From Bryobacter aggregatus MPL3 (lineage in GTDB: Bacteria; Acidobacteriota; Terriglobia; Bryobacterales; Bryobacteraceae), in contig NZ_JNIF01000004.1 in the NCBI RefSeq assembly GCF_000702445.1, positions 682,001 to 746,000 on the forward strand: a stretch of 64,000 nt of DNA. The letters are read 5' to 3'. Positions within the stretch are counted from its first letter, which is position 1; every line of letters begins with the position of its first letter. Positions 1 through 64,000 of the stretch are shown here, piece by piece. Made by a program: the position numbers and the translations under genes. The notes under the pieces are model-generated. The model worked only from the letters and a program-made list of their open reading frames with translations, ran no database searches and was not told the DNA's origin.

Positions 1-1
1 C

Positions 2-1147
2 AACGTGTTGTTCTACCTGTCCACCCAGCCGAGTTTCTACGCGAGTGTTGTCGAGCATCTCGGGGCATCCGGTCTCTCCAAGCACGAGGGCGGTGGTTGG
101 CGCCGGGTGGTGATCGAGAAGCCTTTTGGCCACGATCTGGAGAGTGCGCAAGAGTTGAATCGTCGCATCAGTACAGTGTTCAGCGAGCGCGACATTTACC
201 GGATTGACCATTACCTCGGTAAAGAGACTGTGCAGAATGTGTTGGCCTTCCGCTTTGGCAATACGATTTTTGAGCCGCTCTGGAACCGGCAATACATCAG
301 CCATGTGCAGGTGACCGGCGCGGAGAGCATTGGTGTCGAAGGCCGTGGCGCTTATTACCAGGAAGCGGGTGCGCTGCGCGACATGATTCAGAATCATCTG
401 TTGCAGGTGCTGGCGACAGTGACGATGGAGGCGCCCAGCCAGTTTGAGTCCGATACAGTGCGCGATGAGCGTGCCAAGCTGCTGCGGTCAATTAAGATTC
501 TGAAGCCGGATGAAGTGGAAGCGAATGCGGTGAAGGGCCAATACGGCCCCGCCCGGATTGGCAATGAAGATGTGCCGGGCTTCCGCCAGGAGCATGGCGT
601 CAATCCTGAGGCGCAAACGGATACCTACGCTGCTGTCACTTTCTTTATCGACAACTGGCGTTGGGCAGGTGTGCCCTTTTATGTGCGTACGGGCAAGCGT
701 CTGCCCAAGCGCGTGACGGATATCGCGATTCGTTTCCATCCTGCCCCCTTATCGCTGTTCAATAGCGGAGAGATTTCTCCCGCGCCGAATCTTCTGATTC
801 TGCGAATCCAACCGGATGAAGGCATCTCGTTGCGCTTCCAATCGAAGGACCCAGCAGGCGGTGGGATGAAGTTACGGCCGGTCTCGATGGATTTCAACTA
901 TGGCTCGAGCTTTGGCACCCGTACGCCTTCCGCCTACGAAACCTTGCTGCTCGATGCACTGGGTGGCGACAGTACGCTGTACACGCGCCAGGACATGGTG
1001 GAAGCGAGTTGGCGTGCCGTAGAGCCAATTCTCAATTGTTGGAATAATACAAAGTATAAATTCCCGAACTACGACGCTGGCACCTGGGGGCCAAAAGCTT
1101 CCGATGAGATGCTGGCGCGCCGTGGGCATACATGGAGGATTCCATGA
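2..1147 (+). CDS. zwf: Glucose-6-phosphate 1-dehydrogenase, 5' end cut by window edge
   Basis: Oxidises glucose-6-phosphate to 6-phosphogluconolactone with NAD(P)+, the first step of the oxidative pentose phosphate pathway, in the cytoplasm. The reading frame is open to the window edge. About 381 residues are visible of the roughly 490-510 usual for the family, so the N-terminal Rossmann part with the nucleotide-binding glycine motif lies outside. Counting from the GTG at 5, EKPFG lies at residues 38-42. The substrate and active-site motif RIDHYLGKE is at 66-74, with the conserved Asp68 and phosphate-binding His69. QNHLLQ at 129-134 carries the His131 expected to be the catalytic base. The stop overlaps the opcA start as ATGA, so the two are translationally coupled. 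Identification is secure; the true start is not visible. Confidence 0.97.
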   Translation, partial: NVLFYLSTQPSFYASVVEHLGASGLSKHEGGGWRRVVIEKPFGHDLESAQELNRRISTVFSERDIYRIDHYLGKETVQNVLAFRFGNTIFEPLWNRQYISHVQVTGAESIGVEGRGAYYQEAGALRDMIQNHLLQVLATVTMEAPSQFESDTVRDERAKLLRSIKILKPDEVEANAVKGQYGPARIGNEDVPGFRQEHGVNPEAQTDTYAAVTFFIDNWRWAGVPFYVRTGKRLPKRVTDIAIRFHPAPLSLFNSGEISPAPNLLILRIQPDEGISLRFQSKDPAGGGMKLRPVSMDFNYGSSFGTRTPSAYETLLLDALGGDSTLYTRQDMVEASWRAVEPILNCWNNTKYKFPNYDAGTWGPKASDEMLARRGHTWRIP

Positions 1148-2121
1148 TCGTTCGACCTGAAGGGCTGCTCAAGGATCTGAGTGGGCTCTGGACTCAACTC
1201 GGTAAAGAGGAGACGGAAGGATCGGAGCGTTCGGCAGGTGTTCTTCGCGCGGTCACGATGACCTTTCTCCTCGGAGTGGACGAAGGTGACGACGCGGCCA
1301 ACGAAGCGCTGGCCACTTTGATGCACGACCGTCCCAGCCGTGCCATCGTGCTGAAGCTGATGAAGGATGACAACGCGGAGTTAACCGGGCGCGCGTTTGC
1401 GCAGTGTTGGATGCCTTTCGGACGGCGGCAGCAGATTTGTTGTGAACAGATCGAACTGAGTGCGGGCGCCAAGCACTTTGAAGACACCCTGTCCTTGCTG
1501 CGTGGTTTGGTGGCGCCGGACCTTCCTGTGGTGTTCTGGTGTCGCAGTACGAAGTTGTTTGCGCACAGTAGTTTCGCCGAATTAGCTGCTGTATCAGATA
1601 AAGTAATTTTGGATTCCCGGTCTCATCCCGATCCTTTGAAGACCGTTCAATTCGTCAACAGCCAGTTGAAGGCGGGCAAGCTCTATGGCGATCTGACCTG
1701 GACGAGATTGACGCGTTGGCGCGAAACGGTGGCGACCGTGTTTGACCGTTTGGATTGTAAAACCTTTTTCGACTGCCTGAGCCGGACCGAGATTCAGTAC
1801 ACGCACACCCCAACGCCGATGGCTGTTGGCTATCTGAGTGCGTGGTTTCGCTCCATCTTTGGCGACCGGGTGCCGGTGGAAAAAGTACTGACTGCGCGCG
1901 ATGTCCCGTGGCAGATCAGTGAGATTCGTTTTGTGACACCGAAAGACGAAGTGACGATCGATCGGATGGACAAGGGGTTAGTGGAATCGCACATCCGCGA
2001 TTTCCGAACCCGGAGTGTATTTGAGGTGCTGGACGAAACCCGTCTGGTTGCAGAAGAGTTGGCGATCCTTGGCCGCGATCCTATTTTTGCCAAGGCTGTT
2101 GAGTTAGCGAGCTTATCGTAA
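1144..2121 (+). CDS. opcA: Glucose-6-phosphate dehydrogenase assembly protein OpcA
   Basis: OpcA-family protein of 325 residues, known mainly from cyanobacteria and actinobacteria as an allosteric or redox-linked partner that activates glucose-6-phosphate dehydrogenase. The call rests on family-like sequence (for example the PVVFWCRS segment and the SRTEIQYTHTP region) and on its place between zwf and pgl. An ATG at 1132 is also in frame. I choose 1144 because a perfect GGAGG at 1134-1138 sits 5 bases upstream, and because ATG at 1144 gives the typical 4-base ATGA overlap with the zwf stop. pgl follows after 3 bases, so the three genes are almost certainly one operon. Redox control through cysteines is inferred from the cyanobacterial homologue, not seen here. 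Confidence 0.88.
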   Translation: MIVRPEGLLKDLSGLWTQLGKEETEGSERSAGVLRAVTMTFLLGVDEGDDAANEALATLMHDRPSRAIVLKLMKDDNAELTGRAFAQCWMPFGRRQQICCEQIELSAGAKHFEDTLSLLRGLVAPDLPVVFWCRSTKLFAHSSFAELAAVSDKVILDSRSHPDPLKTVQFVNSQLKAGKLYGDLTWTRLTRWRETVATVFDRLDCKTFFDCLSRTEIQYTHTPTPMAVGYLSAWFRSIFGDRVPVEKVLTARDVPWQISEIRFVTPKDEVTIDRMDKGLVESHIRDFRTRSVFEVLDETRLVAEELAILGRDPIFAKAVELASLS

Positions 2122-2124
2122 TCC

Positions 2125-2859
2125 ATGTTGTCTTACTTAAATGTGCTTTTGAATGCGGAAGATGCGGCTAAGGCCTGCGCTCTCCGAATTGCTGAAATTT
2201 TGACTGAGGCAGTGGCTGCCAGAGGGGAAGCGCGATGCGCTTTGTCTGGCGGGTCTTCCCCGAAACTGATGTTTGCCGAACTGGCAAAGCTGCAGATGAA
2301 CTGGGAGAAAATTTTCCTGTACTGGGTGGATGAGCGGGTGGTTCCGCCCGATCATCCCGACTCAAACTACAAGATGGCGATGGAGTATCTGATTCTGCCG
2401 GCCGGTATCCCGATTGAGCATCTGGCTCGCATTGCCGGTGAACGGTATCCAGAAGAAGCTGCGGCGCATTACATCTCTGAGATTCGCGTCGAGTTCCATC
2501 TCAAGGAAGGCGAACTTCCCGTTTTCGATCTCATTCATCGCGGCATGGGGCCAGACTCGCACACGGCGAGCCTTTTCCCTGGCGATCCGTTGATCGAAGA
2601 TGACTACGAAATCGCATCGAATACTTACGTCGAGAAGTTCAATTCGAATCGTGTGACGCTGTTGCCGGGCGTGCTGAAGAAGGCACGGCATACAGTGATT
2701 CTGGCTCCAGGCGCCGACAAGGCAGAGGCCTTGCGCGATGTGCTCGAAGGCAAGTCCGACCCAATGAAGCATCCCTGCCAGATTGCGGCGAAGCCGCCCT
2801 TCCCGACGGAATGGTTTGTCGACGAAGCGTCGGCCCGCCTGCTCACCAAAAAATCCTGA
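2125..2859 (+). CDS. pgl: 6-phosphogluconolactonase
   Basis: Hydrolyses 6-phosphogluconolactone to 6-phosphogluconate, the second step of the oxidative pentose phosphate pathway. The protein has 244 residues, normal for the DevB/Pgl family. Visible family motifs are SGGSSPK at 41-47, WVDERVVPPDHPDSNY at 67-82, and GMGPDSHTASLFPG at 140-153. The catalytic histidine of the last motif is present at 146. The residue before it, normally glycine in the D-G-H-T/A-S-L-F-P consensus, is Ser145, a mild departure that need not abolish activity. The gene starts 3 bases after opcA and closes the zwf-opcA-pgl unit. Confidence 0.95.
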   Translation: MLSYLNVLLNAEDAAKACALRIAEILTEAVAARGEARCALSGGSSPKLMFAELAKLQMNWEKIFLYWVDERVVPPDHPDSNYKMAMEYLILPAGIPIEHLARIAGERYPEEAAAHYISEIRVEFHLKEGELPVFDLIHRGMGPDSHTASLFPGDPLIEDDYEIASNTYVEKFNSNRVTLLPGVLKKARHTVILAPGADKAEALRDVLEGKSDPMKHPCQIAAKPPFPTEWFVDEASARLLTKKS

Positions 2860-2892
2860 GAGCTTTTCCGGCCTTGTTCCACTAGTTGAACA

Positions 2893-4674
2893 TTGGTGGA
2901 AGCGATCTATCTTGCGCTGGCGTGCTGGATGATTGGCAGTGGCATCGACGATCTGTGGCTGGATTTCTGTTATCTGGTCGGTAGGATCGCGCGGCCGCGC
3001 CGGTCTTCCAGCTCAAATCCGTCGTCGACGGCCATACCTCCGGCTGACGATCCGGCTGAGCATCCCGAGTCGTTGATTGCACTTTGGATTCCCGCCTGGC
3101 GCGAGGACGCGGTGATTGCGCGCATGATCGCGCATAACACGGCGTCGATTCGATACTCGCGCTATCACATCTTTGCAGGCACCTATCCGAACGACACTGC
3201 GACTCTTGAGGTATTGCGGGAACTCGAGAAGCAATTTTCGAACTTGCATGTCAGCCTGGCTCCACACAATGGCCCCACCTCGAAGGCCGACAATCTGAAC
3301 TGGATCTACCAGAACATGTTGGTCGTGGAGGACCGGATTGGCGAGGAGTTTGACATTGTCGTGATTCACGACAGCGAAGATCTGATCCATCCGGAAGAGT
3401 TCCGTTGGCTGAACCACTATTGCCGTGATTATGACTTCGTACAGATTCCGGTTCTGGCCTTGCCGACCCCCTGGTGGGAGTTGACCCATGGCATCTATTG
3501 CGATGAGTTTGCCGAAACACAGCAAAAGGATCTGCCCACCCGCAATCGGATGGGGGGCTTTGCACCTTCTTGCGGTGTGGGGACCGGCTATCGGCGCCAT
3601 GCGCTGGCTTCTCTGGCAGAGGCCGAATCCAACCGATTGTTTGAACCCGATAGCCTGACTGAGGATTACCTGAACGGTCTGCGTATGCACCGGCTTGGCT
3701 TGAAGCAGATTTATCTATCTGTCGCCTGGGTCAAGGGGCATCCGGTGGCCACGCGGGAGTTTTTTCCGCGCAAGTTTCGGGCTGCCGTGCGGCAACGGAC
3801 TCGCTGGGTCACCGGGATTGCGCTGCAAACCTGGCAGAAGGTGGGTTGGAGCAAGGACTGGCGCGAGAATTACTGGCTGTGGCGGGATCGCAAGGGGCTC
3901 ATCGGGAATCCGCTCAGCCTGCTCTCGAATGGGCTATTGACGGCCAGCGTCGCGGGACTTCTGCCGCAACTGAGTGGCGATCTCCGGCTGGCAATAGTGG
4001 CGGGCTTGCTCTTGCAATCGATTCGGATCGCATCGCGGATATATTTTACGGCTCGTGTATATGGAGTCTGTTATGCGCTGCTGGTGCCGGTGCGGATTCC
4101 GTGGTCGAATCTGGTCAACACCTTGGCTACCCTTTCGGCACTGGGTTGTTTTGCGCGGGCGCGTTGGCGAAAGGAGCCGCTGCTTTGGCTCAAGACCGAG
4201 CACGCCTATCCGAATCGGCAAATGCTGAATCCCTATTCCCGGCGCTTTCATGAAGTTCTCATGGATCTCAAGATGATTCCGCGCACGGAATTGGATGCGG
4301 TGGCTGGACGGAAGCCTGCCGGGGTTCGCTTAGGCGAGTATCTGGTGGCAGAGAAGCTTCTGGACTGGGATCAGCTCTATCACGCCCTGAGTGTCCTGTC
4401 GTCTTTTCCCAGCGCCCGGATTGCAGTGGAGGAGATCGACATTGAGGCGGCCCGAAGCCTTCCACGGAGCCTCATGTTGCAGGCGAGCCTGCAACCGGTC
4501 CGGCGAGGTGCGGAGAGCCTGGTGATTGCGACCTCGGAGATTCCAACGGATGGTCTCGTCGAGACTGTGCGAAAGTTCACAAAACGTGATCCATTCTTTG
4601 TTTTAGTGACTCCTGAAAATTTGGAGAAGCTTCGCCTTTATGTCGATGCGCCGCTCGAGCGGCTGGCTGCCTAG
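2893..4674 (+). CDS. NfrB-like membrane glycosyltransferase (GT2) with C-terminal MshEN-like domain
   Basis: Inner-membrane GT2 glycosyltransferase of 593 residues, resembling NfrB/phage N4 adsorption protein B. A membrane segment lies near residues 3-32. The GT2 catalytic domain spans about 60-310, with HDSED at 159-163 as the metal/sugar-nucleotide site, TEDYL at 256-260 as the acceptor motif, and QRTRW at 301-305, the signature of processive cellulose-synthase-like enzymes. Further hydrophobic segments lie at about 335-425. Residues from about 475 to the end match the T2SS-E N-terminal/MshEN fold, with RLGEYLVAEKLL at 479-490. In other proteins that fold binds cyclic di-GMP, and in E. coli NfrB it is reported to activate the transferase. 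The start is TTG at 2893 or GTG at 2896, because a stop lies just upstream at 2887. No clear ribosome site is visible. It follows pgl by 33 bases. The product polymer is unknown and no NfrA partner is in the window. Confidence 0.82.
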   Translation: MVEAIYLALACWMIGSGIDDLWLDFCYLVGRIARPRRSSSSNPSSTAIPPADDPAEHPESLIALWIPAWREDAVIARMIAHNTASIRYSRYHIFAGTYPNDTATLEVLRELEKQFSNLHVSLAPHNGPTSKADNLNWIYQNMLVVEDRIGEEFDIVVIHDSEDLIHPEEFRWLNHYCRDYDFVQIPVLALPTPWWELTHGIYCDEFAETQQKDLPTRNRMGGFAPSCGVGTGYRRHALASLAEAESNRLFEPDSLTEDYLNGLRMHRLGLKQIYLSVAWVKGHPVATREFFPRKFRAAVRQRTRWVTGIALQTWQKVGWSKDWRENYWLWRDRKGLIGNPLSLLSNGLLTASVAGLLPQLSGDLRLAIVAGLLLQSIRIASRIYFTARVYGVCYALLVPVRIPWSNLVNTLATLSALGCFARARWRKEPLLWLKTEHAYPNRQMLNPYSRRFHEVLMDLKMIPRTELDAVAGRKPAGVRLGEYLVAEKLLDWDQLYHALSVLSSFPSARIAVEEIDIEAARSLPRSLMLQASLQPVRRGAESLVIATSEIPTDGLVETVRKFTKRDPFFVLVTPENLEKLRLYVDAPLERLAA

Positions 4675-4780
4675 GCTGCGGGAAAACAGCCGCGGTGGTG
4701 GTATTGCACCAGTCCTTAGTCTGCTTTAGCTCGATTTATCAATCACTTAGAATTGGCATTCTACTTGCTCTACTTAGGGC

Positions 4781-5815
4781 ATGACACACAAACAATTCCT
4801 CTTCAGACCAAAGGTCTATACGTTTGTGGCTGCTACCGCTCTCGCTACCTCCATAGCCGCAGGGCAGCAGTCACCGCCCTCGTCGGCTCCTACCCAGGAT
4901 CCGGCCGGCTGGCGCCGCATGAGTGAGTTCAGCGATGGTCAGACAAATGCTGCACCGGCTCCAGGGCCCGCAGTCCAACAGATGCCGCAGGCAATTCCGG
5001 GCCATTTAACCCTACAGCCTGGCACTTACTTCACTATTCGTACCAACCAGCAACTTTCTTCGAATCAGAATCGTCCCGGCGATGAATTTACGGCCACCTT
5101 GGTGAAGCCGATTATCGTTGATGGCGTTGTTGTTGCAGACCGTGGCCAGACCGTGGTCGGCCGTGTGACGGATGCGGAGAAGGCTGGCAGGATCAAAGGA
5201 CAATCGAAACTTGCGATCGAGTTGACACAACTGAGCCTGGTGGATGGAACCCAGGTGCCGGTCCGCTCGACGCTCACCGGTTTCGTCGGTGGCCGCTCGA
5301 TCGGTCGTGATGTGACGACAGTTGGCGTCCCGACTGGTGTTGGCGCAGCGATCGGTGGAATCGCAGGTGGTGGTGCTGGAGCCGGTATCGGTGCTGGCGC
5401 TGGTGCAGCCGCCGGGTTGATTGGTGTCCTTCTGACCCGTGGAAACCCGACCGTCATCTATCCGGAGAGCGTGCTCACCTTCCGGACCGAGATGCCGATC
5501 CAGATTTCGACGGAACGTGCGCCACAGGCCTTCCGTGTGGTGCAACAGGGAGATTATGATCAACCGCAGGATCGTCCTCGCATGATGATGCAATCGGATG
5601 GTTATACGACGGTTGCTCCCGGTTATGTGGTATCCCCCTACTACTACGGCCTGGGCTTCGGTAGCTACTGGGGTCCGTGGTATGGATACGGTTATGGCCC
5701 GGGACTGGGCTTTAGCTACTATGGCGGCCGTGGCGGTTTCCGCGGCGGTGGCTTTGGTGGCGGAGGGTTCCGTGGTGGTGGTTTCCGTGGCGGTGGCCAC
5801 GGCGGGCGTCGCTAA
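4781..5815 (+). CDS. Exported protein with glycine zipper and Gly/Arg-rich tail
   Basis: Unrecognised exported protein of 344 residues. A Sec-type signal peptide covers about residues 1-28. A proline- and alanine-rich linker follows, then a beta-rich core (about 75-175) suggestive of a TrbI/conjugal-transfer-like or SH3-like fold. A glycine zipper at about 182-217 is typical of segments that insert into or pack in membranes. A tail from about 290 is dominated by Gly, Tyr and Phe and ends in repeated FRGGG-type units. The function is unknown; association with the outer membrane or envelope is inferred. It stands alone on the plus strand and converges on the gene ending at 5822. A 7-bp stem overlaps its stop codon. 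Confidence 0.75.
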   Translation: MTHKQFLFRPKVYTFVAATALATSIAAGQQSPPSSAPTQDPAGWRRMSEFSDGQTNAAPAPGPAVQQMPQAIPGHLTLQPGTYFTIRTNQQLSSNQNRPGDEFTATLVKPIIVDGVVVADRGQTVVGRVTDAEKAGRIKGQSKLAIELTQLSLVDGTQVPVRSTLTGFVGGRSIGRDVTTVGVPTGVGAAIGGIAGGGAGAGIGAGAGAAAGLIGVLLTRGNPTVIYPESVLTFRTEMPIQISTERAPQAFRVVQQGDYDQPQDRPRMMMQSDGYTTVAPGYVVSPYYYGLGFGSYWGPWYGYGYGPGLGFSYYGGRGGFRGGGFGGGGFRGGGFRGGGHGGRR

Positions 5816-5827
5816 CCTGAGTTAGCG
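5810..5827. terminator. Short perfect hairpin between convergent genes
   Basis: CGCTAAC at 5810-5816 pairs perfectly with GTTAGCG at 5821-5827 around the tetraloop CTGA. The stem includes the stop codon of the plus-strand gene and lies just before the stop of the minus-strand gene. No U-tract follows on either side, so it is at best a weak bidirectional terminator or an mRNA 3'-end stabiliser. Confidence 0.4.
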
Positions 5828-6481
5828 CAAGCTCATCACAGAGCGGATCTCCAGCCGTGGAATGAACGGTAGGATCGTCTGCATGATGCCTCCAGGCAAA
5901 CTTCCATGCATGGTTGCATTGTGATGGATCCCCGGTAAAGGTGTTCCAAACATACGTGGGCTGTCGAAGCGAGTCTTCGGCAGCCCAATTCCTTCTACAG
6001 CTGGAATTTCTGCGCTTCCTAAAATTTCTACTTTGACAATGCGGTCGCAACGGCTCCAGTCGTAGCAGACCGCAAGATTTTTGTGTAGCCAGTGAATTCG
6101 ATTTGCATTCTGAATGCCAGCCTCGCGCTGGCATTTCTGCCAGATGTCTTCTGTGAACCACCAGATGCCGCCTGGACTTCCCGGGCCCTGGCTGTTGGCC
6201 GCGCGATACAGACTCACGCCATTGAGCAGCTTGAATGCAAGGGTAGATTCTTGGACTGCCATTCTGGAGCGGATATCGCCTGCAAAGAGCTTGGATCGCA
6301 TGGTGGCAACATTCTTGAGGTCGCTTTTCTGCGAGCCATTTAAGGTGGTGAAGTTCAGAGAAGGCGAGGAAGTGATGCCCGCCTCCCGAAGCAGATCAAC
6401 ATAGGCAGAGTCATAGTGCAGCCTTGAGAAGTACTTCGTGCTCAGGGCGTCGGCAAGTTGCGATTCAATTTGGGACCACAT
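5822..6481 (-). CDS. Hypothetical protein, last gene of ECF sigma operon
   Basis: A 219-residue protein that I do not recognise. No signal peptide or membrane segment is evident. It contains a Trp-rich patch (GGIWWFTEDIWQ near the middle) and a few cysteines (KCQREAG, CYDWSRC), which could suggest a small folded domain. It starts 39 bases after the stop of the preceding exported protein, on the same strand as the sigma factor and its regulator, so it is probably co-transcribed and part of that regulon. The ATG at 6481 is the only upstream start in frame, and its ribosome site is weak. It converges with the Gly-rich exported protein. Confidence 0.6.
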   Translation of the reverse strand: MWSQIESQLADALSTKYFSRLHYDSAYVDLLREAGITSSPSLNFTTLNGSQKSDLKNVATMRSKLFAGDIRSRMAVQESTLAFKLLNGVSLYRAANSQGPGSPGGIWWFTEDIWQKCQREAGIQNANRIHWLHKNLAVCYDWSRCDRIVKVEILGSAEIPAVEGIGLPKTRFDSPRMFGTPLPGIHHNATMHGSLPGGIMQTILPFIPRLEIRSVMSLR

Positions 6482-6520
6482 CCAGGAAAGCGTCTCGCCA
6501 CTCAGCTTTGGTCCATGAAA

Positions 6521-7300
6521 CTAGTCGAGCAGCTTTACGGAAACCACCAGGATGAGCGAAGTGTCCTTCACCGTCGCATTGACCTTTCCGACCACCACCT
6601 GCTGGCCGGGTTTGACATCGAGAGCGGTGAGGATGTTGACTTCACGATAATCGTACTTATCCTTCTCTATCGGATTCTGATAAGGAACCCGGCCCGAAAA
6701 TCTGAGCTTGTCCAGATGCACTACCTTCCCCTCAACGCTCAGCTTGCTTTGGAACTGGTAGAGCGGGAAGGCACTCACGGGAACTTCCGGCCAGGAGAGT
6801 ACCCCCATGACTTCCACTGAATTGCCGGAGCGGACGGTGGCGATCTGGGTTTCGATCACTCGGAAACTCTTCAGCGCCGTCAGTTGCTTCAATTGATTGA
6901 CCACCGGGTCCAGGCTAGACGGCACGCTGCTCGATTCATTTCCCGTTGTCGCAAGCAGAACCTGCAGCGTCAACTCGACATTGCGGTCTCGCTGCACGAT
7001 TGCCTGCGTACCAGGCTTATAGTAACGGCGAATCAATTGCTCCGCCGCGTCGACGTCTTTCTTACTCGGTCCGGTCAGCGAGATCAGTTTCAGTAAAGGC
7101 TCGACCTGCATCACGACTGGCCGGATCAGCGGGCCAAAGGAGTGGATCTGGTTTGTGCTATCAGGCTCGTATTCAATGACGGTGTGATAGCTCGCCTGGG
7201 TCGACACTTGCGGCTCGGCTGCGGCCGCAGGCGGGGGTGCCGGAGCATTCTGTTGTCCAAGCAGCAACATGGGAAAGAGAAAGAGGGCAATGCGTTTCAT
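6521..7300 (-). CDS. Exported hypothetical protein in ECF sigma operon
   Basis: About 259 residues, with a clear Sec signal peptide at the start (KRIALFLFPMLLLGQQ) followed by an Ala/Pro-rich linker. The mature part has alternating hydrophobic strands (about 60-255) and no motif I can name. I choose ATG at 7300 rather than the upstream in-frame start at 7312 because it directly begins a lysine-arginine signal peptide and overlaps the stop of the preceding gene as ATGA. That overlap couples it to the one-TM regulator gene. In envelope-stress regulons such a protein can be the sensed or periplasmic component, but that role is only inferred here. Confidence 0.72.
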   Translation of the reverse strand: MKRIALFLFPMLLLGQQNAPAPPPAAAAEPQVSTQASYHTVIEYEPDSTNQIHSFGPLIRPVVMQVEPLLKLISLTGPSKKDVDAAEQLIRRYYKPGTQAIVQRDRNVELTLQVLLATTGNESSSVPSSLDPVVNQLKQLTALKSFRVIETQIATVRSGNSVEVMGVLSWPEVPVSAFPLYQFQSKLSVEGKVVHLDKLRFSGRVPYQNPIEKDKYDYREVNILTALDVKPGQQVVVGKVNATVKDTSLILVVSVKLLD

Positions 7301-7665
7301 TCCAAACTCCAATAGATGATGACGTTCTTGTCTGTGGACGCGAGTTGGATCGTGTCCTGGTCGAATGGTGTCGCTACGTGCTTCGGACGGGGGGCACGAC
7401 GCGAAATGGGTGCTGCAACAACAGGCGGCGCGAGGATGAGGTCTGGAACTGCAATCAGAGCCTCGCCCGGGGCCGGGAGGAGAATCTCCGTCTCACGGAT
7501 GCTGGTCAACTGCCAGGCGCCCAGCACTAAGGCGGCGGCGAGAGTCCAGCGCGTGATGCGCCGCCGCCGGATGCTGGCGTGGACGCGCTGCCGCAAGCGG
7601 TCGAGATGTTTCTGCGGTGGTGCTTCGCGAGCCAGCCTTCCGAGCAGTAGTTCTAGCTCATCCAT
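7297..7665 (-). CDS. Small one-TM protein, putative anti-sigma factor
   Basis: A 122-residue protein with a charged cytoplasmic-type N-terminus (1-36), one hydrophobic segment at about 37-53, and a C-terminal region of about 65 residues that would lie outside the membrane. It overlaps the 3' end of the ECF sigma gene by 13 bases and the next gene by 4 bases. That is the position and topology expected of a membrane anti-sigma factor. The HxxxCxxC zinc motif of the classic ZAS anti-sigma domain is absent, so it belongs to a divergent class or is a different regulator. The assignment is from context, not a recognised family. Confidence 0.68.
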   Translation of the reverse strand: MDELELLLGRLAREAPPQKHLDRLRQRVHASIRRRRITRWTLAAALVLGAWQLTSIRETEILLPAPGEALIAVPDLILAPPVVAAPISRRAPRPKHVATPFDQDTIQLASTDKNVIIYWSLE

Positions 7666-8174
7666 AGCTTCAATTTCTCCTTAGCGCGATGGATCGCACT
7701 GCGTACATTCTCTTCGCTGCACTCGAGGATGACGGCCACCTCACGGCTGTTGAGGCCCTCCAGGTCGCGCAGAATCAGACAAGCCCGCTCCCGCTCCGGG
7801 AGCCTGGCGATCAGTCTGGCCAGGCGCGATTCGCGTTGCTGCTGGGTGTGTTGCTCCTCAGGCGACGGACTCAGCGAGACAAGCAGTTCCAACTCTCCCC
7901 CCAGCGGTTTTCGCCGCCGAATCTGATCGAGGCAGAGATTCACCGTCACCCGGTAGAGCCAGGCGGAAAGAGGCTGCTCGGCCGGAAGACTGCGTAGACT
8001 CTGATGCAAGCGCAGAAAGACTTCCTGGCTGACATCCTCGGCGTCGGCCGGCGAACCAAGCATGCGCCAGGCTGTGCGGAAGACCAATGCCTGGTATCGC
8101 TGCATCCAATCCTCAAAAGAGGGGGTAGCGTTGGCGGCAAGGGCTACTTCGATAGGGGCACTGATCTCAAACAT
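7653..8174 (-). CDS. RNA polymerase ECF-type sigma factor
   Basis: A 173-residue sigma-70 family protein with only regions 2 and 4. Region 2 covers about residues 25-90 (YQALVFRTAWRMLG, DAEDVSQEVFLRL). Region 4 covers about 115-170, with the helix-turn-helix around LNSREVAVILECSEENVRSA. It redirects RNA polymerase to a set of promoters I cannot define from this window. An in-frame TTG at 8210 would add 12 residues, but the ATG at 8174 gives the usual ECF length. The 3' end overlaps the putative anti-sigma gene by 13 bases, and the four genes 8174-5822 look like one operon. No obvious GGAAC-type autoregulated promoter is visible upstream. Confidence 0.94.
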   Translation of the reverse strand: MFEISAPIEVALAANATPSFEDWMQRYQALVFRTAWRMLGSPADAEDVSQEVFLRLHQSLRSLPAEQPLSAWLYRVTVNLCLDQIRRRKPLGGELELLVSLSPSPEEQHTQQQRESRLARLIARLPERERACLILRDLEGLNSREVAVILECSEENVRSAIHRAKEKLKLWMS

Positions 8175-8225
8175 CGCGCTTCTGAAGGGAGAACGCGCGT
8201 ATGCCCGCAAGTGTTGACAGGAAAT

Positions 8226-8489
8226 TTAGAGCAGCGCCAGAATTCTGTGCGAATTCCTGCGATTCTTGCCGGAATGCTGTTTGCGGCGCAGGAAAGCATT
8301 CACCTCATTCAAGCTCGCGAAGTAGCCGACAAAGCCATCGAGGCCGCGCCGGGGAGCCTTGCGTTGCGGTGAGAAATCGCGGGCTTGGAAGAGTCCCTGA
8401 TCGCCAATGATGCCGGTTCCCATCGGACGATATTCGTGCGTTCCGGCGCAGAGCAGAAGTGGTTTTTGATGCCAGAGAGCGAAGCCCAT
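8226..8489 (-). CDS. Small hypothetical protein
   Basis: An 87-residue open frame starting at ATG 8489. It is divergent from the isomerase gene at 8512, with only 22 bases between the start codons. I do not recognise it. Its codons show the C/G-rich third positions of neighbouring genes, and the predicted protein has balanced composition, which favours a real gene over a chance frame. It has no signal peptide or membrane segment and no good ribosome site. It lies upstream of, and in the same direction as, the ECF sigma operon, but 52 bases separate its stop from the sigma ATG. Confidence 0.42.
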   Translation of the reverse strand: MGFALWHQKPLLLCAGTHEYRPMGTGIIGDQGLFQARDFSPQRKAPRRGLDGFVGYFASLNEVNAFLRRKQHSGKNRRNSHRILALL

Positions 8490-8511
8490 TCGCTGATAGT
8501 ATAAAGGGCGA

Positions 8512-9354
8512 ATGACCAGACGTGATCTCCTCGGGAGCGCTGCCCTCGCTACCCCCTTCTTCCTCCAGGCTCAAGTGAAACCTCGTTCCGGACGGCTCAA
8601 ACAAGGAATTTGTGGCGGTGTCCTCGGACGTGGCTTCGATCTGGACGCCCGTTGCAAGGTTGCTGCTGAGCTTGGCGTGACTGGTCACGATCTGCTTGGC
8701 CCGAAAGATTGGCCTACGCTGAAGAAGTATGGTCTGATTCCGACGATGGTGCCAGGAATCGGCACCCTCATGCACAATTCCAGCGACCTATCGCGCCACG
8801 ATGAGCTCGAAAAGCAGGCGATCGAAGTGATTCGGAATGCGGCCGAAGTGAAGGCTCCGAATGTCATTCTGCTGGCGGGCAACAAGTGGGGGCAGAGCAG
8901 TGAGCGTTGTCTTGAGAACAATGCAAAGTTTGGCAAGCGAATCATCAAGCGTGCGGAAGACGCAGGGATCACGCTTTGTCTCGAACTGCTCAATAGCAAA
9001 GTGAATCACCCCGACTATGCCTGCGACAGCACGGCTTATGGGGTTGAGGTGTGCAAGCGGGTCGGCTCCCCGCGCTTCAAACTATTGTTTGACATCTATC
9101 ACATGCAAATCATGGAGGGTGATATCATCCGCACCATCCAGCAGAATATTGCCTATATTGGACACTTCCACACGGCCGGGAATCCGGGGCGTTTCGAGTT
9201 TGACTCGGAGACGCAGGAGATGAACTATCGCGGAATCGCGCGCGCGATTGCCGACACGGGATACCAGGGTTGGGTGAGTCACGAATACAGCCCTCGCCAG
9301 GGCTCGGATCCCGTGAAGACTCTCGACGCGATGCTGAAGATCTGCGAAGTCTAG
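8512..9354 (+). CDS. Tat-exported sugar isomerase/epimerase-like TIM-barrel protein
   Basis: A 280-residue protein of the AP endonuclease family 2/xylose isomerase-like TIM-barrel superfamily, closest in style to hydroxypyruvate isomerase-type sugar epimerases. The N-terminus TRRDLLGSAALATPFF is a twin-arginine-type signal. Expected metal and acid-base residues appear in order: Glu in LCLELLNSK, Asp/His in LLFDIYHMQ, His in IGHFHTAGNPGR, and Glu in WVSHEYSP. It would interconvert keto and aldo sugars or sugar acids in the periplasm; the substrate cannot be told from sequence. Its stop overlaps that of the PAAR gene on the other strand by 4 bases. A TATAAA lies about 10 bases before the start, so the leader may be very short. 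Confidence 0.82.
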   Translation: MTRRDLLGSAALATPFFLQAQVKPRSGRLKQGICGGVLGRGFDLDARCKVAAELGVTGHDLLGPKDWPTLKKYGLIPTMVPGIGTLMHNSSDLSRHDELEKQAIEVIRNAAEVKAPNVILLAGNKWGQSSERCLENNAKFGKRIIKRAEDAGITLCLELLNSKVNHPDYACDSTAYGVEVCKRVGSPRFKLLFDIYHMQIMEGDIIRTIQQNIAYIGHFHTAGNPGRFEFDSETQEMNYRGIARAIADTGYQGWVSHEYSPRQGSDPVKTLDAMLKICEV

Positions 9355-9650
9355 GCGATCAAGACCGTCGGCGCGCCCAATATCACTTGGCCACCATGCG
9401 CAGTGTTGCTGGTGATCCGGGTGGCGGGCGTGCCTCCAATGAGGACCGTCGGCGAACCAACCACCACCGAATCCGGCGGCCCCACACAGACGCACATATC
9501 GCCGACATGTGATTGTGGCAAGCCGACGGTGAGGACAGTTGGAACCCCCGGGGAGACAATCGGGCCTCCCACGTGTGGAATGGGCGGCGTGCCCGGCGTC
9601 ACCATGGGACAAATGTGATTATCAGTCAGTCGGGATGCAGGGAAGCCCAT
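9351..9650 (-). CDS. PAAR-domain protein, T6SS spike tip
   Basis: A stand-alone PAAR protein of 99 residues that caps the VgrG trimer and sharpens the type VI secretion needle. The sequence shows the alternating Pro/Gly/Val beta-prism pattern, with repeated GxP units and the usual zinc-ligand candidates (His/Cys in DNHICP, His in PHVGG and SHVGD, Cys in MCVCVG). No C-terminal toxin extension is present: it ends in GAPTVLIA, right after the fold. It lies 9 bases after the DUF6931-like gene and downstream of vgrG, in one transcription unit. Confidence 0.92.
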   Translation of the reverse strand: MGFPASRLTDNHICPMVTPGTPPIPHVGGPIVSPGVPTVLTVGLPQSHVGDMCVCVGPPDSVVVGSPTVLIGGTPATRITSNTAHGGQVILGAPTVLIA

Positions 9651-9659
9651 CAGATTCTC

Positions 9660-10223
9660 CTAGCTGTATTGAGACCACAAATTGATGCGGTTGGCGACTT
9701 CAAAAGACTGTGCCAGATATTCTTTTGCCGTCACATCCGGTTTCTCGGGATCGGGGGAATACGCGGCTCCGACGACCGCCGCCGCAATGAACTTAGAAGA
9801 CATATAGGGAATCGCCGGGGATTTATTTCCGGTCACCGGGTCCTCCAACTCTCCCAGGAACGCAATCGCTTCCAATACGCACTGGGGCGGGGAACCCGAT
9901 GGAATCAAGGCTGCGTAATCGCGGGCTGCAAATCGATTCTCGTCGGTTGGCTTGGCAATCCAGGTTTCGGCTACTTGCAAGGCCTGGATTTCTTCCGGAG
10001 TTGCCGTTGGGAGCACCGCCTTGCGAGCGCAGAACCAAGCCCACCAGACCCCCTCACGAGGCGGAATGGCGTGGCTCATATAGTTCAAGGCTGGCATCCA
10101 GAGATTGTTCTGCACCAGCAACTCCGCGTAATGCCGTGCGTCTTGGGCGTGCGGCAGATAGTGCGTTGCTGGCGGCTTCAGCATGGCGTACTTCACGATG
10201 TCAGAGGTGGTCTTGGCGATCAT
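9660..10223 (-). CDS. DUF6931-like T6SS-associated protein
   Basis: A 187-residue soluble protein, predicted mostly helical, with a Trp-rich central stretch (REGVWWAWFCARK at about 57-69) and an Ala-rich C-terminal half. It resembles the DUF6931 family, which is commonly encoded next to vgrG and PAAR genes. The family name is from memory of that pattern and needs a profile search. Sandwiched between vgrG (9 bases) and PAAR (9 bases), it is most likely a chaperone or adaptor for spike assembly, or a cargo loader like DUF1795/DUF4123 proteins, but its role is not established. No toxin motif is visible. Confidence 0.75.
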   Translation of the reverse strand: MIAKTTSDIVKYAMLKPPATHYLPHAQDARHYAELLVQNNLWMPALNYMSHAIPPREGVWWAWFCARKAVLPTATPEEIQALQVAETWIAKPTDENRFAARDYAALIPSGSPPQCVLEAIAFLGELEDPVTGNKSPAIPYMSSKFIAAAVVGAAYSPDPEKPDVTAKEYLAQSFEVANRINLWSQYS

Positions 10224-10232
10224 CTCATTTTC

Positions 10233-12137
10233 CTAATTGATCTTGATCATCGGCGCAGTCAGCGACATGGTAGCGGGGCCCATGGAGGTGCTGGCAGCAG
10301 CGGCCTTCAGATCAATCATCGTTGGCTGCATGGTGATGGTGGATGCGCCAATCTTGAGTTCGATCTTCGTCGGAGTCAACGTGATGCTGGAGGCTCCACA
10401 TTCCATCTTGATCTCCTGTGCCGCTTTCTCGCTGATCTTACCAGCAGAACACTCGAGCTTGTGATTGCCCATGGAAATCACATTGCTGCTATTTCCCTTG
10501 CTCACCGTAATGTCGCGATTGCCGGTTTCGACCGTCGTCTTCTGGTTGCCCTTATTCAGTAAAGTGATCTGATCGCTGTCGCGAACGGTAATGGTGTGCT
10601 TGTTCTCGATGTATTCGTCGAAGTCCTTCTGGGCATGCAGATAGATCTGCTCGCTGCCCTTCTTGTCCTCAAAGCGAAACTCATTGAAATCATCGGAACC
10701 GCCCTTGGGCGTCGAGCGGGACTTGATGCCTGATTGGGTTTGATTGTCGGGCAATCCATAGGGCGGCATCTGCTGGTCGTTGTAGACGCGGCCTGTGATG
10801 ATGGGCCGATCCGGATCGCCTTCGAGAAAGCTGACGATCACTTCCTGCCCGATGCGCGGAATCGAGATCTGCCCCCATTGTCCACCGGACCAGGCATTGG
10901 AGCTTCGGATCCAGAACGATGAATTCTCATCGCGTTTGCCCAGCCGGTCCCAATGGAACTGGACTTTCACCCGGCCATATTTATCGCAATAGATCTCGTT
11001 GCCTTTCGGCCCGCAGACAATTGCGGTCTGGATCCCGTGGATCATTGGTTTCGGGTGACGGCGCGGAGGCCGGTAAGCGACTTTGTACGGAATGGCCGAG
11101 ACATTAAAACTGGCCGTGGAGCCGTCATCGCCCGCTTCATTGCCAACAATGTTCTGGCGGCAGGAGAAGCTCAGACCGAGAACAATGTAGGACGTGTTGG
11201 CTTTTGCGTCGAAATGGTTTTCGACTTCAAACCTGTAACCAGGCATCAGCAGGGTGGTGATGGTGTGTGCCTGGATGATGCGCAGCCGTGCTTCCTGCTC
11301 TTCGAGCCGTAATTTCGCATAGCGCTCACCATCGGCTTTATTGTTATAGAGCCCTGGGTAGTCGTAGATTTCCGCCTTCACCTTTCCCTTGGTCGAAGCA
11401 GTCAGGTCGACGCTGCTCTTCTCAAAGTTGAAGTCCTGGAAAGTCATCTTGCCGGTGTAGATTTCGACGTCCTGTTCGAGATGATCTAACACGCCACCCG
11501 CTGCTCCGGAAAGGGTGCCCTTGGCGTAGGGAAATTTATACTCATGCGGACAGTTGCGCGTGGCGGAATTCTGGTCAGTGAGGATGAGGTTGTGCTTGCT
11601 CTCACTGTGTTCAAACCAATAGAAGATGCCTTCTTCTTCGAGCAGCCGGGAGATGAAGTTAAAACTCGATTCCCGGTATTGCACGGTGAACTCCCGCTTA
11701 GGAAGCTTGGCCTGCACCTTGAAGGTGAAATCACTATAGCCGTGCTCAGAAAAGACTTTCTTGATGATCTCGACCGCATCCATATTCTGGAAGTGCCGGC
11801 AGTCCGATTCGAGCGTCAAGAACCAGAGCCAGGGGACAAAAGTAGCTTCCCAGTAGTAGACCGGAGTTTGTTCGTTATCCTGCCCCAGTAACTTAGTTTT
11901 CTGGATAATGCCATGGATGACACGTGCAGGTGTCGATTGGCGCCGGAGCGTGACCAGGATTGGCTTTCGCAGCAAATCCTCGTCGTCGATTGATTTATCC
12001 TCAGTGGCCATCGTGATCCGGAAGCTGTACGTGTGAGAGACGTATTCGCTGCCGTCGAGGCTCATCAAGACGAACTTGTCTTTCCCAAGATGGGGGACAA
12101 GAACCTCATAGGGGCGGTCCTGTTGCTTCAGTGGCAT
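10233..12137 (-). CDS. tssI: Type VI secretion tip protein VgrG (TssI)
   Basis: A 634-residue VgrG, the trimeric spike at the tip of the Hcp tube. The N-terminal gp27-like region (about 1-380) contains typical VgrG segments (FISRLLEEEGIFYWFEHS, and PYKVAYRPPRRHPKP at its end). The gp5 OB-fold follows (VCGPKGNEIYCDKYGRVKVQF, then SFWIRSSNAWSGG and GSGDPDRP-type turns). A C-terminal beta-helix carries repeated ITL/IDLKAA units to the end at MIKIN. There is no enzymatic extension, so it is a plain, non-evolved VgrG. It heads the vgrG-DUF6931-PAAR unit, separated from clpV by a strong hairpin. No good Shine-Dalgarno sequence is seen before the ATG at 12137. Confidence 0.97.
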   Translation of the reverse strand: MPLKQQDRPYEVLVPHLGKDKFVLMSLDGSEYVSHTYSFRITMATEDKSIDDEDLLRKPILVTLRRQSTPARVIHGIIQKTKLLGQDNEQTPVYYWEATFVPWLWFLTLESDCRHFQNMDAVEIIKKVFSEHGYSDFTFKVQAKLPKREFTVQYRESSFNFISRLLEEEGIFYWFEHSESKHNLILTDQNSATRNCPHEYKFPYAKGTLSGAAGGVLDHLEQDVEIYTGKMTFQDFNFEKSSVDLTASTKGKVKAEIYDYPGLYNNKADGERYAKLRLEEQEARLRIIQAHTITTLLMPGYRFEVENHFDAKANTSYIVLGLSFSCRQNIVGNEAGDDGSTASFNVSAIPYKVAYRPPRRHPKPMIHGIQTAIVCGPKGNEIYCDKYGRVKVQFHWDRLGKRDENSSFWIRSSNAWSGGQWGQISIPRIGQEVIVSFLEGDPDRPIITGRVYNDQQMPPYGLPDNQTQSGIKSRSTPKGGSDDFNEFRFEDKKGSEQIYLHAQKDFDEYIENKHTITVRDSDQITLLNKGNQKTTVETGNRDITVSKGNSSNVISMGNHKLECSAGKISEKAAQEIKMECGASSITLTPTKIELKIGASTITMQPTMIDLKAAAASTSMGPATMSLTAPMIKIN

Positions 12138-12144
12138 ATCGGCG

Positions 12145-12172
12145 ATTCTTTAGTCTACAGATATAGCGTCAA
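12145..12172 (-). promoter_or_regulatory. Possible vgrG promoter
   Basis: Reading the minus strand, TTGACG (12172-12167) is followed after 16 bases by AAGAAT (12150-12145). The -35 match is good and the -10 match moderate. It would give a very short leader before the vgrG start at 12137. It is the only plausible sigma-70 pair between the upstream hairpin and vgrG. Confidence 0.3.
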
Positions 12173-12206
12173 TGGCGGGGGTATCGGGTCACTGACTGAT
12201 AGAAGA

Positions 12207-12244
12207 GATGGGAGAGGACCTCTGGTGTGAGGCCCTCTCCCATC
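12207..12244 (-). terminator. Strong hairpin terminator after clpV
   Basis: GATGGGAGAGG (12207-12217) pairs perfectly with CCTCTCCCATC (12234-12244). The stem continues after one mismatch through CCTC/GAGG to a 6-base loop. On the minus strand it is followed by a pyrimidine-rich stretch (TCTTCTATC) rather than a pure U-run. It lies between the clpV stop (12275) and the vgrG start, so it probably separates the structural T6SS operon from the spike unit. Confidence 0.7.
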
Positions 12245-12274
12245 GTGATTCTAGTTGTGAAACGGTTGATTCTA

Positions 12275-14926
12275 CTAGTTGTAAAGGAAGTTGCCGTCCT
12301 CGCCAACGACGATCGCAATCTGCTCCGGACGTACGCCTTCTGCCATCATTCCGAGCAGGCGGCGGCTGATATCGGGCAGCACGGTGTTTGTCAGGATGTT
12401 GTCGACATTCCGGGCGCCGGATTCGACTTCCGTGCAGCGTGAGGCCACCGCATTGATGACGTCTTCCCCGGCCACCAGCTTGATCTTGTGCGTGGCCAGC
12501 AAGCGCTTCTGGATCTTGCTCAGCTTTAGCTTCACAATTGTCTTCAGCACCTCATCGCGCACAGGGTAATACGGGATGAGAACCATACGGCCGAGGAATG
12601 CCGGCTTGAACACCTTATCGAGTTCCGGTTTCATGGCCTGGATGATGCCGTCGGGTGAGGGAGCGGTCTCCGGATCGGCAACCAGCTTCATCAGTGTATC
12701 GGTGGCCGCGTTGGAGGTGAGAATGATCACGCTGTTCCGGAAGATAATCTCGCGGCCTTCGCCGTCTTCCATGCGGCCCTTATCAAAGACCTGGAAGAAC
12801 AATTCAAGAACATCCGGATGCGCCTTCTCGACTTCGTCCAGCAGCACAACGGAGTAGGGACGGCGGCGTACGGCTTCCGTCAGAACACCGCCCTCACCAT
12901 AGCCGACATATCCGGGAGGCGAACCCTTCAAGGTGGAGACCGTATGCGCCTCCTGGAACTCGCTCATGTTGATGGTAATGATGTTGTCCTCACCGCCAAA
13001 GAGCATGTCTGAAATGGCGAGCGCCGTCTCCGTTTTGCCGACACCCGAGGGGCCAACAAGCATGAAGACCCCGACGGGCTTGACCGGATCGTCCATGCCT
13101 GCCTTGGAGGTGCGGACGCGTTCGGCAATCGCGCGCATGGCGTGATCCTGACCAATGACACGAGCACAAAGATGCTTCTCGAGCTCGAGCACCGTCGTGA
13201 TCTCGTCCTTGAGCATCTTGCCAATGGGAATCCCGGTCCAGGCTGCAATCACTTCTCCAACGACCTGGGCATCGACGGAGACGCGCATGAGCGGATTCTC
13301 GCCCTGGAGCGTTTCCAGTTCCTTCGTCTTCTCCCCGATCTTGGTGCGAAGCTCCTCTTTATTGATGCCTTCGGCATTCGCCATGATTTGATCGCGCATT
13401 TCGCGGATCTCGGTGACGAGCTTGCCTTCGGCTTCCCAACGGTCCTTCAGCGTCTTCAGCTTGGCTTCGGCCGCTTCCTTCTTCACGGCGATTTCGGCGA
13501 TGCGCTCTGCGTGATCGGTACCGATGTCGGTTTCGCGATTCAGGACACGGGTTTGTACGTCGTAGTCGTCAATCTCGCGCTGCACGGCTTCGACGGCAGT
13601 CGGTACTGAGTTCTGACCGAGCGCAAGACGGGCGCAGGCGGTATCGAGAACACTGACCGCTTTATCCGGCAGTTGACGATCCGGCAGATAGCGATGAGAG
13701 AGCTTGACGGCTGCGGCCAGACCCTCGTCGAGAATCAGCACATTGTGGTGCTTCTCGAGCATGGGCAGAATGCCGCGGAGCATGAGCTGGCAATTGTATT
13801 CGCTGGGCTCTTCCACCTTGACCAACTGGAAGCGGCGGGCCAGCGCCGGGTCCTTCTCAAAGTACTTCTTATACTCGGCCCAGGTGGTTGCGGCGAGAGT
13901 GCGCAGTTCGCCACGCGCGAGAGCGGGTTTCAGGAGATTGGCCGCGTCGTTCTGTCCGGCCTGGCCACCAGCACCAATCATCGTGTGCGCTTCATCGATA
14001 AAGAGAATGATCGGCGTCGGGGATCTCTTGACTTCATCGATCAAGCCCTTGAGCCGGTTCTCAAACTCGCCCTTGACGCTCGCGCCTGCCTGTAAGAGAG
14101 CGAGGTCGAGCGTACGAAGGGTGATGTTCTTCAGTGGAGGAGGCACGTCGCCCTGCACGATGCGCAGCGCCAGGCCTTCGACGACGGCGGTCTTGCCAAC
14201 GCCGGCTTCGCCCACCAGGATCGGATTGTTCTGGCGGCGGCGCGTCAGGATGTCGACCACTTGGCGGATTTCAAAATCACGCGCCAGGACGCTGTCGATC
14301 TTGCCGTTCTTCGCGTTCTCGGTGAGATTGATCGTGTACGCATCGAGATTCGGCGACTTCGATGCCGGATTCACCTTGGGTGCGCCGTCGGGGCCGGGAG
14401 CACTGGCCGAGGCGGTAGCCCCACCCTCGCCGAGCTCCACCATCTCGGATTCCTCATAGGAGGAGCCGCAGATGCCGGTGAAGTTATCCTTCAGGCTCTT
14501 CGGATCAATCTTCTTGAATTCCTTCGAGACATCACCCATCAGCCGAACCAGTTCGTCATTCTGCGTCAGGGCAATGATGCAGTAGCCGGTGCGGACATTG
14601 CCGGTGTCAAAATCAAGCGAGGCCGTCGACCAGGCTTCGCTCAACATCTTCACGAGTGTTGGCGCGAGTGTGGGCGTACGGGCGTTGCCACTTTTCAGCT
14701 TGTCGAGCGACGCGGTCAGTTGCGCTGAGAGCTTTGCCTTGTCGACGTCGAATGCCTTCACAATGGCGGCGAAATCACCCCCGGCATGCTCCAGCAGCTT
14801 CATAAGAAAATGTTCAATTTCGACGTCATAGTGCGTCCGCTGGAGGCAGAAGCCGGCGGCCGCCTGCAGCGTATTGCGTGTGGTGTCGTTCAACTTACCG
14901 ATCAGAGATTTCAGATTCACGCTCAT
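12275..14926 (-). CDS. clpV: T6SS sheath-disassembly ATPase ClpV (TssH)
   Basis: An 883-residue Hsp100/ClpB-type AAA+ ATPase that disassembles contracted TssB/TssC sheaths for reuse. An N-terminal Clp-N domain (about 1-150) is joined by an Ala/Gly/Pro-rich linker near 165-190 to the first AAA+ module (Walker A GEAGVGKT at 239-246). A ClpB-like middle region at about 440-560 is followed by the second module (Walker A GPSGVGKT near 620) and a C-terminal D2-small domain. The T6SS ClpV subtype, rather than housekeeping ClpB, is indicated by the N-domain and by its position next to tssG. GGAGG stands 7 bases before the ATG. It is the last gene of the long structural operon. Confidence 0.96.
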   Translation of the reverse strand: MSVNLKSLIGKLNDTTRNTLQAAAGFCLQRTHYDVEIEHFLMKLLEHAGGDFAAIVKAFDVDKAKLSAQLTASLDKLKSGNARTPTLAPTLVKMLSEAWSTASLDFDTGNVRTGYCIIALTQNDELVRLMGDVSKEFKKIDPKSLKDNFTGICGSSYEESEMVELGEGGATASASAPGPDGAPKVNPASKSPNLDAYTINLTENAKNGKIDSVLARDFEIRQVVDILTRRRQNNPILVGEAGVGKTAVVEGLALRIVQGDVPPPLKNITLRTLDLALLQAGASVKGEFENRLKGLIDEVKRSPTPIILFIDEAHTMIGAGGQAGQNDAANLLKPALARGELRTLAATTWAEYKKYFEKDPALARRFQLVKVEEPSEYNCQLMLRGILPMLEKHHNVLILDEGLAAAVKLSHRYLPDRQLPDKAVSVLDTACARLALGQNSVPTAVEAVQREIDDYDVQTRVLNRETDIGTDHAERIAEIAVKKEAAEAKLKTLKDRWEAEGKLVTEIREMRDQIMANAEGINKEELRTKIGEKTKELETLQGENPLMRVSVDAQVVGEVIAAWTGIPIGKMLKDEITTVLELEKHLCARVIGQDHAMRAIAERVRTSKAGMDDPVKPVGVFMLVGPSGVGKTETALAISDMLFGGEDNIITINMSEFQEAHTVSTLKGSPPGYVGYGEGGVLTEAVRRRPYSVVLLDEVEKAHPDVLELFFQVFDKGRMEDGEGREIIFRNSVIILTSNAATDTLMKLVADPETAPSPDGIIQAMKPELDKVFKPAFLGRMVLIPYYPVRDEVLKTIVKLKLSKIQKRLLATHKIKLVAGEDVINAVASRCTEVESGARNVDNILTNTVLPDISRRLLGMMAEGVRPEQIAIVVGEDGNFLYN

Positions 14927-14950
14927 AAGGGTTCCTCCGGGAGAGTTTGT

Positions 14951-16054
14951 CTAATTCAAAAGAAATACGGTGTCGCCGGGATCTTCCGTCCGGGCCGCTC
15001 CCAGGTTCATCCAGGTAAGCCAGCCCAACATCGGCGGAGATTCCGAGTCTATCCCAAGTTGGCACTTGGGCACATTGCTACGGTCGAGGATCAACTGCAC
15101 CTCGAAAATCAGCTCCCCATTCGTAAAGAAGCGGGTCACTGCCTCGAGTGGCTGATAAGCTGCGCCACCCGGAAGAAAGTCTTTGTACTGGTCCAGGCTC
15201 AATGGACCCACCTGGATCTTGGCACGCGAAGCCCGATCCCAAACCGCATCGCCAACAACGACTCCAAAGCCCAATTGCTCGGCATCGGTGGCCGGGTCGG
15301 CAAACTGGCAGATGTCCTGGGGCGACAAGGGATACCAGGAACCTCCAAACTCTTCCACTCGAATTGGGACATCGAAATAATCACTTAAAAACTGCTCTAA
15401 GGCCAATGCCGAGCGGGGTTGCAGCGCCAACAGGCCGGTGTAGAAGATGAGCGAGGTATCGCTCACAGCCTGCCGGTTGGTCAGGCCGGGGGTACCCAGG
15501 CCAAGAAAGTCGAGCAGGTAGCCTGACATCCGGTCTTGCTCATCGCGCTCATAGGTGACCCAGAAGCGATACTTCTCCCAGGCCTGGTAGAACAGCGAAA
15601 TGATCCGGTGATGGAAGAGATCAAAGAACTCCAGCATCGTGCGATCCCGGGCGCGCAGACGCTCGTTCACAAAGTCGGAGTACACCAGCGGCAGAACGCC
15701 GGATGCGCCCACCAAACCCATAAAGTTGACGCGCATCATCGGGGGCTGCCAGGCGAACTTTTCGTCATTGAATTTCGGCCATTCCAGATCGTGGATCTGT
15801 GAGGGCGGAAACCAATATGCCGGGTTCACCCCAAAGCGGACCACCTCATCTTTCGGGCTCTTGGGGAAGAGGCCGGGCGGATGCAGTCCATTGCCCAGAC
15901 GTGAAAGCAGACGGACGGCCTGGAAGAACTGTACTGTCCCAGGCTTGTCTCCAAACAGATCCTCGATCCAGTGGCGGCGCAACTCGAGCGGATACTCGGG
16001 CAGCCGGGCTGGTGAATCTAGATCAGGATCTTCTGTCCAGCGCGTGGTGGCCAT
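14951..16054 (-). CDS. tssG: T6SS baseplate protein TssG
   Basis: A 367-residue TssG (ImpH/VasB family), which with TssF, TssE and TssK forms the T6SS baseplate wedge. Family features are the early QFFQAVRLLSRL segment (about 42-53), the RFGVNPAYWFPPSQI region, GLVGASGVLPLVYSDFV, and the DLFHHRIISLFYQAWEKYRF motif in the middle. Its start overlaps the tssF 3' end by 37 bases, and clpV follows 24 bases after its stop. The order tssE-tssF-tssG-clpV is the usual one. Confidence 0.96.
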   Translation of the reverse strand: MATTRWTEDPDLDSPARLPEYPLELRRHWIEDLFGDKPGTVQFFQAVRLLSRLGNGLHPPGLFPKSPKDEVVRFGVNPAYWFPPSQIHDLEWPKFNDEKFAWQPPMMRVNFMGLVGASGVLPLVYSDFVNERLRARDRTMLEFFDLFHHRIISLFYQAWEKYRFWVTYERDEQDRMSGYLLDFLGLGTPGLTNRQAVSDTSLIFYTGLLALQPRSALALEQFLSDYFDVPIRVEEFGGSWYPLSPQDICQFADPATDAEQLGFGVVVGDAVWDRASRAKIQVGPLSLDQYKDFLPGGAAYQPLEAVTRFFTNGELIFEVQLILDRSNVPKCQLGIDSESPPMLGWLTWMNLGAARTEDPGDTVFLLN

Positions 16055-17856
16055 TGGCGCAGAGGCTCCTTTCTCTGCGCGGTCCGCGCGGTCAACTGGC
16101 TGAAGCTGTTCAGTGACGCATAGTTGGCCAGAAAGCGCTCGAGCACGGCTGCAAACAAGTACACGCCGCCGCCGACAAACTGTTCTTCATCAAATTCAAT
16201 TTCCACATCAAACCCACGCGCAAAAGCGATGCCATCATCGGACACCAAACGCGCAAATTTTCGCTTCGACTTTAGTTGTTGAATCCCACTAATCACCCGT
16301 TCGCTATAAGGTGAGTTCGTAATGTTGTAGAGATTGAGAATCTGCTGCAGCGCCTCTTTGCCTTCTTCCACCAGGGAGAGATAGTTCAGAGAAAGATGTG
16401 ACACCAAACGCCAGTAGATATTCTTGCCGATCGCGGGGCGCAGAGTCGCGGTGGGCTTGCGGAGTGCGATGATGCGCTTGAGCGGTGCGCTCAATTCCAG
16501 CTCAAAATCCCCAGTCTCGTTTCCGAATGGCAGGCGGGATGGCAAATCACGGTTGGTGCAAAATGTTTTGACGGTGACCGAATCCATTTTGGGATGGATC
16601 GGCCGAAATGACAGGTCGACGAGTGACAGGTACATGTCTGTCCCGTCGTCGTTGGCTCGTGGCGAGGCGCGGCGCGAGGCCAGATAGAAAGTCTGCTGCT
16701 TCTGCGAGAGCTGCGCGTGGCGGATGGAATAGAACGGCTCGTAGGTCACCATCGTCTGCTGGTCGAGATCGATCGAGTTCACCTCGACGATGGAATGGAT
16801 CTCGAGTGCATTCATCCGGCGGACGTCCGGCACGATCGCGTACTCGGGCTTCTTCTGGTCGAGCAGGATGGGTTCGCAGGTTTGGGGAAACAGGTTGATG
16901 ATCGGCGTTGCTGCAGTACGGAAACTACTCGCATTGACGCCATTCTCGAGGCGCAATCGCGTCTCCTCAGAATCGATCCGCGAGATCAGGAAGACGACTT
17001 CGAATTCATTCTGGAATCCATGCGCCAGCACCTCCTCGAGGTTGCCGAGTTCAAGAAAGAAGAACTTCTCCGGAAACGCGAAGAATTCCTGCAACATGCG
17101 ATAAGCCAGGAAGGACCTGCCGGGATAATCAAGGACTCCCTCGTCCTTTTCAAAGCCCATGGGCCGCAGCGAGGAAACAGGGATCTCGATGGGTTGCTGC
17201 CGCGGCTCCTTCGGGTTCCGAACAAGGATGCGTGTGACGCGAGAGCAGAGCACTTCGTACAGCGAATGGATGGTTGCCGATTCGCCATTGAGGTAAAGCT
17301 GCAGCTTATCGAGCTTGAGCTGCGATAGATTGACGTCGCCCGGCGCTGTGAAGCGAACCGGGATCGCATACTGTGCATCGGTGGCCTTCAAGGCAGGGCG
17401 CAAACGGTCAGGAGTGGCAAACTCTGCCGATGCAGCGGTGACCGGATAGAGAGTGAGGTCGTAGCAGGTGCGGAACTTGCATGGGACACCCTGGACGGCC
17501 TTGGAGTAGAGGATGGAGCCGGCAGGCACAAGAAGCCCCTGATCGAGCCTGCCTTTCTCGGGATCGAGTTCAAACTCGACAATCGACATTGATGGAATCG
17601 GTCGAATGAAGTGCGGGTAGACGATGCCGAGAATTGCTTCCGTGAGTTCTGGAAACTCGTCGTCAATCTTGAGGTGAACACGGGCAGCGAGAAACGCAAA
17701 AGATTCGAGCAGACGCTCGACATGCGGATCTTCGCATTTGTCCCCTTCGAGGACCAGGCGCGAGGCAATCTTGGGATAGCGCTCCGCAAAATCCGCGGCC
17801 ATCTGGCGAATGTAGTTCAGCTCGCGTTCGTAATAGAGCAGGAGATCGTCGCGCAT
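16018..17856 (-). CDS. tssF: T6SS baseplate protein TssF
   Basis: A 612-residue TssF (ImpG/VasA family), the major baseplate wedge subunit. It begins with the typical LLLYYERELNYIRQMAADFA helix and continues with YPKIASRL, DPHVERLLESFAFLAARVH and FPELTEAILGIVYPHFIRP, all diagnostic of the family. Its ATG lies 2 bases after the tssE stop, and its 3' end overlaps tssG. Length is normal. Confidence 0.97.
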   Translation of the reverse strand: MRDDLLLYYERELNYIRQMAADFAERYPKIASRLVLEGDKCEDPHVERLLESFAFLAARVHLKIDDEFPELTEAILGIVYPHFIRPIPSMSIVEFELDPEKGRLDQGLLVPAGSILYSKAVQGVPCKFRTCYDLTLYPVTAASAEFATPDRLRPALKATDAQYAIPVRFTAPGDVNLSQLKLDKLQLYLNGESATIHSLYEVLCSRVTRILVRNPKEPRQQPIEIPVSSLRPMGFEKDEGVLDYPGRSFLAYRMLQEFFAFPEKFFFLELGNLEEVLAHGFQNEFEVVFLISRIDSEETRLRLENGVNASSFRTAATPIINLFPQTCEPILLDQKKPEYAIVPDVRRMNALEIHSIVEVNSIDLDQQTMVTYEPFYSIRHAQLSQKQQTFYLASRRASPRANDDGTDMYLSLVDLSFRPIHPKMDSVTVKTFCTNRDLPSRLPFGNETGDFELELSAPLKRIIALRKPTATLRPAIGKNIYWRLVSHLSLNYLSLVEEGKEALQQILNLYNITNSPYSERVISGIQQLKSKRKFARLVSDDGIAFARGFDVEIEFDEEQFVGGGVYLFAAVLERFLANYASLNSFSQLTARTAQRKEPLRQWPPRAGQKILI

Positions 17857-17858
17857 GC

Positions 17859-18356
17859 CTACTCAGCACCGTCCGTTTTCACTTTGTAGCTCTGGCTCAC
17901 GGCATCGAGAGTGGTGTCGAAAGTGATGTGTTCGGGCGCCGGGTCCATCAACAAGAGTGCCTCAATCCGAAAATCCAGGCGCTGGATGGATTTCTTCGAA
18001 TCGTCCCGCATCGGAATGACGCGCACGTCAGTGAGCCTTGGTTCGAAGAGCTGCACGGCTTTCTCGATTGCAGACAGAAGCCGTTCTTGTTCAATGACGC
18101 TCGACAGACTGATCGATGAGACATCCGGCAGTCCGTAGTTGTAGGCTGACTTGTTCAATTCAAGCAAGGAAGGATCCGGGGGAACCGCAATCCGTCTGGA
18201 GTTCAACAACCACTCCAGGTCCCGGCGTACAGCTGCCCGGAGCCGTCTGACCGATTCGGCGCGCGTGGGCGAGGCTTCGCTTGTGTTGCGGGGTTCCTGA
18301 TCGATCAAGCGATCGACCACGGAGAGAGTAACAAGTACATCGAGTTGGAAGGCCAC
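17859..18356 (-). CDS. tssE: T6SS baseplate protein TssE (gp25-like)
   Basis: A 165-residue TssE, homologous to the phage T4 gp25 wedge/lysozyme-fold protein, that helps start sheath polymerisation. It shows the gp25 pattern: VRRDLEWLLNSRR (about 43-55), an LNKSAYNYGLPDVSSIS segment, then EKAVQLFEPRLTDVRV and a LDFRIEALLLMDPAPEHITF strand pair. It is placed between tssA (15 bases upstream) and tssF (2 bases downstream). Confidence 0.94.
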   Translation of the reverse strand: MAFQLDVLVTLSVVDRLIDQEPRNTSEASPTRAESVRRLRAAVRRDLEWLLNSRRIAVPPDPSLLELNKSAYNYGLPDVSSISLSSVIEQERLLSAIEKAVQLFEPRLTDVRVIPMRDDSKKSIQRLDFRIEALLLMDPAPEHITFDTTLDAVSQSYKVKTDGAE

Positions 18357-18371
18357 TAGGACACCTCCACC

Positions 18372-20192
18372 TTAAGATCGCAGAGAAAGCGCACGGACCG
18401 GGTCCAAACGGCAAATTTGTTGGAAAACTCGGGAGCGATCAGATGAGCTGTCGATGGTGTCCTCGTGATAGAGATAGAGGTCTACGAGTGCCTGTACGAT
18501 GATGCTGCGCTCTTCCCACTCCGGCACCCGGAAGTCAGACATCTTCGATTTGATGTCCTCTAGAAAGGGTTGGGCAATCTCTTTCTGATTGGCCTGTACG
18601 CAGAGTTCAGCCACTTGGATCTGGCGTAAAAACTTACCTCGGGCAGAGGACTGCGTTTCGATTTCTGTCCGCATGATCTCGAGCGCTTTCGCCTTATCGC
18701 CACGGCGCAAGGCTTCCACTGCCACACGGAAGGGATCTGCCATCTTCTTGCGCCAGGGCAGGGGACTGGACTTGCTCGGTTGCGCTGGGGCCGGGGAGGC
18801 GGAATCGCTATCCGCGTTCTCTTCAATCGCTGGAGGATCATCTGTCAGATCGTCGATCCAGGCCAGGGTCTGCGGGTTGCAGGCCGGAGTGTCGTCCATC
18901 AGAATTGCATTGCGGATTTCGGGCACGTCGCGGACTAAGGTGCGGACTTCGCCGCGGATGGCCGTGGCGACCCCATTGTAATCATCGCCCAGGCCAATGC
19001 AGGCCTCGCAGGTCATCCGGTGCAGATCCATCCAGGCGCGGCTTGCCGGAAGCGCTAGTGCCGCCTCGGTCAAATCGAGCAATTCTTTCCATTTGGAATC
19101 GAGAAGATAAACCCGCAGTTGCCGGCGGATCTCGGTTGGCGGCGCTTCGAGAGAGCGCATTTCCCCCTTGTGGGCAGCCGCCCGCAACTCGCCAAAACGA
19201 AGACCGCGCATCATCAGATAAGATCCGGGATTCGTCGGATCGAGAGCCCGCAACTGGGCCGTCACCTGGACAGCAGATTCGATCAGTGCTTTCCTGCTGG
19301 GAGGTTCGGCGCCAGTAAAGGCGCTGATATTGATCCCGGGGCTGGCTGCCACTGGTGCGGCGCCTGCAACGGCTGCTTCCTCACTGGATTCACTGGTGGG
19401 CGCTGCTTCCTCACTGATCGGGTCCGGCTCCAACTCGCGTTTCTTGTCGAGCAGAACCTTGGTGACCTGCTTGATCTCTTCGATGGCCTGCCGGAAGCGT
19501 GTGTAAGAAGGCGAGAATTCCCCAAATTTTTCGTCGCACAGATCGCTCAACGACTTTGTCTGCGTGAGAACGAGATTTAACGTCGCGTCCAGGTTGACGT
19601 AGAACGACTTGGGGGTGACCGCAAACGAATCGTCAAATGTCTCTGGCGCGAGCTTGCCTTCGTCGAGCTTCGTTTTGCGGGATTCTCGTGCCGAATCCGA
19701 ATTGATCTGGTCCTCGTAGCCGACTTCGCGGGACTCCTTGTACTTCAAGTAGGAGTAACCGTCCTTGGTCAGGCTGGCATCGCGGCTCAGCTTGATGGCC
19801 TGATTGGCCAGCCAGTCGAGCGGGGTGGCGCGAAACTCCGCTTCATCGTCTTCGAGTTCCGGATAAAGATGATCCCAGAAATCGCGGACCAACGCTTCGA
19901 TCAAGCTGAAGCCTTCGATAAGCCCGGAGAAGGCGCGCTGCCGGACCGCCGCCTCTGTCAGCCAGGCAGCAAGCTGCAAGTCCTTCGAGCGCGTCGCGAT
20001 GGATTCTTCACAGAGTTTGTGTGTGAGGGGCCAATCGGCGATTTTGCGCTCGCGCTTCCAATCGCCTTGGTCGATGTCCTCTTCCTCTCGTCTGGCTTCT
20101 TTGATCTTGTCGTAGACGGGGTCATAGCGTAGGTCGGCGCCGCCAGGATTTTCACCGGCGATGGGGTTGAGGATATCTTCGCGAAAGGGCAT
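18372..20192 (-). CDS. tssA: T6SS cap/assembly protein TssA (ImpA family), large form
   Basis: A 606-residue TssA, which coordinates tube and sheath polymerisation from the baseplate or distal end. The N-terminal ImpA domain (about 8-140) is clear: PIAGENPGGADLRYDP, then EESIATRSKDLQLAAWLTEA and FWDHLYPELEDD. The middle is charged and Ala/Pro-rich (about 270-300). The C-terminal part (about 480-606) resembles the VasJ/TssA C-terminal domain and ends near LDPVRALSLRS. It starts 4 bases after the tagJ stop. Confidence 0.93.
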   Translation of the reverse strand: MPFREDILNPIAGENPGGADLRYDPVYDKIKEARREEEDIDQGDWKRERKIADWPLTHKLCEESIATRSKDLQLAAWLTEAAVRQRAFSGLIEGFSLIEALVRDFWDHLYPELEDDEAEFRATPLDWLANQAIKLSRDASLTKDGYSYLKYKESREVGYEDQINSDSARESRKTKLDEGKLAPETFDDSFAVTPKSFYVNLDATLNLVLTQTKSLSDLCDEKFGEFSPSYTRFRQAIEEIKQVTKVLLDKKRELEPDPISEEAAPTSESSEEAAVAGAAPVAASPGINISAFTGAEPPSRKALIESAVQVTAQLRALDPTNPGSYLMMRGLRFGELRAAAHKGEMRSLEAPPTEIRRQLRVYLLDSKWKELLDLTEAALALPASRAWMDLHRMTCEACIGLGDDYNGVATAIRGEVRTLVRDVPEIRNAILMDDTPACNPQTLAWIDDLTDDPPAIEENADSDSASPAPAQPSKSSPLPWRKKMADPFRVAVEALRRGDKAKALEIMRTEIETQSSARGKFLRQIQVAELCVQANQKEIAQPFLEDIKSKMSDFRVPEWEERSIIVQALVDLYLYHEDTIDSSSDRSRVFQQICRLDPVRALSLRS

Positions 20193-20196
20193 TCTT

Positions 20197-20949
20197 CTAG
20201 GAGTTCAAACTAATTGTCGCCGAGCTGTCGGAATGCGAAGTGCCTTCTGGCGTATCGAATTCGAGCGTACGGACTTCGAGGAACGGAACTTCCACTCCAT
20301 CCACCAGGAGCATTTTCTGTCCTAGAGGATAGCTGGAGCCTTCATCCTCAACCCACAGAGTCTGCCGGCCAAGCCAAACAGATTCCTCGGGGTAGGTGAA
20401 GGAGAACGGATAAATGGCAGGGAGCAGCACTTCTCCCATATCGGTGCCTTGGAACTTAGGACCTGTCTTGATGAAGGCGGGCGTCCAAAGTGTGTCGCGG
20501 AGATTCTTCGGCTTCTCGATGCGGATCGAGGCGATGTGCTCGAATTGAACCCACATATAAGAACCTGCGCCAAAGACTTCGAGACGCGCTCCGAGGTCGT
20601 GATCGGCGTCGCGGATCTCGCTAAAGGGCTGGCCGTTGAGTTTCCCGGATACCTTGGCGTTCGCCGTGGTTTTGGGGAAGCTTTGGTTCTTATACATCGC
20701 GTGGCGTTCGCGTTCGGCATGAATCGCCGAGAAATACAAGATGGCCCCAATCTTGGCCTGTTCGCTGGCGCCAGCCAGAAGGTTGAGGTGCTTTTCGGCG
20801 CGATCCAGTTCGCCCGCAATGGAGAGGGCTTCAAAGAGTGTTGTGCGCGCCGCCGTGTCTGTGGGGTGATTACGCAGATGTCCGGCAAGCGATTCGATCG
20901 CTTGCCGGACTTGCCCTGCTTCGATGAGTTGAGCAGCAGGATTTGCCAT
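20197..20949 (-). CDS. tagJ: T6SS accessory protein TagJ (ImpE family)
   Basis: A 250-residue ImpE/TagJ protein. Residues 1-100 form TPR-like helices (AGQVRQAIESLAGHLRNHPTD, LFEALSIAGELDRAEKHLNLL). The C-terminal half is a beta-rich domain (FGAGSYMWVQFEHIASIRIEKP, then LLPAIYPFSFTYPEESVWLGRQ). In other systems TagJ binds the TssB N-terminus and is linked to ClpV-independent or modulated sheath recycling. Its presence assigns this locus to the TagJ-containing T6SS subset. It lies between hcp (1 base) and tssA (4 bases). Confidence 0.93.
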   Translation of the reverse strand: MANPAAQLIEAGQVRQAIESLAGHLRNHPTDTAARTTLFEALSIAGELDRAEKHLNLLAGASEQAKIGAILYFSAIHAERERHAMYKNQSFPKTTANAKVSGKLNGQPFSEIRDADHDLGARLEVFGAGSYMWVQFEHIASIRIEKPKNLRDTLWTPAFIKTGPKFQGTDMGEVLLPAIYPFSFTYPEESVWLGRQTLWVEDEGSSYPLGQKMLLVDGVEVPFLEVRTLEFDTPEGTSHSDSSATISLNS

Positions 20950-20950
20950 T

Positions 20951-21427
20951 TTAGAGAGGCTTGTTTTCCTTGACGCTGTACTTCATGAACTTGAAGCCGT
21001 CGAGGCCCTTCTTGTCTGGTTTCTCCGGCGCATAACCGAACTCGAGTTCTTCATAAGCCAGGGAAACAGATTCAGAGGGATTCTCGCCGCCGCCAGAAAC
21101 CTGGAGCGAGGAGACATACACCTGCTTCAGGATGATGTGGAAGTATTCCTGGTTGGTATCGCTGATCTGCTTCATGAAGCCGAGGGTCGCTTGCGTGAAG
21201 GCCTTGCAAATCAAGCAGTTCTTCAGTAGTTCATGCGAGGTCGGATCGACGCTCTTCATGATGCTCAACTCAGAGAAGTCCGGCCGGCCGGCGCGGCTTT
21301 CACCGGAGGCCTTGGCGCTGGCTGCTGAATTGTGTGCGCCCCAGCTGAAGCTCTGAATTTCAATCGCCTTCTTCACAACCGAGGAAGTACCTTCCAGGCC
21401 CTCGATGAGTAAGTAACTGTTTGTCAT
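20951..21427 (-). CDS. hcp: T6SS tube protein Hcp (TssD)
   Basis: A 158-residue Hcp, the hexameric ring protein of the inner tube that is propelled with the spike. Typical features are the opening NSYLLIEGLEG and IEIQSFSWGAHN, then GRPDFSELSIMKSVDPTS and YFHIILKQVYVSSLQVSGG, ending with the FGYAP beta-strand. Size is usual. GGAG lies upstream of the ATG at 21427, and 69 bases separate it from tssC, which leaves room for a separate promoter or processing site. Hcp is usually expressed more strongly than its neighbours. Confidence 0.97.
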   Translation of the reverse strand: MTNSYLLIEGLEGTSSVVKKAIEIQSFSWGAHNSAASAKASGESRAGRPDFSELSIMKSVDPTSHELLKNCLICKAFTQATLGFMKQISDTNQEYFHIILKQVYVSSLQVSGGGENPSESVSLAYEELEFGYAPEKPDKKGLDGFKFMKYSVKENKPL

Positions 21428-21496
21428 GTTGTTTGTGTTGCTCCTTCTGTATATGTAAGCGTCTACCTTGCAGTGTTTGGGTCACTGGGGCAGGAA

Positions 21497-22975
21497 TTAT
21501 TTTGCTGCTGCCGGCAATTCCGCCACAAGGCGCAACGACACGGTCAATTCATCCAACTGGAAGTGGGGGCGCAGGAAGGCGACAGCGCGATAAGCGCCAG
21601 GCTTTCCCGGAACATCCACCACGTCGATGCGAGCTTCGCGGAGCGGGCACTTGGCCTTAGCCGCCGGGCTGGCATTGTCGTCGGGAGTTACATACTGAGT
21701 GATCCAGCGATTGAGAAAGTTCTCTGCATCCGAACGCGACATGAAGCTGCCGATCTTGTCACGCATCATCGACTTGAGATAGTGCGCATAGCGGCTGACT
21801 GCCATGATGTAGGGGAGCTGGGTGGAGAGCCGGGCATTGGCATTGGCCTTGTCGTCATCGTAGAGCTTCGGCTTCTGGCCGCTCTGTACGCTGAAGAACG
21901 CGGCGTAGTCGGTGCCCTTGCAGTGGCAAAGCGGAATGAATCCCAGATCTGCCAGTTCCTTCTCACGCCGGTCGGTGATCGGCGTTTCCGTCGGGCACTT
22001 CATCACAACGTCGCCGGAGTCCGTGGCAAAGTTATGAACGGGCAGACCTTCCACAAGGCCGCCGCCTTCCACACCACGGATCGAAACGCACATGCCGTAC
22101 TTCATAAAGCTGTCGGCGAGGCGAGTGCCCAGGGAGTAGGCTGCATTGGACCAGACATACTTGCCATGATCGGAACCGTCGACGTTCTCTTCATAATTGA
22201 AGTCTTCGATCGGCTTGGTGTCCCGCCCATAGGGCAGACGGCCGAGAGTACGCGGCATGCAGAGACCGACGTAGCGGGAATCTTCGCTTTGCCGGAAGCT
22301 CTTCCACTTGGCGTATTCAGTGGAATCGAATACCTTGGCAAGGTCGCGAGGCGCATCGATCTGCGTCCAGCTATCGAGATTAACGAGGCTCGGTGCTGCG
22401 GCAGCAAAGAAGGGAGCGTGCGCGGCCGATGCGACTTGCGAGATCTTTTCGAGCAATTCGACATCTTCCGGATGCTTGCCAAACTCGAAGTCGCCGATGA
22501 GTGCGCCGTAGGGAGCACCACCGAAGACGCCGTACTCTTCTTCGTAGATCTTCTTGAAGAGAGCGCTCTGATCGAATTCAGGGGCGCGCTGCAAGTCGCG
22601 GAGAAGGTCCTTTTTGGAGGCGTTCATCACACGGATTTTGAGGTTGGCGCTGGTATTGGAATTGAATACCATGTGCCGCAACCCGCGCCAGGAGCCTTCG
22701 AGCTTCTGGAAGTCCGCGTGATGGAGGATTTCGTTCAGTTGGAGCGAGAGAAGATGATCGATCTGCGCAATGCGCTGATTGATCATGGTTTCAACATCGC
22801 GTGCCACATTCATGTGGCCTTCGAGGAACTGGCCGACAAACTCCTTGACGAGATTTTTGCCACGCTCACGGGCCGGGGTATCCGTTCCGAAGCGGCCTTG
22901 CTCGACGATACTGTCAAGCAGGTCTAGTTCTTGTGCCTCTGCTGCCTGCGCGCCTGCTGCTTTTTCTAAGGCCAT
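21497..22975 (-). CDS. tssC: T6SS sheath large subunit TssC
   Basis: A 492-residue TssC (VipB/EvpB family), the large subunit of the contractile sheath. Diagnostic stretches are INQRIAQIDHLLSLQLNEIL, LEGSWRGLRHMVFNS, FDQSALFKKIYEEEYG and GGAPYGALIGDFEF, then the RTLGRLPYGRDT motif and the C-terminal VSRYAHYLKSMMRDKIGSF. The gene begins 5 bases after the tssB stop, and the two are always co-expressed to build the sheath heterodimer. A long open frame exists on the opposite strand but is a shadow. Confidence 0.97.
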   Translation of the reverse strand: MALEKAAGAQAAEAQELDLLDSIVEQGRFGTDTPARERGKNLVKEFVGQFLEGHMNVARDVETMINQRIAQIDHLLSLQLNEILHHADFQKLEGSWRGLRHMVFNSNTSANLKIRVMNASKKDLLRDLQRAPEFDQSALFKKIYEEEYGVFGGAPYGALIGDFEFGKHPEDVELLEKISQVASAAHAPFFAAAAPSLVNLDSWTQIDAPRDLAKVFDSTEYAKWKSFRQSEDSRYVGLCMPRTLGRLPYGRDTKPIEDFNYEENVDGSDHGKYVWSNAAYSLGTRLADSFMKYGMCVSIRGVEGGGLVEGLPVHNFATDSGDVVMKCPTETPITDRREKELADLGFIPLCHCKGTDYAAFFSVQSGQKPKLYDDDKANANARLSTQLPYIMAVSRYAHYLKSMMRDKIGSFMSRSDAENFLNRWITQYVTPDDNASPAAKAKCPLREARIDVVDVPGKPGAYRAVAFLRPHFQLDELTVSLRLVAELPAAAK

Positions 22976-22980
22976 GGTCG

Positions 22981-23493
22981 CTACTCCTTATCCTTGCCAA
23001 TTTCGCCCTTGATCTTCTCGAGGGATTCAGGCTTAGAGATCACATCCAAAAGAGACTCTTCCAGCTTGTCGTTCCCCTGCAGGCTGCCACGGAGATCCGA
23101 CAAGCGAGTACGCAGGTCGAGCAACTCCTTCAAGGGGCCAACTTGCTTGGCGATGTTGCCTGGTTCAAAATCGTCCATGCTCTTAAAGCTCAGGTCCACG
23201 CGGAGCTGGCCGGCATTGGGATCTTCGCTCAGCTTGTTTTCAACGGTGAGGAAGAGATGCGGCTTCATTGCCTCGAGAACCTTGTCGAAGTTGTCGGGAT
23301 CGATTTCGACAAACTTGCGTTCCTTGAGTTTCGGAAGCGGGTCTGTCGGGTGCCCGGTAAAATCACCAAGCACGCCCATCACGAAGGGCAGTTCTTTCAG
23401 TTCAATGGCATCGCCGACCTGAACATCGTACGTAATCTGTACGCGCGGTGGGCGAACCTTGTCCAATTTGTGTTGGGTGCTATCGCGTCCCAT
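22981..23493 (-). CDS. tssB: T6SS sheath small subunit TssB
   Basis: A 170-residue TssB (VipA/ImpB family), partner of TssC in the contractile sheath. Characteristic segments are RPPRVQITYDVQVGD, LPFVMGVLGDFTG and RKFVEIDPDNFDKVLEAMKP, then LSFKSMDDFEPGNIAKQV and the C-terminal helix. The frame stays open far upstream, to 24213, but that part lies antisense to tssK. The real start is the ATG at 23493, preceded by a perfect GGAGG (plus-strand positions 23501-23505) 7 bases away. It is the first gene of the minus-strand structural operon. Confidence 0.97.
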   Translation of the reverse strand: MGRDSTQHKLDKVRPPRVQITYDVQVGDAIELKELPFVMGVLGDFTGHPTDPLPKLKERKFVEIDPDNFDKVLEAMKPHLFLTVENKLSEDPNAGQLRVDLSFKSMDDFEPGNIAKQVGPLKELLDLRTRLSDLRGSLQGNDKLEESLLDVISKPESLEKIKGEIGKDKE

Positions 23494-23555
23494 GGGGTAT
23501 CCTCCTTGAAGATTGATCGATGAATCTGCTGCCTTCCAGGGAAGGGCTGACTTCG

Positions 23556-23586
23556 ATACTGTATAGGAAAAACGATGTCTTGGGAA
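23556..23586 (-). promoter_or_regulatory. Possible tssB promoter in divergent tssB/tssK region
   Basis: On the minus strand TTCCCA (23586-23581) and TACAGT (23563-23558) are separated by 17 bases, each matching 4 of 6 consensus positions. The -10 overlaps a small perfect inverted repeat ATAC-T-GTAT (23556-23564), which could be a regulator half-site pair. It lies in the 162-base divergent region between tssB and tssK. It is only a candidate. Confidence 0.33.
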
Positions 23587-23655
23587 TAGGGGTAAGGCGA
23601 TGATAGCGCGATCTAGTAGGAAGCTGAACGCTAGCATAGGGGAAGTGGCGAATCG

Positions 23656-25017
23656 ATGAAACAACTGCAACCGGTGATCTGGTCGAAGGGCACTTTCCTG
23701 CAGCCTCAACACCTGCAAACCCAAGATAGATATTTGGAAAGCCTGCTGCATTTCAGGCAGGAAGCATTGCGGTTTGCGCCGTATGGCTTTCAGAAGCTGG
23801 TCTTCAGCCAACAGGCGCTGGCCGCGGGGCAACTGTCGATCGAGGTCGCAAGCGGCCTGCTGGCCGACGGCTTGGCCTTTGACATTCCGGGGAGCGATCT
23901 TGCTCCCGAAGGCAAGGCTTTGGCGACGTGGTTTGAGCCGGTGCAGGGCGTAGCTCCGGCGAGCCTCGATCTTTTCCTGGCGGTGCCTACCTATCGCCAT
24001 GGTGGAGCGAATGTCGGGCGTCCTCAGGTGCAGAAAGACGGCCGCTATCTCGTCGAAACCTTGTTGGTGAACGATGAGAACAGCGGGCTGGCGCAGAAGC
24101 CTGTGCAGGTGGCGCGCAAGAACTTCCGCATTCTGACGGAATACGAATTGGGCGAAGGCATGACCAGCATTCGGCTGGCGCGTGTCCGTAAGGACGAAGC
24201 GGGGCAGTTTCAATTGGATCAGTCCTTCGTTCCTCCTCTCCTCGACATAGCGTCAAATGATCACATCATGGGCCTCGCCCGCCGTACGGTCGAGCTTTTG
24301 GCGGCGAAGAGCGCAAATTTAGCCGGAATGCGCCGTCAGAAGAACTTGAGTTTAGCCGATTTTACTTCCGGCGATATCGCAAATTTCTGGCTGCTTTATA
24401 CGATCAACTCCAGCCTTCCTGTGGTGCGCCATGCTTTCGAGTCCAGGCATGGTCACCCCGAAGAACTATACGCGGAATTAACTGCCCTTGCTGGCGCACT
24501 CACTACGTTTTCAAACGAGATTGAGCCGGCGGATTTGCCTCCTTACCGGCACGACGATCTCGGTCCTTGCTATCGCGATCTCTGCCAGAAGATCTACAAG
24601 CTGCTCGAGTCGACGGTGCCGACGAATTTCGTTTCGATCCCGCTCAAGCTGATGCAGCAGAGTATCTATGCGGCGTCTCTCGATGACGAGAAGCTGCTGC
24701 GCAACACGCGTTTCTATCTGGCGGTGAGCGCTGAGGTTGGAGAAGGAGAATTGATCCAGCGAACGCCTCTGCTCGGCAAACTCTGCTCGGCCACCCACAT
24801 TGAGCATCTGGTTCGCAATGCCTTGCCCGGAGTCCCTCTGACGCATTTGCCGGTGCCTCCCAACAGCATTCCGGTCAAGCTGAACTTCCAATACTTCGGC
24901 CTGACGCAGGTGGGCGGGGCCTGGGAAGCGGTGGCGCGGAGCCGCAACATCGCCTTCTACGCGCCTTCTGAGCTTGCTTTGCTCAAGGCGGAGATCATCG
25001 TCGTCTTTCCTGGATGA
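23656..25017 (+). CDS. tssK: T6SS baseplate-membrane linker TssK
   Basis: A 453-residue TssK (ImpJ/VasE family), the trimeric baseplate subunit that docks the baseplate to the TssJLM membrane complex. The N-terminus PVIWSKGTFLQPQHLQTQDRY (split here as PVIWSKGTFLQPQHLQ then TQDRY) is diagnostic. The usual VASGLLADGLAFDIP, LDLFLAVPTYRHG, HIMGLARRTVELLAAK and C-terminal FYAPSELALLKAEIIVV follow. It is divergent from tssB. A short unknown gene overlaps its stop by ATGA, in the position where tssL (DotU) commonly occurs. TssL is not in the window. Confidence 0.96.
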   Translation: MKQLQPVIWSKGTFLQPQHLQTQDRYLESLLHFRQEALRFAPYGFQKLVFSQQALAAGQLSIEVASGLLADGLAFDIPGSDLAPEGKALATWFEPVQGVAPASLDLFLAVPTYRHGGANVGRPQVQKDGRYLVETLLVNDENSGLAQKPVQVARKNFRILTEYELGEGMTSIRLARVRKDEAGQFQLDQSFVPPLLDIASNDHIMGLARRTVELLAAKSANLAGMRRQKNLSLADFTSGDIANFWLLYTINSSLPVVRHAFESRHGHPEELYAELTALAGALTTFSNEIEPADLPPYRHDDLGPCYRDLCQKIYKLLESTVPTNFVSIPLKLMQQSIYAASLDDEKLLRNTRFYLAVSAEVGEGELIQRTPLLGKLCSATHIEHLVRNALPGVPLTHLPVPPNSIPVKLNFQYFGLTQVGGAWEAVARSRNIAFYAPSELALLKAEIIVVFPG

Positions 25018-25394
25018 TGCTGCTGCTCTGCCTGATTCTCGCTCAAGAGCTCTTGCTCTACGACCGTCCCAGAGAGGCGGCCGAGCAGTATCTTGCGCAG
25101 GCCGCGGGGACGATCGAACTCCTTGTAGTGCAGCCCGGGCCGAATGCGTATGGTCATCACGCACTCGGCTACGGTGGCCAGTCCCACACCGATCTGGAAT
25201 TGCCGAATCCTGCCTTCTTCCGGCACCTCGATTGGGTGGTCAAACGAGCAACCGGGAGAGGACTGCAGGTGAAGCTGCTCGCTCCCGGTCCTGGGAGTGG
25301 GTATCCGGAAGAAAAGCGTGCGGAGTTCTTGCGTTACCTCCGCAAACGCTACGAGCGGAATCGCAGAGTCGAGGTGTCTGTCCTCTCCCGGTAA
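25014..25394 (+). CDS. Short protein coupled to tssK, resembles a fragment of a DUF4038-type glycosidase barrel
   Basis: A 126-residue protein starting at an ATG that overlaps the tssK stop by 4 bases. The N-terminus MMLLLCLILAQELLLY may be a short signal or membrane anchor. The stretch PNPAFFRHLDWVVKRA (about 64-80) followed by GRGLQVKLL resembles the conserved beginning of DUF4038/apiosidase-like TIM barrels, where a helix precedes a strand. Here only about 100 residues of such a fold could exist, so a catalytically complete barrel is impossible. The C-terminus is rich in Arg, Lys and Glu. The function is unknown. Its coupling to tssK suggests a T6SS accessory role, or a leftover of an older gene. 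Confidence 0.6.
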   Translation: MMLLLCLILAQELLLYDRPREAAEQYLAQAAGTIELLVVQPGPNAYGHHALGYGGQSHTDLELPNPAFFRHLDWVVKRATGRGLQVKLLAPGPGSGYPEEKRAEFLRYLRKRYERNRRVEVSVLSR

Positions 25395-25498
25395 CGCCTG
25401 GATGAGCCCCTCGCCATCTCTGCGGCGCGGCACTCCTCTCAATGAAGAAATTTCTAGAATCTTCTGTTGGCTTGTCGTAAGCACTTGTCAAATCCATA

Positions 25499-25504
25499 TA
25501 TAAT
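25499..25504 (+). promoter_or_regulatory. Possible -10 box for Oar-like receptor gene
   Basis: A perfect TATAAT at 25499-25504 lies 45 bases before the receptor start. The -35 region is weak: TTGTCG is 21 bases away and TCGTAA is 18 bases away. The leader carries GGAG at 25540-25543, 5 bases from the ATG. Confidence 0.4.
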
Positions 25505-25548
25505 CCGGTGCAAGTATTTTCTGAGTTTGAATCTTCACCGGAGTTCTC

Positions 25549-28500
25549 ATGAAATCCCTTGTCCGCTTTGCGAGCATCGTCCTGCTTTTCTCCCTTCTGT
25601 GCCCCGGCCAGACTGCCTCGTCCCTGATCCAGGGAAATGTCCGTGATTCTTCCGGTGCCGCGCTGGCCGGTATGAAAGTCACCGCTACCCTGCGCAGCAC
25701 CGAAACCAACTACAACTCTGTGACCAATGCGGATGGTTTCTACGTCTTCCCGAATATTCGGCCTGGCGTCTACACCGTCACCTTTGAAAGCCCTTCTTTC
25801 AAGAAGTCTGTGCACTCCGGCTTGCTGGTGGAGGTGAATCAGCAGGCCCGCGTCGATACCACGATGCAAGTGGGTGAGGTCGCTGAATCGATCTCGGTTA
25901 CGGACAGCATCAGCACCGTGGACACCTTCACGTCCTCCTTGAGCGAGACGGTTGACTCCCGGCGCATTGTCGAATTGCCGCTGAATGGCAGGCAGTCCCT
26001 CCAGTTGCAGGGCTTGGTTCCGGGCGTTATCCCGGCGGCGCAGGGACAAGCCGCATCCTTTGTTGCGGTAAACACCAACCTCACCTTCTCGATCAATGGA
26101 TCGCGGCCCAGCGCCTCGGTCTACACGCTCGATGGCGGAGTCAACATGGACATGTACAACAACACTCCAAACGCGTTTCCGAATCCGGATGCGATCCAGG
26201 AGTTCAGCATTTTGACAAACAACTATACGGCGGTGCAGGGCGGTGCGCCGGGGGGCGCGGTCAATATGATCACGAAGTCCGGCGGAAATGCGTTCCATGG
26301 GCGGGTGTATGAGTTTTTCCGGAACGATCATTTGAACACCCGAAACTTCTTCGCGGCCGGAAAGCCGCCGTTGAAGAAGAATCAATTCGGCGGTAATCTC
26401 GGTGGCCCGATTCTGCAGAACAGAACCTTCTTCTTCGGCGCCTTTGAATCGAACCGGGAGCGCCGCGGCATCACAAATTCAGGCAACGTGGTTCCGACGG
26501 CCTTGGAGCGAGCGGGGGACTTCTCACAGTCCAGGCTTCCGACCGGACCTGTCAAAGATCCCCTTACCGGAAATCCCTTTCCAAACAATGTCATTCCGGC
26601 GAATCGCATCGATACGGTGGCAAAGAATTTCGCCTCAAACTTTCTCCCCTTGCCGAATCTGGGAACCAATCAGCTCACCTACAATCTTTCGATCCCCTAT
26701 TCGGGCGATCAGTTCACCGGCCGTCTGGATCACAATCTCAACGAGCGGAGTCGTTTGATGCTGCGCTATTTCCTCGACGATACCGGCTATCGCAACAACG
26801 ACGCCTTGCTGTCCTTCAACTCGGCCTACAACTGGGTAACGCATAACGCCACACTTTCCCACCAGTACACCTTCAACCCCACCACGACCAATACGGCAAC
26901 CTTCACCTTCAACCGGAACACCTTCATCCGGTCTCCCCTCACCACGCCCGGCGCTGCAAACTGGGCTGCTCTGGGTTGCGTCTCTTGTGTGGAGGTCCAT
27001 CCCTCCTCGGTCCCTACGGATTGGAATCTGAGCGTCACCGGTGGCGTTGGCATTCGCAGCAGCACGGCTTTCTTGAGCTACATGCAGAACTTCCAGTTCG
27101 TAGACAGCTTTAGCAAGACGATGGGGAATCATCTGCTGTCGATTGGTGGATCGCTCCTGCACGCCCGCCGCAATGGCCGCGAGTACTTCAGCTCTTCGCC
27201 CACCTTCAACTTTGATGGCAGCCGGAGCGCTTCAGGCAGTGGCTATGCAGACTTCTTTCTGGGCCTGCCGATTACGGTCGGACAGAATACGATTCTCCAG
27301 AGCTACACCAGCAAGTGGACGCCTTCCCTGTTCTTTGAGGATGACTGGAAGCTGAGCCGTAAGCTCACGCTGAATCTCGGCGTACGCTGGGAGCCTTATC
27401 TGCCGATGGGAGAAAAGAACAATCGCCTGATGGCATTTGTGCCGGGGCAACAGTCCACCGTGTATCCCACCGCTCCTCTGGGTCTTGTATTCCCTGGCGA
27501 CAAGGGGATTTCGAACAAGATCACTCCGAATGAGTGGAACAAGTTTGCACCGCGCATCGGCTTTGCTTACGATCCCTTTGGCAACGGCCGCACCAGCATC
27601 CGTGGGGGCTACGGGATCTTCTATGACAGCCCGCGCCTGGTCCCCTACAACACCTTCTCCAGCCGCCAACCCTACTCGGTGGGTACGACGCTTCAGAACC
27701 CCTACAGCCTCACCGATCCTTATCGTGGAGCCGAGAATATTGTGAGCTCGTTGCTGCAGAATATCAGCGGCGTTCCTGCCGGTCAAACTAACTTCAAGTT
27801 CGTTACGCCGGTCTCGATCTCGACCATCGATCCAGGCTTCACCAACGGTTATCTGCAGCAATGGAACTTCAACCTGCAGCGCGAAGTAGTCAAGGACTTT
27901 GTCGCGACCGCGGCTTATGTGGGTTCGAAGGGCACGCACATGCAGATCCCCGAGGAAATCAACGGCGCGCCCTATGCGGCTGGCGCCACTTCGGGCAATA
28001 TCAACCAGCGCCGCATTTACCAGCCTTTTGCGACGATCCAATCGTTGATGGCCAACGGCAACTCCACCTATCACTCGACGCAGTTGAGCTTGAAGAAGCG
28101 CTTTGGCTCCGGATACTCGATCCTCAGTTCCTACAGCTTCTCGAAATTCATCGACATGGTTGCCGACGATAGCCACGGGGGCACAACGGGTCCGGCAACG
28201 AACCCGTTCAACTACTTCTACGATCGTGGAATTTCCGACCTGAACGTGCGCCACCGCTTTGTCACCTCTGCGGTGTGGGAGCTTCCAATCTTCCGCAATG
28301 CCAAGGGTTTCAAAGGCGCGGTGCTCGGGGGCTGGCAGATGAATGGAATCGTGATTCTGCAGAGCGGGACGCCGTTCAGCGTGACGGCTGGCGTCAACCG
28401 GAGCCTCTCCGGCGGCGCGGGGGACCGTGCGGACCTGATCGGATCGGGCAGTGTGGCCACTTATGGGGATACTTCGCGTGCCAGCTTCACTCGCAAGTAC

Positions 28501-28782
28501 TTCGATACCTCGCGCTTCGCCTTGCCGGGACTGGGCAGCTTCGGTACCGCAGGCCGCAACCTCCTGACAGGGCCCGGACTCTTCAATATCGATGCCTCGG
28601 CATTCAAGAGCTTCCGCTTTACCGAGCGCTTGATTCTGGACTACCGGCTTGAAATTTTCAATGTCCTGAACCGGCCGAATTTCGGCAACCCGGTTGGGAA
28701 TTTCAGTAGCGGCACCTATGGCCAGATCACCAGCGCGAAGGATCCGCGCATCATGCAGATGGGCCTGAAACTAAACTTCTGA
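25549..28782 (+). CDS. Oar-like TonB-dependent receptor with carboxypeptidase-regulatory domain
   Basis: A 1077-residue outer-membrane protein of the Oar/carboxypeptidase-regulatory-like family expanded in Acidobacteriota. The signal peptide covers about 1-21. A CarboxypepD_reg-like beta-sandwich follows at about 25-105 (IQGNVRDSSGAALAG, then GFYVFPNIRPGVYTV). The plug covers about 110-240, with VDSRRIVELPLNGRQ and the GGVNMDMYNN/GGAPGGAVNM motifs. A long barrel then runs to the C-terminal Phe of MGLKLNF, the typical outer-membrane insertion signal. Such receptors are thought to import oligosaccharides or other large nutrients; no substrate can be assigned. It is a single gene with its own TATAAT, and its 3' end overlaps pgm on the other strand by 12 bases. 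Confidence 0.93.
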   Translation: MKSLVRFASIVLLFSLLCPGQTASSLIQGNVRDSSGAALAGMKVTATLRSTETNYNSVTNADGFYVFPNIRPGVYTVTFESPSFKKSVHSGLLVEVNQQARVDTTMQVGEVAESISVTDSISTVDTFTSSLSETVDSRRIVELPLNGRQSLQLQGLVPGVIPAAQGQAASFVAVNTNLTFSINGSRPSASVYTLDGGVNMDMYNNTPNAFPNPDAIQEFSILTNNYTAVQGGAPGGAVNMITKSGGNAFHGRVYEFFRNDHLNTRNFFAAGKPPLKKNQFGGNLGGPILQNRTFFFGAFESNRERRGITNSGNVVPTALERAGDFSQSRLPTGPVKDPLTGNPFPNNVIPANRIDTVAKNFASNFLPLPNLGTNQLTYNLSIPYSGDQFTGRLDHNLNERSRLMLRYFLDDTGYRNNDALLSFNSAYNWVTHNATLSHQYTFNPTTTNTATFTFNRNTFIRSPLTTPGAANWAALGCVSCVEVHPSSVPTDWNLSVTGGVGIRSSTAFLSYMQNFQFVDSFSKTMGNHLLSIGGSLLHARRNGREYFSSSPTFNFDGSRSASGSGYADFFLGLPITVGQNTILQSYTSKWTPSLFFEDDWKLSRKLTLNLGVRWEPYLPMGEKNNRLMAFVPGQQSTVYPTAPLGLVFPGDKGISNKITPNEWNKFAPRIGFAYDPFGNGRTSIRGGYGIFYDSPRLVPYNTFSSRQPYSVGTTLQNPYSLTDPYRGAENIVSSLLQNISGVPAGQTNFKFVTPVSISTIDPGFTNGYLQQWNFNLQREVVKDFVATAAYVGSKGTHMQIPEEINGAPYAAGATSGNINQRRIYQPFATIQSLMANGNSTYHSTQLSLKKRFGSGYSILSSYSFSKFIDMVADDSHGGTTGPATNPFNYFYDRGISDLNVRHRFVTSAVWELPIFRNAKGFKGAVLGGWQMNGIVILQSGTPFSVTAGVNRSLSGGAGDRADLIGSGSVATYGDTSRASFTRKYFDTSRFALPGLGSFGTAGRNLLTGPGLFNIDASAFKSFRFTERLILDYRLEIFNVLNRPNFGNPVGNFSSGTYGQITSAKDPRIMQMGLKLNF

Positions 28783-30429
28783 CAGCCCGGCCTTGGCAAA
28801 AGTCTCACTCAGAATCGCCTGGGCCTCTTGCTGCAACTGCTTCAAGTGGGCTTCGCTCTGGTAGCTTTCGGAGTAAATCTTATAGATATTCTCGGTTCCG
28901 GAAGGACGTGCCGCAATCCAGCCCTGCTCAGTCACCAGCTTCACGCCGCCAATCTTGGCCTGGTTTCCGGGCGCGCTGGTGAGGATGCCTGTGATCGGAT
29001 TTCCGGCCAGATTCGGGTTGTGGATATTTGAGGCGTTCAAGTTCGACAACAGCGTCTTTTGTTCCGGGCTGGCCGGGGCCTCCACGCGCTCGTAGAAGGG
29101 ATCGCCCAGCGTTGTGGTCAGTTCCTGATAGATCTCGGACGGATCGCGTTGGGTCACGGCGGTGATTTCTGCTGCGAGCAGGGAGGCGGTGATGCCGTCC
29201 TTGTCCGTGGTCCAGACCTGCCCGTTCTTGCGCAGGAAGGTGGCGCCAGCGCTTTCTTCCCCCACAAAGCCAAGGCTGCCGTCCATCAGACCGTCGACAA
29301 ACCATTTGAAGCCCACTGGCACTTCATAGAGCTTCCGTCCCAACTGTGCTGCCACCCGGTCGATGATGCTACTGCTGACGATGGTCTTGCCCACCGCTGT
29401 CGAGGGCCGCCAGAGTGGCCGGTGTTGGAAGAGATAGTGGATGCAGACAGCAAGGTAGTGGTTCGGAGGGAGCAGTCCCCCGGTCGCAGTCACGATGCCA
29501 TGGCGGTCGTGATCGGTGTCGCAGGCAAAGGCAACAGCAAACTTGTCCTTCAGCCCAATGAGGCTTTGCATGGCATAGGGCGAGGAAGGGTCCATGCGGA
29601 TCTTGCCGTCCCAATCAACGGTCATAAAGCGGAAGGTTGGATCGACGCTGCGATTGACGACTGTGAGATTTAGATTGTACTGTTCTGCAATCCGATCCCA
29701 ATAGTGGACGCCGGCTCCCCCGAGTGGATCGACTCCGAGAGGAATGCGGCTGGCGGCGATGGCTTCAAGATCGAGGACATGGGCCAGATCATGAATGTAG
29801 GCCGTCCGGTAATCGTGCTCGTGGGTTGTTTCTGCCTGTAGCGCCTGCTCGAAGGGGATGCGTTTGACGCCCTTGAGCCCGTTGGCGATGAACCCGTTCG
29901 CGGTACTTTCGATCCAGGTGGTGGCATTGCTGGGTGCGGGGCCGCCGCTTGGTGGATTGTATTTGAAGCCGCCATCCTCAGGGGGATTGTGCGACGGCGT
30001 GATCACGATTCCATCGGCGAGCGCCGGTGTCCTGCGATCACGATTCGCACACAGAATGGCATGAGAGACGGCAGGCGTGGGCGTGTAAGGCGTGCCGGCG
30101 GAGATCATGGTCTCCACGCCATTGGCCGCAAGCACTTCCAGTGCGGAGCGGTAGGCGGGCACCGAGAGGGCATGCGTATCGATGCCCAGAAAGAGTGGTC
30201 CGCAGATGTTCTGCTCCCGCCGGTACTGGCAGATCGCCTGCGTGATGGCCAGGATGTGGTCCTCGTTGAAGGTCGCCTGGAGGGACGAGCCGCGATGCCC
30301 TGAGGTGCCAAAGCTGACCCGCTGTACTGGGTTCCCGGGGTCGGGATGGATCTGGTAATACGCCTCTTCGAGCGCGGCGACATCGACGAGTTGGGTGGGG
30401 TGTTTGCCAGCGAGCGGATGCACGGTCAT
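28771..30429 (-). CDS. pgm: Phosphoglucomutase (alpha-D-glucose phosphate-specific)
   Basis: Interconverts glucose-1-phosphate and glucose-6-phosphate, linking glycogen, trehalose and cell-wall sugar synthesis to central metabolism. The protein has 552 residues, close to the 546 of E. coli Pgm. Motifs in order are SFGTSGHRG (39-47), the phosphoserine loop ITPSHNPPEDGG (143-154, Ser146 the phosphorylated residue), the metal loop around CDTDHDRHG, the GEESAG sugar-binding loop (FVGEESAGATF), and the C-terminal phosphate-binding ARPSGTENIYKIY. The ATG at 30429 gives the complete N-terminus. A terminator hairpin for the upstream DUF1552 gene stands 28 bases before it, so pgm needs its own promoter. 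Confidence 0.97.
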   Translation of the reverse strand: MTVHPLAGKHPTQLVDVAALEEAYYQIHPDPGNPVQRVSFGTSGHRGSSLQATFNEDHILAITQAICQYRREQNICGPLFLGIDTHALSVPAYRSALEVLAANGVETMISAGTPYTPTPAVSHAILCANRDRRTPALADGIVITPSHNPPEDGGFKYNPPSGGPAPSNATTWIESTANGFIANGLKGVKRIPFEQALQAETTHEHDYRTAYIHDLAHVLDLEAIAASRIPLGVDPLGGAGVHYWDRIAEQYNLNLTVVNRSVDPTFRFMTVDWDGKIRMDPSSPYAMQSLIGLKDKFAVAFACDTDHDRHGIVTATGGLLPPNHYLAVCIHYLFQHRPLWRPSTAVGKTIVSSSIIDRVAAQLGRKLYEVPVGFKWFVDGLMDGSLGFVGEESAGATFLRKNGQVWTTDKDGITASLLAAEITAVTQRDPSEIYQELTTTLGDPFYERVEAPASPEQKTLLSNLNASNIHNPNLAGNPITGILTSAPGNQAKIGGVKLVTEQGWIAARPSGTENIYKIYSESYQSEAHLKQLQQEAQAILSETFAKAGLSEV

Positions 30430-30456
30430 GGGAGTCTGTTGTCCTATTGTGCGATG

Positions 30457-30492
30457 AAAAAAGGCAGGATGCCGAGAGGGCTTCCTGCCTTT
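30457..30492 (-). terminator. Intrinsic terminator after DUF1552 gene
   Basis: AAAGGCAGG (30460-30468) pairs perfectly with CCTGCCTTT (30484-30492) around a 15-base loop. Read on the minus strand, the stem runs into six U residues (30462-30457). It is a textbook rho-independent terminator, 22 bases after the stop of the DUF1552 gene. Confidence 0.88.
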
Positions 30493-30514
30493 CAGATCGT
30501 GAAATCTGGTTGGA

Positions 30515-31876
30515 CTAGATGTTCGTGAGGTGTTCGACGCGACCGGTGCTATCGCCGATCTTCTCCGGCTTCACACCCATCTGGTCTGCCATGGTCATAA
30601 ACAGATTTGTCATCGGGGTGCCCTTGCGGTACTGCAGGTGACGGCCGCCCTTGATCTGATTGCCGCCGTGGCCGCAAAGGATGGCAGGCAGGTCGAGGTG
30701 CTCGTGCTTGTTGCCGTCGCTGATGCTCGAACCATAGAGAACCATCGAGTTATCAAGCAGCGTGCCGTTGGAGTCCTTGGTCTTGCTGAGCTTCTCAATG
30801 AAGTAAGAAACCATCTCGACATGGTGTTGATCGATCTTCTGCAGACGTTCGATCTTGGCCGGATCGTTGAAGTGATGCGACAGACCATGGTGAGCGTCCG
30901 GCACGCCAATCGAACGATAGGTGCGATTGCCGCCTTCGCGGCCAATCATCATGGTGATCACGCGGGTCAGATCGGCTTGGAACGCAATCGTCATCAAGTC
31001 AAACATCAGCTTGATGTGTTCTTCAAAGGTGGGCGGAATGCCCGCGGGCTGGTCGATGGCCGGCAGCGCGATGTTGCGGCCCGGATTCTCCGCCTTCTGG
31101 ATGCGGACTTCGATCTCGCGGATCGAATCCATGTACTCGCTCAGCTTGCGGCGGTCCGAGGCTCCCAGTGTGGCGCCCAGACGCTTCGCATCTTCATTCA
31201 CGAAATCGAGAATGCTGCGATCCTGGCGGGCACGGAGCGCCCGGGCCTGCGGATCGGTCGTGTCGCCATCGCCGAACAGACGTTCAAACACCGCGCGTGG
31301 GTTCGTTTCGAGCGGAACCGGTGTCGAGGGGGAGCTCCAGCTCAGCGTGTTGCTATACGCACAGCTATAGCCGGAATCACAACCGCCCACCATGCGGTTG
31401 TCGTCCAGGCCCAACTCGAGCGACGGGAGCTGCGTGGCCTTGCCGAGTTCTTTGGCCATCAACTGATCGATCGAAATGCCGGCCTTGATATCGAGCCCTT
31501 CCGTCTTCTTCGGATGGACGCCGGTCAGCCAGGTGGCGCCTGCACGGGCGTGATCGCCTGCGCCGTCGCCTAGCGATTGCCCATTGTAATGATCGAGACC
31601 GGACAACACGGTGATGTGCTCCCGCATGCTCTCGAGCGGCTTCAAGGTCTTTGAGAAGCTAAAGTCGGTTGGCTTCTCGCCGGTCACCACCGGCTTCCAG
31701 TCCTTCATAATGATGCCGTTCGGCACATAAAGGAAGGCAGCCCGGACGGGGGCCACACTTGCCGCCGTCGGCGCAAATGCGGGTGTCATCGCGTCCAGGG
31801 CAGGAAGAGCCAGGCTGGCCATTCCGATGCCGCGCAAGAAGGTTCTACGATCAAGTGATTTCCGAGTCATTTTCAT
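30515..31876 (-). CDS. Tat-exported DUF1552 protein
   Basis: A 453-residue DUF1552 family protein, found mainly in Planctomycetes and Acidobacteriota next to DUF1592 cytochromes. It has a clear twin-arginine signal: RRTFLRG at 10-16 followed by an Ala/Leu stretch to about 35. The remainder looks like an alkaline-phosphatase/sulfatase-like exported domain (GLDHYNGQSLGDGAGDHARAG split around residues 95-115, VPDAHHGLSHH, and the late MVLYGSSISDGNKHEHLDLP). No biochemical function is established. Its start overlaps the DUF1592 gene stop by ATGA, so the two are made together and probably act together in the periplasm. ATG at 31870 is an alternative start. Confidence 0.9.
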   Translation of the reverse strand: MKMTRKSLDRRTFLRGIGMASLALPALDAMTPAFAPTAASVAPVRAAFLYVPNGIIMKDWKPVVTGEKPTDFSFSKTLKPLESMREHITVLSGLDHYNGQSLGDGAGDHARAGATWLTGVHPKKTEGLDIKAGISIDQLMAKELGKATQLPSLELGLDDNRMVGGCDSGYSCAYSNTLSWSSPSTPVPLETNPRAVFERLFGDGDTTDPQARALRARQDRSILDFVNEDAKRLGATLGASDRRKLSEYMDSIREIEVRIQKAENPGRNIALPAIDQPAGIPPTFEEHIKLMFDLMTIAFQADLTRVITMMIGREGGNRTYRSIGVPDAHHGLSHHFNDPAKIERLQKIDQHHVEMVSYFIEKLSKTKDSNGTLLDNSMVLYGSSISDGNKHEHLDLPAILCGHGGNQIKGGRHLQYRKGTPMTNLFMTMADQMGVKPEKIGDSTGRVEHLTNI

Positions 31877-34158
31877 TGTCCTGCCGACTTCCTTTTCTGA
31901 AAGGGTACGCTGTTTACAACTGCCAGCGCCAGCGCTGAAAAGCGCGATTCACCAACTGCTGCCTCACGCCGGATCTGGCGTACGACAGGGAGATCATTGT
32001 GGTCGAGACCACGGCCGAGAGCATAGGTAAGTAGCTTTTCGGCGAGACAGTCAACAAATTCATCCTGTCTGCCCATCAAAATCTGCTTCAGGCTTCCAGG
32101 GCCATCCACCGTCGTACCGTTCGGCATCGCGCCCGAGGCGTCGATGGGAGAACCACCTTCCACCTTGCGGTAGCGTCCGACCGCATCATAGTTCTCTAAC
32201 GAGAAACCAAGCGGATCGAGCCGGGAATGGCATGAGGCACAAGCTGCTTTCGAGCGATGCTTTTCCAGCGCCGCACGCAGATTGCTGGGCGAGGTGGCTG
32301 CCTTGTCTTCCAGATCCGGAACATCGGGCGGCGGCGGCGGGGGCGGCGAACCCAGGATGTTATCCAGGATCCACTTGCCACGCAGAACCGGTGAGGTTCG
32401 GGTTGGGTACGAGGTCACCATCAGTACGCCACCTTGCGACAGAATGCCACCACGCTCGTTCGGGTCAATAGCGACCTTGCGGAAGTAGTTGCCATTCACG
32501 CCCTTGACTCCATAATGACGCGCCAAGCGCTCATTGAGGAAGGTGTAGTCGGCACTGATGAAGTCCAGAACGCTCCGGTCTTCGCGAATGATGTAGCGGA
32601 AAAAGAGTTCCGTCTCCTTTTGGAAGGCGGCGCGCAGGTTCTCATCGAACTGAGGGTACTTGTCCGGATCGGGGCGCCAGGACGGAATATTCCGCATGTG
32701 CAGCCACTGGCCGGCAAAATTGTCGACCAACGCGTTGGCCTTCGGATCCGCAATCATGCGCTTGACCTGTTGGTTGAGCACGGGACGGAGCTTGTTCTGG
32801 CTCGCCAGCGTTAGCAACTCGTCATCGGGGATGCTGCTCCAGAGGAAAAAGGAGAGGCGTGAAGCTAGTTCGAGTTCGGTAATCGGCTGGATCGTGCCAG
32901 GCTTCGGAGACTGTTCAATGCGGAACAAAAAGCTGGGCGAGACCAGAATTGCGCGCAATGCTGTCTCGATGCCGGCATCGAAGCTGCCACCGTCCTTGCG
33001 GCCTGCCGCAAAGAGCTTCATCAGCGGTTCGATTTCGCCGGGTTGGACAGGACGGCGGTAGGCGCGGCGTGCGAGCGGCGTCAAAATTTTGCGGGCACAA
33101 GGTGCTTCCTGCTGCACTGTCGTTGGACGGCAACTGAAGATCCGTTGGCGGCTGGCGGTGTCTCCAGCGCCTTTCGCATTGAAGGGACCGCCAATGGCGA
33201 TGTATTCCACACCCACGCTGAACGCAGGAGCATTGGCCCCATTGAAGGCGCGGCGGACAATCCCGTTTTCTGCTTTCGAGGATTCCTCCAGGAAAGCGGC
33301 GCCGATATCGTGCATTCCAGCCTTCAGCGGAAGCCGGATTTCGAACAAACGAGTGGCTTGGTTCTGCTCGGAGGGGTCGACGGTGGCATCGAGCAGTTCT
33401 ACGCGTGCTCCATCGACACGGATATCGAGCTTCGCAGGAGGACGATCGGGATCTGGCGTGCCACGCACACGGACCGTGATCGAGTAGTCCGCATCGAGCG
33501 GAAAATAGCGATGCAGCGCCATGCCATTGCGGACACTGATCGGCAGTGCGTCGCTGCTCAGCGCTTCACGGCCTTTGCCGGCGGTATAGCGTTCCAACGC
33601 GGCAGACGCTTTCACCGTACCGACCGCAAGCCGGGCGACACGGCGTCCCGTGGACATATATTTTTCCATCAGCAGCGGCGAGGTGGTTAGGACTTCGCCG
33701 ATATTGTCGAATCCATAGCCGGAATCGTCAGCCGGTAAGCTGGCTGAGTGATCAAGATCGAGAGCAAGCAGGTCGCGAATCGCGTTGCTATATTCGGCGC
33801 GATTCAAGCGATGGATAGAGGGCGATCCTGGACTCGGGTTCGCTTTGGAGTTCCGGTCCAATTCAGTATCGAGGAATGTGACAAGGGCTTTGGCCGCTTC
33901 TGGCGTTGGCTTGGGCGCGCCAGGAGGGGGCATCTCCACACCACGAACTTTACGCAGTACTTTCTCCCACGTCTCGGCATGGCCGGGGACGTCAGTCGTC
34001 TTGATTCCTTGGAGCGAAATTCCTCCGGATTTGACGGTCTGATTGTGGCAGGAGAAGCAATAGCGATTGACAGTCTTCGCGGCCGCGTCGGCTTCGGGCG
34101 ACGATTGGGCGGCAAGTAGCGAAGAGGTAGCAAACAGGGCTAGGGCTAGTGACTTCAT
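31873..34158 (-). CDS. Planctomycete-type cytochrome c protein (DUF1587/1595/1592/1588/1585)
   Basis: A 761-residue exported protein. The signal peptide (about 1-17) is followed by a haem-binding CFSCH (34-38). The PSD3/DUF1587 unit (IHRLNRAEYSNAIRDLLALD near 120) is next. The middle holds the DUF1595 and DUF1592 regions (LASRLSFFLWSSIPDDELL) with ARRAYRRPV. The end is DUF1588/DUF1585, containing a second CxxCH (ACASCHSRLDPLGFSLEN) and finishing in YALGRGL. Two haem c sites are therefore expected. The family is thought to take part in periplasmic electron transfer linked to complex carbohydrate oxidation, but this is unproven. It is the first gene of the pair with DUF1552 and divergent from the ankyrin gene. 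Confidence 0.92.
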   Translation of the reverse strand: MKSLALALFATSSLLAAQSSPEADAAAKTVNRYCFSCHNQTVKSGGISLQGIKTTDVPGHAETWEKVLRKVRGVEMPPPGAPKPTPEAAKALVTFLDTELDRNSKANPSPGSPSIHRLNRAEYSNAIRDLLALDLDHSASLPADDSGYGFDNIGEVLTTSPLLMEKYMSTGRRVARLAVGTVKASAALERYTAGKGREALSSDALPISVRNGMALHRYFPLDADYSITVRVRGTPDPDRPPAKLDIRVDGARVELLDATVDPSEQNQATRLFEIRLPLKAGMHDIGAAFLEESSKAENGIVRRAFNGANAPAFSVGVEYIAIGGPFNAKGAGDTASRQRIFSCRPTTVQQEAPCARKILTPLARRAYRRPVQPGEIEPLMKLFAAGRKDGGSFDAGIETALRAILVSPSFLFRIEQSPKPGTIQPITELELASRLSFFLWSSIPDDELLTLASQNKLRPVLNQQVKRMIADPKANALVDNFAGQWLHMRNIPSWRPDPDKYPQFDENLRAAFQKETELFFRYIIREDRSVLDFISADYTFLNERLARHYGVKGVNGNYFRKVAIDPNERGGILSQGGVLMVTSYPTRTSPVLRGKWILDNILGSPPPPPPPDVPDLEDKAATSPSNLRAALEKHRSKAACASCHSRLDPLGFSLENYDAVGRYRKVEGGSPIDASGAMPNGTTVDGPGSLKQILMGRQDEFVDCLAEKLLTYALGRGLDHNDLPVVRQIRREAAVGESRFSALALAVVNSVPFQKRKSAGQ

Positions 34159-34203
34159 TGGAGAGGCTTTATTATTGATAGTCCGTAATATATCATCGGT
34201 GCA
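34159..34203. promoter_or_regulatory. Compact divergent promoter region
   Basis: Only 45 AT-rich bases separate the starts of the DUF1592 and ankyrin genes, so any promoters must overlap. The stretch holds TAATAT, and TGATA and TATCA arms separated by 10 bases form an inverted repeat. A plus-strand -10 at TAATAT would leave an almost leaderless ankyrin mRNA. Confidence 0.35.
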
Positions 34204-35487
34204 ATGCAGTTTCCGAAAACTTCACTCACAAGTTTGGCGCTTGCCGGGGCCATGACGTTACAAAGTGCTAATCCTCGATTGATTGATGCCGTTCAGGATG
34301 GAAATCAGCGCCAGGTTCTCGCGCTCATTAAGTCGGGCGCGAAGGTGAACGAGGCGCGGAAAGATGGTTCCACCCCGCTGGCCTGGGCGGTAAGCCGGGA
34401 GGACGCTGAAATCGTTTCTGCTTTGATTGCGGCTGGCGCGGATGTGAATGCGGCCGACGAGAATGGCGAAACGCCACTGGGTCTGGCCTGTACGCGCGGC
34501 AATCTGGGAATCGCAAAGATGTTGCTCAACGCCAAGGCGAAGGTGAATGTCAAGCGTTGGAATGGCGAAACTCCCCTGATGGATGCCTCTGGCAGTGGAA
34601 ATCCAGAACTCGTGAAGCTCTTGTTGGATTCTGGCGCCGAAGTTGCTGTGATCGAGAGCCGGACGGGCCAGAATGCTCTGATGTGGGCTGCCGCTGAAGG
34701 AAAAGCGGATGCCGTCAAATTGCTGGTCGCTCACGGTGCCGATGTGAATTTGGCTTCGAAAAAGGGATACACGCCGCTCCTTCTCGCCGCGCAAAGTGGT
34801 AACGCCGAGGCGGTGAAGACTCTGATTGCCGCCAAAGCGGATCCGAAGTACAGCGCACCGGATGGCGCGGGTGTTTTCAACATCGCGCTGAGCCGCGGTC
34901 ATGAAGCGGTTGCCAAGCTGATGCTCGATTATGGCGTGGATGTCAACGCGAAGGACGCCAGTGGCAGCACGCCGCTGCATGAAGCCGTGCGGCAGGGCAA
35001 GGCAGATCTGGTGAAAGATCTGATTGCTCGCGGTGCTGATGTGAATGCGAAGACCGCGACTCCCAAAGGCCCGGCAGGTGGAAATCCGTTTCGAATGAAT
35101 GGTTTGACGCCATTTCTGACCGCCGCTCAAGCTGGAAACGTCGAGATGATGAAGCTATTGCTCAGCAAGGGAGCCGACGCGAAGGACAAGACCGCCGAGG
35201 GGGCAGGCGCGCTGATGCTTTCCACCTTCAGCCGCAAGCTGGCCCCGGTAAAGTTCCTCGTGGAGAACGGCGCCGACGTGAACGAAGCGCCCAAGGGAAA
35301 TGGCGGCGCGCTGCACTCTGCGATCCGCTTTGGCCTGAACGACGTCATCCAGTATCTGGTCGATCATGGCGCGGACTTGGCCGCGAAGGATCGCTTTGGC
35401 CGTACGCCTCTTGAAGAGGCCGAATTTGAGGCTCCGAAGCCAACCATCGAACTGATGCGCAAGCTCGAAGCGGAGCATAAGAAGTGA
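34204..35487 (+). CDS. Exported ankyrin-repeat protein
   Basis: A 427-residue protein made almost entirely of about 12 ankyrin repeats of roughly 33 residues. Recurring units include [26 protein letters not shown] and GSTPLHEAV with GADVNA turns. The N-terminus ([18 protein letters not shown]) looks like a short signal peptide, suggesting a periplasmic or envelope location rather than a host-directed effector. Repeats 7 and 10 are more degenerate ([18 protein letters not shown]). Ankyrin stacks mediate protein binding; the partner is unknown. The next gene starts at a GTG overlapping this stop (GTGA), so the two products are coupled and may form a complex. Confidence 0.9.
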
Positions 35488-36905
35488 GATATCTCCTCCT
35501 GCTGTTCAGCTCCATCGCATTTGCCCAGCAGGTGGGGATTTTTGAAGCGCAGTCCTCTGTGGGGACACCGGCGCGTGCAGGATCGGCTCGATTCGATGCG
35601 GGCAACTACACCGTGAGCGGCGGTGGCGCCAATATGTGGGCCAACTCCGATTCGTTCCATTTTGTCTGGAGAAAGGTGAGCGGCGATGTGTCGCTGACTG
35701 CGGATATCCGCTTTGAGACGAAGGACGGCGAGGCCCACAAGAAGGGCGTGCTGATGTTGCGGCAGACTCTGGATGCGGACTCGGCCTACGCTGATGCTGC
35801 CCTGCATGCCGATGGACTCACCTCGCTGCAGGCACGGGCTGCAAAAGGAGAGCGAACCCACGAGATCCAGGCTAATGTCACTCGCGCTTCGCGCCTGAAG
35901 GTCGAGAAGCGCGGAAACTATGTTTCGATGTGGGTGGATGGCGCCCGCGCAGGGGGTGCTTTCAAGGTTGCTCTCGACGGAAGTTTTTATGTCGGCTTAG
36001 GCGTCTGCGCGCACAACGATCAGAACCTCGAAACTGCCGTGTTTTCAAATGTCGTGCTGGAAGCGCCGCAGAAGCTGATCAGCACCCTGGAGACGATCAC
36101 GGTCTCCTCTACCGATCGGAGAGTCGTCCAGGTTTTTGAGGGACGGGTCGAGGCTCCCAATTGGACGCCCGATGGCAAGAACCTGCTCTATAACGGCGAG
36201 GGCCGGCTGCACAAGATTGCGGTCACAGGCGGCCCTTCTGCGTTGATCGATACTGGAATTGCCACCCGCCTCAACAACGACCACGGCATCTCGCCGGACG
36301 GCAAATGGCTGGCGATCAGCGATAACTCGCAGGATACGAAACGAAGCCAAATTTACATTGTGCCTTTTGGCGGCGGTGCTGCCCGCCGTGTAATAAAGCT
36401 CGCGCCCTCGTACTGGCATGGCTGGAGTCCGGACGGCAAGACGCTCGCCTATTGCGCCGAACGGAACGGAAATTTCGACATCTACACGATTCCGGTGGAG
36501 GGCGGGGAAGAGACTCGTCTTACCACTACGGAAGGCCTCGATGATGGTCCGGATTACTCGCCGGACGGCCAATGGATCTATTTCAACTCGATTCGCACGG
36601 GACTGATGCAAGTCTGGAAAATGAAGGCGGATGGCAGCGGGCAGACGCAGGTCACCGCAGACCAGCGGAACAACTGGTTCCCCCACATCTCGCCGGATGG
36701 CAAGCAGATGGTCTACATCAGTTTCGAGAAAGATGTGGTTGGCCATCCCCAAAATCAGGAAGTGATACTGCAACTGATGAACCTGCAGGATGGCTCCATC
36801 AAGACGCTTGCCAGGCTCTTTGGCGGGCAGGGGACGATCAATGTGCCGTCCTGGTCGCCCGATAGCAAACGGCTCGCCTTTGTGAGCTATCAGTTAGTGC
36901 CGTAA
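35484..36905 (+). CDS. Exported TolB-like beta-propeller protein with N-terminal DUF1349-like domain
   Basis: A 473-residue exported protein. The signal peptide ([15 protein letters not shown]) is followed by a lectin-like DUF1349/concanavalin-type domain (about 17-195: [38 protein letters not shown]). A propeller with at least six PD40/TolB repeats then occupies about 200-473 ([66 protein letters not shown]). It probably binds carbohydrate or protein in the periplasm. The GTG start overlaps the ankyrin stop by 4 bases. Its last 16 bases overlap the histidine kinase gene on the other strand. Confidence 0.88.
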
Positions 36906-38434
36906 TTTTCAGCAGAGATGCTGAGTTCGGGCTGGATCAACTGGTTCTCTTCGAGACCGATGTCATGGGTGGGAAGGGTGAACCAGAAGCGGCTGCCTTG
37001 GCCCTGTACGCTCGTCACACCCACTTCACCGCCGTGGGCTTTGGCCATGTGCTTGACAATCGCCAGACCCAGGCCGGTGCCCCCAAGTTCCCGGCTGCGG
37101 GCTTTGTCCACGCGGTAGAAGCGCTCAAAGAGCCGCGTCAGATCTTCTGGAGGAATGCCCGCGCCGTTATCCTGGACGGCAAGCTCGACGAAGGGAATCT
37201 TATAGATCGGATGATGGACGACGCGGGATTGAAAGACAATGCGCCCTCCTTGCGGTGTGTACTTGATCGCATTGTCCAGAAGGTTGGAGAGCACCTGATG
37301 GACAGCTTCTGAGTCGCAGAAGACTTCGAGCGCTTGTCCGTCTGGATCTTTGGGCACAGGATCAATTGCAAGCTCGATGTTCTTCTTTGCTGCGATGGGG
37401 AGCATCGATTCCTGGCAGTCGCGCAGCATGGCCTCAACATAATAACTGGCGAACTGAAACTTGGTGATTCCAAGCTCGATTCTCGAGAGCGTGAGAAGGT
37501 CTGCGATGAGACGGCCGAGACGTTCTGAATTGACGCGGATGATGTTGAGGAAGCGGATGTTGTGTGTCGGCTCGTCGATCGCTCCGTCGAGCAGCGTTTC
37601 GGTATAGCCCTGGATGGAGGCGAGCGGGGTCCGCAACTCGTGGGAGACGTTGATGATGAAGTCCTTGCGAACCCGTTCAAGCTTCTCCAGTTCGGAGTGT
37701 TCCCTCTCCAATTGCTCAAACATCGCCTCTAACTTTTCGCCTGTCTCATTCAACTTGTTTCCCAGGATGCCGAGTTCGTCAGTGCCTGTCTCACTGAGCC
37801 GCGCCTGGAAGTTTCCTTGTGCCAACTGCGCGGCGTACTCAATGATGTGACCGAGTTTGCGGGACACCCAGCGGGCGAGAAATGCGGTGAGCAGGATGGA
37901 CGGGAGAAAGGCAATGAGGGTTGCGGTGAGGAGGTGACGGCGGGTGATGTCCACCTGCGTCTGTACTTCTTTGAGCGGCACGGCCAGGCGCAAGGCTCCG
38001 CTGGGGGCGGGCACGGCGACATAGAGATAGTTGATTCCAACCGACGCGCTCTGCCGCTTGTCGAACCCAACTTCGCCGTGGAGTGCGGCTACGATCTCGG
38101 GGCGCTTCGCATGGTTCTCCATGGTCTTGCCGGGGCGTTGCTCGGTGTCTGCGGCGACCGTGCCATTGCTGCGGATGACTGTAATCCGCCCTCCTGCGGC
38201 GCGGGATAGATCGGAGAGCCGCTGTGGGTCCAGAACCATCTCTTCGTCGAGGGCGAGGATGCGGCACTTCTGTGTGAGTTCAATCTTGAGCGTGTCGACA
38301 TAGGTGTCTTCTGCAATGCGCGACGCCATGAAGTCCACTGCAATCAAACAAGTCACCAGCACGCCGACGACGGCGGCGATCAGCTTCAGAAAAATGCGGC
38401 CTGTGAGTCCGGGCATAAAGAGAAAGGGCTGCAC
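36890..38434 (-). CDS. PhoR-like membrane sensor histidine kinase (orphan)
   Basis: A 514-residue sensor kinase. Transmembrane segment 1 lies at about 12-33 and an extracytoplasmic sensor at about 34-175. Segment 2 is at about 180-200. HAMP follows ([20 protein letters not shown]), then a short coiled coil, HisKA with the phospho-accepting His in [11 protein letters not shown], and the HATPase domain (N box [12 protein letters not shown]1 [12 protein letters not shown]2 [12 protein letters not shown]). The architecture matches PhoR/WalK-type kinases. The start may be GTG 38434 or ATG 38416; the second removes six residues. No response regulator gene is adjacent. The upstream gene is divergent and unrelated, so the partner must be elsewhere. 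Confidence 0.93.
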
Positions 38435-38470
38435 TCAGGATAGCTACGACTTCGTTACAGTTGATTGAAC

Positions 38471-40621
38471 ATGACACGGAGAGACGCGCTGATGACAATA
38501 CCCGCTCTGAGCTGGAGTGGCGCGATGCAAGCCCAAACCCAGCCGCAGGGCGATTGGTACGACCGGCCCATGCGTTGGGCCCAGGTGGCCTTTACGGAAG
38601 ACGATCCGGGCAATTACGACCCGAAGATGTGGCTCGATTATTTTAAGGAAATTCACGCGGACGCCGCCTGTTTGAGCGCCGGCGGCTGTGTTGCCTTTTA
38701 TCCGACAAAGATTCCGCTGCACTATCGCAGCAAGTATCTGGGCAATACCGATGCTTTTGGCGACCTGCTGAAAGGCTGCCGCGCACTGGGCATGAATGTG
38801 ATCGCCAGAACCGATCCGCACGCTTGCACAGAGGAGGCTTTTGCCGCGCATCCGGAATGGGTAGCTCGAACGGCGGATGGCAAGCCGCGGCGGCACTGGG
38901 CCGCGCCAGACCTCTACGTCACCTGTGCGCTCGGGCCCTACAACTTTGACTTCATGACGGCAGTGACGCGCGAGATCATGACGCTGTACCAGCCCGATGG
39001 CATCTTCTCCAACCGCTGGCATGGCAGCGGAATCTGCTATTGCGAGAGTTGCAAGACGAAGTTCCGCGCTTTCTCCGGGATGGAACTGGCCCCAACGGAG
39101 AAGGTGCGGGTGGCCTGGGGGGAATGGAACCAGGCCCGGCTCTTTGAGCTCTGGAAGATTTGGGACGATACGATCCGGGCGGTGAATCCGCGCGCCAGCT
39201 TCATTGCGAATTCGGGCGGCGGTGCGCTGTCGGAACTGGACATGAAGACGGTGGGTGAGAAGTCACACACGCTGTTTGCCGATCGGCAGGCGCGGCGTGG
39301 CGTGATGTTGCCTTGGGGCAACGGGAAGAATGGCAAAGAGTATCGCGCCACGATGGGAAAAAAACCGATTGGCGGGATCTTTAGTGTGGGAGTGGAAGAA
39401 CCCTATCGGTGGAAGGATTCAGTGCAATCTGCCGCAGAGATCGAGGTGTGGGCACTGGACGGAGTGGCGCATGGCCTGCGTCCGTGGTTTACGAAGTTCA
39501 ATGCAAAGCCAATGGATAAGCGTTGGATGCCGGTGGTCTCGAAGATTTTCAACTGGCACTGGAAGAACGAGAAGTACCTTCGAAACGAAGCGAATCTGGC
39601 GCAAGTCGCCATTGTGTACTCGCAGCAGACGGCCCACTACTATGGAGGCGACAAGGCGAAGGATCTTGTGGAGGATCCGCAACTGGGCTTCTACCAAGCT
39701 CTGGTTGAGGCGCGAGTGCCATTCGAGATGGTGCACGAAGGCTTGTTAGACGCGGCTCATGTCGATCGCTACCGGGTGCTTGTTCTGCCGAATCTGGCGG
39801 CTCTGTCCGAGAAACAGTGCCAGCAACTCGAGGCTTATGTCGAACGCGGTGGGAGCATTGTCGCCACCTATGAGACCTCGTTGTATGACGAGCATGGAAA
39901 GAAGCGAAAGGATTTCCGGTTGGGTAATCTCTTCGGTTGCCGCGTGAATGGCCCGGGAGAAACCCGGATGCAGAACTCTTATCTGAACCTGGAAGCCGGG
40001 ACGGACTTCTCCTCCTTGCTGCAGGGTTTCGAGGGCACCAGTCGCATCATCAACGGGGTCAAGCGTGTGGATGCCGCTCCGCTCCAGGCGGGATACAAGG
40101 CGCCGCTCACGTTGGTGCCAACTTATCCGGATCTGCCGATGGAGCGTGTGTTTACGACCGTGCCCCGGACGAATATTCCTGGCGTCTTTCTGAAGCGGCA
40201 CGGGAAGGGCAGGGTTGTCTACTTTCCGATGGACCTCGACCGGACTTATTGGGAGGTTCTAAGTCCAGACCACTTCGTGTTGCTCCGCAACGCGGTCGCT
40301 TGGGCTCAGGGAGAGCGGGGTCCTGTCAAAGTCAGCGGTGCTGGACTTCTGGATCTTGCTTACTGGACGCAGAAGGATTCGCTCGCGCTTCATCTCGTGA
40401 ATCTGACCAATCCAATGGCCATGAAAGGACCCTTCCGCGAGATCTACCCAATGGGGCCATTCGATATCGAGATCGAACTCCCGCAAGGCTTTCAGCCGGG
40501 AGCGGCGAAGGCTTTGAGTGATGGCAGCCCGCTGGCCTATCAGGTGGAGGGACGCATTCTCAAGACTCAAATTCGAAAGGTGGAGATACTTGAGGTCTTA
40601 GCGATCGACAGAGCGATATAA
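38471..40621 (+). CDS. Tat-exported GHL6/GH42-like protein with beta-galactosidase trimerization-type domain
   Basis: A 716-residue protein with a Tat-like N-terminus (TRRDALMTIPALSW). A TIM-barrel glycosidase-like domain covers about 25-340, of the hypothetical glycosyl hydrolase 6 (GHL6) type: YDPKMWLDYFKEIHADAAC, GMNVIARTDPHA, then DGIFSNRWHGSG-ICYCESCKTKF. A flavodoxin-like trimerization domain as in GH42 covers about 390-590 (YRVLVLPNLAALS, VERGGSIVATYETSLYD). A C-terminal beta domain completes the protein. The CYCESC cysteine motif is common in this group. The catalytic acid pair cannot be assigned with certainty. The ATG at 38471 is preferred to the TTG at 38465. A LacI-type regulator follows 16 bases downstream, suggesting sugar-controlled expression. 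Confidence 0.85.
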   Translation: MTRRDALMTIPALSWSGAMQAQTQPQGDWYDRPMRWAQVAFTEDDPGNYDPKMWLDYFKEIHADAACLSAGGCVAFYPTKIPLHYRSKYLGNTDAFGDLLKGCRALGMNVIARTDPHACTEEAFAAHPEWVARTADGKPRRHWAAPDLYVTCALGPYNFDFMTAVTREIMTLYQPDGIFSNRWHGSGICYCESCKTKFRAFSGMELAPTEKVRVAWGEWNQARLFELWKIWDDTIRAVNPRASFIANSGGGALSELDMKTVGEKSHTLFADRQARRGVMLPWGNGKNGKEYRATMGKKPIGGIFSVGVEEPYRWKDSVQSAAEIEVWALDGVAHGLRPWFTKFNAKPMDKRWMPVVSKIFNWHWKNEKYLRNEANLAQVAIVYSQQTAHYYGGDKAKDLVEDPQLGFYQALVEARVPFEMVHEGLLDAAHVDRYRVLVLPNLAALSEKQCQQLEAYVERGGSIVATYETSLYDEHGKKRKDFRLGNLFGCRVNGPGETRMQNSYLNLEAGTDFSSLLQGFEGTSRIINGVKRVDAAPLQAGYKAPLTLVPTYPDLPMERVFTTVPRTNIPGVFLKRHGKGRVVYFPMDLDRTYWEVLSPDHFVLLRNAVAWAQGERGPVKVSGAGLLDLAYWTQKDSLALHLVNLTNPMAMKGPFREIYPMGPFDIEIELPQGFQPGAAKALSDGSPLAYQVEGRILKTQIRKVEILEVLAIDRAI

Positions 40622-40637
40622 GATAGGCGAGTCGATC

Positions 40638-41687
40638 ATGGCAACTATTAAACAAGTAGCTCGTAGAGCTGGAGTGAGTGTAGGTACAGTATCTAATGTG
40701 CTGTCGGGACTACCTACCGTCTCGACAGACTTGCGCGAGCGTGTCGAGGCAGCGATGCGCGAGATGCAGTATCTGCCGAGCGAAGTGGCGCGGAGTCTGA
40801 AGATGAAACAGACTCATACTCTCGCGATTGTGATTAGTGACATCACCAACCCCTTCTTCCCGATGGTGGTGCGTGGTGCAGAGGATGCCGCGGCCGAGAA
40901 GGGCTACATGCTGTCGATTTTCAATACCGATGACGATCTGGACCGCGAGCGGAAGGTCTGCGAGATCCTTGGATCACGCCGGATCGATGGGGTTCTTCTG
41001 GTACCGGCCCTGGTGCGTGGCGACTATTCGCATGTGGAGCGGTTGATGGCGAATGGCATGCCCGTCGTTTGCGTCGATCGCCTGCCTGAAAAGCTGAAGG
41101 TGGACAGCGTGGCTGTCGATAATGCAGGCGGGGTGGCGAGTTGCATTCGGCATCTGGCAGCGCAGGGCGCTACCCGGATTGGATACCTGGGGGGCGAACG
41201 CCGGCTGTACATCTCGGCCGAGCGTCTCGCCGGCTATCTGCGAGGGATGAGCGCTGCTGGATTGCGATCGAAAAAAGAATGGGTGTGGGAAGGCGACTTC
41301 CGGCAGGAGAGTGGTTACCGGATTGCGATGGAAGTGTTGCCGAAGAAGCTGGTGGATGCGCTGTTTGTCGCAAATATTCCGATGATGCTGGGTGTGCTGC
41401 GTGCGGTTGCGGAACTGGGAATGGAGACCCCGCGGGACCTGCTGCTGGCTACTTTCGATCATCTGGATATTCTCGATTCTTTCCGTCCCAGACTCACCTC
41501 GGTTGCGCAACCCAGCTACCAGATTGGCCGCCAGGGGGTGCAGTGTCTTCTCGAGAGAATTCGAGACAAAGAACGGCCTGTCTGCCGTCACCTGCTTGAT
41601 ACGGAACTCCGTGTGGGCGAGAGTAGTGTACGCCTCGCGGCGCAGTCTCAAGCAGTTGGTTCCGCTGGTCCAGAGTTGGGATGCTGA
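40638..41687 (+). CDS. LacI-family transcriptional regulator
   Basis: A 349-residue LacI/GalR repressor. The N-terminal helix-turn-helix IKQVARRAGVSVGTVSNVL (4-22) and hinge helix (PSEVARSLKMKQT, about 52-64) bind DNA. The periplasmic-binding-protein-like effector domain runs from about 66 to 330 (LAIVISDITNPFFPMVVRGA, then GDFRQESGYRIAMEVL, and FDHLDILDSFRPRLTSVAQP). It probably controls the preceding glycosidase gene and is likely co-transcribed with it; the effector sugar is unknown. The last 20 residues beyond the core are Ala/Gly/Ser-rich and unlike the family. No operator palindrome could be assigned by eye. Confidence 0.95.
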   Translation: MATIKQVARRAGVSVGTVSNVLSGLPTVSTDLRERVEAAMREMQYLPSEVARSLKMKQTHTLAIVISDITNPFFPMVVRGAEDAAAEKGYMLSIFNTDDDLDRERKVCEILGSRRIDGVLLVPALVRGDYSHVERLMANGMPVVCVDRLPEKLKVDSVAVDNAGGVASCIRHLAAQGATRIGYLGGERRLYISAERLAGYLRGMSAAGLRSKKEWVWEGDFRQESGYRIAMEVLPKKLVDALFVANIPMMLGVLRAVAELGMETPRDLLLATFDHLDILDSFRPRLTSVAQPSYQIGRQGVQCLLERIRDKERPVCRHLLDTELRVGESSVRLAAQSQAVGSAGPELGC

Positions 41688-41772
41688 GGCTGCAAAGGTA
41701 ATCAGAGGGGCGATCAGAGCCCGTATTCTGCACCGCAGGCACTGCGGCCCTCAATCCCGGCGGCGGTTCCCC

Positions 41773-41819
41773 GAAAACGCGGTTAGGGCGAAGACTTCCT
41801 ACCGCAAAACCGCGTTTTC
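41773..41819. repeat. Perfect 12-bp inverted repeat downstream of lacI-type gene
   Basis: GAAAACGCGGTT (41773-41784) and AACCGCGTTTTC (41808-41819) are perfect reverse complements separated by 23 bases. The right arm ends in TTTT. It could act as a terminator for the LacI gene 86 bases upstream, although the tract is short, or be a relic of the end of the neighbouring decayed insertion sequence. Confidence 0.6.
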
Positions 41820-42420
41820 AACAAGAGCTTGTTCTTCACATGAAGCCAGGAAGGAACGCTTGCGGAACGGCAAGGCAACGTGAGGAAGTGGAGTCCATCC
41901 AAGGTCTGGGGGAGGCGCTCGGAATCTGCGCGGCAACAGGACAAAGGCCGGCCGTGTTGAGCAACCTCGGCTTCGGTGTGGCCGGTATAGCCCTGAGCTA
42001 CCCAGGCCAGATCGGAGAGGCCAGTGCACCGACTTGGGCGCGATCCTGCTCCCCATGCATTTTGGGTGCTTCTCCCTCTATTGGCTCCGCCACCGTGCGA
42101 CCAACTCTCCGGCGTCGACTGCAGGACACGGCTATGGAGAATCGCTGCTGTCGGTTGTAACTCCCGCAGAGCGCGAAGCATAGCGGCAAAAATCTCTGCC
42201 CAGATCCAGCGCTACACCTGCCGATCAACTACTTCCCAGGGGAAAGATCGTTCGGCATCCAAGGTAGCGTAGTCCATTACAGATCTCTCGCAGATCATCG
42301 TTCTGCTGCGGTGCGGCTTCCGCCACATTGACGACTTCAGGGGGAAGAAGCCATCCTGCAAGCCTTTCAAGCGTAGAACATGACTGATCAGGAGACAGCC
42401 TTTCACCTGGACTCAAGAAG
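41783..42420 (-). pseudogene. Decayed IS5-family transposase remnant
   Basis: No intact gene lies between 41688 and 42555, but minus-strand frames contain successive pieces of an IS5-type DDE transposase. Around 42390-42270 one frame gives a WLLPPE segment followed by DLREICNGLRYL. Near 42235 another frame gives SFPWEVVDRQ. From 42181 a third frame reads AAILHSRVLQSTPES. Near 42060 the frame changes again to HGEQDRAQVGAL, then returns as LAWVAQGYTG and SERLPQTLDGLHFLTLPC down to about 41860. These match the usual order N-terminal domain, DSRTLQSTPES, NEQDRAQV, YVDQGYTG, RLPQTLAGLHFLAFAC. At least three frameshifts and internal deletions leave it non-functional. Terminal inverted repeats and target duplications were not identified. 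Confidence 0.8.
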
Positions 42421-42555
42421 CCCAGCCACTCCCATCGAGTGAGGGGGAGCGCTTGCTGTTGGTTACAATTTCAGCCTCAATCATCGCTTCCAGCCAGACC
42501 CAATACTTCGCAGACCGAGTGCTTCATTCCAAAACTCGGCACTGAGACTCCACAT

Positions 42556-43362
42556 TTAGTGAGTGAGCGCGTACAGCGCATAGTTCACACCCAGGCGAAG
42601 GGCGTGTGCTGAGAACTTTTCCGGGTAGTCCGGGTCATCGGCAAACTCCCAGCCATCTCCGATGTCCATGTTGAAGCAGATGGCGACGATGATCCGGCCT
42701 TCCGAATCGATGATGCCGCGCCAATGAGGGATGACGCCATCCTTCTCATAGCCGGGGCCATGCACGACATTTTGACCCGGCACTTGTACCCGGTCCGTGA
42801 GGTCATAGGCGATGTGGAAGATGGGTTCGTTATCGCCGAGTTCGATTACGCGCACATCGGGATCGATCTGCCGCATCCCGGCCATAAAGCCGTTCCAGTC
42901 CCGGTCGCCATGAAAGTCATCGACCATCAGAAAGCCGCCCCGGTCGAAGAACTTCCGGAGGCGTTCGGCGTGAGAGGGGCTCAGTCGCCAGTCGTTGGGA
43001 GAAACGGCAAAGAGAAAGGGGGAGTCAAAAACACCATCGCTCTCGATATCGATGATGTTCTCGATCGATTGGGTGTGCACTCGTGTCAGGCGACGGAGTG
43101 TATCGAGAAAAATACGATCGGACTTGTTGCAGTCGATCCCCCAGCGGGCATAAGCGCGGCCTTCGCGGTTCGAACGGTAACGCAAGCGTCCGAAGACAAA
43201 TTCTCCAGCCACATGCGCATCCGGAGGATCCTCGACTGGATCCTGCATCTCATGCTCGTACATGGCCCATTTCCGTGTGCCAAACAACTCCCGGCGCTGT
43301 CCGAAGGCGAGCACGGCTAAGCTCGCAGAAGCAATGAGCACGCAATGCCATCGGGATAGCAT
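42556..43362 (-). CDS. Exported DUF4159 protein
   Basis: A 268-residue exported protein of the DUF4159 family. The signal peptide covers about residues 1-21. The rest resembles a class I glutamine amidotransferase/flavodoxin-like fold. It includes FVFGRLRYRSN, WGIDCNKSDRIFLDTLRRLT, and the GGFLMVDDFHGD segment near 140, where the family has a conserved loop. In many bacteria DUF4159 proteins occur with MoxR/VWA/BatA gene sets, but none lies here. The function is unknown. It starts 26 bases after the stop of the large repeat protein, on the same strand, and so may be co-transcribed with it. Confidence 0.85.
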   Translation of the reverse strand: MLSRWHCVLIASASLAVLAFGQRRELFGTRKWAMYEHEMQDPVEDPPDAHVAGEFVFGRLRYRSNREGRAYARWGIDCNKSDRIFLDTLRRLTRVHTQSIENIIDIESDGVFDSPFLFAVSPNDWRLSPSHAERLRKFFDRGGFLMVDDFHGDRDWNGFMAGMRQIDPDVRVIELGDNEPIFHIAYDLTDRVQVPGQNVVHGPGYEKDGVIPHWRGIIDSEGRIIVAICFNMDIGDGWEFADDPDYPEKFSAHALRLGVNYALYALTH

Positions 43363-43388
43363 GGCACTAGCTTATGCGATTCTGTCGC

Positions 43389-45962
43389 CTATTTGACGAA
43401 GACGCGGACGGTGTTCGATTCCTTGCCATTGACGCGGATGCGTAGCTTGGTGGACTGACCGGCGGGAAACTGAGACCCAATGCGAATCTGCACGCTGGTC
43501 ATTCCGACAAAGCCGGGCGTCGCGATCACTTTGAGCGGTTGGATCACCTGATCGCCCGCGATGACTTCAACTGAATCCGCAAGGGGGAACTCCGTGCCGG
43601 ATGGCACTGCGAAGCCGGCTGGCGGGTTATTGCGATAAGGGCCGATGCCAGTTCCAATCAGATAGAGAATCTCATTCGGAGCCGCCGCCTCGGTGACGAC
43701 ACTGCCGTCTGGCCGGAAGGCGAATGCCAGTTGCGGCTCGCCATTCGTGTCGGTTCCATATTGCCCAAATAGACCAGGCGCATTTCTCACGACTTCAAAA
43801 TCCGCATTGACCTCCGCCTGACCGGTGCGGGTGAGCGTCAGCTTGTAGTTGCCGGGCGCAAAGTCATAAGGTAACTGGGCATTGATCTGGCTGCCGGATG
43901 CATAACTGAGCGGAAGATAGCGGTCCCCAACGCGAGCGACAACATCCGCCAGGCTCTGGGCCCAAACATTGCGTGGGCCAACTTCTTCCTTGGGTGTGAG
44001 ATTGGTTCCGTAAACGGTGATGAGTGATCCGGCTGCGACACGGCCATGGTCCCCTTCATCCTGTGGTCCAGTGCCGGCGGAGTTGCGAATGCCTGCTGGG
44101 TCCAGATACGGAATGGCCTCCAGCTCTGCGACAACGCCGCGCGGTCCGGAAAGCGTTACCGTTGCGGACGGAAAGAGCCCTGCTGTATCGCCCAGCCAAC
44201 GCCGGAACCTGTAGCCATTGGCTGCCTTGGCGCTCACCGTGACACTGGTGCCGGCATCATAGAACTGATCTGCCGAAGCAGGAGTAAAGGTGAAGGTTGC
44301 ATTGCCGGGAGGATTCGAAATCGCGCTGAAGCGATAGAGCTGCTTGTAGTTTGCGACCAGCCGCCGCACTGCGGGCTCAAAACCGACAGTGCGATCGCCG
44401 GAGCCACCATCAGCCCAATTAGCGAACTCCAGCCGCAAAACATCGGCCTGGGTGACACTGCGCACCGGGGAGATCGTAGCGCTTTCGGTCGGGAGTTTCT
44501 CGACGGCGCAAGGAGTCTGGCATTGTTTCCCATCGATGACGACGGGGAGTCCTGCTGGGTTCGTTTCGATTGAAAGTTTGTTGAGCGGCTCATAGTTGGC
44601 GACGAGATAGAGGCCATTTTTGACGATCTCTTCGGTAATTTTGAGGGTTTGCGCGGCCGGTCCACCGTTTGACCAGCTCTTAAAGCGCCAGCGCTTTCCG
44701 TTCGCATCGACAGACTCATAAGGGGCGGAAAAGGCAATCTCTTGATTCTGGCCAAACCAGAAGTTGTAAGAAGGCCAAGTGCGGTTGTTTACGATCAGCG
44801 GCAGGCTCACTTGCGGCTGGGTGACGAAAGTGACGCCGCCTGCCAGGAGAAACTTCCCGGTGATGGTATCTGTCGAAAGATTCGCTCCAGACACTTCAAA
44901 CAGTGCATTCTGGCCGCCTCCGAAGGACCAGCTATCGAAGACATACTTATTCCCAAACTTATCGAGCTGCAGTTCCGGAGCCGCCAACAAACGGGTACTG
45001 CCTTGGAGCCATACGAAGCAATAGTCGGATTTGTTGCCATCGCCGCCTTGGCCCACATTGATGCCTCCATTGGCGGTCTCAATCGATGCGTATTGCTTAC
45101 ACAGATCCACGATTCTTGAATCGGGTGCTGAGGTGCGGATGAGCACCCGGTCGACGATCACATCCAATCCGGCTGGTTCTGTCCCGATCCGGTAGAACTT
45201 GCCTGGACCAAAGTTCACCTGGATGGTGAAGGTCTCTGTCAGCGTAAACCGAATGGAGCCGGGCACGCCGATTGCGCCATTGTTGATGAGCCCCGGATTC
45301 GAGTTCCAGTCCTTGAAGGCATAACCCACCGCCGGGATTGCTTCCATTTCAACATCGCCAGCCGAAACCCAGTAGTCGCCGGTGGTAGCGAGGAACTCAG
45401 AGCCGTCTGCGAGGGACCTCACGTGTGTGTAGCCCGGGAGATCGCCACAAGCGCCTGCGACAGGTTCTGCCGCAGAAGGAGCACAGCCCGCTGCGGGCGT
45501 TACAAAGCGCATCCGGTATTGCTTCACCACATTGAAGGTAAGGGATTTCAGGAAGGACCAGGTCTGGATGCGAATCGCATATTCTGTTTGTCCGAGGACG
45601 CTCTGCTCGGAAACCTGGACAGCTCCGGTGGGCGGGGTCTGGATCGCATCGGACGTATAGCCAACGGTGTAATTCGAGAACACATAGCGGGTTCCCAATC
45701 CGCTGGCCGGCGCGCTCGGATTTTCGATGATGGCAGCGTTTGCGGCATTGGCAAGGAATCGTACTACGTGCACATCTCCCACCTGCCAGCGGAAGACTTG
45801 CGCGCTGGTATAGGAAACGTTGTCGACATAGAACGTTGCACCGCTGATGTTGGGTCCGACGGTGACTTGGATAAAGGATCCGCTTTGCCCGAACGAATTC
45901 TGGCTTCCCATACAAAAGAGCCAGAGCCCAATCATTCCGAGGATCCGCTTAAGAGCTGTCAT
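43389..45962 (-). CDS. Large exported protein with InlB-type repeats and TIGR03437 C-terminal domain
   Basis: An 857-residue extracellular or surface protein. The signal peptide covers about 1-26 (ALKRILGMIGLWLFCMG). It carries a series of divergent bacterial immunoglobulin-like/InlB B-type repeats, each ending in an aromatic core (FKDWNSNPG, FDSWSFGGGQ, FKSWSNGGPA, FANWADGGSG, FRRWLGDTAG), spread through about 40-640. The last 240 residues match the Solibacter-type TIGR03437 domain (NSAGTGPQ, GSLITVYGTNLTP, LPLSYASGSQINAQLPYD, LYLIGTGIGPY). The frame is open upstream to 46016, but ATG at 45962 directly begins a signal peptide and lies after the terminator at 45991-46040, so it is preferred. 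Probable role: adhesion or polysaccharide binding at the surface; inferred only. Confidence 0.87.
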   Translation of the reverse strand: MTALKRILGMIGLWLFCMGSQNSFGQSGSFIQVTVGPNISGATFYVDNVSYTSAQVFRWQVGDVHVVRFLANAANAAIIENPSAPASGLGTRYVFSNYTVGYTSDAIQTPPTGAVQVSEQSVLGQTEYAIRIQTWSFLKSLTFNVVKQYRMRFVTPAAGCAPSAAEPVAGACGDLPGYTHVRSLADGSEFLATTGDYWVSAGDVEMEAIPAVGYAFKDWNSNPGLINNGAIGVPGSIRFTLTETFTIQVNFGPGKFYRIGTEPAGLDVIVDRVLIRTSAPDSRIVDLCKQYASIETANGGINVGQGGDGNKSDYCFVWLQGSTRLLAAPELQLDKFGNKYVFDSWSFGGGQNALFEVSGANLSTDTITGKFLLAGGVTFVTQPQVSLPLIVNNRTWPSYNFWFGQNQEIAFSAPYESVDANGKRWRFKSWSNGGPAAQTLKITEEIVKNGLYLVANYEPLNKLSIETNPAGLPVVIDGKQCQTPCAVEKLPTESATISPVRSVTQADVLRLEFANWADGGSGDRTVGFEPAVRRLVANYKQLYRFSAISNPPGNATFTFTPASADQFYDAGTSVTVSAKAANGYRFRRWLGDTAGLFPSATVTLSGPRGVVAELEAIPYLDPAGIRNSAGTGPQDEGDHGRVAAGSLITVYGTNLTPKEEVGPRNVWAQSLADVVARVGDRYLPLSYASGSQINAQLPYDFAPGNYKLTLTRTGQAEVNADFEVVRNAPGLFGQYGTDTNGEPQLAFAFRPDGSVVTEAAAPNEILYLIGTGIGPYRNNPPAGFAVPSGTEFPLADSVEVIAGDQVIQPLKVIATPGFVGMTSVQIRIGSQFPAGQSTKLRIRVNGKESNTVRVFVK

Positions 45963-45990
45963 GAGTATTGCTTCTTCCTGCTGATCGACC

Positions 45991-46040
45991 AAAAAGGCAG
46001 AGACCTTTATGCGCAACGCAGCACAACGGCCTCCGCCTTT
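45991..46040 (-). terminator. Candidate terminator after glycosylation operon
   Basis: On the minus strand AAAGGCGGAG (46040-46031) pairs with CTCTGCCTTT (46002-45993), including one G-U pair, around a 28-base loop, and runs into UUUUU. It lies 24 bases after the stop of the DDD-motif glycosyltransferase (46064) and before the large repeat protein. The long loop lowers confidence. Confidence 0.5.
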
Positions 46041-46063
46041 TGCCTTAGCTCTTTGTAGGGTGT

Positions 46064-47251
46064 TTACCGTAACACTGCGGTGCCGTTCCCGGGAACAGAT
46101 TCCACTGTTTCAACTGCGACTCGCCGCAGCAGTTTTGAGGTGTTGGTGGCGAGGATCGTATCGAAGACCTCATGCCAAATGCGGAGACCCTGCAGGAGAT
46201 CGCTGCGGCCGTCCTTCTCGAGCTGACTCCACTTCGGGCCCTCCGCCCAGGCTTCCGGCAAGCCGGCGAGAAGTTGTCCAAAGCATTCGTGGTAGCTGCT
46301 GCCGGTGAGGGAAATTCCCCGGAGCGCCTCGCAGAAGCGGTCGGTTTGCCGCATTCCAACGCGTTCTGCGTCTAGATCTTTCCAGTAATCATGAGGGTTT
46401 CGCTTCTGACGAACCCAAGGATCGCCGAAGACCACCACTTCTCCAAAATGCTGGGCGATGCGATCGACAAAGTAGCTGGCCCAGATGTCGTCGTAGCGTC
46501 CGATATAGGGACTCAGAAAGTAAGCTGGAATGACGTCGCGTTTGATTGCCGTATTCTGCGAATTGAATGGACTCCAGGTTCCAGGCTCCAGTGCGAAGCT
46601 GCCTTGCGCAGGATTCTTCCATCCGCGCACCTGGATGCTGCGGTGCATCCGGGTGAGTGCATCAATATCAGGATCGTCCAGCCAGAAACCGGCATTCACC
46701 GCGACCTGGACTGGCTTCACGGTGGTGGTGGTGAAGGATTCATAATCTTTCCAGCGCAGTTCCTGCGGATAGCCGCGATGGTAGAAGGGCTGATTGCTTG
46801 CATCTTCGAGATGCGCGCAGACGTTGTACCAGCCGCTGGTTGCAGTAATGGTCGGGACTTCGATCGTCGTTCCCACGCGCCCGTGGAGGCTGACGAAATC
46901 CTGATTCATGATCCAGTTATCATCATCGATCGTGAGGATCGTGTCGGCGCCGTTTTCCCAGGCACGGAGGATTCCGATGTTGCGGCGCTGGATCGAGTCG
47001 AAGCGCAGATGCTGCCAGAGTTCGGGGAAGCGCGGCTCAAGATACTGCCGCTGGGCTTCAATATCCATGTATTCCGTGGGATAGAAGTCGCGATCCAATT
47101 GGGCGCAGAACTCTTTCACCGCAGCCGGCGTCTTCCGGTCGCCAATCACAACAAAGTCGATCTCCGTATGGCCAAAGTCCTTTGCATTCTTGGCATAGAC
47201 CCGGAGCAACTCGGGGATATAAATTGTGGTGGTGACAATGGTCGTTTTCAT
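46064..47251 (-). CDS. GT-A type glycosyltransferase with DDD motif (STELLO/RGP-like)
   Basis: A 395-residue cytoplasmic protein that resembles reversibly glycosylated polypeptide (GT75) or STELLO/DUF288 proteins. After an opening beta strand (KTTIVTTTIYIPELLRVYA) and a nucleotide-binding region, it has the metal-binding triad DDD at 109-111 in TILTIDDDNW. Long stretches (SYHECFGQLL, GMRQTDRFCEAL) are unfamiliar to me. It probably transfers a sugar from a nucleotide-sugar donor, but the donor and acceptor are unknown. The frame is open to 47350. I take ATG at 47251 because the epimerase stop lies at 47257 and a GAGGA sits in its tail just upstream. It is the last gene of the three-gene glycosylation operon. 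Confidence 0.75.
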   Translation of the reverse strand: MKTTIVTTTIYIPELLRVYAKNAKDFGHTEIDFVVIGDRKTPAAVKEFCAQLDRDFYPTEYMDIEAQRQYLEPRFPELWQHLRFDSIQRRNIGILRAWENGADTILTIDDDNWIMNQDFVSLHGRVGTTIEVPTITATSGWYNVCAHLEDASNQPFYHRGYPQELRWKDYESFTTTTVKPVQVAVNAGFWLDDPDIDALTRMHRSIQVRGWKNPAQGSFALEPGTWSPFNSQNTAIKRDVIPAYFLSPYIGRYDDIWASYFVDRIAQHFGEVVVFGDPWVRQKRNPHDYWKDLDAERVGMRQTDRFCEALRGISLTGSSYHECFGQLLAGLPEAWAEGPKWSQLEKDGRSDLLQGLRIWHEVFDTILATNTSKLLRRVAVETVESVPGNGTAVLR

Positions 47252-47256
47252 GATTC

Positions 47257-48327
47257 TCAGTCCTCGAGCGTGACGCCGGTTGCAACGCGGTTGCGGGCAG
47301 CACCCAGAACTCTGCTCATACCTTCTTCGAGAGAAATCTCGGGCTTCCAACCAAGTAAACTCTCCATTTCGGTAGGATTTGCGTAGCGGCTGGCAACCCC
47401 GACTGGCTTTCCAATCTGCGGTTGTACGGGCGCGTCATAGCCCGCAATTGAGACAAAGAGTGAGGCCAGTTCTTTGAAGTTGGTCAGCCGTCCCGTGCCG
47501 ATGTTGACCCCCCGGCCATCGGAAATCCGGTCAATGGCGAGAATCAATGCCGTGATGCAGTCTTCAATGTGTACGAAGTCGCGCCCCTGTTCTCCCGTGC
47601 CCCAGACCGCAATCGGCGAGTCGCCGCGCGCGGCCCGGAAGGCAATGGCCGGAACCGGATAGGTCAGGTCCTGATCCTCCCCATAGCCCGAGAACGGCCG
47701 GACACAAGCGACGCTGAGGCCGTAATACTTGGCGGCGACATAGCTCAGATATTCGCCGGTCAGCTTCGACCAGCCATAGGTCATGTCCGGCATGCCGATT
47801 TTCCCGTTCGGGAAGTCAATCGCGTTCTCCTCGAGCGCAACATGACCCTCTTCATCCTGCAGGTGCACCGGATAGGCTGCGCTCGAGCTGGCGTAGAGAA
47901 CCCGCTGGATGCGTTCCTTGTTGCGTACGGCCCAGAGAAAGAAAGTGCTATCGATGCCCAGATCGATTGCGACCTCCATCGGGTCTCCATCGATCTTCTT
48001 CCGGCCGCCCACCACGCTGGCCAAGTGGAAGACACGATCGAAGTCGGGAAGGAGCGGTGTTTCGCCGCGCGGGATGATGCCGAGTTGGCCCAGGAAGAAG
48101 GCAAGGGCGTCGCTAGCGATAAAGGTCAGCGAACCCGCGGCCAAGTGATAGCGGATCAGACCGCCAGGCAGTTCCTCACGGCCGGTGGCCTCCTCGAGCC
48201 ACTGGTCCGGATGGACGCCTGTCGAAAGATTATCAATGCACCAGACCTCAGCCTCCAGGCTGAAGAGGCGGCGGAGGAGATGACGGCCGACAAAGCCGCA
48301 ACCTCCCGTAACGAGAGCGCGGCTCAT
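47257..48327 (-). CDS. NAD-dependent nucleotide-sugar epimerase/dehydratase (extended SDR)
   Basis: A 356-residue extended short-chain dehydrogenase/reductase acting on nucleotide sugars. It shows the glycine-rich NAD motif GGCGFVG at 8-14, the DNLSTG segment (32-37), SSSAAYP near 147-153 and the YxxxK pair Tyr184/Lys188 in TYGWSK. Substrate-binding segments (RPFSGYGED, GRDFVHIEDC, NIGTGRLTN) follow. It converts a UDP-, GDP- or dTDP-sugar, probably providing the donor for the adjacent transferases. The exact reaction is not resolved; UDP-glucuronate decarboxylase- or GDP-mannose epimerase-type chemistry is possible. Its start overlaps the GT2 gene stop by ATGA. Confidence 0.92.
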   Translation of the reverse strand: MSRALVTGGCGFVGRHLLRRLFSLEAEVWCIDNLSTGVHPDQWLEEATGREELPGGLIRYHLAAGSLTFIASDALAFFLGQLGIIPRGETPLLPDFDRVFHLASVVGGRKKIDGDPMEVAIDLGIDSTFFLWAVRNKERIQRVLYASSSAAYPVHLQDEEGHVALEENAIDFPNGKIGMPDMTYGWSKLTGEYLSYVAAKYYGLSVACVRPFSGYGEDQDLTYPVPAIAFRAARGDSPIAVWGTGEQGRDFVHIEDCITALILAIDRISDGRGVNIGTGRLTNFKELASLFVSIAGYDAPVQPQIGKPVGVASRYANPTEMESLLGWKPEISLEEGMSRVLGAARNRVATGVTLED

Positions 48328-49103
48328 GCGAATGTTTCCTTTTGGGCCGGCGCAGCAGTTGGGGGGATGAGGATCAATTCCCGCTCCGGACGGAAGCGAG
48401 TTTTGAAGGCGATGCGAAAGTACAGGAAATTCCGCCAGAACGGGTTGTGGCTTTCCCCCTCGACTCGTGCCTTCCAGGTGGTGGGAATTTCTTTCACCCG
48501 GGCACCGAGCCGCAACGGCTTCAGCATCGTTTCAAGGAGTAGGGGGTGACGGAGTTCCTCCCAGCGAATCTTCTTGACCCATTCCATTTTGAAGACTCGG
48601 AACCCGTAGGTGAGATCGCTCAGTTCGGTCCCATAAAGTAGGGCGAAGGACTTCTGGAACAGCCAGTTGGCAAGAAATTTGACTGGGTTGTAGCCCTCAA
48701 AGGCTGGTGCGCCCTTTTCGCCGCGCCAGCGCGTCGTGGTGACAATGTCCCAGTTCCCGCGCTTGGCTTCTGCAAAAATGGCTTTGACATCGTGAGGATT
48801 GGTTTCGAGATCACTGGCCATCATCAGCAGATGGGTGCCGGAGGCCCACTCAAAAGCGTCCTGCATGGCGCCACCGAGGAAGGGTTTCTTTTGGTCTTTT
48901 GCCTGAATCAGGCCGGGATATTGTTCCACCAGTGCGTTCGCAGCCGCACGTGCTTCGGGCTTGGTGATTTTTCCCATGACAATGAGGATCTGGTGGATGT
49001 CACTGCAGTTCTCGAGAAGGAGAATTTTGACGGTTTCGCGCAAACTTTCGGTCTCATCGACCACAGGCAGGATGATGCAGGCTTGGAAAGGGTTTGCCGC
49101 CAT
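48324..49103 (-). CDS. Family 2 glycosyltransferase (dolichol-phosphate-mannose-like)
   Basis: A 259-residue soluble GT2 enzyme resembling polyprenyl-phosphate glycosyltransferases. It opens with QACIILPVVDETESLRETV. The donor-binding acid region is LLMMASDLETNPHD (Asp-containing DxD-like). Later FGFRVFKMEW and the C-terminal VKEIPTTWKARVEGESHNPFW contain the typical late arginine/serine pattern. No membrane segments are evident. ATG at 49103 is preferred over the in-frame start at 49154 because GAGGAG lies just before it and the sequence then begins at the fold. The head of the operon is here; the promoter is probably in the region upstream. Confidence 0.87.
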   Translation of the reverse strand: MAANPFQACIILPVVDETESLRETVKILLLENCSDIHQILIVMGKITKPEARAAANALVEQYPGLIQAKDQKKPFLGGAMQDAFEWASGTHLLMMASDLETNPHDVKAIFAEAKRGNWDIVTTTRWRGEKGAPAFEGYNPVKFLANWLFQKSFALLYGTELSDLTYGFRVFKMEWVKKIRWEELRHPLLLETMLKPLRLGARVKEIPTTWKARVEGESHNPFWRNFLYFRIAFKTRFRPERELILIPPTAAPAQKETFA

Positions 49104-49418
49104 GTTCGCACTCCTCACAACTCCCGAATCCATCCGATCTAAAAGATGGGCCACTTCAACTTTCGTCTCTGCGGCCCCGGAATAACCCGCAGGAATGTTT
49201 CGTTCGCTAGATTGATCGGGAGTCTAGGGTTTTCTCTTTAGTCATTTGGTTGGATTTTCGTTTGTAGCGCCGAAACTCCCCAAAACGAGCGGTGAGGGGG
49301 ACTCTTCTCGCAACAGCCGCTCGACATGGGCAGAGACTCCTTGGGAATTCCACTTTAGTTCCTTTGTACTGCGTGAGGAACGTGCTTTCCGGGCATGGGA
49401 TAGCGCATCATAGTACTT
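49104..49418. other. Divergent intergenic region, no gene seen
   Basis: This 315-base stretch separates the GT2 operon and the LPG synthase-like gene. I see no coding frame of interest, no tRNA and no clear repeat. It probably holds the divergent promoters, but no convincing sigma-70 pair could be picked by eye. A T-rich patch near 49226-49264 is the most AT-rich part. Confidence 0.5.
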
Positions 49419-50426
49419 GTGCCATTTGGCGTAAATATAGATCTCGACCGGAAAGCGCGTGTCACCTTGCTCGTGGCCATCCTCCTTGCGGGGGTGTTGC
49501 TCTATTTTTCTTTCCGGGGCATTGATATGGCGGAACTTGAGAAAACTCTGAAGAGTGCGCGCTTTGCTCCCCTCTTCATGGCCAGTATCTTGTCGATGAT
49601 TGCCCTTTGGCTTCGTTCCTATCGTTGGCGCGTGTTGTTGAACTGTTCAAACACGCTTCCGATCGGAATGGTCTTCTGGGCGAATGCGTTGGGCTACTTG
49701 GGGAACAACGTACTCCCGGCCCGGATGGGTGAGCTTCTGCGGGTGGAGGCCCTGAAGCGCTGCTACGAGATTTCGCGCAGTTTCTTGTTGGCGACGGCGT
49801 TGATCGAGCGTGTGATGGATGCAGGTGTATTGGTCTTATTCACCAGCGCCGCATTGATCACGATTCCGGGTCTGCCGCACTGGTTGCAACGGGCGAGTAA
49901 GACCTTCAGTATCCTCAGCAGCATCGGAATTCTTGGGCTCTTCCTGTTGCCACACGCCGAGAAGTACGTTTTGCGAATCTTGTCTGGAATCCCGAAGCTT
50001 TCCTCGGTTGTGTTGCGCTTTCTGGATGGATTGCGTTCCCTCCACAGCTGGTGGCGATCGTCGCAGTTCTTGTTGCTCACACTGGTGATCTGGCCGATGG
50101 ACTCCTATACCGGCGTCCTGGTTGCGCAGTCGATTGACGTGCCTCTCCAGTTCCAAACATCCATGGTGGTGTTAGCTGCTCTTGGCCTATCGAGCGCGGT
50201 TCCTTCAACACCTGGCTATGTCGGTGTCTTCCAGTTTGTCGCGGTGAATGTCTTATCGCCTTTTGGAATCTCGAATGCGGCCGCATTGGCCTGGATTCTG
50301 ATCTACCAGGCCGTTACCTACGTGGTGCAGGCGATCTTTGGGCTGATTGGGTTTGGCGTGTTATCCAAGTTCCAGGCCAGCCAGGTGCCCGGTGCGACAC
50401 CTAGCCCTCTCCCACTCGACGTTTAG
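49419..50426 (+). CDS. Lysylphosphatidylglycerol synthase-type/flippase-like membrane protein
   Basis: A 335-residue polytopic inner-membrane protein of the LPG_synthase_TM (UPF0104) family. Seven or eight membrane segments are visible, starting at about 14-32, 47-65 and 80-100. The family signature GYLGNNVLPARMGELLRVEALKR lies near 91-113, with later LSSAVPSTPGYVGVFQF. The GTG start at 49419 is followed by a charged N-terminus. Members move or flip lipids or polyprenyl-linked substrates, or attach to glycosyltransferase loci. Here it is divergent from the GT2-epimerase-GT operon, which suggests a shared role in envelope glycolipid or polymer assembly. No lysyl-transferase domain is present. 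Confidence 0.9.
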   Translation: MPFGVNIDLDRKARVTLLVAILLAGVLLYFSFRGIDMAELEKTLKSARFAPLFMASILSMIALWLRSYRWRVLLNCSNTLPIGMVFWANALGYLGNNVLPARMGELLRVEALKRCYEISRSFLLATALIERVMDAGVLVLFTSAALITIPGLPHWLQRASKTFSILSSIGILGLFLLPHAEKYVLRILSGIPKLSSVVLRFLDGLRSLHSWWRSSQFLLLTLVIWPMDSYTGVLVAQSIDVPLQFQTSMVVLAALGLSSAVPSTPGYVGVFQFVAVNVLSPFGISNAAALAWILIYQAVTYVVQAIFGLIGFGVLSKFQASQVPGATPSPLPLDV

Positions 50427-50431
50427 AGCTC

Positions 50432-52069
50432 CTAGAAGAGTTGGGACAAGCGAAGCGGCGCATCGGCATTCTTCCAAGCGGCTTCGTATCGTGGGGCAAT
50501 CATCGCGGCAGCCTCGAGCTTGCCTTGTGCCTGAAGCGCCTCCATCAGACCGAATAGCGCCCGGCCGCTCTGCCGGTTATTCGCCAATTCCTGGCGAAAG
50601 ATCGCCTCTGCTTCCTTCTTCTTTCCAGCCTGGAGCAATACCGCGCCCAGGGCTTCCCGCGAAGGCGGATAATACCAGTCTGCCGGCTCATCGTAGCTGA
50701 GCGCATCTTCTGCCGCAACCGCTCGCTCCAGCGCAGCAATCGCGGCATTCGTATCCTTGCGGGCGAGTGCGATCTTGGCTTCGAGGATCTCAACTGCAAT
50801 ACCCATGACGTCTTTTTCCAGGTTGAGACCAAAGCCCCGGTCGGGTGCGATTGCAGCCACTTGCTTGCGGAAGGTGGCAAGCGCTTCCGTGGCCGCTTTG
50901 GCGTCTCCCTTGGCTGCGAGAGCCATTCCCCGGGCGAACTGATAGATGTTGTTCACACTGACGCTGAAGCTGGCGGGCTCCTCGAGCGTGAGAATCTTGT
51001 CCCACTTCTGGAAGCGAACCTCCAGCATGTAAGGCATGGCGAGGGCCGACTCAAATTGCGGCATCATCCGCGCCAGCGGTTCCAGTTCTCTGGCAACAGC
51101 GCCAATGGCAACACGCGCTTCCTCATAGCGGCCCATCATGCTCTCCGAGGCGCTGAGAAAGTGCAAATTGTGAATCCAATAAGGCTTGTAGTAAGTCGGA
51201 GCACCGACTGTTTCAAAGTAAGCCTTGTCGAGTGCCGCCGCTTTGCGATTCAGTTCCGCGGAGCGCGCATAATTGCCAACACGCATATAGACGTGAGCCG
51301 GCATATGGACCAGATGTCCGCTTGCCGGGGCCAGGCCAGCGAGGATGTCCGCACTCGGAAGCGCCCGTTCTGGAGTGAGCGATGCTTCTACGGCGTGGAT
51401 GTAAATGTGATTCGCTCCCAGGTGATCCGGTTCGCGCTGGAGTACGCTTTCGAGCAAGCTAACGATCTCGAGTGTATAGGCGTTCGGTTTGCCGTCGTGG
51501 GTCCAAAGCTTCCAGGGCGTCAGATTCATCAGCGCGTCGGCGGCAAGGGTTTGCGCGTCGAGGTCGTCGGGATACTGCTGGGCCAGTTCCCGCATGGCTA
51601 GGGCATAGCTGCGGTCGAGATTCGATCGATCCTCGGGATTCTTTGCGGCATAGCGCTGGGCGAGCGCCCGGATGTAGGCTTGCTCACGTGGCGATGCTTT
51701 GGCGAGCAGCGATAGAGCTTTCTGCGACGCCTCGTAGGCAGGCCCCGCATTCTCCGGCATCAGTGGAGCATTGATGTTGTTGCCTAAGGCGAGCCCCAGC
51801 CCCCACCAGCACATGGCACAGTTTGCATCGAGTTCTGCTGCCTTTTTGAAACTGGCAGCGGCCTCCGGGTGGTTAAAGGCATAGACCAGCCGCATGCCCT
51901 GGTTGGCCCAGGTGCGAGCTTCGGCGTTGTCTGTCGTGACCTGGAATCGCAACTCGCCATAGCCGGGCCAGAGACGAGGCGTGATCTGGCCTGGGTTCAG
52001 TCCACCGTGCTGGGCAAAGGCGATGCTCGCGAGCCACGCTAGGAGCGGCGCATAGTAACGGGGTCCCAT
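50432..52069 (-). CDS. Exported TPR-repeat protein
   Basis: A 545-residue protein with a short signal peptide (PRYYAPLLAWLASIAFAQ) and many tetratricopeptide-type repeats (HPEAAASFKKAAELDANCAMCWWGLGLAL; YPDDLDAQTLAADALM; DHLGANHIYIHAVEASL; VYMRVGNYARSAELNRKAA), each quoted here in part. It probably serves as a scaffold or carrier in the periplasm. A pair of cysteines (CAMCWWGLG) may be structural. It starts 31 bases inside the 3' end of the Gfo/Idh/MocA gene, so translation is likely coupled. I do not recognise a specific function. Confidence 0.85.
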   Translation of the reverse strand: MGPRYYAPLLAWLASIAFAQHGGLNPGQITPRLWPGYGELRFQVTTDNAEARTWANQGMRLVYAFNHPEAAASFKKAAELDANCAMCWWGLGLALGNNINAPLMPENAGPAYEASQKALSLLAKASPREQAYIRALAQRYAAKNPEDRSNLDRSYALAMRELAQQYPDDLDAQTLAADALMNLTPWKLWTHDGKPNAYTLEIVSLLESVLQREPDHLGANHIYIHAVEASLTPERALPSADILAGLAPASGHLVHMPAHVYMRVGNYARSAELNRKAAALDKAYFETVGAPTYYKPYWIHNLHFLSASESMMGRYEEARVAIGAVARELEPLARMMPQFESALAMPYMLEVRFQKWDKILTLEEPASFSVSVNNIYQFARGMALAAKGDAKAATEALATFRKQVAAIAPDRGFGLNLEKDVMGIAVEILEAKIALARKDTNAAIAALERAVAAEDALSYDEPADWYYPPSREALGAVLLQAGKKKEAEAIFRQELANNRQSGRALFGLMEALQAQGKLEAAAMIAPRYEAAWKNADAPLRLSQLF

Positions 52070-53283
52070 CGGAATGCTTGCCCTTTCTCCGCACTTTCAT
52101 TACAAAGGAGTGCCGGTGCTGCCGCACGAAAGCCAAAGGTCGCGTCTTCCACCGGCGGACGCAAGCCACGAATCGATTCCGCAAAAGCCTGATGGTGGAG
52201 GCGGTGTGCATCAGCCTGGGCGGTGAATTTGAAATCGGAGTCAGGCGCGATCGGAGCCGTCGAAGGCGGATACTTCTTCCGGTAATCTGCGAGGAAGGCA
52301 TCCTGATCTTTTTGCGCGAGGGTTCCGATGGAATAGCCGGGCGCGGTCTCGCGCGTATGCTTTTCAAGCCGCAGGGTGTTGTAGGCCGCGGTCATGATGC
52401 CCTCGCTGCCGACAAAGCGAAAGCCGAACTGCTCGGTCGCCACGCCGCTCGCCAGGTTGACGCGTAGCGCCAGTGTAAAGGCAGGGTGGGCCTGCGATTT
52501 CGGATAGTCCAGCACGGCCAGCATGACGTCTGGCGCGTCTCTGCCATCCTTCCAATAGCGGACTCCGCCGCTGGCGAAAACAGTGGTCGGCCCGATGCTT
52601 CCCACCACCGTGTGCAGGCCGCTCAATAAGTGAATGAACAGATCGCCCGCAACGCCGGTCCCATAGTCGCCGTAATTGCGCCAACGGAACAATCGGATCG
52701 GCTCAAAGGGCCGCTTGGGCGCATTGCCCAGGAAGCGATCCCAATCGATGTCGCTCTGCTGCAGGTTCACTGGAATCGAATACTGCCAGGCCCCCATTGC
52801 CGTGTTGCGATCGAGCCAGGCCTCCACCAGATTCAGTTCCCCGAGCGCTCCTTGCTGGAAGAGTTCGCGTGCTTTCAAAAAGACATGCGAACTGACATAC
52901 TGGCTGCCGACTTGCAAGACCTTGCCGCTCGCCTTCTCAGCGGCGATCACTCCCAGACCTTCGTCCACGCGTTTCACCATCGGCTTCTGGCAGTAGACAT
53001 GCTTGCCGGCCTGCAATGCCTCGGTCGTGATCCGCGCATGCCAATGGTCGGGCGTGGCGATCAGAACGGCGTCGACATCCTTCCGTGCCAGCACTTCGCG
53101 ATAGTCGCGCGTGGTGTAGGTGTCGGGGCCATAGAGCTCGCGCATGTGCTCGAGACGGCTCTGGTAGATGTCGCAAGCAGCCACCAGCTTCGTATTCGGT
53201 TGCAGGGTCTGATTGCGCGCATCCCCTTGCCCCATCCCGCCACAGCCGATGAGCGCAATTTGGATTTTGTCGTTCGCTGCCAT
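52039..53283 (-). CDS. Gfo/Idh/MocA-family oxidoreductase without signal peptide
   Basis: A 414-residue NAD(P)-dependent oxidoreductase acting on sugars or inositols. The Rossmann motif GCGGMGQGDA lies near 13-22. The conserved KPMVKRVDEG lies near 99-108 (EKP-type motif with Gln before Lys, CQKPMV). The C-terminal domain has the substrate-binding sheet ([22 protein letters not shown] and WKDGRDAPDVMLAVLDYP, quoted in part). It lacks the Tat signal of its neighbour: the protein begins at ANDKIQIALIG, where the paralogue has [12 protein letters not shown] after a signal. The two genes are separated by one base and are clearly tandem duplicates. The substrate is unknown. Confidence 0.92.
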   Translation of the reverse strand: MAANDKIQIALIGCGGMGQGDARNQTLQPNTKLVAACDIYQSRLEHMRELYGPDTYTTRDYREVLARKDVDAVLIATPDHWHARITTEALQAGKHVYCQKPMVKRVDEGLGVIAAEKASGKVLQVGSQYVSSHVFLKARELFQQGALGELNLVEAWLDRNTAMGAWQYSIPVNLQQSDIDWDRFLGNAPKRPFEPIRLFRWRNYGDYGTGVAGDLFIHLLSGLHTVVGSIGPTTVFASGGVRYWKDGRDAPDVMLAVLDYPKSQAHPAFTLALRVNLASGVATEQFGFRFVGSEGIMTAAYNTLRLEKHTRETAPGYSIGTLAQKDQDAFLADYRKKYPPSTAPIAPDSDFKFTAQADAHRLHHQAFAESIRGLRPPVEDATFGFRAAAPALLCNESAEKGQAFRWDPVTMRRS

Positions 53284-53284
53284 C

Positions 53285-54601
53285 CTAGGCCTTCACCTTT
53301 GCTGCAATCGGGTCCCATTGCACCTGGCGTTTTTCGAAAACACTGACGTTGCTCATCAGCGCCGGGCCTGCGGCACGAATGCCGAAGAGCGCATCTTCCA
53401 CCACAGGTTTGCGGCTCCGCACGCTGGCGAGGAAGTTGGCGTGATGGTTCTGGTGATCACTGTAGCGGGGCGGGGGAAGATAGCGTTCCTCTCCATTGGG
53501 CCGCATCGAATCCGCCTTTGCTTCCTGCTTCGGGTACTGCTCGCGATACTTCTTGAGGAACTCTTTCTGGGTCGCCTCCGTGAAGGTGTCGATGTTATAG
53601 CCCGGTTCCGATTCCCGAGGCTGTTTGGTCACAGTCACGCCATTGCCGACCGTCATGATACCCTCGCTGCCGACAAAGCGGAAGCCGCTTGATTCGCCAG
53701 CGCCGCTCACGAAGTTGACGCGCAGCGAAAGGTTGAAGGCTGGATGCGCGTCGGTCTTTGGATAGTCATAAAGACCAAGCATCACGTCCGGAACGTCGCG
53801 GCCGTCCTTCCAGAAGCGCAAACCACCGGTCGCATAGATCCGCTCCGGGCCAATCGCGCCGGTAATAAAGTGCATGCCGCTGAAGAGATGGACAAAGAGG
53901 TCGCCCGCGACACCGGTGCCGTAATCCTGGTAGTTCCGCCAGCGGAATAGGCGCATCGGCTCAAAGGGCCGTTTCGGCGCCGATCCAAGAAAGCGATCCC
54001 AATCGATATTGGCCGGATTCGCATCGGGAGGAATCGAATACTGCCAGGCGCCATTGGCGGAATTGCGATCCCACCAGGCCTCCACCATGTTCAACTCACC
54101 AATGGCTCCCGACTTCAGCAACTCCTGCGCTTTTTGATAGACAATGCTGGACACCCGCTGGCTGCCCACCTGGAGGATTCTGCCGGTCTTCTGTTGTGTC
54201 TGCCATACGCGCAAGCCATCGGCAGCTTTCTGCACCATCGGTTTCTCGACGTAAACATCCTTGCCCGCCTCCATCGCGTCGATGGCAATTTGAGCGTGCC
54301 AGTGGTCAGGGGTTCCGACAATCACGGAGTCGACATCTTTGCGCGCCAGAACTTCTCGATAGTCCCGGGTGGCAAAGAGATGCTTGCCCCAACGCTCCTT
54401 GGCCCGCTGCAGGCGGCCATCATAGATGTCGGATACCGCTACAATTTCTGAGCCACCGACCGCAAGTGCGCTATTGGCATCGCCACTTCCCATTCCACCT
54501 GCACCGATCAGTGCGAAACGAATCTTGTCATTGGCCGAAAAAGCACGTTGGGGAGCAAGGGCGGCTGCGGAGAGCAGGAAACTGCGCCTGGAAGTCTGCA
54601 T
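53285..54601 (-). CDS. Tat-exported Gfo/Idh/MocA-family oxidoreductase
   Basis: A 438-residue NAD(P)-binding oxidoreductase of the Gfo/Idh/MocA family. It has a twin-arginine signal ([19 protein letters not shown], 4-22), so the periplasm is the expected location, as for glucose-fructose oxidoreductase. The Rossmann [10 protein letters not shown] follows, then [11 protein letters not shown] and the same C-terminal sheet as the downstream paralogue ([18 protein letters not shown]). ATG at 54601 is chosen; GTG at 54607 would add two residues. It is the first gene of a three-gene unit with the paralogue and the TPR protein, and divergent from the BlaI-type regulator. Confidence 0.93.
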
Positions 54602-54666
54602 CCTCACATTCTTTCATACCGGAAAAAACTTGGAACTTGCCTAACGAAATCTTCGTCTGCCAGTCA

Positions 54667-54683
54667 AACACACAGATGTAGTA
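54667..54683. promoter_or_regulatory. Possible BlaI-type operator
   Basis: The sequence ACA-GA-TGTAGTA (54672-54683) carries one full half-site TGTAGTA of the BlaI/MecI/CopY consensus TACTACA-N2-TGTAGTA; the other half is conserved only at its three inner bases. It lies 8 bases before the BlaI-type start at 54691, which fits autorepression. It could also affect the divergent oxidoreductase. Confidence 0.35.
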
Positions 54684-54690
54684 GATCCAA

Positions 54691-55074
54691 ATGCCGCAAC
54701 CGAAACTATCAAAACTTGAAATGCAAATCATGGACGTGCTCTGGAGTCGCGGCGCGCTGCCGATTCGCGAAATCCAGGAGGCCTTCCCGGCGAAGAATCG
54801 TCCCGCCTACACCACCATCCAGACCACCGTCTATCGTCTCGAAGAGAAGAAGGCGCTCAAGCGAGTGAACAAGGTGCTGAATGCTCATGTCTTTGAGGCG
54901 GTCATCACACGTCAGGCGGCGCAGGGCCGGCTGATCGACGAGTTGCTGAGCCTGTTCGGCGGCCGTACGCAACCGGTGATGGCCCATCTGGTGGAGACTG
55001 GCAAACTCACGCTCGACGATGTGCAGGAGACAGAAGAGCTCCTCAAAAAACTGGCGAAAGAGAATCCCCAATGA
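54691..55074 (+). CDS. BlaI/MecI/CopY-family transcriptional repressor
   Basis: A 127-residue winged-helix repressor (KLSKLEMQIMDVLWSRGALP at the start, then PAYTTIQTTVYRLEEKKALKR as the recognition region). The C-terminal dimerization helix carries GRLIDELLSLFGG. In beta-lactamase systems such repressors are cleaved after an M56-type sensor is activated. Here the next gene is an M56 protein overlapping by ATGA, the exact BlaI-BlaR1 arrangement. It probably represses its own operon, which continues into a TonB-dependent receptor and a VWA protein. Confidence 0.95.
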   Translation: MPQPKLSKLEMQIMDVLWSRGALPIREIQEAFPAKNRPAYTTIQTTVYRLEEKKALKRVNKVLNAHVFEAVITRQAAQGRLIDELLSLFGGRTQPVMAHLVETGKLTLDDVQETEELLKKLAKENPQ

Positions 55075-56810
55075 ATCTCTACGAACTGACTCCTTTTGCA
55101 AGCCACCTCTGGCAGTCCAGCTTGTTCACACTAGCTTGTGCCTTACTGAACTGGACTCTGCGCCGCCACCGGGCTTCGCTGCGCCATTCGATCTGGCTGG
55201 TCGCCTCGGCGAAGTTCCTCGTGCCGTTCTCCCTCTTTGTCCAACTCGGGCATCTCTGGCAATGGCGCAGCAGTACATCGACAATTGCCCCTCCCGTCTT
55301 CGAGGTGGCCGAGCAACTCAGCCAACCCTTTACGATGAGTTTTGATCCGGGCTTCGGGTTCCGGCCGCATACCAGTCACTACACCTCGATGCTGGCTGTG
55401 GTCTGGCTCTGCGGCTTTCTGGTCCTGCTTGCGCGCTGGTTGCGCCACGGATGGCAGATGCACCAGATCGAGCGCAACGCGCGTCCGCTGCCCATCGAGA
55501 CGCCCATCCCCGTTCTTGCTGGCGATTCGAGTTACGAGCCCGGTGTCTTTGGTATCTTCCGCCCTGTCCTGCTGATCCCCGAAGGTATCGCCGCCCGCCT
55601 CAGCGCTGCGCAACTCAACGCGATCATTGCTCACGAGCTATGCCATGTGCGGCGTCGCGACAATCTTGCTGCCGCCTTCCATATGTTGGTAAGCGCCCTC
55701 TTCTGGTTCCACCCGCTTGTTTGGTGGATCGGCTCGAGGCTGGTGGCAGAGCGCGAGAACGCCTGTGACGAAGAAGTGCTGGACCAGGGCCAATCGCCGC
55801 TGGTCTACGCCGAAAGCATCCTCAATGTTTGCAAGTTCTATCTGGAATCCCCCATCCCCTGCGCCTCAGGAGTCACCGGCGCTGATCTGAAGAAACGAAT
55901 CGAGACTATCATGACCCGTCGTCATTTTTCGCAACTCTCCCTGGCCCGCAAGCTGTTTGTTGTTGGTGCCGCCACTGCCGCCCTCTGTACACCGGTGCTC
56001 ATCGGCATCGCCACTGCGCCTCAAGTTCAGGCTCAGGATGCAGTCTCTCCCACCTTTGACGTCGTATCGATCAAGCCATCAGATCCGAATGGCCGGGGCA
56101 CCATGTTCCGAGTCGTGCCCGGTGGCGGACTGAACATCGTCGGCGCACCCGTGCGGGAGTTGATCATGTTCGGCTACGGCGTCCGGCAGTACCAGATCTC
56201 GGGTGGCCCAGGCTGGGTTGGGACGGAACGCTTTGATGTGACGGCAAAAGGCAGTGCCGATCCGAACGCGCCGTCCGACCCGCGGCAGTTGAACGAAGAA
56301 CAGCGTCAGGCTTTGCAGCTTCTGCTTCGGAAGCGCATCCAGGCCCTGCTCGCCGAGCGCTTCCAACTGCAGATGACTGAGGAGACCAAAGAGCTTCCTG
56401 TCTATCATCTGGTCGAAGCCAAGGGCGGCGCGAAGTTGAAAGTTTCTGATTCTGCTTCTAGTGCCGAGAACCGTTCCATCCGGATGCAACGAGGCATGTT
56501 GACCGTGGCGAGTATCTCTCTGACAGAAACGACGACCGCACTCTCTAACATCGTGGGGAGACCGGTGATCGATAAGACCGGCAAAGCAGGACTTTTCGAC
56601 CTGAAGCTCGAGTGGACGCCCGAAGGGGGCCCCGGTATCCCGGGCGGTCCCGGAGGTCCTGGGGGCGCTGAGCCTCCGCCGCCCGCCGACGCCGCCGGAC
56701 CCACCATCTTCACCGCACTGCAGGAACAGTGGGGTCTGAAGCTCGAATCGGCGAAGGGACCTGTGGTCACCTATCGCATCGATAGTGTCCAGAAGCCGTC
56801 CGCAAACTAG
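55071..56810 (+). CDS. M56 (BlaR1-like) metallopeptidase fused to TIGR03435-type domain
   Basis: A 579-residue membrane protein. The N-terminal M56 peptidase (about 1-310) has hydrophobic segments at about 14-30, 40-60 and 105-122, and the zinc motif HELCH at 188-192 (HExxH) followed by the NACDEEVL region. A further hydrophobic segment lies near 290-315. The extracytoplasmic C-terminus (about 325-575) matches the soil-bacterial TIGR03435 domain (PTFDVVSIKPSDPNGRG, then GAPVRELIMFGYGVRQYQISGG). A Gly/Pro-rich tract lies near 525-550. In BlaR1 the C-terminal domain is a penicillin-binding sensor; here it is replaced by a different domain. It probably senses an extracellular signal and cleaves the repressor. 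Confidence 0.92.
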   Translation: MNLYELTPFASHLWQSSLFTLACALLNWTLRRHRASLRHSIWLVASAKFLVPFSLFVQLGHLWQWRSSTSTIAPPVFEVAEQLSQPFTMSFDPGFGFRPHTSHYTSMLAVVWLCGFLVLLARWLRHGWQMHQIERNARPLPIETPIPVLAGDSSYEPGVFGIFRPVLLIPEGIAARLSAAQLNAIIAHELCHVRRRDNLAAAFHMLVSALFWFHPLVWWIGSRLVAERENACDEEVLDQGQSPLVYAESILNVCKFYLESPIPCASGVTGADLKKRIETIMTRRHFSQLSLARKLFVVGAATAALCTPVLIGIATAPQVQAQDAVSPTFDVVSIKPSDPNGRGTMFRVVPGGGLNIVGAPVRELIMFGYGVRQYQISGGPGWVGTERFDVTAKGSADPNAPSDPRQLNEEQRQALQLLLRKRIQALLAERFQLQMTEETKELPVYHLVEAKGGAKLKVSDSASSAENRSIRMQRGMLTVASISLTETTTALSNIVGRPVIDKTGKAGLFDLKLEWTPEGGPGIPGGPGGPGGAEPPPPADAAGPTIFTALQEQWGLKLESAKGPVVTYRIDSVQKPSAN

Positions 56811-56821
56811 ACAGGACTCCC

Positions 56822-59707
56822 ATGCGATTCTTCCTTTGCCTCTGGTGCCTGGGCCTCGTGTGTCTGGCGGAACAGAAAGGGCAGGTCCGCTTCTCAGGCC
56901 TGCCTGTGCCGGGCGTCACGATCACTGCCACGCGGGGACAAGCGCAGTTCTCTACTGTGACCGATCTCAGTGGCAATTACTCCTTCCCTACGCTAGCCGA
57001 AGGCGAGTGGAAGCTGGAGCTGACGATGTTGGGCTTCGCGAAGTTGGAGCGAAGCCTAAGCAGCAACGAAAGCCAATCCTGGGACTTACAGGTATTGAAG
57101 CTCGAGGAGATGAAGGCGCAGGCGGCCGCGCCGCCTCCCAAGCCCGCCGAGATCATCAGCGAAGTCGCGAAGCCCGAGCCGAAACCCAGTGCGGCCTTTG
57201 CAAATCTTGATGCCGCCGAATTAGCCCAACGCGCCGCTGACGCTTTGCTGATCAATGGCACGGCAAACAATGGCGCCGCCTCGCCCTTCAGCCAGAGCAT
57301 GGCCTTTGGCAACAACCGGCGTGGGCCGCAATCGCTGTACAGCGGCAGCCTCGGGATGATCTTCGATCACTCCGTGCTTGACGCCCGGCCCTATTCACTG
57401 ACCGGCCAGGACACGCCGCGTCCAGACTTTAGCCGCATGCAAGGTCTGGCTTCCTTCGGTGGTCCGCTACGGATTCCCCGTCTTCTCCCGCGAAACGGAC
57501 CCAATCTCACCCTGACCTACCAATGGACACGCAACAAAAACGTCTCGACCCAATCGAGCTTGGTGCCCACCCTCGACCAGCGCAACGGCATCTTCACCAC
57601 ACCCGTCCTCGACCCCACAACCGGGCTGCCTTTCATCAACAACACGGTCCCTATGAATCGCATCAGCCCGCAGGCCAAGGCGCTATTGCAGCTCTATCCT
57701 TTGCCGAACTTCGACAACACTGGCCGCTACAACTTCCAGACGGCGTTGGTGGGCGCAACACATCAGGACAATCTGCAGGCGCGCGGCACGCAGTCCATCA
57801 ACCGCAAGAACCAGTTGGCTGGCAATGCCGCCTGGCAGAGCACGCGCAGCGACAGCACCAGTCTCTTCGGCTTCAACGACACCACCTCGATCAGCGGCCT
57901 CAATCTCGGCCTCAACTGGATTCATACTTTCCGCCCGCGCCTCTACTCGGTGGTGGGCGTGCAGTACAGCAGTCTGCGGACGGAGAACACGCCGTTCTTT
58001 AGCAATCGCACGAATGTTTCGGGCGCGGCGGGGATCTTGGGCAACAATCAGGACCCGGTGAATTGGGGGCCGCCGGCACTTACTTTTGCAGGCGGCATCG
58101 CGGCGCTCTCCGATGGCATCTACGCGTTGAATCGCAATCGCACCAGCGGTCTCTCGGGTGAATTGGGCTGGAGCCGTGGCCGCCACAATCTTGCCTTCGG
58201 CGGCAGCTTCCGCCAGCAACAGTTCAACATTCTTTCGCAGGAAGATCCGCGCGGCAGCTTTGCCTTTACAGGCGCCTCAGACTTTGCCGGCTTCCTCTTG
58301 GGTGTGCCAGCCACCAGCGCAATCGCCTTCGGCAACGCTGACAAGTATCTGCGCTCGAAACTCTTCGACGCCTTTGTGCGCGATGACTTCCGTGTGAATC
58401 CGGGGCTGACGCTCAACCTCGGTCTGCGCTGGGATTACAGCACCCCGATCTCTGAGATCTACGGACGACTGGTAAATCTGCAACTCAGTCCGGACTTCCG
58501 TTCCGCCACGCCCACTCTTGGCAACGGATTGCTGCGGCCCGATCGCAAGAACATCTCTCCGCGCCTCGGCCTCGCCTGGCGGCCCTTCGCCGCATCCTCT
58601 ACGGTGATCCGCGCGGGCTACGGGATCTATTACGACACCTCGGTCTACCAACTCATCGCGACGCAGATGGCGCAACAGTCGCCGCTGTCCTACAGCCTGC
58701 GTGTGGCCAACAGCGCAGAGACACCACTCACACTGCGCAGTGGCTTTCTCGCCTCTGCAGCCACCACGCGCAACACCTTTGCTGTCGATCCGAATTTTCG
58801 CATCGGTTCCGCGCAGAACTGGTTTCTGACGGTGCAGCGCGATCTGCCTGGTAGTCTCGTCATGATCGCCAGCTATCTCGGCTCGAAGGGCAGCCACGCG
58901 CAACAACAGGTGTTGCCGAATACGGCTCCGGATGGAGCCACTGATCCCTGTCCCACTTGTCCGGCAGGCTTTGCCTATCTCAGCTCAAATGGCGGATCGA
59001 ACCGCAACGCGGCCCAGTTGGAATTGCGCCGCCGTCTGCGTGCCGGCTTTACGGCAACGATGCAATACACCTATTCGAAATCGATCGACAACGCTGCATT
59101 GGGAGGCCGCAATCAGGGTGGTTCTCTGATCGCGCAGAACTGGCTGGACCTGGGAGCAGAGAGGGCCAAATCGAACTTCGACCAGCGGCACTTATTCAAT
59201 CTGACTGGGCAGTACACCAGCGGCATGGGCAAGAGCGGCCTGATGAGCGGCTGGCGCGGCCGCCTCTTGAAGGAGTGGACTCTCGGCCAGCAACTGATCG
59301 TCGGAAGCGGCTTGCCGCTCACCCCGGTTTACTTCCGCGCTGTGCAGGGCACGGGCGTCACGGGAAGCATCCGGCCCGACTATACTGGCGCCGATGTCAG
59401 CGCTGCGCCCAGCGGCCTGTTCCTGAACCCCGCAGCCTATGTCGCTCCCGCTCCGGGGCGTTGGGGCAATGCCGGACGTAACTCCATCACCGGGCCTTCG
59501 CAGTTCTCCTGGAATGCCTCGCTCGGCCGCACCTTCCGCCTGCGCGGCGACCGCATTAGCCTCGACGGGAGAATGGATGCGACCAACCTGCTGAACCATC
59601 CTGTCTTTCCCAGTTGGAACACCATCACCACCAGTTCGCAATTCGGATTGCCCAATCCGGCCAATCCGATGCGCAGCATCCAAACCACCATGAGGCTCCG
59701 ATTTTAG
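56822..59707 (+). CDS. Oar-like TonB-dependent receptor in BlaI operon
   Basis: A 961-residue outer-membrane receptor. The signal peptide (RFFLCLWCLGLVCLAEQ) is followed by a short carboxypeptidase-regulatory-like sandwich (VTDLSGNYSFPTLAEGEWKL). An Ala/Pro-rich linker (about 90-125) comes next. The plug segment lacks the usual SRRIVELPLNGR motif (instead AFGNNRRGPQSLYSGSLGM). The long barrel ends in TTMRLRF with the terminal Phe of outer-membrane proteins. It follows the M56 gene after 11 bases with an AGGA site. The receptor probably handles a larger ligand, and its regulation by the BlaI-M56 pair suggests it is made only in response to a specific signal. The substrate is unknown. Confidence 0.9.
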   Translation: MRFFLCLWCLGLVCLAEQKGQVRFSGLPVPGVTITATRGQAQFSTVTDLSGNYSFPTLAEGEWKLELTMLGFAKLERSLSSNESQSWDLQVLKLEEMKAQAAAPPPKPAEIISEVAKPEPKPSAAFANLDAAELAQRAADALLINGTANNGAASPFSQSMAFGNNRRGPQSLYSGSLGMIFDHSVLDARPYSLTGQDTPRPDFSRMQGLASFGGPLRIPRLLPRNGPNLTLTYQWTRNKNVSTQSSLVPTLDQRNGIFTTPVLDPTTGLPFINNTVPMNRISPQAKALLQLYPLPNFDNTGRYNFQTALVGATHQDNLQARGTQSINRKNQLAGNAAWQSTRSDSTSLFGFNDTTSISGLNLGLNWIHTFRPRLYSVVGVQYSSLRTENTPFFSNRTNVSGAAGILGNNQDPVNWGPPALTFAGGIAALSDGIYALNRNRTSGLSGELGWSRGRHNLAFGGSFRQQQFNILSQEDPRGSFAFTGASDFAGFLLGVPATSAIAFGNADKYLRSKLFDAFVRDDFRVNPGLTLNLGLRWDYSTPISEIYGRLVNLQLSPDFRSATPTLGNGLLRPDRKNISPRLGLAWRPFAASSTVIRAGYGIYYDTSVYQLIATQMAQQSPLSYSLRVANSAETPLTLRSGFLASAATTRNTFAVDPNFRIGSAQNWFLTVQRDLPGSLVMIASYLGSKGSHAQQQVLPNTAPDGATDPCPTCPAGFAYLSSNGGSNRNAAQLELRRRLRAGFTATMQYTYSKSIDNAALGGRNQGGSLIAQNWLDLGAERAKSNFDQRHLFNLTGQYTSGMGKSGLMSGWRGRLLKEWTLGQQLIVGSGLPLTPVYFRAVQGTGVTGSIRPDYTGADVSAAPSGLFLNPAAYVAPAPGRWGNAGRNSITGPSQFSWNASLGRTFRLRGDRISLDGRMDATNLLNHPVFPSWNTITTSSQFGLPNPANPMRSIQTTMRLRF

Positions 59708-61765
59708 ATGACCCGACGCGATCTGTTCTCCATTCCCCTGGCGGCGATGAGCCTGCGCGCCCAGGAACAACCCATCTTCAGCAGCAACACGCAGTTGGTC
59801 GTCGAAACAGTCTCGGTGAAGGATAAGAAGGGTAACTCAATCTCCGGCCTGACCGCTAAGGATTTCACGCTGACCGAAGACGGCAAGCAGCAAAGCATCG
59901 CCTTCGTCGAATTCCAAAAGCTGCCGGACGATCCCGCTCCCGACGCTGCCTATACGGCATCGGTAGCGCCGGTAGCGCGTCTGGCGCGGACTCAGATTGC
60001 TGCGGAGAAGCCCGGAGATATCCGCTATCGGGATCGCCGTCTCCTTGCGCTCTATTTTGACTTCTCGGCGATGCAGCCCGCCGATCAACTCCGCGCGCTG
60101 AGCGCGGCGCAGAACTTCGTCCGCAAGCAGATGACCACTGCGGATCTGATGGCGGTGATGATCTATTCGAGCGGCGCCGTGCAAGTGCTGGAAGACTTCA
60201 CCGCAGACCGAGCGAAGCTTCTCGAGACGCTGCAGACGTTGCTTGTGGGCGAAGAAGCAGAGACAGCCACCAATCCGGGCGATGCAAGCGCTGTCGATAG
60301 CGGCGCAGCCTTTGGACAGAACGACGCTGAGTTCAACTTGTTCAATACAGACCGGCAACTGTCGGCGCTGCAGACGGCGGCCACCATGCTCGGACGCCTG
60401 AGCGAGAAAAAGTCGCTGCTCTACTTTGCCAGCGGCCTGCGTTTGAATGGTGCCGACAATCAGGCGCAGTTGAACGCGACGATCAACGCGGCCATCCGTG
60501 CGGGCGTTAGCTTCTGGCCAATCGATGCGCGCGGGCTGGTGGCGACTCCGCCGATGGGTGACGCAACGCGCGGCTCGACAGGTGGCATCGGGATGTACAA
60601 CGGCGCGGCGGGAGGAGCGACGATGTCCAACTTCCAGCGTTCCCAAGATACCTTGTACGCGCTAGCTGCTGATACTGGTGGCAAGGCGCTGATCGATAGC
60701 AACGATCTGGGGAAGGGAATCGAGCAAGCGCAGAAGGCGACAAACAGCTATTACCTGATCGGCTACTACACCTCGAACCCGGCTCTCGACGGCAAGCTGC
60801 GGCGGGTCAAGATCACCCTCAATAATGGCCTGATCGCGGACCTCGATTACCGGCAAAGTTTCTACGCCGGCAAGCAGTTCCAGAAGTTCACCGCCGCTGA
60901 TAAGGAGCGCCAACTGGAAGACGCCCTGATGTTGGGCGACCCGATCACGGAACTGACCATTGCGCTCGAGGTGAACTACTTCCAGTTGAACCGCGCCGAG
61001 TACTTTGTCCCGGTAGCGGTGAAGATTCCGGGTAGTGAATTGGCGCGCGCCAAGCGCGGCGGCGCCGAGCGGACTCTGATCGACTTCATGGGTGAAATCA
61101 AGGAGGGGCAGCTCACGGTTGCGAATGTGCGCGACAAGGTTGAGCTGAAGCTCAGTGGCCAGACGGCGAGCGAACTGGCCACCCACCCCATCACTTATGA
61201 CACCGGCTTCACGCTGCTGCCCGGCAGCTACACGCTGAAGATCCTCGCACGGGATGCCGAGACCGGGCGCATCGGAACCTATCTGCGCAGCTTCGTGATT
61301 CCCAATCTGAATCGGGAAGACAAGCGGGTGCCGCTCAGTTCGGTCGTCTTGAGTGGCCAGTCGGTGGACATGCAAGAGGCGCTCTTCAATACCAAAGATA
61401 AGCTGAAGGCGCAAAGTCTGAATCCCCTTGTGCAGGGCGGGCAGAAAATGATTCCGAGTGTGACGCGCGTCTTCAGCCGCTCGCGTGAGATGCAGATTTA
61501 CTTACAGACCTACCAGCAGGAGCCGGAGATAGCCAAGCCGATGGTGGGCTATGTCAGCTTCTACCAGGGGGCGAAGAAAGTCTTCGAGACTGCCCCCATC
61601 GTCGGCGCCGAAGCAGCGCCGGGACGCCTGAAAATGATTCCTTTGCTGTTTCGCATCCCACTCGGAAAAATGCCTCCGGGAGAGTACAACTGTCAGGTGA
61701 CAGTGCTCAACCCGGAGGCGCAGAGAGCAAGTTTCTGGCAAGCGCCAGTGATGCTGATTCCTTAG
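59708..61765 (+). CDS. VWA-domain protein, TIGR03436-type
   Basis: A 685-residue exported protein with a Tat-like start (TRRDLFSIPLAAMSLRAQ). It has the TIGR03436 pattern of Acidobacteriota VWA proteins: VKDKKGNSISGLTAKDFTLT, then the VWA core (LLALYFDFSAMQPADQL with DxS motif, and KSLLYFASGLRLNGADNQ). The later half has beta-rich regions (YYLIGYYTSNPALDGKLR, PISSLSRSRE-type strands and FYQGAKKVFETAPIVG). It starts immediately after the receptor stop, with no gap. It probably functions in the periplasm or on the surface together with the receptor. The last 4 bases overlap the reverse-strand RND fusion gene. Confidence 0.88.
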   Translation: MTRRDLFSIPLAAMSLRAQEQPIFSSNTQLVVETVSVKDKKGNSISGLTAKDFTLTEDGKQQSIAFVEFQKLPDDPAPDAAYTASVAPVARLARTQIAAEKPGDIRYRDRRLLALYFDFSAMQPADQLRALSAAQNFVRKQMTTADLMAVMIYSSGAVQVLEDFTADRAKLLETLQTLLVGEEAETATNPGDASAVDSGAAFGQNDAEFNLFNTDRQLSALQTAATMLGRLSEKKSLLYFASGLRLNGADNQAQLNATINAAIRAGVSFWPIDARGLVATPPMGDATRGSTGGIGMYNGAAGGATMSNFQRSQDTLYALAADTGGKALIDSNDLGKGIEQAQKATNSYYLIGYYTSNPALDGKLRRVKITLNNGLIADLDYRQSFYAGKQFQKFTAADKERQLEDALMLGDPITELTIALEVNYFQLNRAEYFVPVAVKIPGSELARAKRGGAERTLIDFMGEIKEGQLTVANVRDKVELKLSGQTASELATHPITYDTGFTLLPGSYTLKILARDAETGRIGTYLRSFVIPNLNREDKRVPLSSVVLSGQSVDMQEALFNTKDKLKAQSLNPLVQGGQKMIPSVTRVFSRSREMQIYLQTYQQEPEIAKPMVGYVSFYQGAKKVFETAPIVGAEAAPGRLKMIPLLFRIPLGKMPPGEYNCQVTVLNPEAQRASFWQAPVMLIP

Positions 61766-64000
61766 TTCCAGCCGCCGCCGAGGGCGCGGTACAACTGAAC
61801 GACAGAGACTAGTTCTGCCTGGCGCAATTGTGCCAGAACGAGTTCGCCCTGAAATTGATTGCGCTGTGCATCCAGAACTTGCAGATAGCTGTCGAGGCCA
61901 CCCTGATAGCGCAGGATGGACAGCCGGCTTGATTCGTTCAACGCATCCACCAGCTTTTGCTGTTCCTGCATCTGTTCTGCGTTCTTGCGATAGCCAACTA
62001 GCGAATCGGAGACTTCGCGGAACGCGGTCTGGATGGTCTTCTCATAGGTGGCCAGCATCTCGCGCTTGGCGGCTTCGCTGTAGCGGACATTCGCGCGGAG
62101 CTGGCCGGCATTGAAGATGGGAATGGTCGCTGTGGGCGCGGCATTCCATTGACGGGCGGCTCCGGTGAACAGATCGAGCAGCGGCCTTGCCTGGGCTCCC
62201 AGAAGGCCTGTCAGCGTGATCTGCGGAAAGTACTCTGCACGCGCCGCGCCAATGCGTGCGTTTGCTGCAATGAGCACCTGTTCTGCCTGCCGGATGTCCG
62301 GACGGCGGGCGAGTAGATCGGAGGGCAGCCCTGGCGGAATCTTCTCCGGCCCATTCAGTTCCGACAATCGCTTACCGCGCTTCACGGGGCCTGGGTTCTT
62401 TCCCAGCAGAATGCTCAGCGCATTCTCCTGTTGTTCGATCGCCCGTTCGTTTGCGACAATCTGCGAGGTCGCAGTTCGAAAGAGTTGCTCGGCTTGCTGG
62501 ACGTCGAGACCGGTAGAGACGCCGCGCTCGAGCCTCACGTTGGTGAGGCGTAAGCCGTTCTCCGCAATCTCCTTCGTCTTCTTTGAGATCTCGAGTTCGG
62601 TGTCGAGTTCCCGGAGAGAAAGGTAGGCGTCCGTGACATCGGCCACGAGCGACGAGATGACGGCGCGGCGAGCTTCTTCCGTGGAGAGATACTGCGCCCG
62701 CGCCGCCTCGTTCAGACGGCGGAGCCGGCCCCAGACATCCAGCTCCCAACTCAGCGCGAAGCCAGCCTGGGTATAGGTCACGTCGAGATTCGTTCCTCGG
62801 GGGAGAAAGCGATTCTGGCCGATCTGCGAGATGCGGTTGGCGCTCAAGTTGCCGGACGCAGTGACATTCGGATACAGATTAGCTTGCTGTGCGGTGAGCT
62901 GGGCGCGCGCCTGGAGCACGCGCTCGGCGGCAATCCGGACGTCGTAATTCTGCTTGAGCGCGGTGTCGACCAGTTCGGTAAGAACTTCGTCTTCAAACAG
63001 TGTCGACCACTTGCGATCGGCAATCGATTCGGTTGCAACCGGGCCGTTATCGGCCCGGAACTGCGGCGGCGCCGGCAAATCCGGACGCTTGTAGTTCGGG
63101 CCAACGGCGCAACTGGAGAAGAACATCACCAGCAGTGACATTGCGGTTGCCAAGGCCGGCCCTTTGCGGAAGCGCTCGGCCCAGGTCTCGGTGACGACAT
63201 AGAGCATCGGCACAAAGAAGATGGCGAGCAAGGTGGCGGCCAACATACCGCCAAACACCGTCGTCCCCAGAGCGCGGCGGGATGCCGCACCGGCGCCGGT
63301 TGCATACACCAGCGGCACCACGCCAAGAATGAAGGCGAAGGAGGTCATGATGATCGGGCGCAAGCGCAGTTGAGCCGCAGCCACCGCGGCGTCAAAGGGC
63401 GACATGCCTTCCTCCCGCCGTAGCTTCGCAAACTCGACAATCAGAATCGCATTCTTCGAGGCGAGTCCAATCAGTGTGACGATGCCAATCTGCGTGTAAA
63501 CGTCGTAGGCATAAGACCGTGCGAGCACCGCCAGCAAGGCTCCTAAAATGCCCAGCGGAACAGCAAGAATGACGGCAAAGGGGATCATCCAGCTCTCATA
63601 CTGCGCGGCGAGGAAGAGGAAGACGAGGATTGAGGCGAAACCAAAGATATAGACTTCCTTGCCCTCCGATAACTTCTGTTGGTACACCGTTCCGGTCCAC
63701 TCATAGCCAAAGCCCTGCGGCAGGACTTCTTTGGCCACCCGCTCCATGGCCTCGACAGCCTGGCCCGAGGTGTAGCCGGGCGCGGCGGATCCAATCAGCT
63801 TCGCACTGCGGAAACGGTTGTAGCGATAGATCACCTCAGGCGAAGTGGTATCGTGCATCGTCACCAGGGTGCTGAGCGGCACCATGTCGTTGGTGGCAGA
63901 ACGGACATAGTAGCGATTGACGTCTTCCGCGCGATCGCGGAAGTCCGGTTCCGCCTGCATGACCACGCGCCAGGTGCGGCCAAAGCGATTAAAGTCGTTG
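61762..64000 (-). CDS. RND efflux permease fused in frame to outer-membrane factor, 5' end cut by window edge
   Basis: One uninterrupted frame carries the C-terminal part of an AcrB/HAE1-type permease and a complete OprM/NodT-type outer-membrane factor. The frame is open to the window edge (NDFNRFGRTWRVV... is typical AcrB). Numbering from the GTG at 63966, permease segments include QYESWMIPFAVILAVPLG (122-139), GLASKNAILIVEFA (167-180) and RLRPIIMTSFAFILGVVPLV (201-220). The permease ends near PMLYVVTETWAERFRK (253-268). A hydrophobic stretch ALATAMSLLVMFFSS then leads to Cys286 in a lipobox-like FFSSC followed by AVGPNYKRP, the standard beginning of NodT-type lipoproteins. The factor continues to GGGWN. 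No stop and no good ribosome site separates the two. The upstream adaptor (MFP) is beyond the edge. Confidence 0.9.
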   Translation of the reverse strand, partial: NDFNRFGRTWRVVMQAEPDFRDRAEDVNRYYVRSATNDMVPLSTLVTMHDTTSPEVIYRYNRFRSAKLIGSAAPGYTSGQAVEAMERVAKEVLPQGFGYEWTGTVYQQKLSEGKEVYIFGFASILVFLFLAAQYESWMIPFAVILAVPLGILGALLAVLARSYAYDVYTQIGIVTLIGLASKNAILIVEFAKLRREEGMSPFDAAVAAAQLRLRPIIMTSFAFILGVVPLVYATGAGAASRRALGTTVFGGMLAATLLAIFFVPMLYVVTETWAERFRKGPALATAMSLLVMFFSSCAVGPNYKRPDLPAPPQFRADNGPVATESIADRKWSTLFEDEVLTELVDTALKQNYDVRIAAERVLQARAQLTAQQANLYPNVTASGNLSANRISQIGQNRFLPRGTNLDVTYTQAGFALSWELDVWGRLRRLNEAARAQYLSTEEARRAVISSLVADVTDAYLSLRELDTELEISKKTKEIAENGLRLTNVRLERGVSTGLDVQQAEQLFRTATSQIVANERAIEQQENALSILLGKNPGPVKRGKRLSELNGPEKIPPGLPSDLLARRPDIRQAEQVLIAANARIGAARAEYFPQITLTGLLGAQARPLLDLFTGAARQWNAAPTATIPIFNAGQLRANVRYSEAAKREMLATYEKTIQTAFREVSDSLVGYRKNAEQMQEQQKLVDALNESSRLSILRYQGGLDSYLQVLDAQRNQFQGELVLAQLRQAELVSVVQLYRALGGGWN

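Follow-up and report, generated by a model that had tools for sequence, protein, structure and literature searches.

To our knowledge, systems that combine an M56 protease with a BlaI-type repressor are known almost only through beta-lactam resistance. In the beta-lactam receptor BlaR1, the loop EL1 sits in the active site of the sensor and is displaced by the drug, according to PMC9834060, which also places the scissile bond of the Staphylococcus aureus BlaI at N101-F102. The palindromic operators of the BlaI family carry a TACA/TGTA motif (PMC5460165). The locus studied here belongs to a stretch of 64,000 nucleotides from Bryobacter aggregatus MPL3 (contig NZ_JNIF01000004.1, positions 682,001 to 746,000), referred to below as the window, and it encodes an M56 peptidase with a C-terminal TIGR03435/DUF3738 domain (Table 1).

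The fused gene and its operon

The protein had initially been annotated from its sequence as a fusion of an M56 peptidase and a TIGR03435 domain, and both profiles do match it well above their cut-offs (115.4 and 194 bits). The TIGR03435 match extends over the full length of the profile (positions 1-241 of 241), and the Pfam DUF3738 model (PF12543) matches residues 363-573 with 166.6 bits for a cut-off of 22. In the profile searches of the B. aggregatus MPL3 genome, the fused gene is the one TIGR03435 match, four M56 matches exceed the cut-off and the barrel family gives 69 matches, some of which are pieces of one gene. The genes of the locus are tightly packed: the start of the M56-DUF3738 gene and the stop of blaI overlap by 4 bp, the barrel gene starts 11 bases after the M56-DUF3738 gene, and the start of the VWA gene abuts the barrel stop. 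The initial annotation was silent on the blaI gene directly upstream of the M56-DUF3738 gene.

Table 1 Features of the M56-DUF3738 locus; positions are those of the window and residue numbers those of the fused protein
Feature	Position	Strand	Detail
Putative BlaI-type operator half-site, ACAGATGTAGTAGA	54672..54685	+	five bases before the blaI start codon
blaI, BlaI/MecI/CopY-type repressor	54691..55074	+	127 aa; PF03965 82.2 bits, cut-off 22.6
M56 peptidase fused to TIGR03435/DUF3738	55071..56810	+	579 aa, ATG start
M56 membrane/protease part, aa 15-280	55113..55910	+	PF05569 (Peptidase_M56, Pfam) 115.4 bits, cut-off 31
QPF motif, aa 85-87, in the loop corresponding to BlaR1 EL1	55323..55331	+	[QRL]PF in 13/18
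HELCH zinc motif, aa 188-192	55632..55646	+	identical in 21/21 aligned
Last membrane helix, aa 291-315, before the ectodomain	55941..56015	+	full-length model
TIGR03435/DUF3738 ectodomain, aa 327-579	56049..56807	+	NCBIfam TIGR03435 194 bits, cut-off 40
Duplication, first half, about aa 345-449	56103..56417	+	hhalign score 25.6, P 5e-4
Duplication, second half, about aa 469-572	56475..56786	+	hhalign; helix/strand order in the model
C-terminal PSAN tail, last residue Asn	56796..56807	+	Asn end in 111/124 DUF3738 ORFs
Outer-membrane beta-barrel with N-terminal carboxypeptidase-regulatory-like domain	56822..59707	+	961 aa; PF25183 534.3 bits, PF13620 40 bits
TIGR03436 VWA-domain protein	59708..61765	+	685 aa; TIGR03436 220.6 bits, cut-off 81.25

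A scan of a genome collection found at least 517 stretches encoding relatives, the best 80 of which were kept and yielded 79 loci, all titled Acidobacteriota and among them Granulicella sp. S156 (L082); because of this choice, the loci represent the closest relatives and not a random sample. They contain 131 DUF3738 ORFs, 110 of them free and 21 fused to M56, and the presence of 21 such ORFs in 79 loci indicates that the fusion did not arise by chance. A blaI gene lies at most 200 bp upstream of 19 of the 21 fused genes, with a 4-bp overlap in 13; L051 begins inside the fused gene and in L072 blaI precedes a broken M56 frame. All 20 fused genes with upstream sequence in the best 79 loci are preceded by blaI. 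The usual gene order is blaI, m56-duf3738, a run of n duf3738 genes, the outer-membrane barrel and the TIGR03436 VWA gene, and several related operons do have free DUF3738 genes between the receptor and the barrel. A single genome can hold 45 or 46 matches to the family.

The barrel comes directly after the DUF3738 run in 13 of the 21 runs with a fused member and in 21 of the 78 free-only runs, for a background of 41 barrels among the 913 called genes of the best 79 loci. The eight fused runs in which the barrel does not come next comprise four cases on the opposite strand, three of another kind and one contig end; gene-call errors are likely, some of the opposite-strand cases included, because the simple length rule used favours labelled ORFs. 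Of the 13 barrels in these fused loci, 12 are followed by the VWA gene, which is cut short in L056 and L082; L080 is the exception. The B. aggregatus MPL3 genome holds other blaI-M56 pairs as well (L003 and L004).

The element upstream of blaI

The half-site that precedes blaI in the window includes the TAGTAG element TGTAGTAGA (54677-54685). As scored, 18 of 22 regions contain TAGTAG within the 90 bases ahead of blaI; the regions are the window, 19 fused-gene loci, and L044 and L053, in which the M56 gene is broken or lies beyond the stretch; L114 holds it too once the blaI start is moved, which raises the count to 19 of 22. Mononucleotide shuffles (n = 1000) contain it in 0.46 regions on average and in three at most, a comparison that somewhat overstates the case because the motif was discovered in these same sequences, and its expectation over all 79 loci is 0.0084 per 90 bases on one strand. 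Two copies stand 21 bp apart in eight loci. TAGTAG is absent from the two loci of the other M56 lineage (L063 and L113), from L056, whose blaI start is unsure, and from the whole of the 3.8-kb stretches around the other blaI-M56 pairs of B. aggregatus MPL3.

The classical TACA-NN-TGTA operator was also considered: none of 21 regions holds an exact copy, and sites with one mismatch occur in five of them (one each in the window, where it reads CACAGATGTA, L046, L061 and L082, and two in L053), the conserved part being TAGTAG. A wider regulon is not supported, given that the pattern ACRNNNRTAGTAGA has four matches in the genome and its reversed control eight; outside the locus itself, no blaI, M56, barrel, VWA or DUF3738 match lies in the 3-kb stretches surrounding the remaining three.

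The protease part

The zinc site and the BlaR1 membrane segments announced by the initial annotation are both borne out. H188, E189, H192 and E229 are identical in all 21 aligned fused proteins (the window and 20 of the 21 fused ORFs, the broken frame of L072 being left out), and E229 corresponds to the third zinc ligand in an alignment with BlaR1. A full-length AlphaFold2 model was computed from the same 21 proteins (mean pLDDT = 77.2). Its residues ~5-275 match S. aureus BlaR1 as solved by cryo-EM (Z = 17.0 for 8exs and 16.8 for 8ext), and the comparison with the four full-length BlaR1 entries gives Z = 15.5-17.0 and rmsd values of 3.7-4.7 A over 227-232 residues that are 16-18% identical. 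In this model, the last membrane helix joins the protease part to the C-terminal domain as it does in BlaR1. The loop that corresponds to EL1 and precedes the third membrane helix contains [QRL]PF in 13 of the 18 main-lineage fused proteins, a count that omits L063, L113 and also L057, whose N-terminus looks frame-damaged; shuffles contain the motif in 0.85 cases on average and in four at most. A search of plasmids matched 38 records, all within query residues 1-335 and none covering 80% of the query.

The DUF3738 domain

The C-terminal domain was studied through an alignment of 124 DUF3738 domains (the window and 123 from the best 79 loci), from which residues 325-579 were modelled with a mean pLDDT of 90.9. 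The initial annotation had proposed a comparison with known ligand-binding folds, and the comparison gave no convincing match to known structures: the best PDB hits of the model reach E = 0.24 in Foldseek and Z = 3.7 over 72 residues in VIA-align, and a profile search of PDB sequences with DUF3738 returned E values of 0.4 and worse. Finding no counterpart in the PDB is not proof that the fold is new. Up to E = 0.1, no transpeptidase or beta-lactamase family of Pfam matches the fused protein.

The two halves of the domain align in register by profile comparison, and the order of strands and helices repeats in the model. Their hhalign score was reached by none of 300 column shuffles (largest score 20.9), and the reversal of one half gave scores of 16.6 and 17.2. 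Judging from these comparisons, the origin of DUF3738 by internal duplication is well supported, and it is not graded as proven because the hhalign probability is 31%. The most conserved residues are R430, found in 124 of 124 domains, and W382, T503 and G555, found in at least 120. Conservation extends to the very end of the protein. Among the 124 ORFs that have an intact C end of the domain and a stop codon inside the locus, 97 end in P[ST]xN, and the 13 that do not end in Asn end in Asp (ten), Glu (two) or Pro (one). The fused ORFs have a terminal Asn in 19 of 20 cases, the exception (L060) bearing a 168-aa extension; in a control set, the remaining called genes of the fused-gene loci that encode 200 aa or more, the proportion is 8/136.

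A strongly hydrophobic segment lies ahead of the domain in 78 of the 105 free DUF3738 ORFs that could be scored, and inside the domain in nine of 131. Most free DUF3738 proteins thus look exported, and an extracytoplasmic location of the domain in the fused protein is supported by analogy with the BlaR1 topology and by these exported-looking relatives.

Origins of the protease part and of the ectodomain

The two parts of the fused protein were studied in separate phylogenies. In the tree of the M56 part, 20 of the 22 fused proteins form one clade (support 100/99, bootstrap not settled), and the other two, L063 and L113, fall among M56 proteins of a different kind. A single M56 clade for all 22 fused proteins is rejected (p-AU = 5.9e-8). 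Since L063 and L113 stand apart and the one-clade topology is rejected, the fusion arose at least twice.

In the tree of the 124 domains, the 22 fused rows require 19 changes of the fused label, for a mean of 20.5 after shuffling; 96 of 500 label shuffles were as low, and the well-supported branches alone force four changes. A second domain tree was made with 51 of the 124 domains, 21 of which are those of the fused main lineage, together with the free domains of the same loci and seven further loci hand-picked as near kin, one long-branched row being dropped. It requires 15 label changes, for a shuffled mean of 16.5, and its well-supported branches force three. One clade made up of the main-lineage fused DUF3738 domains is rejected (lnL difference of 296, p-AU = 4e-7). 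The two domain trees come from quick searches, and many of their forks are weak. In L082 (support 99) and L075 (95), the fused domain has a free copy from its own locus as its closest relative, a pairing that recurs at weaker forks in L091 (91, unresolved) and L078 (88). Taken together, the M56 and domain trees point to a chassis of mostly single descent, bearing an ectodomain that is common to the free copies. The mixing of fused and free domains may reflect either the transfer of domains onto the receptor or their release from it. The domain had originally been described as standing in place of a penicillin sensor, a wording which is right as architecture and does not hold as descent, given the recurrent fusion and the domain shared with free copies.

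A proposed switch and its alternatives

We favor, with a probability of roughly 0.68, the interpretation that BlaI and the M56-DUF3738 protein form a proteolytic switch similar to BlaI/BlaR1, which would control its own envelope operon; repression, topology, BlaI proteolysis, the direction of the signal and the identity of the partner are all inferred. Among the possible readings, a relay from sensor to protease is the most economical, because it brings together the zinc site, the BlaR1-like fold and topology, the position of the TIGR03435 domain, the blaI gene and the upstream element. The predicted role of DUF3738 as a sensor, already put forward as a hypothesis by the initial annotation, is plausible from the sequence. 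In such a switch, BlaI bound to a TAGTAG-type operator would repress the blaI, M56-DUF3738, barrel and VWA genes. The DUF3738 domain, placed outside the inner membrane, would change state as a partner appears or disappears, and this change would be relayed to the zinc protease by way of the last membrane helix and the first extracytoplasmic loop. The protease would then inactivate BlaI by cleavage and turn the operon on. The window BlaI aligns with the S. aureus BlaI (1sd4), with H99-L100 at the place of N101-F102, and the main-lineage BlaI proteins have L or F at the second of these positions, as judged by eye.

The partner would most likely be an envelope protein encoded alongside, such as the barrel, the VWA protein or a DUF3738 protein of the free kind, and not a beta-lactam. 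The position of exported-looking free copies between receptor and barrel makes a protein of the envelope system a more likely signal than a small molecule, and the conserved barrel and VWA partners suggest an envelope protein no less strongly than a small ligand. Since relatives encode free, exported-looking DUF3738 proteins beside the barrel, the switch probably monitors its own envelope rather than an antibiotic. In B. aggregatus MPL3, the fused gene is the only TIGR03435 match, a free-copy partner is therefore not available, and the barrel and the VWA protein are left as candidate signals.

Several alternatives have to be weighed against this scenario. One possibility, which we do not consider the likelier one, is that DUF3738 is a classical sensor of a small ligand, such as a soil compound, a cell-wall fragment or an antibiotic, and that the switch induces a barrel used in uptake or export. 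The precedent of BlaR1, whose C-terminal domain binds the drug (PMC7593790 and PMC9834060), the barrel gene directly downstream and the residues conserved across the 124 domains (R430, W382, T503 and G555) would all fit such a sensor. Nevertheless, known folds gave no convincing match, and the existence of free copies that are mixed in descent with the ectodomain fits a protein-protein module more easily.

Within the preferred interpretation, a switch that controls its own envelope operon, a tentative and rather unlikely refinement is self-monitoring by mimicry. The receptor would control the barrel/VWA system, and its ectodomain would then be a tethered copy, repeatedly exchanged with the free ones, of the DUF3738 subunit which that system exports. 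It would report whether the system's own partner is free or engaged in the envelope; the near-invariant tail with its terminal Asn, common to tethered and free copies, would be part of the recognised surface. If true, the protein would be a receptor of the BlaR1 type that monitors its own outer-membrane machine and involves no antibiotic.

Alternatively, DUF3738 could be a working exported envelope protein, perhaps an enzyme, which the M56 part merely anchors, signalling being located elsewhere or lost. The 110 free DUF3738 ORFs out of 131, the hydrophobic segment that precedes the domain in most scorable free copies (78/105) and seldom lies inside it (9/131), the fact that free DUF3738 genes too can precede a barrel and the fused label, whose clustering on the domain tree does not exceed that of shuffled labels, are all compatible with this possibility. 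We nonetheless regard it as improbable, as a mere anchor needs neither zinc ligands, which are kept in 21 of 21 proteins, nor an adjoining blaI gene or the upstream element, all of which have been retained. Finally, the idea of a true beta-lactam sensor whose penicillin-binding domain has diverged very far can be practically dismissed: the weak VIA-align rows do include PBP3, PBP4 and PBP5 (Z = 2.1-2.9), a KTG string stands at residues 502-504 of the fused protein and SxxK occurs somewhere in 57 of the 124 domains, but Z values under 8 may reflect a common arrangement alone, the K of KTG falls outside the positions conserved in 80% of the domains, SxxK, [SY]x[NDC] and [KH][ST]G are found in this order, gaps allowed, in just two of the 124, and the NCBIfam BlaR1 equivalog model (NF000326) scores 87.4 bits for a cut-off of 400.

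Comparison with described systems

Some proteins in public databases are already named "M56 and DUF3738 domain-containing", and for this reason the bare architecture is probably not new. We know of no description of the operon, the upstream element, the exchange of the ectodomain, the internal duplication or the terminal Asn, and our literature search found none. That search returned no paper on TIGR03435, DUF3738 or TIGR03436, and its results for BlaR1 and Acidobacteria contained nothing relevant as judged by title; the available portion of a study of Solibacter paralogues (PMC3174227) has nothing on the DUF3738 family. The locus represents a recurrent, operon-linked branch of M56/BlaI systems with a different ectodomain. 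The gene order and the upstream element predict both the controlled genes and the candidate signal proteins, and the function of DUF3738 is directly testable because of these predictions. They also suggest that M56 receptors exchange their sensor in the course of evolution.

Outside the M56 family, the STN domain (PF07660) of TonB-dependent transducers and the N0 domain of secretins resemble the DUF3738 halves in the order of their elements, which we take to be strand, helix, strand, strand, helix and strands. Homology with STN finds no support in profile comparisons, since the hhalign probabilities obtained with two alignments from Acidobacteriota (32 and 31 stretches) were 0.23-0.84%, for 0.15-1.33% in reversed controls; STN structures were also absent among the rows shown by the Foldseek and VIA-align searches with the model of residues 325-579. 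As with STN-type transducers, an outer-membrane barrel is encoded next door. The likeness of the M56-DUF3738 system to FecA/FecR-type signalling is presumably one of analogy and not of descent.

The closest described systems remain BlaI/BlaR1 and MecI/MecR1, which share with the present locus the HExxH...E motif of the M56 protease, the BlaR1 fold (residues ~5-275) and an adjoining repressor gene, as well as a C-terminal domain placed after the last membrane helix and a first extracytoplasmic loop that bears a conserved motif. The differences concern the sensor, the cleavage site, the operator-like element and the following genes. BlaR1 and MecR1 have an extracytoplasmic penicillin-binding domain that resembles class D beta-lactamases and bears SxxK, SxN and KTG, whereas the M56-DUF3738 protein has neither this domain nor its motifs, and the residues at the cleavage site of the S. 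aureus BlaI differ, by alignment, from those of the window BlaI. Unlike BlaI/MecI systems, the locus has a TAGTAG operator-like element, doubled in the eight loci mentioned above, and the barrel and VWA genes stand where a beta-lactamase gene follows in BlaR1 systems. Other M56 proteins, which likewise form pairs with blaI (L003 and L004 in this genome), carry C-terminal parts that were labelled by eye as TonB_C-like or carboxypeptidase-regulatory-like, and in the present lineage this position is occupied by DUF3738, a domain that is mostly free in the best 79 loci and serves here as the ectodomain of a protease.

Variation in domain architecture

The DUF3738 domain of the window's M56 fusion protein contains a Gly/Pro-rich insert, GGPGIPGGPGGPGGAEPPPP, at about residues 519-540, which is placed with poor confidence in the structural model and lies ahead of the final helix and strands of the domain. 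Among the complete proteins that carry M56 and DUF3738 in one reading frame (n = 20), the C-terminal Asn is absent only in that of locus L060. Other departures from the common architecture are listed in the table, including an additional domain of about 100 residues (GTWQG...YEGKLS...GTWTQG), which also precedes DUF3738 in several proteins without an M56 part, with examples in loci L086, L097, L102 and L114.

Coordinates of the features discussed (within the window or the named locus; TonB_C-like, transporter and lipoprotein labels assigned by eye)
Location	Strand	Feature
Window 55071-56810	+	M56-DUF3738 protein with the insert
Window 61762-63966	-	apparently a single stop-free frame, from an RND-type transporter end into an outer-membrane factor lipoprotein (CAVGPNYKRP)
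L060:5240-7420		M56-DUF3738, C-terminal TonB_C-like extension of 168 aa
L075:12755-15208		M56 with a tandem pair of DUF3738 domains
L082:14009-16105		GTWQG...GTWTQG domain after the M56 part, ahead of DUF3738
L063:7151-8791		second M56 lineage with DUF3738; another M56 ORF nearby
L113:8957-10657		second M56 lineage with DUF3738

Other M56 lineages and distribution of DUF3738

DUF3738 is also found on a second M56 lineage, in which BlaI is of a distinct kind. The genome of Bryobacter aggregatus itself encodes further blaI-M56 pairs, in loci L003 and L004, and the C-terminal parts of their M56 proteins differ: that of L003 is long and has no named domain, and that of L004 combines carboxypeptidase-regulatory-like and TonB_C-like domains, as judged by eye.

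A weak DUF3738 match (51 bits) in locus L026 shares its frame with a thioredoxin-like stretch (FWATWCAPC). DUF3738 matches were absent from 41 of the 61 genomes searched and numbered 45 and 46, partly in tandem, in genomes G027 and G057, respectively.
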